Shown here: one piece after another, positions 1 to 25,007 of the stretch
Layout: each line of letters begins with the position of its first letter
Position numbering within the stretch: position 1 is the first letter of the stretch
Virus record (IMG/VR): IMGVR_UViG_3300005580_000020
Span: 1 to 25,007 of that record
Source of the DNA: a virus
Length of the DNA stretch: 25,007 nt
Reading direction: 5' to 3' (one strand)
Made by a program: the position numbers and the translations under genes
Notes under the pieces: model-generated
Told to the model about the DNA's origin: nothing
Seen by the model: only the letters and a program-made list of their open reading frames with translations
Database searches by the model: none

Positions 1-276
1 CAAGTTATGGTTCGTAGTGTAATTCCTGCTGATAGTGTTGTTGAAAGTGCAAATGCTTTGGTTCGTTCAAAAAATGAATTGAAACAAAAAGAAGTTGAAG
101 TTAAAACTGCCGAAGCAGAAAGTCGCAGAATGGCAGCATTGGCTAATAACTCAGGGGCGAGTATTGCATTCATGCAAGCACAGGCTATGTTGAATATCTC
201 CGAAGGTATCAAGAACGGTCAAGTGCAGACAATCGTTGTGCCTAGCAACTTCAATGCATTGATGTTGCCAAAGTGA
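1..276 (+). CDS. SPFH/Band 7-like protein, C-terminal part (cut by window edge)
   Basis: The reading frame is open from base 1, and the first ATG at 7 is internal, so the gene begins outside the window. The visible 91 residues start with a Glu/Lys/Ala-rich stretch (about residues 15-45) likely to form a coiled coil. They end with an Ala/Met-rich helix and the segment QTIVVPSNFNALMLPK. This is the typical tail of SPFH (stomatin/prohibitin/flotillin/HflK) proteins: a long helix followed by a short beta segment. Such proteins oligomerise at membranes, and phage copies are known but their role is not. The stop overlaps the GTG start of the next small membrane gene. The Band 7 domain itself is not visible, so the call rests on the tail only. 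Confidence 0.6.
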   Translation, partial: QVMVRSVIPADSVVESANALVRSKNELKQKEVEVKTAEAESRRMAALANNSGASIAFMQAQAMLNISEGIKNGQVQTIVVPSNFNALMLPK

Positions 277-404
277 GTAACCTAAGTAAAGCAATAGCAG
301 GCCTCGGATGTATTGCATTAGCCTTTTGGGGCTATGAACACAATATTGATGGGTCTGTTTGGTTGGTAGTTTTAGGTGTTTTAATTTTACTGGACATAAC
401 ATAA
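273..404 (+). CDS. Small membrane protein, 43 aa, GTG start
   Basis: This short gene fills the gap between two longer ones. It starts with GTG at 273, overlapping the upstream stop as GTGA, and ends with TAA at 402-404, which overlaps the next ATG as TAATG. The product is hydrophobic. Residues 7-19 (AIAGLGCIALAFW) and 29-40 (VWLVVLGVLILL) could form two short membrane segments around a polar YEHNIDG turn. No function is recognised. Junctions this tight on both sides, with no other coding frame in the interval, support a real, translationally coupled gene. Confidence 0.6.
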   Translation: MSNLSKAIAGLGCIALAFWGYEHNIDGSVWLVVLGVLILLDIT

Positions 405-658
405 TGAGTACAGAAGAAGATAAAATCAAACGTTCAAAACGCCTGTTGAAGGATGAGAACGCTATTAAGAAACAGGTTAAGATTGCCAAGGCCGCAGGCA
501 TGACGGTGAAAGAACCACATAAATTTGTCAAACATCATGCCATGGATTGTGGAAATCCAGCATGCTTTCTTTGTGGTAATCCTAGGAAAACCCACAAGGA
601 TTCATTGACAATACAGGAAAAATCTTTTAAACAAACAGAGAAATGGAACGGAGAATGA
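404..658 (+). CDS. Conserved phage small protein with a Cys cluster, 84 aa
   Basis: The chosen start is the ATG at 404, which overlaps the upstream stop (TAATG), rather than an in-frame upstream ATG at 359 that lies inside the preceding gene. The protein is basic and Lys-rich at the N-terminus. It carries the segment MDCGNPACFLCGNPRKTHK, where three cysteines (C-x5-C-x2-C) followed by a histidine could bind zinc. I have the impression of similar short proteins in T4-like phages of aquatic bacteria, but I know no function. It is the last gene before the promoter at 674-702. Confidence 0.65.
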   Translation: MSTEEDKIKRSKRLLKDENAIKKQVKIAKAAGMTVKEPHKFVKHHAMDCGNPACFLCGNPRKTHKDSLTIQEKSFKQTEKWNGE

Positions 659-723
659 TTACTTTAGTAGTACTTGCCATTGAATTGGTTTTGATGTATA
701 ATACACACCTATGGACAAATTAA
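655..723 (+). CDS. Possible 22-aa hydrophobic peptide
   Basis: An ATG at 655 overlaps the upstream TGA (ATGA) and opens a 22-codon frame ending in TAA at 721-723. The peptide is almost all hydrophobic (ITLVVLAIELVLM) and could span a membrane. A purine-rich ACGGAG lies just upstream. The frame also contains the whole promoter at 674-702, so it could simply be leader sequence. It is listed as a candidate only. Confidence 0.25.
   Translation: MITLVVLAIELVLMYNTHLWTN
674..702 (+). promoter_or_regulatory. Sigma-70-type promoter upstream of the AAA+ ATPase gene
   Basis: TTGCCA (674-679), a 17-base spacer and a perfect TATAAT (697-702). It lies 34 bases upstream of the ATG at 737, which has a GGAG ribosome-binding site at 726-729. 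The same TTGCCA-17-TATAAT arrangement recurs at 1900-1928. Confidence 0.8.
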
Positions 724-736
724 CTGGAGTTTTGTA

Positions 737-1876
737 ATGAGTTTAAATCGCAATCAAATTGCATTCGTGAAGGCTGCTGAAGAATTGTATTCTACAGGTT
801 CTATTCTCAGCCGTGATAACATCCAACACGTTGTTGATGAGGCCAATCTTTCTTTCCCACACTGGTTTGTAACCAAGTCTCAATATCGTCTTGGTCGTGG
901 TCAATACAAATTGCCTGATATTGGTACCAAGCCTAAAGTACAAGAACCTGAGTTTGAGGTTGCGTTGGCTGCACAAGTGTTAGAGTTCAAACAACCTAAA
1001 CTGGTTGATGAATCTGATGTATCCATTCCAACAAAGTACCCTGATTATGTTCCATTTGGATTCTATAAAGACCTTACTAATATTATCAAGTCTAAATTGT
1101 TTTATCCTGTGTTTGTTACTGGTCTTTCTGGAAACGGAAAGACACTTATGGTCGAGCAGGCTTGTGCATCTCTTATGCGGGAATGCATTCGTGTTAACAT
1201 TTCGATTGAGACTGATGAAAGTGATTTGTTGGGTGGTCCTACTCTTGTCAACGGCAATATCGTTAATCGTGATGGACCTGTTATCATTGCTATGAAACGT
1301 GGTGCCATCTTATTGATGGACGAAGCTGACCGTGGTTCTAATAAGTTAATGTGTTTGCAAGGTATCTTAGAAGGCAAACCATATTACAACAAAAAGAATG
1401 GCGAGTTGGTTCATCCAAAGAATGGCTTCAATGTGATTGCTACTGCAAACACCAAAGGCCGTGGTTCAGAAGAAGGCCGTTACTTGTCACAGATTCTTGA
1501 TGATGCATTCTTGGAACGTTTCCCTATTACTGTTGAACAGGAATTTCCTGATACTAAAACAGAAAAGAAAATTCTTGCACCATTGATTGATGACCAAGAT
1601 TTTGTTAATATGCTGGTTCAATGGGCTGATATTGTTCGCCAATCGTTTAACCAAGGTGCTGTTGATGAAATTATCTCCACACGCCGTTTGGTCCACATTG
1701 CCAAGGCATTTAAAATCTTTGGTGACCGTATGAAGGCCATTGAATTGTGTGTGTCCAGGTTTGATACAGACACCAAACTGGCGTTCCTTGACCTGTACTC
1801 CAAGGTGGATGCCAAAGTGAATGCTCCTGTAGGAAAAGCACCCACAGAGATAATCAGAGATGAAATCCCGTTCTGA
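737..1876 (+). CDS. cobS-like: CobS-like AAA+ ATPase (MoxR/CbbQ type)
   Basis: The 379-residue protein has a central AAA+ ATPase module. Walker A is GLSGNGKT (residues 129-136), Walker B is ILLMDEAD (191-198), the sensor-1 region is ATANT (235-239), and an arginine-finger-like segment DDAFLERF ends near 262. The N-terminal 100 residues look like a helical or winged-helix region. Proteins of this type are common in T4-like phages of aquatic bacteria, where they are annotated CobS because they resemble the ATPase subunit of cobaltochelatase. A true cobaltochelatase also needs CobN and CobT, and neither is here, so a role in cobalamin synthesis is unproven. A general remodelling ATPase is just as likely. 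It is driven by its own promoter (674-702). Confidence 0.85.
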   Translation: MSLNRNQIAFVKAAEELYSTGSILSRDNIQHVVDEANLSFPHWFVTKSQYRLGRGQYKLPDIGTKPKVQEPEFEVALAAQVLEFKQPKLVDESDVSIPTKYPDYVPFGFYKDLTNIIKSKLFYPVFVTGLSGNGKTLMVEQACASLMRECIRVNISIETDESDLLGGPTLVNGNIVNRDGPVIIAMKRGAILLMDEADRGSNKLMCLQGILEGKPYYNKKNGELVHPKNGFNVIATANTKGRGSEEGRYLSQILDDAFLERFPITVEQEFPDTKTEKKILAPLIDDQDFVNMLVQWADIVRQSFNQGAVDEIISTRRLVHIAKAFKIFGDRMKAIELCVSRFDTDTKLAFLDLYSKVDAKVNAPVGKAPTEIIRDEIPF

Positions 1877-1886
1877 TGTAAAAAAC

Positions 1887-1923
1887 AACACATGGATGGT
1901 TGCCAACATGCCACCCATGTGTT
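1887..1923. repeat. Inverted repeat overlapping a promoter
   Basis: AACACATGG (1887-1895) and CCATGTGTT (1915-1923) are perfect 9-base inverted arms. With one mismatch the stem extends inward through TGG/CCA. The right arm reaches the first base of the -10 box (1923-1928), and the -35 box lies in the loop. There is no U-run after it, so it is a poor intrinsic terminator. An operator or an RNA hairpin at the end of the ATPase transcript is possible. Confidence 0.6.
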
Positions 1924-1928
1924 ATAAT
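1900..1928 (+). promoter_or_regulatory. Sigma-70-type promoter upstream of 1973
   Basis: TTGCCA (1900-1905), a 17-base spacer and a perfect TATAAT (1923-1928). It precedes the ATG at 1973 and is embedded in the inverted repeat 1887-1923. It probably starts the long run of small genes from 1973 to 4988, in which no other promoter is evident. Confidence 0.8.
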
Positions 1929-1972
1929 CCATATGTTGGTACTTTTACCATGTTATATTGAAAGGACTTAAA

Positions 1973-2305
1973 ATGTCAAACACTGTTCGCTCAGGCAAAC
2001 AAAATCGTCACGAAAAAATCACCGTTACCTTGCTGTCAGGCAAACCTGTATCTCCCGATGAGATTAAGGCTTGTTTCAAAGGCACAGACCAAGAATCGGT
2101 TCTCTATCGCCTATCCACAAACATCTATAACATCCGCAAAGATGGCGGCATTGTTAAGGTGCATAAAACTGGCCGTGCTGTAACAGCATATCAGTTGGTG
2201 AATTTCACCGAGTTTGATGCCAATGGCCGTTATGTTGGACCTACACAAGGTAAAACCACCCCTACTGTAGAAACCACACCTGCTGTAGAAACCACTGAGG
2301 TCTAA
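1973..2305 (+). CDS. Hypothetical phage protein, possible winged-helix fold, 110 aa
   Basis: The ATG at 1973 follows an AAAGGA ribosome-binding site at 1961-1966, and an in-frame TTG at 1958 is less likely. The central part (about residues 30-80) alternates helix-like and strand-like segments. It ends in a Gly-Gly turn and basic strands (IVKVHKTGRAVTAYQLV), reminiscent of winged helix-turn-helix domains that sense or bind nucleic acid. The C-terminus is low complexity, with TPTVETTPAVETTEV made of two imperfect TP-x-VETT units encoded by a short DNA repeat at about 2257-2300. This is the first gene after the 1900-1928 promoter. No family is recognised with certainty. Confidence 0.7.
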   Translation: MSNTVRSGKQNRHEKITVTLLSGKPVSPDEIKACFKGTDQESVLYRLSTNIYNIRKDGGIVKVHKTGRAVTAYQLVNFTEFDANGRYVGPTQGKTTPTVETTPAVETTEV

Positions 2306-2306
2306 T

Positions 2307-2519
2307 ATGATTTTACATAGAATTATTCCTGCGTTCCTTACTGCTATTTTTCTTGGTGTATTACTAGGTCTCATTGTTAGTTACCCTATTATGATTCTAT
2401 GGAATAACTGCCTTGTTGGTGCCATTGCAGGCGCCAATGAAATTGGTTGGTTACAGGCATGGGGTTTGAGTTTGTTATCCGGTTTCTTGTTTAAGAGTAG
2501 ACTTTCAACGAAAGAATGA
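2307..2519 (+). CDS. Small membrane protein, 70 aa
   Basis: The gene starts one base after the previous stop. Residues 5-33 (IIPAFLTAIFLGVLLGLIVSYPIMILW) form one long membrane segment or two close ones. The stretch IGWLQAWGLSLLSGFLFKS near the C-terminus forms another. Short membrane proteins with a LWNN...QAWGL...LF pattern are widespread in T4-like phages and podoviruses of aquatic bacteria, but their role is unknown to me. It is translationally linked to its neighbours. Confidence 0.65.
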   Translation: MILHRIIPAFLTAIFLGVLLGLIVSYPIMILWNNCLVGAIAGANEIGWLQAWGLSLLSGFLFKSRLSTKE

Positions 2520-2520
2520 T

Positions 2521-2736
2521 ATGTATAAAACAATTTGTACTGAAGTTGAGGTTGATGTTGACCTCCGTGATTTTGAAACCGAAGATTTGATTGATGAATT
2601 GGAAAATCGTGGTCATATGCCTGACATCGCTTCTAAAGAAATCGTAGAAGCCATTTACCAGAATCGTAGAAACGGTAAAGACTTTTCACATGAGTTAGAC
2701 CAATTGATTTTTACAGTGTTAGGTAAAATTGTATGA
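2521..2736 (+). CDS. Acidic hypothetical phage protein, 71 aa
   Basis: The ATG comes one base after the upstream TGA and uses the AAAGAATGAT region as ribosome-binding site. The product is rich in Asp and Glu (DFETEDLIDELENRGH), with predicted helices and no cysteine pairs or membrane segments. The next gene overlaps its stop by ATGA. I recognise no family. Its place within a string of overlapping short genes under one promoter suggests an early accessory protein. Confidence 0.65.
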   Translation: MYKTICTEVEVDVDLRDFETEDLIDELENRGHMPDIASKEIVEAIYQNRRNGKDFSHELDQLIFTVLGKIV

Positions 2737-2954
2737 ATGAATGGGACCGTGATAACCTAGATTTTATTATGAATTGTTCTGAAGATGGTTTTGATGAATG
2801 GCTGGATCAAGCCGACAATGACGATATCAATTATGCACTATCTTTGATTCGTTTAGCTAAAACAGAACTGATGGTTCAAGAAATGGAATTGACTGATGAT
2901 ATTTCCAATTTTGCTGAGGCCAATAAATTGATTGAGAGGATTAAAAGTGTTTAA
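2733..2954 (+). CDS. Acidic helical hypothetical phage protein, 73 aa
   Basis: The start overlaps the previous stop as ATGA. The protein is strongly acidic (NEWDRDNLDFIMNCSEDGFD at the N-terminus) and seems all-helical, with a central segment (NYALSLIRLAKTELMVQEME) that could form an amphipathic helix. Nothing indicates an enzyme. No function is assigned. Confidence 0.65.
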   Translation: MNEWDRDNLDFIMNCSEDGFDEWLDQADNDDINYALSLIRLAKTELMVQEMELTDDISNFAEANKLIERIKSV

Positions 2955-2967
2955 AGGAAGATATAGT

Positions 2968-3201
2968 ATGTTTTCAATACTAATGTATGTGATAACAACC
3001 TGCGTTGTGGGTTGTGCTGCACCAAAACTTGATGGTTTTGATAAAGCAAAAGTTATTGAACGTAACGAAGTAATTCAGGCATCGAAAGATTGTCTTAATG
3101 CTCGTTTGAAACCAGTGATTCAATCACTGCCACAAAAAACGGACCATGGTGTTATCATGTACCCCGTTTCTGTATCGTGTGAGACTTATAACCGTCCTTG
3201 A
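2968..3201 (+). CDS. Small predicted lipoprotein, 77 aa
   Basis: I chose the ATG at 2968 because it follows AAAGGAAG at 2954-2961 and gives a proper export signal. In-frame TTG (2932) and GTG (2948) starts would overlap the upstream gene. The N-terminus MFSILMYVITTCVVGCAAPK is a short type II signal peptide with the lipobox VVGC, so Cys16 would be lipidated and the mature protein of about 62 residues anchored to a membrane. Two more cysteines occur in the mature part. Phage lipoproteins of this size include outer-membrane spanins and superinfection-exclusion proteins. The sequence does not decide between them, but the next gene is a membrane protein. Confidence 0.65.
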   Translation: MFSILMYVITTCVVGCAAPKLDGFDKAKVIERNEVIQASKDCLNARLKPVIQSLPQKTDHGVIMYPVSVSCETYNRP

Positions 3202-3213
3202 TAGGTGATTTAA

Positions 3214-3678
3214 ATGTATTCTGAAATTGTCAATGAATCTGGTATTTCTCAAAACACAATGGAAATTATTGTGTTGGGTGGATTTGGCATATTCGTTCTT
3301 GGTCTTGTTTTCTTCCTTTGGTGGAAACAGATTATGATTGGTGCTTTGACCTTGGGTGCAATCGTTGTGCTTGCAAACCATCGACCAAAAACACCAATCG
3401 TTCCAAAAGTGGAACAAGAACAAATTATCATTGAGAAGATAGTGGTGCCTGAGAATCCAATACACATTGAATTGGATGAGAAGAAGTCGGAACCACCTGT
3501 TGATTTGACCATCAAAGAAGAGGTGGTTAAAACTGATGAACACAGAAAATCTTTCATTGAAGATTGCCTAAACTATTCAGATTACACTAAACAACAGTGT
3601 GAAAATATTTGGGACAAAGATGATGTAAGTGAACCAGAACTATTGCAAATGCAAAAGACACATTTTAAACGAAGCTAA
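3214..3678 (+). CDS. Membrane protein with long charged tail, 154 aa
   Basis: Residues 16-36 (MEIIVLGGFGIFVLGLVFFLWW) and about 40-54 (IMIGALTLGAIVVLA) are two hydrophobic segments. They are followed by a roughly 100-residue hydrophilic tail. The tail has a Pro/Val/Glu-rich linker and a compact C-terminal motif, RKSFIEDCLNYSDYTKQQC, with two cysteines. The motif looks like a small conserved domain. The gene follows the small lipoprotein by 12 bases, with a TAGGTGA ribosome-binding site. A role in the cell envelope (lysis, exclusion) is possible, but no family is identified. Confidence 0.65.
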   Translation: MYSEIVNESGISQNTMEIIVLGGFGIFVLGLVFFLWWKQIMIGALTLGAIVVLANHRPKTPIVPKVEQEQIIIEKIVVPENPIHIELDEKKSEPPVDLTIKEEVVKTDEHRKSFIEDCLNYSDYTKQQCENIWDKDDVSEPELLQMQKTHFKRS

Positions 3679-3687
3679 GGAGTTGAT

Positions 3688-3957
3688 ATGGTTTGGATTG
3701 TTAAATCAGAATGGCATTCTGTTGAGAAACGTTATGGTGCCGAGATTGATGAAAGTTTATTGAGTGAAATTTATCCAAATATGGATGAAGATGAAATTGC
3801 AACTATGCTGCAAGAAATTGCGGATGGTGAAGCCGACCTTGAAGAAATTATGAGTGCTGCCTTTGGTGAGGTTGACATTGATTGGGATTGGTTGAATGAA
3901 GATGACTGGTGGACCGACCGTAAAGGCGGATATGATATAACCTATGAGGTGCAATGA
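3688..3957 (+). CDS. Highly acidic hypothetical protein, 89 aa
   Basis: A strong AAGGAG ribosome-binding site at 3677-3682 precedes the ATG. The protein is extremely acidic, with Asp and Glu making up roughly a third of it, and has a Trp-rich end (DIDWDWLNEDDWWTDRKGG). Such composition is seen in DNA-mimic and other inhibitor proteins of phages, but this is only a resemblance in charge. The next gene overlaps its stop. Function unknown. Confidence 0.65.
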   Translation: MVWIVKSEWHSVEKRYGAEIDESLLSEIYPNMDEDEIATMLQEIADGEADLEEIMSAAFGEVDIDWDWLNEDDWWTDRKGGYDITYEVQ

Positions 3958-4328
3958 TGATGATTAATTTATACCGTGGTATTGTGGACATTTTGATTAC
4001 ACATACAGAGATTTTGAATAAACAATTGATGAAACACATTCGCACCTTCAATGATGGTGATCCAGACTCAGGCCTTGGTACATCAGGGTTTTGGAATCTG
4101 TTGCTCGAAACAACCTACATCTTTTATGTGAAAACGTTTGTTGGTATTGGTATTCTAATGTCAATCATATTGGCCATTCTATTCTTTCCATTGAATGCTA
4201 TGCGTAAGGCTTTTGTGGGTGTGGTGCCAAAGTATAGTGAACCACATCCAATGGATTACAATGAACCTAAAATGGATGAAACTATTGTGCCTGTTGCAGA
4301 AGTTAAACCAATCAAGGAGAAAAAATGA
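3954..4328 (+). CDS. Membrane protein, 124 aa
   Basis: The start overlaps the previous stop (ATGATGA, with several possible ATGs in tandem at 3954-3962). A strong membrane segment lies at about residues 60-82 (FVGIGILMSIILAILFFPL). It is preceded by a helical region with a Gly-rich turn (DGDPDSGLGTSGFW) and followed by a Lys/Glu/Pro-rich tail ending in KPIKEKK. It overlaps the next gene by ATGA. No family is recognised. Confidence 0.65.
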   Translation: MMMINLYRGIVDILITHTEILNKQLMKHIRTFNDGDPDSGLGTSGFWNLLLETTYIFYVKTFVGIGILMSIILAILFFPLNAMRKAFVGVVPKYSEPHPMDYNEPKMDETIVPVAEVKPIKEKK

Positions 4329-4546
4329 TTGACCAAAAACTAATGGATATTACAGAAGATTTTGATGATTTTCTGAAAAAAGTTGTTGCAAACTATGATG
4401 TCAGTTATGCCGGTTTGGTTGGCATTATTATGGCCAGAATGGTCACCTTAGCACAAATATCTGGTGGTGAAGAAATTATGCTGAAGATGCTTCCTCATAT
4501 GCAACAAACCCTCATTACGGGAATGGATAGTAATGGCTATCATTAA
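4325..4546 (+). CDS. Helical hypothetical phage protein, 73 aa
   Basis: The start overlaps the upstream stop (ATGA), with an AAGGAG ribosome-binding site at 4314-4319. The product is mainly helical, with an acidic N-terminus (LMDITEDFDDFLKKVV) and Met-rich helices. It contains no membrane segment, metal motif or catalytic signature that I can see. It is part of the coupled series of short genes. Confidence 0.6.
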   Translation: MIDQKLMDITEDFDDFLKKVVANYDVSYAGLVGIIMARMVTLAQISGGEEIMLKMLPHMQQTLITGMDSNGYH

Positions 4547-4988
4547 TACATCATATGATCCTAATACCGGTATTAGTATCAGTGCCGGTGGCGTAGGTCG
4601 TCCTGCAAATTTTGGCAATTATGCCACTGGTTCTGCTGGTGCTGGTGGTACCATAAGTGTTGATAACTATGGTACCATCGGTACTAATGGTAATATTTCG
4701 AGTGCAGTAAATATAAACACTTATGCTATTGAAGGACGAATGTTTAAATCATTTTATACTGTATCAGAGTTTGAAAAACTTCAGTTTACTGGTGATGAGA
4801 ATCAATGGAAAGAACATGTTAAGAAGGTGTTGACACAAAAACTGGCAGACGAACTGATGAAAGAAAGATATATTGAATTCACAAGAATGGACGAAGATCC
4901 TGTTACTGGTGGAACTCAGTATACAGCTAGGATGTTTGTTGTGCCTGATGGCCAAATAAGACTCCTCAGGATCCATAACAAGGCTTGA
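4533..4988 (+). CDS. Hypothetical protein with Gly/Ser/Asn-rich N-terminus, 151 aa
   Basis: The gene overlaps the previous one by 14 bases. Residues 1-65 are rich in Gly, Ser, Asn and Thr (SAGGVGRPANFGNYATGSAG, then repeated GTI and G-x-N units), which suggests a flexible or beta-structured region. Residues 70-150 look like a compact mixed alpha/beta domain (FKSFYTVSEFEKLQF ... ARMFVVPDGQIRLLRIHN). Similar Gly-rich leaders occur in phage structural or assembly proteins, but I cannot name a family. The promoter for the next gene overlaps its last codons (4985-5013). Confidence 0.6.
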   Translation: MAIINTSYDPNTGISISAGGVGRPANFGNYATGSAGAGGTISVDNYGTIGTNGNISSAVNINTYAIEGRMFKSFYTVSEFEKLQFTGDENQWKEHVKKVLTQKLADELMKERYIEFTRMDEDPVTGGTQYTARMFVVPDGQIRLLRIHNKA

Positions 4989-5013
4989 CATATATACCTA
5001 TTTGTGATATAAT
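4985..5013 (+). promoter_or_regulatory. Perfect-consensus sigma-70 promoter
   Basis: TTGACA (4985-4990), a 17-base spacer and TATAAT (5008-5013). It lies 25 bases upstream of the metallophosphoesterase ATG at 5039, with a ribosome-binding site AAGGAA at 5028-5033. The -35 box overlaps the stop codon of the preceding gene. Confidence 0.85.
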
Positions 5014-5038
5014 ACCATCATAAACACAAGGAATAACA

Positions 5039-5893
5039 ATGAAGATTGCGGTTTGCTCAGACATTCACCTAGAATTTGGTACTATCAGCCTCGAAAATAC
5101 CGAAGGTGCTAATGTACTTATTCTTGGTGGTGATATCTGTGTTGCCAAAGATTTAAACAAAAGGGATGAGTATGCAATTATGGACCGATTTGGCCGCTCT
5201 GAAGCGTGTCATCAATTCTTTCAAGAATGCTGTGCAAGATTCCCTCATGTTATCTACATCGTTGGAAACCACGAACATTATCACGGTGATTTTAGGAACA
5301 CTATTAAACATTTACGTGATAAGCTTGGTTATTTGGTTAATCTACACATACTAGATAAACAGATGGTTCAGTTGGGTGGTGTATCATTCATTGGTGGTAC
5401 ATTGTGGACTGACATGAACAAGGAAGATCCAATTACACTGTTGCACATGACTGGTATGATGAATGACTTCCGTTGCATTATGAATAGTAATCGTGTGGTG
5501 AATTTCAAAGACCATGAAGGTAAATTTGCAACTCGTACTGCTAAGTTTTCACCTGATGATACCGTTGTTGACCACAAAGAAATGCTTGAATATATACGAA
5601 TAATGATTGAAGGTAAATTCGAACAGAAGTTTGTGGTCGTTGGCCATCATGCACCAAGCAAAGCATCAACACATCCACGTTATGCGGATGAAGTGATTAT
5701 GAATGGTGGTTACAGTTCAGATTTGAGTGAGTTTATCATGGATCATCCACAAATCAAATTGTGGACTCACGGTCATACACACGAAGATTTTGACTATATG
5801 ATTGGTTCTACTCGTATTGTATGTAACCCTAGAGGTTATGATGTATATGAGGATCGTGCTGATAATTTTAAATTGAAATTTGTGGAGATTTGA
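5039..5893 (+). CDS. Calcineurin-like metallophosphoesterase
   Basis: The 284-residue protein carries all the metal-binding blocks of the calcineurin-like phosphoesterase superfamily in order. They are SDIH (Asp8, His10), GGD (30-32), GNHE (76-79), GHH (202-204) and THGHTH (243-248). These ligate two divalent metals and hydrolyse phosphomonoesters or phosphodiesters. The substrate is not evident; relatives act on nucleic acids, cyclic or linear nucleotides or phosphoproteins. The intact motifs indicate an active enzyme. It has its own perfect promoter, and downstream genes to about 7820 follow without clear breaks, so it may head that operon. Confidence 0.85.
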   Translation: MKIAVCSDIHLEFGTISLENTEGANVLILGGDICVAKDLNKRDEYAIMDRFGRSEACHQFFQECCARFPHVIYIVGNHEHYHGDFRNTIKHLRDKLGYLVNLHILDKQMVQLGGVSFIGGTLWTDMNKEDPITLLHMTGMMNDFRCIMNSNRVVNFKDHEGKFATRTAKFSPDDTVVDHKEMLEYIRIMIEGKFEQKFVVVGHHAPSKASTHPRYADEVIMNGGYSSDLSEFIMDHPQIKLWTHGHTHEDFDYMIGSTRIVCNPRGYDVYEDRADNFKLKFVEI

Positions 5894-5894
5894 T

Positions 5895-6353
5895 ATGCGG
5901 TTACAATGCATGAATTGTTATGAAGATGCTAGATGGGAACGTACAACACAATTTGCGGGTGACCATCCTTATTGTGACTTTCATGCATTGATGGAAGAAA
6001 ATTTTGGTAAATCGGATTCATATACATATTGGAGTGAGGTGAAAGAAATGGAAAAGAAATTATACTTGGTTGAAACTATATCAATGTTTCGTATGCGTTA
6101 TGTTGTTGAGGCTCGTGAAGAAGGCCATGCTTCTGATGAAGTGGTTTGTGAAGTCGGTAATCATGAGTTCCAAGAATTCTCACAGAAGCACGTTGATGAA
6201 GTAATTGTTTCAACACGGGAATTGTCAGCAACTGATTACATGAATTTGTTTGATACAGACAATGACTATTTGAAATCATGGACTGACAAAGACAAAATGA
6301 AATTCATTAACACAATTACATACGAAGATGAAAAAGATTCTAGTAACGGGTAG
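5895..6353 (+). CDS. Conserved phage protein with N-terminal zinc-like motif, 152 aa
   Basis: The ATG at 5895 has a GGAG site at 5884-5887, while an upstream in-frame TTG at 5880 lies inside the preceding gene. Residues 5-30 contain C-x2-C (CMNC) and a later C-x2-H (CDFH), a plausible zinc-binding pair. Residues 55-150 form a second region (KLYLVETISMFRMRYVVEA onward) with mixed strands and helices. It seems to be a separate conserved phage domain of unknown function. The end overlaps the epimerase gene by 26 bases. Confidence 0.7.
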   Translation: MRLQCMNCYEDARWERTTQFAGDHPYCDFHALMEENFGKSDSYTYWSEVKEMEKKLYLVETISMFRMRYVVEAREEGHASDEVVCEVGNHEFQEFSQKHVDEVIVSTRELSATDYMNLFDTDNDYLKSWTDKDKMKFINTITYEDEKDSSNG

Positions 6354-7149
6354 TTCTGGTTATATCGGCAGGCATCTGCTTGATATATTGCACGGTTATT
6401 ATACTGTTGGTTTGGACCGTGTGTTCAAACCACAATCAACAGACAATTTCATTCTACAAAATATCTTAGAGGATAAGATGGTTGAGGGTGAATTTGATGC
6501 TGTGGTGCATTTGGCCGGATTGGTTAATGTTGGTGATTCTGTAAAGAATCCAATGCGGTACTATGACACCAATGTAACGGGTACATTGAAAATGCTTGAA
6601 AATGTTACATACAAGCATTTCATCTTTGCATCTACTGGTGCTGCATTCAATGGTGATAGTCCTTATGCTCTATCTAAAAGAGTTACTGAATCTTTGGTTA
6701 GTAACTATTGTTCATTGAGTGACAGAGACTGTACAATTTTCAGATTCTACAATGTTATTGGTTCTGGTGGTTATGACCCAACAAATGTTGATGGTTTGAT
6801 GTATAACTTAATGAAGGCGAGAGACACAGGTGAATTCAATTTATATGGCAATGATTATGATACAGATGATGGCACCGCCATTAGGGATTACATACACGTA
6901 TTGGAAGTATGTGAGGCCATTAAACGTGCTATCGAGCAACCATCTAACTTATTGGTCGAGAACTTAGGCACAGGCCAAGGTTACACAGTAAGAGAAATTA
7001 TCGAATACTTTAAAACCGCAAACAAGTGTGACTTCAAAGTAAATGAAATGCCTCGTAGAAAAGGTGATTTGCCTGTGTCAGTATTACATGACGTTTCATC
7101 ATACATGGAACAAGATTATACAATTTGGGAAAAACTAAGGGTTGATTGA
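6328..7149 (+). CDS. NAD-dependent epimerase/dehydratase (GalE-like, short)
   Basis: This is an extended short-chain dehydrogenase of 273 residues. It has the N-terminal Rossmann motif GSSGYIG (8-14), the HLAG segment (61-64), catalytic Ser102/Thr103 and the Y-x3-K pair Tyr113-Lys117. It also has a RDYIHV segment typical of UDP-glucose 4-epimerases. GalE proteins are usually about 330-340 residues, so this copy is shortened, mostly between the AST motif and the YALSK motif. The likely role is sugar-nucleotide interconversion, for glycosylation of phage components or alteration of host surface sugars. Exact substrate unknown. Confidence 0.85.
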   Translation: MKKILVTGSSGYIGRHLLDILHGYYTVGLDRVFKPQSTDNFILQNILEDKMVEGEFDAVVHLAGLVNVGDSVKNPMRYYDTNVTGTLKMLENVTYKHFIFASTGAAFNGDSPYALSKRVTESLVSNYCSLSDRDCTIFRFYNVIGSGGYDPTNVDGLMYNLMKARDTGEFNLYGNDYDTDDGTAIRDYIHVLEVCEAIKRAIEQPSNLLVENLGTGQGYTVREIIEYFKTANKCDFKVNEMPRRKGDLPVSVLHDVSSYMEQDYTIWEKLRVD

Positions 7150-7820
7150 TGAAAGTTTATATTAGTAGTTATCGTTATCATTGGATTTCTCCATATACAA
7201 TTTTGGAGAAAATTTGCTTTTGGGAAAAAGATACTGATGTATTCTACAACCATGAGGATGATCCTAACAAAAAGTATGAAAAATGGATTAATCGTTTGTC
7301 ACCTATTTGTGGTGCCATTTCAAAATTCCTTGACCTTGTACACCCCAAAATTGATTATGTAAAGATTGACAAATGGGATACATGGTCAATGGACCATACC
7401 TTGGCCAAAATTGTTTTGCCTATGTTGAAACAGTTGAAAGCAACTAAACACGGTGCACCTTTTGTTGATGATGAAGATGTACCAGAAGAAGTGAAGTCTA
7501 CATCAGCACCAGCAAAAGAAAATGAGTATGATACCGATGAAAACCACTTCAAGCGTTGGGATTGGGCACTTGATGAAATGATTTTTGCATTTGAATGTCA
7601 CAATGATGATTCATGGCAAGATGCCTTCCGTTCAGGTAAAATCGACCATAAAACAGTTGCTTGCAAATGGGATATGCTTGGTAAAGCCACAATGTACGAA
7701 ATGGTTGATGGACCAAATCACACATATAAATGTGATTATGAAGGAATGAAGGTCGTACAAAACCGAATTCAAAATGGCTTCCGTTTGTTCGGAAAATATT
7801 ATCAAAACTTATGGGATTAA
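7149..7820 (+). CDS. Conserved phage protein of unknown function, 223 aa
   Basis: The ATG at 7149 overlaps the previous stop as TGATG. The protein has no membrane segment. It contains several Trp/Asp/His-rich stretches (SYRYHWISPYTILEKICFWE, KRWDWALDEMIFAFECHNDD) and an acidic linker at about residues 110-140. Proteins with this pattern occur in T4-like phages of aquatic bacteria as far as I recall, always as hypothetical. The many aromatic and acidic residues might line a ligand or metal site. No function is claimed. Confidence 0.7.
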   Translation: MKVYISSYRYHWISPYTILEKICFWEKDTDVFYNHEDDPNKKYEKWINRLSPICGAISKFLDLVHPKIDYVKIDKWDTWSMDHTLAKIVLPMLKQLKATKHGAPFVDDEDVPEEVKSTSAPAKENEYDTDENHFKRWDWALDEMIFAFECHNDDSWQDAFRSGKIDHKTVACKWDMLGKATMYEMVDGPNHTYKCDYEGMKVVQNRIQNGFRLFGKYYQNLWD

Positions 7821-7821
7821 T

Positions 7822-8061
7822 ATGATTTCATACATACATTACATTTCAGCTAAACGCAGGTTGAAAGAGTCTGAGAAAACCATCCATATGATGGGTGGTG
7901 AGGTAGAATCCTCGCAGATGCTCTGTGCTCAAAGAGACATGATTAAGTTGGAGGTTGACTATTATGGTGAGGAATCCACCAAATTGTCATTCATATTGGT
8001 GGCTGTTGCCATAAGCGCCATTGGCCTGTATAATCTACTAAAACACTTAGGAATGATATGA
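7822..8061 (+). CDS. Small protein with C-terminal membrane anchor, 79 aa
   Basis: I chose the ATG at 7822, one base after the upstream stop. An in-frame ATG at 7774 would overlap the preceding gene by 47 bases. Residues 5-50 are charged and helical, possibly coiled coil. Residues 55-74 (LSFILVAVAISAIGLYNLL) form a single C-terminal membrane segment, so the charged part would lie on one side of the membrane. The next gene overlaps by ATGA. No family known. Confidence 0.6.
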   Translation: MISYIHYISAKRRLKESEKTIHMMGGEVESSQMLCAQRDMIKLEVDYYGEESTKLSFILVAVAISAIGLYNLLKHLGMI

Positions 8062-8303
8062 ATAATTGGTTACTTTGGTTAAAAGAAAAATTTTGGATTA
8101 TACTTGGATGTGTTCTGATTTTGTCATTGCCTTTTTTAGCATACTATGTCAAACTCACACCAACACCAGATGTATTGAAAGACTTTAAAGATGGTATTCA
8201 AAACCACCTTGTATGGTCTATTAAAGGTGAATGTTTCTTTGTACGTCCACACACAGAGACAACAGTTTATTTAATTCGTGTGGCTGATTGTGATAGAAAA
8301 TAA
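8058..8303 (+). CDS. Small membrane protein, 81 aa
   Basis: The start overlaps the previous stop. Residues 12-31 (FWIILGCVLILSLPFLAYYV) are a membrane segment with a short N-terminal tail. The remaining 50 residues would lie on the other side and carry two cysteines (GECFFV and VADCDRK) that could form a disulphide if periplasmic. Together with the preceding gene it forms a coupled pair of membrane proteins. Function unknown. Confidence 0.6.
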   Translation: MNNWLLWLKEKFWIILGCVLILSLPFLAYYVKLTPTPDVLKDFKDGIQNHLVWSIKGECFFVRPHTETTVYLIRVADCDRK

Positions 8304-8313
8304 GAGGAAATAT

Positions 8314-8607
8314 ATGAGCTTGTTTGTTGAAGTTAATTCTATTGAAAAAGGTTGTCCAGTTATTATCAATTTGGACCACATTATTGAAATTGCACCATTG
8401 GCCTCAGGTGGTTGTGCTCTGTTCACACTTGATGGTGCAGGTATGAATTCTAAAAATGCCATGAAAGTTTCCGACAATTATGAACTATTCAAGCAATTTG
8501 CTATGCAGACTGTAACAGTAGAAGATATTGCACGCCGTTTTCCTAAGGTAGAAGCACCTGCACCTAAAAAATCAGGTAAATTAGAAATCCCTAAATTTGG
8601 TGAATAA
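8314..8607 (+). CDS. Hypothetical phage protein, FlbD-like N-terminal part, 97 aa
   Basis: The ATG at 8314 follows AGAGGAAA at 8304-8311, while an in-frame ATG at 8278 lies within the upstream gene. Residues 1-60 read as beta strands (FVEVNSIEKGCPVIINLDHI ... GCALFTLDG) in the spacing of small FlbD-like proteins. In these, an N-x-D-x-I segment is followed by a T-x-x-x-L/G strand pair. The tail is Pro/Ala/Lys-rich (KVEAPAPKKSGK). The FlbD resemblance is weak and structural only. Confidence 0.6.
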   Translation: MSLFVEVNSIEKGCPVIINLDHIIEIAPLASGGCALFTLDGAGMNSKNAMKVSDNYELFKQFAMQTVTVEDIARRFPKVEAPAPKKSGKLEIPKFGE

Positions 8608-8609
8608 AA

Positions 8610-8798
8610 ATGAGATTTTACCTTTCAGGTCAGCACTACAATTACTTGTCATTAAGTGATAAAACTCCGGGAACAAAAACTACTATCGAATTCGATGGCG
8701 ACTCACTAGATGATATTCTAGAAGAATTTGCCATGTTCCTGCGTGGTTGTGGTTATACTATTGATGGTAGATTGGATGTAGTGCCGCACGATGAATAA
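8610..8798 (+). CDS. Conserved small phage protein, 62 aa
   Basis: The gene starts two bases after the previous stop. The strongest block is FDGDSLDDILEEFAMFLRGC followed by GYTIDG. Closely similar short proteins are, to my recollection, common in T4-like phages of aquatic bacteria and always unassigned. It is acidic, without membrane segments, and overlaps the next gene by 8 bases. Confidence 0.65.
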   Translation: MRFYLSGQHYNYLSLSDKTPGTKTTIEFDGDSLDDILEEFAMFLRGCGYTIDGRLDVVPHDE

Positions 8799-9078
8799 TA
8801 TTGTTTATGGTATTTTTGAATGGATAAAAAAAGATTATGTTTCAAATCATTTTCGCTTTTGTGTTGAGTTGCTTGCTTGGGCTTTATCTATCGGGTGTGC
8901 TATTACGATGGCTGCCACGGTACCAAATCCACCACTACTTGTTCTCTATCCTATATGGATTACTGGTTGCGCTATGTACGCTTGGGCTGCTTACACTAGG
9001 AAATCATCTGGCATGTTGGCTAACTACATCTTGTTGGTAACTATTGATTCAGTCGGTTTAATTAGGATGTTAACATGA
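8791..9078 (+). CDS. Membrane protein with three predicted helices, 95 aa
   Basis: Hydrophobic segments are seen at about residues 24-43 (VELLAWALSIGCAITMAATV), 48-67 (LLVLYPIWITGCAMYAWAAY) and 75-92 (LANYILLVTIDSVGLIRML), joined by short loops. This suggests a small integral membrane protein with three helices. It overlaps both neighbours by a few bases. Phage proteins with this layout are known from T4-like cyanophages as hypotheticals. No transport or channel motif can be read. Confidence 0.65.
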   Translation: MNNIVYGIFEWIKKDYVSNHFRFCVELLAWALSIGCAITMAATVPNPPLLVLYPIWITGCAMYAWAAYTRKSSGMLANYILLVTIDSVGLIRMLT

Positions 9079-9320
9079 GTATATTAACTGTAAGTACATT
9101 TACTGGTGTTCTTCCGTATATTACACCTGCAACGCCATCAGCACCTACATTTACAATGCCTGATCCAATCAGTTATGAGTTTCAAGTGGTTGAGTATATG
9201 GAAGGTGATAGAGTTGCTAAAGTTGCTTTACAGGTTAAAAAAAACATACATGACCAATTTGGAAATGTTAAAACTGCTGGTTTTTGGCAAGAAGTACCAC
9301 GAATACAAATGAAACTATGA
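9075..9320 (+). CDS. Hypothetical protein, 81 aa
   Basis: The start overlaps the upstream stop (ATGA). The N-terminal half is Thr/Pro-rich (VLPYITPATPSAPTFTMPDP). The second half looks like a small beta-rich domain (EFQVVEYMEGDRVAKVALQV). A virion-associated or assembly role is possible from composition, but there is no recognisable family. It overlaps the next gene by ATGA. Confidence 0.55.
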   Translation: MSILTVSTFTGVLPYITPATPSAPTFTMPDPISYEFQVVEYMEGDRVAKVALQVKKNIHDQFGNVKTAGFWQEVPRIQMKL

Positions 9321-9868
9321 ATATTTTTTATCTCGACAATGATCCAAAAGTGTGTGCAGAAATGCACGTTGATAAACATGTTTGCAAAATGGTCATTGAG
9401 TATGCTCAACTGTTATGTACATCTCACCGTGTACTTGACGGCGAAGAATATCGTAGACTGACAGCAAACAACAGGTCAATTAAAGCATGGCGACTACCTG
9501 ATGGTCGTGAAACTCGTTTGATGAAACCAACTATGCAGAACCATCCATCTGCAATCTGGTCTCGTCAATCAGATAAAAACTATGTATGGCTGTACACTTT
9601 GTGGTGCGAACTACTTGAAGAATTTACATATCGTTATGGCAAAACTCATGCCTGTGCTAGACTGGTGCCTGACCTTGCAAGAATTCCTAATAACATACCT
9701 AAAGGTGAATTCACAGGTCCTACACCTGCCATGCCAGATGAGGTAAAGATTGCCGGTGATTCTATGGCATCGTATCACAATTACTATATAAATAATAAAC
9801 AGCACCTCGCTTCTTGGCAAGGAAAAATCAACTCACGGCCAGTACCAAACTGGTTTCAACCTACATGA
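9317..9868 (+). CDS. Conserved phage protein (MNIF...D-x-DP...DKHV family), 183 aa
   Basis: The start at 9317 overlaps the previous stop, while in-frame codons back to 9284 lie within the upstream gene. The N-terminus MNIFYLDNDPKVCAEMHVDK followed by HVCKMVIEYAQLL is a strongly patterned block that I associate with a conserved family in phages and some bacteria, with His and Asp residues that may bind metal. Its layout resembles distantly the pyrimidine-dimer glycosylase (Pyr_excise) fold, in which an N-terminal aspartate/lysine-rich helix comes first. I do not assign that activity. A TATAAATA octamer occurs at 9787-9794 inside the gene. Confidence 0.65.
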   Translation: MNIFYLDNDPKVCAEMHVDKHVCKMVIEYAQLLCTSHRVLDGEEYRRLTANNRSIKAWRLPDGRETRLMKPTMQNHPSAIWSRQSDKNYVWLYTLWCELLEEFTYRYGKTHACARLVPDLARIPNNIPKGEFTGPTPAMPDEVKIAGDSMASYHNYYINNKQHLASWQGKINSRPVPNWFQPT

Positions 9869-10140
9869 TTTATACATTTCTCAATTTAGATACAAATAAA
9901 GTTGAAGAACATACCATGCGCCTCGCTGAGTATGATGAGTTCAAAGAAAAGAATCCCCAGCTACAAAGATATTTTGCACCCAATGGCCTTCCTGGTTTTG
10001 GTGATGGTATGCGTATGGACACACCAGGAGTTGGTAAGGCCGACTCCGCATTTGAAAAGTATGTCATCAATCGCATGAAAGAAACCATACCAGGAAACAC
10101 TATGGGTGGCCACAAGACCAAAATGCAAAGGGAATGGTAA
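9865..10140 (+). CDS. FmdB-like phage protein lacking the zinc ribbon, 91 aa
   Basis: The start overlaps the previous stop (ATGA). The opening MIYTFLNLDTNKVEEHTMRL followed by an EYDEFKEKNPQLQRYF helix matches the N-terminus of FmdB-type small regulators (a Y-x-F/Y-x-C...E strand pair). The two Cys-x2-Cys pairs of the ribbon are absent. Residues 55-85 (KADSAFEKYVINRMKETIPG) form a helix followed by a conserved-looking Gly/Asn turn. Shortened relatives are common in T4-like phages. Function unknown. Confidence 0.6.
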   Translation: MIYTFLNLDTNKVEEHTMRLAEYDEFKEKNPQLQRYFAPNGLPGFGDGMRMDTPGVGKADSAFEKYVINRMKETIPGNTMGGHKTKMQREW

Positions 10141-10331
10141 TGGCACAGGTGCCTGCTCTATTTTTACCTAAGAAAAAGGTCGAGGAACAAAAGCCTCAAG
10201 TAAAAAATTCAGGAAACAGTCGGAAGAAAAAGAAGTCCGATAGTCCTAAAAGTGTTTCAATATTATTTCAGGGGGAAATTGATGGTTACAAGAAAAACAA
10301 CAGCCAGATACGCAGCGGAGCAGGACGATGA
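10140..10331 (+). CDS. Possible small basic protein, 63 aa
   Basis: The ATG at 10140 overlaps the upstream stop as TAATG. The product is Lys/Ser-rich and very basic (LPKKKVEEQKPQVK, then SRKKKKSDSPKS), consistent with nucleic-acid binding or a disordered linker. Its last 50 bases overlap the phoH-like gene start at 10282 in another frame, which weakens the case. Without it, 10141-10281 would be a 140-base gap. It could be a short real gene or a leader for PhoH. Confidence 0.45.
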   Translation: MAQVPALFLPKKKVEEQKPQVKNSGNSRKKKKSDSPKSVSILFQGEIDGYKKNNSQIRSGAGR

Positions 10332-11040
10332 GAATAAAACAAGGCATCAACCAGCAGTAAATAATTCATTAAAGATTAAACCAGACCATCTAAAGACGTT
10401 TGACCCATTAACAGAAAATCAAAGATTATTCTTTGAAATGTATAAGGGCGGTGCCTACTTCATGGGACTATTCGGTAGTCCTGGAGTGGGCAAAACTTTT
10501 TTGGCACTATATAAGTCATTAGAAGAAGTATTGGATAAATCCAATTCTTTTAAACAAGTGGTAGTGGTAAGGTCACTGGTTCAATTACGTGACGTTGGAT
10601 ATTTACCAGGCAATCTTGAAGAAAAACAAGAAATCTATGAATTACCATACAAAGAGATTGCGGCCACATTATTTGGTCGTTCAGATGCATGGGATAGATT
10701 AAAGGAACAAAATCATGTACGATTTATTTCTACTACTGCCATTCGTGGTATTTCTATTGATGACGCTATTATTATAGTTGATGAGAATCAGAATTTGAAT
10801 TGGTCGGAAGTAAATACAATTATCACCCGTGTTGGACATAGGTCCAAAATCATATTCTCAGGTGATTTTAAACAGACAGATTTGATTAAAAGTAACAAAG
10901 ACCAAACGGCATTCCATAGTTTCTTAGAAGTGGCACGTAAGATGCCATCATTCCAAGAAATTTATTTTACACCAGATGATATTGTCCGTTCCAGTCTGGT
11001 TAAGCAATGGATTGTGGCCTGTGAGCAACTAGGTTACTAG
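10282..11040 (+). CDS. phoH-like: PhoH-family P-loop ATPase
   Basis: The ATG at 10282 has an AGGGGG ribosome-binding site at 10270-10275, and an in-frame ATG at 10252 lacks one. The 252-residue protein has Walker A GSPGVGKT (65-72), the phage-PhoH block VVVVRSLVQLRDVGYLPG (93-110), Walker B IIIVDENQ (163-170) and SGDFKQTD (193-200) as motif III. PhoH proteins are ATPases or putative RNA helicases. They are among the most widespread genes of aquatic myoviruses, often regulated by phosphate in hosts, though their phage role is uncertain. The family call is clear. Confidence 0.9.
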   Translation: MVTRKTTARYAAEQDDENKTRHQPAVNNSLKIKPDHLKTFDPLTENQRLFFEMYKGGAYFMGLFGSPGVGKTFLALYKSLEEVLDKSNSFKQVVVVRSLVQLRDVGYLPGNLEEKQEIYELPYKEIAATLFGRSDAWDRLKEQNHVRFISTTAIRGISIDDAIIIVDENQNLNWSEVNTIITRVGHRSKIIFSGDFKQTDLIKSNKDQTAFHSFLEVARKMPSFQEIYFTPDDIVRSSLVKQWIVACEQLGY

Positions 11041-11049
11041 GATAAATAC
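11041..11049 (+). promoter_or_regulatory. T4-late-promoter-like box
   Basis: GATAAATAC lies directly after the phoH stop and 25 bases before the radical SAM ATG at 11075, which has AGAGGAAA as ribosome-binding site. The T4 late consensus is TATAAATA, read by the phage sigma factor gp55 with gp33 as co-activator. A gp33-like gene is present at 21134. One mismatch at the first base. Confidence 0.45.
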
Positions 11050-11074
11050 TACTCCAACAATAAGAGGAAATGAA

Positions 11075-12529
11075 ATGATTTTTGAGATTGAAGCCACACG
11101 ATTTGAAGATGGTGACAAAAAGGTTTTTCACTATGATAACATGACCAATGTGTTGAAAGATACTGATGGTAACGTGTTTGAGTATCCAGAGGACCAACGT
11201 ACAGACAATTTTCTAAAACCACACAAACCATTTGACAAAAACCGACCACTGAAAAAATCAAAATTAATTAGTTGGTTGAAAATTCAAATGGGGTTAAGTT
11301 GTAACTATTCGTGTGATTATTGTTCACAGAAGTTTGTTGAACGAGCACCAGAAACCTCCAAGAAAGACATTGATGTTTTCATGAAAAAATTGGAAAACTT
11401 ACAGTTTGATGAGGATGTTGGACTAAAGATTGAATTTTGGGGTGGTGAGCCATTAGTTTATTGGAAAACATTAAAACCATTGGCGGAAGCCATGGCAGAA
11501 AAGTTTGATAGTTGGAAAACAAAACCAGTTTTTAGTATTATCACTAATGGTTCTATTCTAACTGATGAAATAATTGATTGGTTGATGATGATGGATTTTT
11601 CTGTATCCATTTCACATGATGGACCTGGACAGTTTGTACGTGGACCTGATCCATTTGATGATCCAGAACAAAAAGAACGAATTCTTGGATTCTATAGAAT
11701 GATGACAAGACTCGGAAAAAACATAAGTTTTAATTCTATGTTGAATGCTAAAAACCAAAGTAGAAAAGAAATTCGTGATTGGTTTATAAACTTAACTGGT
11801 GATAAGAATGTTTCGTTGGGTGAAGGTTCTTTAGTTGATGCTTATGATGAAGAAGGAATTTCAAACTCATTAAACACCAAACAAGAACATTTTCAATTTA
11901 GACAAAAGTCCTTTGGTGAATTATACAGTGAAGGACCAACTATTGGATTCGGTGGCCAATTAGCTAAAGTTGAAGGATTAATTCATTCAATTTTAAACCA
12001 TGATGAATCCAAATATTTGGGACAAAAATGTGGCATGGATGATGAACACACAATATCAGTGGATTTGCGTGGTAATGTTATGACATGTCAGAATGTTAGT
12101 TCACTGGAAATTTCGAAAAATGATGAACCACATCATGGCGGTACATTGGATGATTATTCAAATGTTTCATTGACCTCAGTTACACATTGGTCCAATCGTA
12201 AGGAATGTCCAGAATGTCCAGTTTTACATATTTGTAAAGGTGCCTGTATGTTCTTGGATAAAAAATTCTGGGACATTTCCTGTGCCAATGCATATTCTGA
12301 TAATGTGGCATTGTTTTCTGCAGCATTCACTATGATAACAAATGGTTATATACCAACTTTAATTAAGAGTGACACATTACCACTTGATAGACAAGATGTT
12401 TTTGGTACAATTTTTGACCATCCAGAAGAAGAAAAAATGAAAAAAGTCATACCAATCAAGGTGGTTAAAGAGATTATTGGTACCGTTAATGATATTGAAG
12501 TGTATGGTAAATCCTACGTGAAATCATAA
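11075..12529 (+). CDS. Radical SAM enzyme with SPASM domain (peptide-modifying type)
   Basis: The 484-residue protein has the radical SAM cluster motif C-x3-C-x2-C at Cys76/80/83, which binds the 4Fe-4S cluster that cleaves S-adenosylmethionine, and the GGEP motif at 123-126. Its C-terminal part matches the SPASM pattern exactly: Cys319-x13-Gly333-x4-Cys338, then Cys378-x2-Cys381-x5-Cys387-x3-Cys391-x11-Cys403, seven ligands for two auxiliary 4Fe-4S clusters. SPASM enzymes (PqqE, AlbA, anSME and the maturases of SCIFF/ranthipeptides) usually act on peptides or proteins. Residues 1-60 may be a substrate-recognition extension. The next gene encodes an unusual Asn/Cys-rich protein, the most obvious substrate candidate. 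PqqA is encoded 7 kb away, but PqqD/PqqE partners are not evident. Confidence 0.88.
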   Translation: MIFEIEATRFEDGDKKVFHYDNMTNVLKDTDGNVFEYPEDQRTDNFLKPHKPFDKNRPLKKSKLISWLKIQMGLSCNYSCDYCSQKFVERAPETSKKDIDVFMKKLENLQFDEDVGLKIEFWGGEPLVYWKTLKPLAEAMAEKFDSWKTKPVFSIITNGSILTDEIIDWLMMMDFSVSISHDGPGQFVRGPDPFDDPEQKERILGFYRMMTRLGKNISFNSMLNAKNQSRKEIRDWFINLTGDKNVSLGEGSLVDAYDEEGISNSLNTKQEHFQFRQKSFGELYSEGPTIGFGGQLAKVEGLIHSILNHDESKYLGQKCGMDDEHTISVDLRGNVMTCQNVSSLEISKNDEPHHGGTLDDYSNVSLTSVTHWSNRKECPECPVLHICKGACMFLDKKFWDISCANAYSDNVALFSAAFTMITNGYIPTLIKSDTLPLDRQDVFGTIFDHPEEEKMKKVIPIKVVKEIIGTVNDIEVYGKSYVKS

Positions 12530-12533
12530 ATAG
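12525..12533 (+). promoter_or_regulatory. T4-late-promoter-like box
   Basis: CATAAATAG overlaps the stop of the radical SAM gene and lies 31 bases before the ATG at 12564. It differs from the T4 late consensus TATAAATA at the first base and would allow separate late expression of the Asn/Cys-rich protein. Confidence 0.4.
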
Positions 12534-12563
12534 TAATAACAATATTTTAAAGATAGAGAAAAA

Positions 12564-13550
12564 ATGGCAACACCAGATACAAACAGTTCAATTGCGGTTT
12601 CTCAAATTAATACCGAAGTGGGTAGAGCTGCGGCCAAACCTTCCACCGACTTAAATTTCTTAAATGGTTATTTAAAACCTGCTGGTACATCGCCAGCAAT
12701 TGCTGGGGGTACAGTAACAGCGCCTAGTCCACAAAGGCAGGCCAATCCATTGGATTTGGGTGTATATCGTGGCGGTTTAACATACTTTCAAAGAAACAAT
12801 GCCGGTAATTGCAATAATACAAATATTACAAACTGCAACTGTAATAGTAGCAAAACTCAGTGTGGACAATGCCAGAGTGCGGGTGGCACAGCTCGTCAAT
12901 GTAATGCCACAAACAATTGTACAGCTATTAATTGTGCAAATTGTGATACACAGAAATGGTTACAGACAGGTAATTGTCAAGCGGCGACCACACCAGTATA
13001 TAATTGCACCAGTAACGCAAACTGTTTTACTTTCAATTGTAATTGTTCAAAGATTATTTGTACTAAATTGTTTGACCTTGGTCTAATGAAGAAAAACATC
13101 TTTGAAGCCGACCAAGCATTTGGTGAAAAACTTATCGAAACTCATCCAGATATCTATAATGGTTATCGTGCATGGGCAGAAATTGTTGTTGATTGGATGG
13201 GCGGCAAAGGTCCTAAGATAATGCCTTGGATGTCCGATGAAGAATTTAGTGGTGATGTAAAAAGATGGTCTATTACATGGGCTTACGATATTGCAACACC
13301 TTGGGCTGAAGAAATGGCCTACATGATGGGTGAAAAACAAACAGGAAGCATTACAGGTAAACTGTTGTTTGCATTTGGTGCACCAATCTGTAAAGTTGTT
13401 GGTGTATGGCAACGTTGGTTTGGACCAAGTAAAAAAGAACCTGGCTTTATTAAAGGGTCAATCCTTGTTGCAATTTTCGTCATGTTCAAATTGGTTGTAG
13501 AATTTGGTAGGTTTATTGAGAGACTTATTCCAAAGAAAAAGGCCACATAA
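12564..13550 (+). CDS. Asn/Cys-rich phage protein, possible radical SAM substrate
   Basis: The 328-residue protein has three parts. Residues 1-77 are Pro/Ala/Gly/Thr-rich. Residues 78-166 hold 15 cysteines and 20 asparagines in 89 positions. Eleven cysteines are directly preceded by Asn and three by Gln, so 14 of 15 follow an amide side chain (for example NCNCN, NCNNTN, NCANC). Residues 170-328 look like a folded helical domain rich in Trp (MPWMSDEEFSGDVKRWSITW) with a possible membrane helix (about 297-315) and a basic end (RLIPKKKAT). No signal peptide is seen. It sits 34 bases after a radical SAM-SPASM gene and before several oxygenase-like genes. It may be a virion protein whose Cys/Asn segment is cross-linked or otherwise modified, or a metal-binding or disulphide-rich segment. 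The role is inferred. Confidence 0.75.
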   Translation: MATPDTNSSIAVSQINTEVGRAAAKPSTDLNFLNGYLKPAGTSPAIAGGTVTAPSPQRQANPLDLGVYRGGLTYFQRNNAGNCNNTNITNCNCNSSKTQCGQCQSAGGTARQCNATNNCTAINCANCDTQKWLQTGNCQAATTPVYNCTSNANCFTFNCNCSKIICTKLFDLGLMKKNIFEADQAFGEKLIETHPDIYNGYRAWAEIVVDWMGGKGPKIMPWMSDEEFSGDVKRWSITWAYDIATPWAEEMAYMMGEKQTGSITGKLLFAFGAPICKVVGVWQRWFGPSKKEPGFIKGSILVAIFVMFKLVVEFGRFIERLIPKKKAT

Positions 13551-13858
13551 TGCCAACATATTCTTACCAAAGACCGGTTAGAGTAACCGCAGACGGAAGC
13601 AATGAAAAATACAGAAACGACCATCTGAAACATTTCTTTGACAATGAAGTATATAATAATATCATGTCATTGTCCACCGAAGAAAAAGAAATTTGGTTTA
13701 ATATGCAGAAAAACTATGAGTTGTTGTTTATTAAAGTTCATGGAAATTTAAATGAGATTATCAATTCAGTAGTTTTTTTACCAACAGCATTGGAGAATGG
13801 TGTAGATAATATATTAGTAAATCAATATAAAGAATGGCTGGATAAACAAAATGTTTAA
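13550..13858 (+). CDS. Small phage protein, first of two tandem paralogues, 102 aa
   Basis: The ATG overlaps the preceding stop (TAATG). The key block is FFDNEVYNNIMSLSTEEKEI followed by WFNMQKNYELL, and the C-terminus reads NQYKEWLDKQN. The next gene encodes the same layout (VYDNTMSLSIEEKEIWFNM ... EYKEWLQKQE), so the two arose by tandem duplication. The protein is helical and soluble, without metal motifs. Being between the Asn/Cys-rich protein and the oxygenase genes, it may be an accessory of that group, but no function is known. Confidence 0.7.
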   Translation: MPTYSYQRPVRVTADGSNEKYRNDHLKHFFDNEVYNNIMSLSTEEKEIWFNMQKNYELLFIKVHGNLNEIINSVVFLPTALENGVDNILVNQYKEWLDKQNV

Positions 13859-14177
13859 ACCTTTTTACACACAATTACCAACCATCAAAACACATGATGG
13901 AAATACTGTGGTTTATGATATCAATCACATTTATAATTTTTTTAATCATACTGTATATGATAATACCATGTCATTGTCCATAGAAGAAAAAGAAATTTGG
14001 TTTAATATGCACAAAGAAAATGATGATTTAATTAACAAAATTTGTAGTACAGAAGCAATTAAAAATGTTATGGGCCAACAAGTTTCACTACATGAATCTG
14101 CACAAAGTGATAATGAAGAAATTGGTGATAATTCACTATTACTTGAATATAAAGAGTGGTTACAAAAACAAGAATGA
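13851..14177 (+). CDS. Small phage protein, second tandem paralogue, 108 aa
   Basis: The gene overlaps its paralogue by 8 bases. It shares the central block (VYDNTMSLSIEEKEIWFNM) and the C-terminal YKEWL-x-KQ end with the 13550 product. The DNA over 13954-14015 is nearly identical to 13650-13711, while the flanks have diverged. It has an acidic loop (SAQSDNEEIGDN) that the first copy lacks. No known family. The divergent flanks suggest different partners. Confidence 0.7.
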   Translation: MFKPFYTQLPTIKTHDGNTVVYDINHIYNFFNHTVYDNTMSLSIEEKEIWFNMHKENDDLINKICSTEAIKNVMGQQVSLHESAQSDNEEIGDNSLLLEYKEWLQKQE

Positions 14178-14192
14178 AAATGTAATTTTATT

Positions 14193-14888
14193 ATGACAAC
14201 AAAAGAAGATAGAGATAGATACCATTGGTATCAAAATGCACAGAATATGTTTTGGCAAAGTCCAATATGGGAAGTGCAAACAAAATTTGATGAAGAATTC
14301 AATGAAGTATTATTGGATGAAATCTATGGTATAGGCAAAGATATCGTATTGGGTAAAGACAAAGACCCTAATAATAGTATATGGGATTACAGTAGACCCA
14401 ACTTAGATATACTAAAACAAGAAATCACAGACATAGTAACCAAGAAAATTACACAGAATATTCCTCAACTGAGGATGTTAAACATTCGTGGTTGTGAACA
14501 CTTCATGGGTTGGATTAATGTACGTGAACCAGGCGAACGCCTAGAGGTGCATGGCCACACCGAATCTGCTATTGCAGCAACATACTATCTGAAAGCAAAA
14601 GATGGTTGCGGTGACCTTGTGTGTTTTGATTCATCACATTCAATTGATTGGGAAAACAATAAACTTAGTGGCAGTCCGTTTATGCGTGAACGTAGATATA
14701 AACCAGTTGAGGGTCGTTTGATTTTCTTCCCGTCATATGTATTGCATGGTGTAGATGAAAACAAGTCTGATGACCTACGTATATCATTATCCACAGACCT
14801 CAGAAAAGTGGTAGAAAAAAATGCATCAAATACCGTTATTTTGAAATCTTGGGCAGGTAGAATGGCTAAGATTAGAGAATGGAAGTAA
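14193..14888 (+). CDS. 2-oxoglutarate/Fe(II)-dependent oxygenase-like protein
   Basis: The 231-residue protein shows the double-stranded beta-helix signature of 2OG oxygenases. An H-x-E pair (His122, Glu124, in EVHGHTESAIAATYYL) would bind iron with distal His185 (FFPSYVLHGV), and Arg196 (DDLRISLS) would bind 2-oxoglutarate. Order and spacing match the TIGR02466-type oxygenases often found in T4-like cyanophages. The substrate is unknown; relatives hydroxylate proteins, nucleobases or small molecules. No clear Shine-Dalgarno precedes the ATG. Four more H-x-D...H...R proteins lie nearby, three of them immediately downstream. Confidence 0.8.
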   Translation: MTTKEDRDRYHWYQNAQNMFWQSPIWEVQTKFDEEFNEVLLDEIYGIGKDIVLGKDKDPNNSIWDYSRPNLDILKQEITDIVTKKITQNIPQLRMLNIRGCEHFMGWINVREPGERLEVHGHTESAIAATYYLKAKDGCGDLVCFDSSHSIDWENNKLSGSPFMRERRYKPVEGRLIFFPSYVLHGVDENKSDDLRISLSTDLRKVVEKNASNTVILKSWAGRMAKIREWK

Positions 14889-15418
14889 TGTTTACAAAAC
14901 TATCAACAACATTTCAGAAACCAATATATGCAATTACCGATACACTAAAATCTTTCAAACATGATGGTAAAGGTATTGCTTATAGAAAGATATGGTCACC
15001 AGAATCTGAGAATTTTTATGGTATAATACCAGAAAGATACCATAAAGATTTTCACTTGACAGTTATGACAATTAATTGTATAATCCCTCCACATACAGAC
15101 ACAGAAATTATTACCTCTATAAATTTTTATCTCAAAACAGATAATTGTACAACTACATTTTATAGGCCAAAGGTTGAAAATCCAAGAACTGTTCAAGTAG
15201 AAAATCAAACCAACGGCCATATATTTTTTGAAGAAGATTTAATTGAGATTGATAGTTTTGTGGCCAAAGATAATGAAATATGGTTACTTGATGTAAGTCA
15301 AATACATGGTGTTAAAGGTCAAATTAATTTGAGAACAGCAATCACACTCGGAACTTTTGTTCATAAGTATGAGAATGTGATTGAAATGTTAAAGGAAACC
15401 GGTAATGTCATTTGTTAA
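14888..15418 (+). CDS. 2OG-oxygenase-like protein, paralogue A, 176 aa
   Basis: The ATG at 14888 overlaps the previous stop (TAATG); an in-frame ATG at 14879 is also possible. Candidate iron ligands are His69-x-Asp71 (IIPPHTDTEIITSINFYL) and His140 (LLDVSQIHGV), with Arg149 for 2-oxoglutarate, placed on strands as in a cupin or double-stranded beta-helix fold. It is shorter than most 2OG oxygenases. The next gene is a clear paralogue that shares the IWSPE/IWTPE and PERY-x-KDF blocks and the ETGN end. A perfect-consensus promoter-like sequence lies inside it (15056-15084). Enzymatic activity is inferred from motifs only. Confidence 0.65.
   Translation: MFTKLSTTFQKPIYAITDTLKSFKHDGKGIAYRKIWSPESENFYGIIPERYHKDFHLTVMTINCIIPPHTDTEIITSINFYLKTDNCTTTFYRPKVENPRTVQVENQTNGHIFFEEDLIEIDSFVAKDNEIWLLDVSQIHGVKGQINLRTAITLGTFVHKYENVIEMLKETGNVIC
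15056..15084 (+). promoter_or_regulatory. Intragenic perfect sigma-70 promoter sequence
   Basis: TTGACA (15056-15061), exactly 17 bases, and TATAAT (15079-15084), inside the coding sequence of paralogue A. A 12-of-12 consensus match with optimal spacing is unlikely by chance even in AT-rich DNA. If active, it would transcribe the downstream paralogue, the hydroxylase-like gene and the second radical SAM gene. Confidence 0.5.
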
Positions 15419-16055
15419 ATTGAAACAACTTTATGAACAACCAATATTTGCACCAGTAAATGGATTAGAATCGTTTGCTGGGTTTCATGGATTGGGTGTT
15501 CAACATAATAGAATCTGGACACCAGAACCAGAAAAAATATTTAAGGTTATTCCCGAAAGATATAACAAAGATTTTAAACTTACACGTATGTCTATCAATA
15601 GTGTATTGATACCTCATGTAGATAATGATTTAATAACAACAATTAATTTCTATTTTCAGCCAGAAGATTACAGAACCATTTTTTATAAAGCAAAACCAAA
15701 TACACGTAGTTGGAAAACTGAAGAAAAACAATTACAAAAATTAGATGAAATGAAGGAGTCGGATATTCCTTTTGAAGAACTTAAAGTATCTCTGAAAGAA
15801 TACATAAAAGATAAGAAAAATATGCCAACAGTTGAAGAAATCTCATATGTTGATGCAGTGTATAGTTATGAAGATGTATATGAAACAGGTAGTTTTATAG
15901 CCAATGCGAATGAAGCATATCTATTGGATGTCAGAGAAATACACAATGTTGAACCGTTGAATGGCCCAAAATTGAGAAAGGCTTTTGCTTTGAGAACAAC
16001 TAAGTATGATTATAGAGAAGTATATGAAATGCTAGAAGAAACCGGTAATCTATAA
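15405..16055 (+). CDS. 2OG-oxygenase-like protein, paralogue B, 216 aa
   Basis: The gene overlaps paralogue A by 14 bases. It shares the blocks IWTPEPEKIFKVIPERYNKD, LIPHVDNDLITTINFYF and LLDVREIHNV. Putative metal ligands are His71-x-Asp73 and His180, with Arg191. It differs from A by a roughly 40-residue charged insertion at about residues 95-145 (KPNTRSWKTEEKQLQKLDEM onward), which may be a lid or protein-contact element. The retained H-x-D...H...R set suggests that both copies keep activity and that the substrates differ. No specific reaction is known. Confidence 0.65.
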   Translation: MSFVKLKQLYEQPIFAPVNGLESFAGFHGLGVQHNRIWTPEPEKIFKVIPERYNKDFKLTRMSINSVLIPHVDNDLITTINFYFQPEDYRTIFYKAKPNTRSWKTEEKQLQKLDEMKESDIPFEELKVSLKEYIKDKKNMPTVEEISYVDAVYSYEDVYETGSFIANANEAYLLDVREIHNVEPLNGPKLRKAFALRTTKYDYREVYEMLEETGNL

Positions 16056-16065
16056 AGGAAATAAA

Positions 16066-16839
16066 ATGTTTTTTGAAAAATTGAATTATACAGTAGACAT
16101 TGAGAAATTGAAACATGAGGTGCGAGAAAGTGTTTTCACTTTAGGAGACAAAGTTGTCCAAGGCGAAGAATACGAAACACCAAAGTATCACGGTTTTGGT
16201 GGATGGAGTTTGATGAGTAGACAGGCCACTTGGACAGATGGATGGGAAGCCATACAATTAGAAACTGGTGATTCACTGGAATCCTTTTTACCAACACAAG
16301 AATTGATTTTTAAAGCTTACAAACATTTCAATATATCACAGCAATTGGAACATGACAAACCAACAGAAGCTTACGTTGGTGAAATTAAAAAAGTGATTGA
16401 TGAAATACGTGATATAGGATTCCATCCAACCAGAGCAAGAGTTGCTTGTTTAAAAGCCGGTTCAAAAAGTTTAGTACACAAAGATGCTGATGAAACGGAA
16501 TATATGGCACGTATTCATATACCTTTATGGACAAATAAAAAATGTGTGCATATTTGTGAGGGTAAAAATTTACATATGCCAGCTGATGGGTCAGTTTGGA
16601 TGATTTGGACAAACAGATGGCACCAAATTAGAAATGACTCTAATGAAGATAGATATCATATCATTATGGATGCATATGATACTAAAAAAATCACAAACAA
16701 CTTTAAATATGAAGGTGATTTTCTTATGTTTGAAGATTGGGTCCGTGGCCAAAGAGAACAAATTGATTCTGTGGAATTGACACAGGAAGATATTGATTTC
16801 TTTGAGGCTATTAGAAGTAGATACTTAACTAAAAAATGA
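16066..16839 (+). CDS. Aspartyl/asparaginyl beta-hydroxylase-like oxygenase
   Basis: An AAAGGA site precedes the ATG. The 257-residue protein resembles the Asp/Asn beta-hydroxylase branch of 2OG oxygenases. A C-terminal jelly roll holds His138-x-Asp140 (KSLVHKDADE), the strand ARIHIPLW (148-155) with Arg149, distal His186 (MIWTNRWHQIRN) and Arg196. The family hydroxylates Asp or Asn side chains in proteins, and some members act on free or carrier-bound amino acids. Given an Asn-rich protein encoded in the same cluster, an Asn-hydroxylating role is attractive but unproven. It overlaps the second radical SAM gene by ATGA, so the two are probably co-translated. Confidence 0.75.
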   Translation: MFFEKLNYTVDIEKLKHEVRESVFTLGDKVVQGEEYETPKYHGFGGWSLMSRQATWTDGWEAIQLETGDSLESFLPTQELIFKAYKHFNISQQLEHDKPTEAYVGEIKKVIDEIRDIGFHPTRARVACLKAGSKSLVHKDADETEYMARIHIPLWTNKKCVHICEGKNLHMPADGSVWMIWTNRWHQIRNDSNEDRYHIIMDAYDTKKITNNFKYEGDFLMFEDWVRGQREQIDSVELTQEDIDFFEAIRSRYLTKK

Positions 16840-18377
16840 GAAAAATTGATGGTATAATTTTTACTGGTACGCAGAACAGTACAACAAATAATAGACCAGC
16901 TGGAGCGGCTAGATTAAGAACATTTCTTGGCCAACACAATTATGATATTGAGGTTGTAGATTTTTTTTATGAGTTTACATCTGATGAACTTTGTGCTGCT
17001 TGTGATAACTTTATAGATGAAACAACCTTGTTTGTTGGTGTAAGTATCACTTTCATTTACGAAAATGATAAAGTCAACAAACTATTTAATCATATTAAGA
17101 CAAAATATCCTAAGGTAAAAACGGTGATTGGTGGATCAGAGGGTTCAGTTGAAGCCTTAGATGGAACATTGATTGATAGATTTATATGGGGTTATTCTGA
17201 ACAGGCTGTTCTACATTATTTGAAATTCTTACAAAGAAAAAGACTTGATGATTTGAAATGGGAACCTTATCATGGTACATATGCTATTAATGCAGAATCA
17301 TCATATAAAAATGATGACACTGATTTGACTATTAAATGGTTAGAATCTGATTTAATTAAAACAAATTTTCTACCAATAGAAATAAGTAGAGGTTGTATTT
17401 TTAAATGTAAATTTTGCCAATTCCCTTTATTGGGTAAGAAAAAAAGTGATTACATTAGGCATGTTGATAACCTAACTGATGAGATTCGCAGAAATTATGA
17501 AATGTTTGGAGTAACAAATTATTGGTTCAATGATGATACACTCAATGATAATATTGTTAAACTGGAATATATTGCTGAAGCTATTGAAAAGAGTGGAGTG
17601 AAAATAACATATAGTGCATTTTTACGAGCAGACTTAATGGCCAGATTTCCCGAAACTATTTCAATGTTAGCGGACACAGGTTTAGCTTCAGCTGTTTTTG
17701 GTATAGAAACGTTACACCCCTTGGCCAAAAAAATTGTTGGAAAAGGACAAGATTCTGAAAGACAGTTTGATGCCATCAGACAACTAAAAAAACTTGCTCC
17801 CATATGGACACAAACTGGAATGATTGTTGGATTGCCTGAAGAACCATTGGCCAGTATTTTCGAATCCCAGAAAACACTCCTTAAAATGAATGAAAATTTT
17901 GAAGTGTTAAACCAATGGTTTTGGTTTTCTTTAACACTCAGAAAAAAAGGAATGACACGTTTAAGTGAATTTGAGAAAGAACATGAAAAATACGGTTATT
18001 CTGAAATGGATGTAACTGAATTAAAAAAAGGATATATGGATTTAAATAATCTTATAATACATTTTGGAAATGAAAAGACGATGTATTGGAAAAATAAATA
18101 CACCAATTTTTTTCAAGCAAATTCCATTGCTGAGATTTTGAACAAGGAAGTTGAAAGATTTAGATTGGAACGTGGTATGAGATACACTGACCTACCAATA
18201 GGTGAACACAATAACACATGGGGACAAATTGCACTTCTGCCACATGAACTCATAGGTTTAGGATTTACACCAAAAGAAATTGTGGATGGAACAATCGACA
18301 AAAAAACGTTATTTGGAAAAATAAAACAATCAAAAAATGATATACTAAATTACAAGAAACTGAAGTTAGGATTATAA
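16836..18377 (+). CDS. Radical SAM protein with cobalamin-binding-like N-terminus
   Basis: The 513-residue protein begins with a Rossmann-like region (residues 1-130) laid out like a B12-binding domain, ending in VKTVIGGSEGS and a LIDRFIWGYSEQAVL segment. The usual D-x-H-x2-G cobalamin motif is not visible, so B12 may bind base-off or not at all. The radical SAM motif is intact: Cys187-x3-Cys191-x2-Cys194 in SRGCIFKCKFCQF. A TIM-barrel half with NDDTLNDN and FGIETLHP follows. Relatives include methyltransferases, methylthiotransferases and ring-forming enzymes on peptides or small molecules. The substrate is unknown. The gene overlaps both neighbours (ATGA upstream, TAATG downstream). Confidence 0.82.
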   Translation: MRKIDGIIFTGTQNSTTNNRPAGAARLRTFLGQHNYDIEVVDFFYEFTSDELCAACDNFIDETTLFVGVSITFIYENDKVNKLFNHIKTKYPKVKTVIGGSEGSVEALDGTLIDRFIWGYSEQAVLHYLKFLQRKRLDDLKWEPYHGTYAINAESSYKNDDTDLTIKWLESDLIKTNFLPIEISRGCIFKCKFCQFPLLGKKKSDYIRHVDNLTDEIRRNYEMFGVTNYWFNDDTLNDNIVKLEYIAEAIEKSGVKITYSAFLRADLMARFPETISMLADTGLASAVFGIETLHPLAKKIVGKGQDSERQFDAIRQLKKLAPIWTQTGMIVGLPEEPLASIFESQKTLLKMNENFEVLNQWFWFSLTLRKKGMTRLSEFEKEHEKYGYSEMDVTELKKGYMDLNNLIIHFGNEKTMYWKNKYTNFFQANSIAEILNKEVERFRLERGMRYTDLPIGEHNNTWGQIALLPHELIGLGFTPKEIVDGTIDKKTLFGKIKQSKNDILNYKKLKLGL

Positions 18378-19036
18378 TGTTCATTTATTGCCCACCAAAA
18401 GAGATTCCAAAAATCGAATCTCAAACTTTTCCAGACGGAAAAAGATATTATGTCACACCTGATGGTAAAAAATTACCATCGGTGACCACAGTGGTGGGTG
18501 CTCAGAAAAAAGAGGCCATCATGGCATGGCGCCGCCGAGTTGGTGAGGAGGTTGCAAACAAAATCTCCAAACATGCCACGTCCCGTGGTACCAATATGCA
18601 CACCATGTGTGAATACTATCTGAACAATGAAACAAAACCACCAGGCACAGTTATGCCTGATGCCAAAGAGATGTTCATATCAATCAAACCATATCTAAAC
18701 AAAATCAATAACATACACTACCAAGAGGTCGGATTATGGTCCGCACAACTAGGATTGGCAGGCCGTGTTGATTGTATTGGTGAGTATGAAGGTAAGTTAT
18801 CAGTCATTGATTTTAAAACATCAAAAAAGATTAAAAAACGTGAAGATATTTTGGATTATTTCTGGCAATGTACTGCATATGCATTGATGTATGAAGAATT
18901 AGTTGGTACACCTATTGATGATTTGATTATCATTATGGCCGTGGACAATGAATCACCAATGATTTTCCAAGAAAAGACACAAGACCACATTGAAGGCCTG
19001 GTTAAAGCAATTGATTATTACCATAAAAACAGTTGA
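18377..19036 (+). CDS. PD-(D/E)XK exonuclease (RecB/MGME1-like)
   Basis: The 219-residue protein starts at an ATG overlapping the previous stop. It has the nuclease core of the PD-(D/E)XK superfamily: Glu118 in YQEVGLWS, Asp132 in GLAGRVDCIG, and the Asp145-x-Lys147 pair in VIDFKTSKK, followed by the helix DYFWQCTAYALMYEEL with the Q-x3-Y of RecB-like enzymes. The N-terminal PSVTTVVGAQKKEAIMAWRR is typical of the phage and mitochondrial (MGME1) exonuclease branch. Probable role in degradation or processing of DNA during phage replication or recombination. Its TGA overlaps the -35 box of the tmRNA promoter. Confidence 0.82.
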   Translation: MFIYCPPKEIPKIESQTFPDGKRYYVTPDGKKLPSVTTVVGAQKKEAIMAWRRRVGEEVANKISKHATSRGTNMHTMCEYYLNNETKPPGTVMPDAKEMFISIKPYLNKINNIHYQEVGLWSAQLGLAGRVDCIGEYEGKLSVIDFKTSKKIKKREDILDYFWQCTAYALMYEELVGTPIDDLIIIMAVDNESPMIFQEKTQDHIEGLVKAIDYYHKNS

Positions 19037-19061
19037 CAGACTAAATAATTTCATGTATAAT
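19033..19061 (+). promoter_or_regulatory. Perfect sigma-70 promoter of the tmRNA-pqqA unit, with late-like box in the spacer
   Basis: TTGACA (19033-19038), 17 bases, TATAAT (19056-19061). Transcription would start near 19067, at the 5' end of the tmRNA acceptor piece. The spacer contains CTAAATAA (19041-19048), resembling the late-promoter core of T4-like phages, so early and late polymerase forms could both use this region. Confidence 0.88.
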
Positions 19062-19066
19062 GTGAA

Positions 19067-19133
19067 GTTATGGTTGTATGAAGCAACTAGAAATGTGTTC
19101 TGGACGGGGGTGCGAATCCCCCCAGGTCCACCA
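19067..19133 (+). ncRNA. ssrA: Two-piece (permuted) tmRNA, acceptor piece
   Basis: This short RNA carries the 3' half of tmRNA's tRNA-like domain and lies upstream of the tag-coding half. The T arm is GGGGG (19106-19110), loop TGCGAAT, CCCCC (19118-19122). The acceptor strand CAGGTCC (19123-19129) is followed by discriminator A and a genomically encoded CCA (19131-19133). CAGGTCC pairs with GGGCCTG at 19286-19292 (one G-U). ATGTGTTCTG (19093-19102) can pair with CAGGGCAAAT (19304-19313) as helix P2. The start is inferred from the promoter. The loop has G where tRNAs and tmRNAs normally carry U55. The piece is alanine-acceptor type as expected, but the D-loop/acceptor G-U identity pair is seen only as the single G-U noted. 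Confidence 0.88.
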
Positions 19134-19155
19134 AATGTTTTTTAAGGATTAAATA

Positions 19156-19284
19156 ATGTATAAAATAAATTTTAGTTTAGATGAATCTCCGTTATCTTTT
19201 TTTAAAATTTTTAAGACCAAACTTGAGGCTAAAAATTTTATTGAAGAATTGGGGTATAGATTTATTTCCTTAAAGACCATTTGA
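19156..19284 (+). CDS. 42-codon ORF in the spacer between the tmRNA halves
   Basis: The ATG at 19156 has a good AAGGA ribosome-binding site at 19144-19148 with 7 bases of spacing. The TGA (19282-19284) lies one base before the first base of the tmRNA coding piece (19286). The product is a 42-residue basic, Phe-rich peptide. It opens MYKINFSLDESPLSFFKIFK, and residues 24-33 (EAKNFIEELG) look like a helix seen in small phage proteins. It has no membrane segment or signal peptide. Because the spacer of a permuted tmRNA is cut out of the precursor, the same transcript would have to serve as mRNA before or after RNA processing. No homologue recognised. Confidence 0.6.
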   Translation: MYKINFSLDESPLSFFKIFKTKLEAKNFIEELGYRFISLKTI

Positions 19285-19285
19285 C

Positions 19286-19510
19286 GGGCCTGCATAGTTT
19301 CGACAGGGCAAATAGTATAGAAGTGGACAGCTCATCAGAGAAGATGTTAAAACTAAAACAAACGTAAATGCAAACGATAGCTCTTATGAGTACGCATTAG
19401 CAGCCTAAACACTGCTTAGGGTTTTTGGTAGTTTATCCTCGTAACAGAATTAAACTACTACATATTCATGATTATCTCTACCTAAGAAATAGTGATATCA
19501 CCATATATAA
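19286..19510 (+). ncRNA. ssrA: Two-piece (permuted) tmRNA, coding piece with tag reading frame
   Basis: The piece starts with the 5' acceptor strand GGGCCTG (19286-19292) and the D-loop-like TTTCGACAGG that tmRNAs share. The tag frame starts at the GCA resume codon (19370) after GTAAAT and encodes ANDSSYEYALAA before TAA (19406-19408), a typical degradation tag with the ALAA end read by ClpXP. The stop lies in hairpin P5 (CCTAA...TTAGG, 19404-19420). Further stems such as GTAGTTTA/TAAACTAC downstream fit the pseudoknot region. The RNA rescues stalled ribosomes with SmpB, for which no gene is seen here. The 3' end is not defined by sequence; 19510 is approximate. Confidence 0.88.
19370..19408 (+). 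other. tmRNA proteolysis-tag reading frame
   Basis: GCA (resume codon) through TAA encodes the 12-residue tag ANDSSYEYALAA. The AND start and ALAA end match bacterial tmRNA tags. The middle (SSYEY) is unlike the ENYALAA of E. coli or the longer alphaproteobacterial tags that I recall. Confidence 0.88.
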
Positions 19511-19514
19511 AGCA

Positions 19515-19535
19515 GTTGCAACATTTTGTTGTAAC
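19515..19535 (+). other. RNA hairpin between tmRNA and pqqA
   Basis: GTTGCAAC (19515-19522) and GTTGTAAC (19528-19535) form an 8-pair stem (one G-U) with a 5-base loop. It ends 5 bases before the pqqA ribosome-binding site AAGGAG (19541-19546). It may mark or protect the 3' end of the tmRNA coding piece, or set the 5' end of the pqqA message. It has no U-run and is not a terminator. Confidence 0.5.
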
Positions 19536-19552
19536 ACATTAAGGAGTATTTT

Positions 19553-19627
19553 ATGAAGTGGACTACACCAGCAGCAAGCGACATGCGTTTCGGTTTCGAA
19601 ATCACAATGTATATCGCTAATCGTTAA
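19553..19627 (+). CDS. pqqA: PqqA, precursor peptide of pyrroloquinoline quinone
   Basis: This 24-codon gene has a strong AAGGAG site at 19541-19546. The peptide begins MKWTTPAASDMR and ends FGFEITMYIANR. It has the invariant Glu16-x3-Tyr20 pair, which PqqE cross-links and which becomes the carbon and nitrogen skeleton of PQQ, within the conserved R-x-G-F/L-E-x-T-x-Y-x-x-R context of PqqA. PQQ is the cofactor of periplasmic methanol and glucose dehydrogenases. PqqB, PqqC, PqqD and PqqE are not in the window, so the host must provide them. It is the last gene of the tmRNA transcript and is followed at once by a terminator. Its codons (TTC, ATC, AGC, CGT) look less AT-rich than the neighbouring genes, consistent with acquisition from a host. 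Confidence 0.88.
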   Translation: MKWTTPAASDMRFGFEITMYIANR

Positions 19628-19634
19628 TCAAACC

Positions 19635-19667
19635 GGTGGGTTGTATACAGCCCACCCTTCTTTTTAT
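19635..19667 (+). terminator. Intrinsic terminator after pqqA
   Basis: GGTGGGTTGT (19635-19644) pairs with ACAGCCCACC (19647-19656), with one G-U and a tiny loop, and is followed by a T-rich run (19657-19668). It closes the tmRNA-pqqA unit. The next ATG (19669) begins immediately after the T-run. Confidence 0.85.
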
Positions 19668-19668
19668 T

Positions 19669-20337
19669 ATGAAACAAACAATTTGGTCAAGAGGTGAGAT
19701 TTCCATAGCAGATGAGTTAATGGAATTGGCACCTAAATTAACACAAGAATTTTTAGAGTATCACAAAGATTTTGATACAACCTTTAGTGGTGGCATTTCC
19801 TATGCCGCATCCAATCCAGAAGCAATTTTGGATGAACATGAAAAAGATGTATGGAAAGTAGAAGGTTTACGGTACTCTTTGCCGGAGAAAAACATAGAAC
19901 AAAATATGTTTTTACAACCAAAAACAAGGATGATTTTTCCAACGGCCTCATCATTAACACAAAAATATATTGCACATGTTGGTTGCAGTGGTTACAGTGT
20001 ATTAGATGCCGCAGGAATTATTAAACCTCATGTGGATATTGAGAATAGTTCACGTAAGACAGTAAGAATTCATATACCATTAATCATACCAGAAGGTGAT
20101 ATTGCTCTTGAGGTTGGTGGTATAAAACAGGATTGGTCGAACTTATTTGCATTTGATAATGCTGAATTGCATAGTGCATATAATAATACTAATAAAAGAA
20201 GGCTGATTTATATTTTAGATATATCGAGGTCATTTGTAGTTTCTAATTGGATAAATAATTATATGGGTTCGGTGGGGCCCATTCAAAAAACCACCGCCAC
20301 ACTTACACATCACAGGAGAAAACTATGTCAAACATGA
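19669..20337 (+). CDS. Aspartyl/asparaginyl hydroxylase-like 2OG oxygenase
   Basis: The ATG at 19669 gives 222 residues; an in-frame GTG at 19636 would lie in the terminator stem. Ligand candidates are His121-x-Asp123 (IIKPHVDIENS), Arg133 in TVRIHIPLI, distal His168 (FDNAELHSAYN) and Arg178. This is the order of the Asp/Asn beta-hydroxylase branch, as in the 16066 product. No Shine-Dalgarno or promoter fits between the terminator and the ATG, so expression would need terminator read-through or leaderless initiation. The last 13 bases overlap the next gene. Substrate unknown. Confidence 0.75.
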   Translation: MKQTIWSRGEISIADELMELAPKLTQEFLEYHKDFDTTFSGGISYAASNPEAILDEHEKDVWKVEGLRYSLPEKNIEQNMFLQPKTRMIFPTASSLTQKYIAHVGCSGYSVLDAAGIIKPHVDIENSSRKTVRIHIPLIIPEGDIALEVGGIKQDWSNLFAFDNAELHSAYNNTNKRRLIYILDISRSFVVSNWINNYMGSVGPIQKTTATLTHHRRKLCQT

Positions 20338-20600
20338 CACCTTTTGAAATCCGTCTTGAACTATTAAAAATGGCCAGAGACATGTTATATGATTCTTACA
20401 ACGCAGAGCGTGACCGCATATCTCAAGGCTGGCACATGCAATGCGAATCGGCAAAGTCTAAGGGTGAAACACCACCTGAACATCCGGCACTGCCAACAAT
20501 CCCCTCAGAACAAGACATTATCAACAAGGCTCATACCTTAAATGGTTTCGTGTCTAATATTTCGGTACCTGAAGTCAAGGTCACCAGAAAAACTACCTGA
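20325..20600 (+). CDS. Conserved phage protein, 91 aa
   Basis: An AGGAG site at 20313-20317 precedes the ATG. The N-terminal MTPFEIRLELLKMARDMLYD helix is a pattern I associate with a short protein conserved in T4-like phages of aquatic bacteria, continuing as a long charged helix (AERDRISQGWHMQCESAKSK). The second half is Pro-rich, then has a short beta segment (SNISVPEVKVTRK). No known function. A terminator-like hairpin follows. Confidence 0.7.
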   Translation: MSNMTPFEIRLELLKMARDMLYDSYNAERDRISQGWHMQCESAKSKGETPPEHPALPTIPSEQDIINKAHTLNGFVSNISVPEVKVTRKTT

Positions 20601-20602
20601 GG

Positions 20603-20628
20603 GTTAAAGGGGGTTTCCCCCTTTTAAC
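20603..20628 (+). terminator. Terminator-like hairpin
   Basis: GTTAAAGGGGG (20603-20613) and CCCCCTTTTAAC (20617-20628) form a strong stem with a 3-base loop and one bulge. The T-rich stretch belongs to the stem rather than a free tail, so termination efficiency is uncertain. It separates the 20325 gene from the cell wall hydrolase, whose ribosome-binding site AAGGAG follows at 20635-20640. Confidence 0.5.
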
Positions 20629-20645
20629 ACACACAAGGAGTAAAG

Positions 20646-21134
20646 ATGAGTAAATTATTATCATCTGTTTTAGTATCATTGTTAATTGTTTTTCCTATAT
20701 CATCACAACAACAAACCTTTGCGTTTGAACAAATCGTTGCACAAGACCTCGGCAAGCAAGTTCTTTGCATGGCCAAAAACATATATTATGAAGCTGCAAG
20801 TGAATCTTTTGAAGGTAAATTGGCAGTAGCACAAGTTACCATGAATCGTGCAAACAGTTCTCTATTTCCATCCAACGTATGTGATGTAGTATATCAAAAA
20901 ACAGGTAAAACATATCAATTCAGTTGGGTTGGTGAAAAGGTAAGCGAAGTCAGAAACAAATATGCATGGGAAGAATGCCTGATTGTCGCCAAAAAGGCCT
21001 TGACACAAGCAAAGTTACATGATACAATCTACAGAACGAAATCAATGTACTACCATAACACCTCGGTAAATCCAGGTTGGAAATTGAAGTACGTTGCAAA
21101 GATTGGTAACCATTTATTTTATACGAGATCCTGA
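20646..21134 (+). CDS. SleB/CwlJ-type cell wall hydrolase (secreted endolysin)
   Basis: The 162-residue protein has an N-terminal export signal (MSKLLSSVLVSLLIVFPISS, cleavage probably near residue 27). A Hydrolase_2 (SleB) domain follows, with IYYEAASESFEGKLAVAQVT, where the glutamate of the YEA motif is the likely catalytic acid. The downstream blocks NRANSSLFPSNVCDVVYQ, FSW and KIGNHLFYTRS also fit. SleB-type enzymes cleave the glycan strand of peptidoglycan. As a phage gene it is the probable lysin. The Sec-type leader means that release may not need a holin. It overlaps the gp33-like gene as TGATG. Confidence 0.82.
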   Translation: MSKLLSSVLVSLLIVFPISSQQQTFAFEQIVAQDLGKQVLCMAKNIYYEAASESFEGKLAVAQVTMNRANSSLFPSNVCDVVYQKTGKTYQFSWVGEKVSEVRNKYAWEECLIVAKKALTQAKLHDTIYRTKSMYYHNTSVNPGWKLKYVAKIGNHLFYTRS

Positions 21135-21355
21135 TGCCTACAAAGAATGAGATTAGTGAATTTAGTGACTTGATAGCCAAACTATCATATACTCTTGGTA
21201 CCACACATATGGATGCAATCATACATCATTGTGAACAGACGGGTATGGAGGTCGATGTTGCATCAACATTAGTCTCCAGTGCTCTGAAAGCCAAAATCAG
21301 AGAAGAAGCCCAAGACCTAAATCTATTGAAAAGAAGTTCTCAATTGCCCCTATGA
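21134..21355 (+). CDS. 33: gp33-like late transcription co-activator, 73 aa
   Basis: The small helical protein (SEFSDLIAKLSYTLGTTHMD, then HHCEQTGMEVDVASTLV and a LKAKIREEAQDLNLLK helix ending LP) resembles the shortened gp33 proteins of T4-like cyanophages. It also sits directly before the gp59 gene, where T4 has gene 33. gp33 links the host RNA polymerase beta-flap to the sliding clamp to activate late promoters. Identification rests on size, pattern and gene order (33-59-32). TAAATA boxes in the window fit the existence of a late system. Confidence 0.7.
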   Translation: MPTKNEISEFSDLIAKLSYTLGTTHMDAIIHHCEQTGMEVDVASTLVSSALKAKIREEAQDLNLLKRSSQLPL

Positions 21356-21960
21356 CCGAAACGACAGGATTTGAAGCGTATGCCATCTACCAAAGCATTA
21401 AACTTCATTTTACTTCTGATTCTTACGATTTTTTTCGCTATAACGGAAAAACCAACGTATCAAAGGACAACTTTGCAAATAACAAAGCCAAGTATTCCTT
21501 TTACAAGCTTTCCAGAAAATATAACGTAGATGAATTGAAGTACTTCTATATTGCCAACTTTTTGGAAACCAACGTAAATTGGATTGGTGACATATCTGGC
21601 ATTGAAGGTGAAGAAAATTACAAAAAATGGCAAAAAAGAAACCAGAGCTTGACTTATAGGTTCGAACAAGATATAATGGGTCTATTCGCAGCAACACAAT
21701 CACCTAACGAAATGTTGGTAGTTGTAGATGGACAATATCCATTGTTGTTGAGAGAGATGACTTATGGCAACATTAACATTGAGACGGTGTGTATACTTAA
21801 TAACATTATGAATTTTTTACCTATGTGGAACAAAAAGATAACAGATGATGTTATCTGGCCTACATGGAAAAGAAAAATTGAAAAGTACACACCGTTTCTT
21901 GTTTACGATAAAGATAAGTTTAAGACTATTTTAAAAGAAAGTTTGAGAGAACATGCCTAA
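21352..21960 (+). CDS. 59: gp59-like helicase-loading protein
   Basis: The 202-residue protein shares with T4 gp59 the N-terminal YxxYxxIKxHF...DSYDFFRYNGKTNVS layout, the FYKLSRKY block, the highly characteristic WIGDISG segment (about residues 76-82), the RFEQDI helix and a C-terminal FL...N..W...K...Y pattern. gp59 binds gp32-coated forked DNA and loads the replicative helicase gp41, controlling recombination-dependent replication. Start and stop overlap the neighbours by 4-8 bases. Order 33-59-32 is as in T4, apart from the HAD gene. Confidence 0.85.
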   Translation: MTETTGFEAYAIYQSIKLHFTSDSYDFFRYNGKTNVSKDNFANNKAKYSFYKLSRKYNVDELKYFYIANFLETNVNWIGDISGIEGEENYKKWQKRNQSLTYRFEQDIMGLFAATQSPNEMLVVVDGQYPLLLREMTYGNINIETVCILNNIMNFLPMWNKKITDDVIWPTWKRKIEKYTPFLVYDKDKFKTILKESLREHA

Positions 21961-22447
21961 AATTAATTGCATCTATTTGGATATGGATGGCGTTATTGCA
22001 GATTTTGAAAAGAGATATCTGGAATTGTATGGTGTAACACCACAACAAACCAGAAACAACAAAGAGTTTGGTGGTTTCTTTAATAAATTCATTGAAGGTA
22101 ACAACTTTACAACACTGGATTTGATACCTGATGCAATGGACTTAGTTCGGGCACTGCGGAATGCATTGCCACCCACTCAGATTCTATCCTCCACGGCTAG
22201 TACTGACAGGCATGAAGCAATCTCTAAACAAAAGATTCAATGGTTGGAAACGCAAGGAATTGACTTCCAACGTAACTTCGTTCCAGGTAAGGAACTAAAG
22301 AAAAGATATGCAAGAATAGATACGTTAATCATTGACGATACCGAAAGTATTATTGATGATTGGCGTGCTGCAGGTGGTGTGGCAATCTTACACAAGAATG
22401 TTGCTGACACCTTGGTCCAGTTGAAGTTTATACTTGACGAGACCTAA
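21953..22447 (+). CDS. HAD-superfamily phosphatase, 5'-nucleotidase-like
   Basis: The 164-residue protein has HAD motif I D-x-D-G-V (Asp10, Asp12 in YLDMDGVIADFE), a motif II-like SSTAST segment, a lysine near KELKKRYA and motif IV IDDTESIIDDW. A small helical cap lies between motifs I and II. The layout resembles 5'(3')-deoxyribonucleotidases, which would fit nucleotide metabolism during infection. It overlaps gp59 by 8 bases and stands between gp59 and gp32, an insertion relative to T4. Its stop overlaps the promoter region for gp32. Confidence 0.8.
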   Translation: MPKINCIYLDMDGVIADFEKRYLELYGVTPQQTRNNKEFGGFFNKFIEGNNFTTLDLIPDAMDLVRALRNALPPTQILSSTASTDRHEAISKQKIQWLETQGIDFQRNFVPGKELKKRYARIDTLIIDDTESIIDDWRAAGGVAILHKNVADTLVQLKFILDET

Positions 22448-22462
22448 ATAATATTATATAAT
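22434..22462 (+). promoter_or_regulatory. Promoter of gp32 with late-like box in the spacer
   Basis: TTGACG (22434-22439), 17 bases, TATAAT (22457-22462). The spacer contains CTAAATAA (22444-22451), the same octamer as in the tmRNA promoter spacer, and overlaps the HAD gene's stop. The gp32 ATG is at 22514 with an AGAAAGG site at 22501-22507. Confidence 0.78.
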
Positions 22463-22513
22463 GCATCATGTGGACAATCCGTTTATATTCCGTTAATACT
22501 AGAAAGGTAAATC

Positions 22514-23404
22514 ATGGTAGATTTTTCAAATCTTAAAAAGAGTTCAGGCAATCTGGACAAATTGAAATCAAAAGTGGCAGAGCTCAACGCCTCCACAGAA
22601 GGTAAGTCCGATAAAGAAAATTATTGGCGACCAGAAGTAGACAAAGCCGGCAACGGCATGGCTACAATCCGTTTTCTCCCCGCAGCAGCAGTTGATGGTG
22701 AAGATGGTCTTCCTTGGGCCAAAATCTTTGGTCATGGTTTTCAGGGACCAGGTGGTTGGCTTATTGACAACTGTTTGACAACTAAGAACCAACAATGTCC
22801 TGTATGTGAACACAACAGCAAATTGTGGAACTCAGGCATTGAAGCAAACAAGGACATTGTACGTAAACAAAAACGTAAACTGAATTACATTTGTAACGTG
22901 TATATCGTATCTGATCCTAAGCATCCAGAGAATGAAGGACAAGTTAAATTGTTCAAGTTCGGTGCCAAGATTTTTGAGAAGATTACTGGTGCGATGAATC
23001 CGGCCTTTGAAGATGAAACACCAATCAATCCGTTTGATTTGTGGAAAGGTGCCAACTTCAAGTTGCGTATCACTAAGGTTGCTGGTTATCAGAACTACGA
23101 CAAATCCGAATTCATGTCATCATCTGTATTGTTGGATGACGATGAACAGATGGAGAAAATTTGGAAGTCACAATACTCATTGACTGAGTTGACGGCTGAC
23201 AAAGAATTCAAGTCATATGATACTTTGAAATCACGTTTGGATAAAGTACTTGGTTTGAATGCTAGTGATGAAGGTGATGCTCCTCGAGCACGTACCACAG
23301 TTGAACAAGCAAGGTCTGTACTTAACAAGCCAGTTCCAGCAATTGATATTGCAGATACTGATGTTGATGATATGGAATACTTTGCCAAGTTGGCTGAAGA
23401 TTAA
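22514..23404 (+). CDS. 32: Single-stranded DNA-binding protein gp32
   Basis: The 296-residue protein matches T4 gp32 in layout. A basic N-terminal LKKSSGNL segment serves self-association. The core binds zinc through His74-x12-Cys87-x7-Cys95-x2-Cys98; T4 has His64-x12-Cys77-x9-Cys87-x2-Cys90. The FLPA and RKQKRKLNYICNVYIV segments belong to the OB fold. The acidic tail is DIADTDVDDMEYFAKLAED, which in T4 contacts other replication proteins. It coats single-stranded DNA in replication, recombination and repair and binds gp59. It has its own promoter and is followed by a strong terminator. Confidence 0.92.
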   Translation: MVDFSNLKKSSGNLDKLKSKVAELNASTEGKSDKENYWRPEVDKAGNGMATIRFLPAAAVDGEDGLPWAKIFGHGFQGPGGWLIDNCLTTKNQQCPVCEHNSKLWNSGIEANKDIVRKQKRKLNYICNVYIVSDPKHPENEGQVKLFKFGAKIFEKITGAMNPAFEDETPINPFDLWKGANFKLRITKVAGYQNYDKSEFMSSSVLLDDDEQMEKIWKSQYSLTELTADKEFKSYDTLKSRLDKVLGLNASDEGDAPRARTTVEQARSVLNKPVPAIDIADTDVDDMEYFAKLAED

Positions 23405-23426
23405 AACGATTCCCTGACCGTTTAGA

Positions 23427-23449
23427 CCCCGCCTAGTGCGGGGTTTTTT
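23427..23449 (+). terminator. Intrinsic terminator after gene 32
   Basis: CCCCGC (23427-23432), 5-base loop, GCGGGG (23438-23443), then TTTTTT (23444-23449). It stands between gene 32 and the end of the convergent minus-strand gene, whose stop is at 23452. Read from the minus strand there is no U-run after the stem, so it mainly serves the + strand. Confidence 0.9.
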
Positions 23450-23451
23450 GT

Positions 23452-24882
23452 TTATAACATCCTAGTAGAAGCAGCAATCAATTCATTATATGTTGGTTCT
23501 TCATTTCTCACCGATATTTGACTAGGCATTAATCCACTTCTTCCCTTACTGCGTGAATTCATGGCAACGTTGTTGGTTTTGGACATTCTCTCTCCAGAAT
23601 TACCTGAGTTATCCGATGGCATATTCAAGTCAACATTCGTATTTGTTAAGTTTGAAACTGGTGCAGAGGCTGGTGATGAAACTGATACCGGGGTTTTAGG
23701 AACAGGAGATTTAATTAAACCACCATCTGAATCAAACTCCTGGCCAGCTGGTGCTACAGGTACCGCTGTTTCTTTTTCTGCACCTGTAGGTGCAGCTGAT
23801 GGTACTGGTGATGCCGATTGAATACCGGCATATTCTTCAGCAGCCTTTTTCAAATCATCAGGTACCATTTGTCCCTTTAGATTCTTATAACCCATCGACT
23901 TATAATAACCTTTATCAGCAAGGAATTGGTCATATTTGTCAGCAGTGGTTTTTGGTCTTTCACCTTCTTGAATTGTTTTCAGAGCGTTTAATGCTTCTGG
24001 TGTGCCAGCTTTTGTTAATGCATTCTTAACCATTTCATCTGTGCCGGCATACATTATACCTTCATCACCTAATCCGGCCGTTATTTTTTCCCTCAAGGTT
24101 TTAACATCACCTTTTGCTGCTGCTTCATTAATTGCTTCATCATTATCTTTAAATTCTTTGATGGCATACCAAATGCCGCCGGCAACCAAAGCTGGTATTA
24201 ATAAGACGGGCCCGCCACTCAGAGCACGTAACCATTTTGCATTATCTAATCCACCGAGAAGTGACATAAAATTTGAAAGTTGATCCTTCATAGCTTTTAT
24301 TGAGGCAAGTATACCATCCAGAAAACTACGATCTCCTTCTTTTGTTGCTGTGGCACTGCCGCCACCGATTTGTTTCATTAATTTTTCAAGCGTCTTAAGT
24401 AATTCTTTATGGCGTCTGTCTTTCTCCATATTGATTTCTTCTTCACTATTCTTTGCCTGTTGTTTTAACTTTACATCATCTTCCCTATTTGATTTTAGAA
24501 ATGTAAATATTTTGGCCAATTGTTCATTGATACCTTCGTTATCACCACCACCTTTACCTTTAATTTTATCGGCAGTATTTCTCCCGCCAGTGATGTGTCT
24601 ACTTCTACCTGTAAAGTAGTCAATGTCTTTTTGGTCACGGCCAGCCATTTTACCATACAAAGCAGGCCCAAGTTTTGAACCGAATGTGAGGAATTTTACG
24701 ATGTTTAAAGGATCAAATTTCTCTTTGATACCTTTCATTCTGGCCTGAGCATTTAGTGAAATGGCCTTGCCAACAGAACCAAGTACACCCGTTTCTTTTC
24801 GAGCCAGTGTGTCAAGAAATAAATCAGAAAATTTTGTTTTTCTGATTTCTCTCGATTGTTGATAGTTTAACTTATTGGCCAT
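23452..24882 (-). CDS. Probable virion structural (tail/baseplate) protein, 476 aa
   Basis: The first clearly minus-strand gene, with a ribosome-binding AAAAGG before ATGGCC. Residues 1-100 are basic and helical (LNYQQSREIRKTKFSDLFLD). Residues 125-175 are a coiled coil rich in Lys/Glu. Residues 225-245 are a hydrophobic Gly/Ala/Pro segment (GGPVLLIPALVAGGIWYAIK) that could be a membrane-interacting helix. Residues 350-476 are low-complexity Ser/Pro/Thr/Asn. Long proteins with coiled coil, hydrophobic insert and disordered tail occur as tail or baseplate components in T4-like phages. A specific gp number is not assigned. Confidence 0.6.
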   Translation of the reverse strand: MANKLNYQQSREIRKTKFSDLFLDTLARKETGVLGSVGKAISLNAQARMKGIKEKFDPLNIVKFLTFGSKLGPALYGKMAGRDQKDIDYFTGRSRHITGGRNTADKIKGKGGGDNEGINEQLAKIFTFLKSNREDDVKLKQQAKNSEEEINMEKDRRHKELLKTLEKLMKQIGGGSATATKEGDRSFLDGILASIKAMKDQLSNFMSLLGGLDNAKWLRALSGGPVLLIPALVAGGIWYAIKEFKDNDEAINEAAAKGDVKTLREKITAGLGDEGIMYAGTDEMVKNALTKAGTPEALNALKTIQEGERPKTTADKYDQFLADKGYYKSMGYKNLKGQMVPDDLKKAAEEYAGIQSASPVPSAAPTGAEKETAVPVAPAGQEFDSDGGLIKSPVPKTPVSVSSPASAPVSNLTNTNVDLNMPSDNSGNSGERMSKTNNVAMNSRSKGRSGLMPSQISVRNEEPTYNELIAASTRML

Positions 24883-24896
24883 TTATTTGCCTTTTC

Positions 24897-25007
24897 TTAT
24901 TTTCTTAAGTGTATTGGTCCGTCTTTAACTGTTGGTGCTGTATTTGATTCACCGCCAAAAAAATTACTGAAGAACCCTCCTACAGAACTATCGGAATTTT
25001 TATTGTT
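24897..25007 (-). CDS. C-terminal end of a minus-strand gene (cut by window edge)
   Basis: The minus-strand frame is open from 25007 to a TAA at 24897-24899. The visible 36 residues include NSDSSVGGFFSNFFGGESN and end in DGPIHLRK. It lies 14 bases upstream of the 476-residue structural-like gene in the same direction, so both are likely in one operon. Too little is visible for a family call. Confidence 0.6.
   Translation of the reverse strand, partial: NNKNSDSSVGGFFSNFFGGESNTAPTVKDGPIHLRK

Follow-up and report, generated by a model that had tools for sequence, protein, structure and literature searches.

Can a phage encode PqqA, the peptide that is consumed in the synthesis of PQQ, and what would it gain from a single 24-codon gene of that pathway? 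The question arises from a short open reading frame on a viral genome fragment. The window analysed here is the whole of that stretch, a 25,007-base virus record from IMG/VR. We first consider whether the frame is a true pqqA on a true viral genome, then how widely such genes occur in phages and how they might be controlled, and finally what the peptide may do during infection.

The window gene and its surroundings

Positions 19553-19627 on the plus strand of the window hold 24 codons that encode MKWTTPAASDMRFGFEITMYIANR. The first-pass annotation had named this frame pqqA, and the peptide scores far above the curated cut-offs of both PqqA models: 39.8 bits against 21.1 bits for Pfam PF08042 (E 4e-10) and 39.9 bits against 20 bits for the NCBIfam equivalog model TIGR02107 (E 3e-10). 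Both residues of the Glu-x3-Tyr pair that the same annotation had pointed out are in place (E16 and Y20). With 24 codons, its own start and a ribosome-binding site, the frame falls within the 23-29 residues expected of a PqqA gene. The Shine-Dalgarno sequence AGGAG (19542-19546, plus strand) lies 7 nt ahead of the ATG and is present in nearly all homologues too. Downstream of the gene is an intrinsic terminator (19635-19665, plus strand), composed of a stem-loop with a 9-bp stem (19635-19656, -16 kcal/mol) and a T-rich tail; the ribosome-binding site and terminator proposed at first pass are thus both present. The same gene occurs on a second contig (L434), which is 99.99% identical to the window over 10.6 kb. 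Since hundreds of homologues show conservation at the protein level, the frame is not a chance one, and its identification from sequence as a genuine PqqA precursor peptide gene is well supported.

The record is classed as viral and phage-type genes surround pqqA, including those for PhoH, an exonuclease (phrog_298) and an ssDNA-binding protein (phrog_224). Because of these neighbours, and because complete genomes of isolated phages carry pqqA as well, the window gene is indeed phage-borne and does not sit in misclassed host DNA. Genes of the 2OG-Fe oxygenase and Asp/Arg-hydroxylase type (at 14193, 16066 and 19666) cluster within 14193-20304 of the window, a region that also encodes a B12-binding radical SAM protein (16836-18377) akin to members of the PhpK family.

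Upstream of pqqA and on the same strand is a permuted, two-piece tmRNA gene (19041-19499, ARAGORN) with the tag (AN)DSSYEYALAA, which is also found by Rfam (RF04321 at 19072-19408, 114.9 bits against 47). A sigma70-type promoter, TTGACA-17-TATAAT, stands before the tmRNA gene (19033-19061, plus strand); it agrees with the consensus at 12 of 12 positions and is a consensus match only. This promoter is a possible source of read-through into pqqA. The order tmRNA-pqqA, on the same strand and with a gap of 47-80 nt, is kept in 22 of the 120 window-type loci among the matches listed, with 16 different peptide-tag combinations among the 22. Judging from a -10-like box, TATAAA (19506-19511, plus strand), that is conserved among related leaders, pqqA probably has a putative promoter of its own as well. 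Immediately 5' of the ribosome-binding site follows a leader hairpin, GTTGCAAC-ATTTT-GTTGTAAC (19515-19535, plus strand), whose stem is common in related leaders. Given this -10-like box and hairpin, pqqA is probably more than the end of the tmRNA transcript, and mere read-through is weakened as an explanation. Of the initial proposal that the gene ends a tmRNA transcript, the linkage stands, with the amendment that an independent promoter is likely too.

Distribution and conservation of pqqA in phages

IMG/VR was searched with degenerate DNA patterns for PqqA. The degenerate PqqA pattern gave at least 120 matches, and all those listed are PqqA frames of 23-25 residues; a ribosome-binding site is evident in front of almost all of them. 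A window-type pattern (..D[ML]RFGFEITMYIA.R) likewise gave at least 120 matches, on contigs of up to 364 kb, and an alpha-type pattern gave 29 contigs only. About 275 distinct IMG/VR loci with pqqA were analysed, a lower bound (at least 275). Viral contigs L032 and L411, of ~356 and ~365 kb, carry pqqA and are of jumbo-phage size. Several viral contigs (L355, L358, L361, L371 and L377) share an alpha-type PqqA whose start, MKNLWNAPEIKEV[SY]VGMEINCYVCAEV, is unusual.

A tblastn search of phage genomes, which the first-pass annotation had proposed as a check, returned 12 matches among 50,697 phage records. Nine of them are Methylophilales/Methylophilaceae phages (P19250A, MEP301, Venkman, MEP401, MEP402 and four Melnitz), one is an environmental podovirus (Manatee Spring phage), and two are contigs deposited as Acinetobacter phage; one of these two was inspected and proved to be bacterial DNA. 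The chromosomal genes on this contig, Acinetobacter phage MD-2021a (CAKLQF020000010.1), include a bacterial pqqBCDE operon and molybdate transport, and it looks like host DNA; we rejected it as a case from outside the methylotrophs. The gene is present in all six complete genomes of methylophages or close relatives examined (P19250A, MEP301, Venkman, MEP401, MEP402 and Melnitz), a count that leaves out MEP431-434, Venkman EXVC038S and phiMB624-A, which are in the taxonomy and not among the matches and may be missing from the collection or be without pqqA. Podophages, siphophages and myophages of a single host group are among its carriers. There was no tblastn match in the Melnitz relatives Mosig and HTVC008M, whose hosts are SAR11, or in the pelagiphage relatives of MEP301, all of which are present in the 50,697-record collection. 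Methylophages match and their pelagiphage relatives do not, so that among isolates pqqA tracks the host and not the phage lineage.

Gene callers do overlook a gene of this size, as had been anticipated: pqqA is unannotated in P19250A, MEP301, Venkman and MEP402, and in Melnitz (14968-15063 of locus L001) the annotated CDS 151 overlies the true pqqA on the opposite (minus) strand. The annotation 'pqqA' is absent from all inspected phage records, nor is the gene named in the publications on Melnitz, MEP301 and MEP401/402. The first-pass statement that no phage pqqA had been described has to be withdrawn, since PqqA was reported together with methanol dehydrogenase in Lake Baikal Methylophilaceae phages in 2020 (PMC7678222). 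More recently, pqqA was listed among virus-encoded genes in sediments (2026, PMC13188868).

Drift at Glu16 and Tyr20 in related phages had been named as a result that would speak against PqqA. None was found: Glu and Tyr are kept in 124 of 124 related viral copies, in a search that left both codons free and fixed the flanks by pattern. One identical peptide is encoded by 26 different DNA sequences, which amounts to saturating synonymous change. The ratio pN/pS is 0.14-0.18 for pattern-selected copies, where the pattern biases it low, 0.39 over ten codons wholly free in the pattern, 0.23 for the C-terminal ones and 0.21 over all 22 codons. By these sequence comparisons, phage pqqA is under purifying selection.

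A putative host-type operator and a phage-specific leader

A 17-bp palindrome, CTMATGAWWWTCATKAG, was found in 141 of 160 host pqqA leaders. Seven of the nine sites with at most one mismatch in three host genomes of 1.3 Mb precede pqqA or pqqB, with PqqB confirmed by TIGR02108 for two, and the palindrome stands before pqqA copies and pqqB at host loci L174, L179, L326, L327, L535 and others. We regard it as a candidate PQQ operator of Methylophilaceae and other Burkholderiales. In one Burkholderiales genome, G193, a NarL-type two-component pair adjoins pqqA.

Phage leaders were scored with an operator PWM trained on the 160 host leaders only, with zero phage sequences. A score of at least 10 is reached by 47% of independent window-type phage pqqA leaders, compared with 1.5% elsewhere in the same loci, and by 49% of independent methylophage-type leaders, compared with 0.2% elsewhere in the same loci; among shuffled sequences the figure is 0.5%. 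The top operator site of the 20-30-kb stretch examined lies 65-239 nt upstream of pqqA in each of the six complete phage genomes. The median distance from operator to start is 91-94 nt in phages and 128-134 nt in hosts, and this shortening suggests that the phage leaders were rebuilt while the site was retained.

The window carries a degenerate copy of the host operator, TTCATGATTATCTCTAC (19465-19481, plus strand), in which the left half and the centre are kept and the right half is changed. It lies 88 nt upstream of the ATG and scores 7.9 bits, a value reached by 1.8% of 220-nt stretches of the window, and we do not treat it as a clean site. At this position in related phages, ATGATTWTC is enriched about 100-fold. 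A general phage promoter motif was considered and rejected as its explanation, as ATGATTWTC occurs 0.004 times per 150 nt elsewhere and in 47 of 119 loci here. Because the host PQQ operator is kept in many related phages, a host regulator probably sets the expression of phage pqqA, to which it would bind through this operator. Cyanophage pstS and similar genes under host PhoBR, as described in PMC10976474 and in work cited there, are comparable in placing an auxiliary gene at a host regulator's site. Phage pqqA differs from them in that the regulon is PQQ synthesis and that both the regulator and its binding are putative.

The leader hairpin has a different distribution. A stem of at least 6 bp is found in 73% of 75 independent window-type leaders, compared with 18% of shuffled ones, and in 50% of 125 methylophage-type leaders (shuffles 18-19%), whereas hosts, at 25% and 15%, are near background. 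A -10 box with at least 5 of 6 matches lies within 22 nt upstream of the hairpin in 45 of 55 loci, compared with 29% in shuffles; the full -35/-10 pair scores modestly above control overall. Hairpins at the 5' end are a known mRNA-stabilising device, and that of phage pqqA may stabilise its mRNA. Phage pqqA therefore resembles its cellular counterparts in Methylophilaceae and Burkholderiales in length, sequence, the Glu-x3-Tyr pair and, in relatives of the window phage, the 17-bp operator. Unlike them, it has no adjacent pqqBCDE, its operator is nearer the start, and it carries a hairpin that is not enriched in hosts.

The role of the peptide during infection

None of the 51 pqqA-bearing viral records has a complete PqqE over the cut-off, and PqqE is over the cut-off in 20 of the 22 putative host genomes. 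This agrees with the initial proposal that the phage supplies the substrate and the host supplies PqqB-E. The PQQ methanol/ethanol dehydrogenase family is over the cut-off in 19 of the 22 genomes. Published Methylophilaceae have 3-12 pqqA copies and typically one of each of the other pqq genes (PMC4109929), and the streamlined 1.3-Mb putative hosts retain three copies; many pqqA genes beside single copies of the others is what one would predict for a pathway limited by its consumed peptide. Work on Gluconobacter that is cited in PMC9851590 reported that cell extract given PqqA peptide alone yielded PQQ. On the evidence from sequence, the phage very probably supplies the consumed PqqA substrate and the host the rest of PQQ synthesis.

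During infection, phage pqqA would be expressed as a short transcript with its own promoter, hairpin, ribosome-binding site and terminator, possibly supplemented by read-through from the tmRNA promoter. Host PqqD would bind the peptide, host PqqE would join Glu16 to Tyr20, and a host protease, PqqB and PqqC would complete PQQ, which would then feed the PQQ-dependent alcohol dehydrogenases of the host. Since PqqA is consumed one-for-one per PQQ while the enzymes are catalytic and persistent, a phage that silences its host would need this piece alone. Family membership, conservation, the lack of a complete PqqE gene, the gene content of the hosts and the operator and leader architecture are seen in the sequences themselves; expression and processing of the peptide, a gain in PQQ, a benefit to the phage and binding of the regulator are inferred. 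Cyanophages with psbA also carry only the short-lived, fast-consumed component of a host system, the D1 protein. Phage pqqA is similar in bringing only the fast-consumed component and dissimilar in that PqqA is a substrate peptide, whereas D1 is a subunit that turns over.

Which dehydrogenases would profit depends on the host. Often a methylophage-type peptide is the same as a Methylophilaceae PqqA at every residue, and that of P19250A equals the peptide of Methylopumilus and others. Outside Methylophilaceae, the PqqA of phage contigs L428/L451 is exactly equal to that of cellular Burkholderiales L507/L510. The exact window peptide is absent from the cellular genomes searched, in which the closest PqqA (88% identity) belongs to Burkholderiales genome G193, outside Methylophilaceae; identity between the window peptide and Methylophilaceae PqqAs is about 65-74%. 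These values make a PQQ producer from the Burkholderiales, but not from Methylophilaceae, the probable host of the window phage. The earlier assignment to a Methylophilaceae host is doubtful, and the link to methanol dehydrogenase is uncertain for this phage. The Burkholderiales genomes with the nearest PqqAs carry several methanol/ethanol-family PQQ alcohol dehydrogenase genes. It is quite possible, even if we lean slightly the other way, that the peptide is a real PqqA whose gain is something other than methanol oxidation: the PQQ might serve different dehydrogenases of a Burkholderiales host that is not a methylotroph, or act as an antioxidant. Yet methanol may be a substrate of these dehydrogenases, and the isolate phages clearly infect methylotrophs.

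A PQQ dehydrogenase is carried by one of the 51 pqqA-bearing viral records. We thus rejected methanol dehydrogenase as a regular companion of phage pqqA and regard the link to methanol oxidation as indirect. On one 72-kb viral contig (L491 in G014, IMGVR_UViG_3300025120_009955), a span of 9 kb holds pqqA and the genes for a PQQ methanol/ethanol dehydrogenase and a SoxYZ-like carrier, and other parts encode ribonucleotide reductase and GroEL; the contig resembles the description of Baikal VP_139/VP_266. Phage population VP_266 (PMC7678222), of T4-like affiliation and with 35% GC, likewise carries a PqqA gene, which was proposed to raise PQQ for methanol dehydrogenase. That report concerned a single gene of a single population, accompanied by a phage methanol dehydrogenase; here phage pqqA is widespread, mostly lacks the dehydrogenase, matches the host's PqqA and comes with a host operator and a leader hairpin.

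An abundant look-alike of the substrate could also titrate PqqD, and the phage peptide might then be a decoy that occupies host PqqD or PqqE and blocks PQQ synthesis or diverts the cell from methanol oxidation. This is highly improbable, because a decoy would be free to lose its reactive side chains, but every copy retains both cross-linked residues with their flanks, and several phage peptides do not differ at all from functional host peptides. The gene is, moreover, carried with the host PQQ operator.

The window also encodes a radical SAM/SPASM protein (11075-12529; phrog_1802, 42% to Achromobacter phage JWF) related to peptide maturases, for which the peptide could be a substrate on the way to a product other than PQQ. 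We consider this almost certainly wrong. The protein lies 8 kb from pqqA and has no PqqE match, on which ground we rejected it as PqqE; its only phage relatives found are Achromobacter phages without a PqqA match; small methylophage genomes have pqqA but no PqqE-like gene; and the adjoining Cys-rich protein is a better substrate candidate. The latter, a Cys/Asn/Thr-rich protein with no family match (12564-13550), possibly forms a peptide-modifying pair with the radical SAM protein, one distinct from PqqE.

Finally, that pqqA fragments from host DNA lie unused near tmRNA or tRNA insertion sites, as the copies adjoining such genes and the many pqqA copies of hosts might suggest, has next to no chance of being correct and is already largely refuted by purifying selection (26 DNA sequences for one peptide; pN/pS), by an operator retained at shortened distance with a phage-specific leader hairpin, and by occurrence in podophages, siphophages and myophages that share a host group.

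Supply of the consumed peptide by the phage is thus the reading we carry forward. We think it likely that several unrelated phage lineages of PQQ makers independently carry pqqA alone, near-universally in methylophages, as a cassette that the retained operator leaves to the host's PQQ regulator and to which a phage-specific leader hairpin has been added. What is new here is pqqA in six named methylophages, its conservation, the host-gene complement, the operator and the leader architecture. This 24-codon gene, annotated in none of the isolated methylophages examined, is probably among their most consistent metabolic genes, and it could mark viral contigs as infecting a PQQ maker. Through the shared operator, host control of phage metabolic genes can be put to the test in culture, for example in OM43 with Melnitz, Venkman and MEP301. 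More broadly, phages would be able to take over a cofactor pathway by providing the consumed peptide alone.
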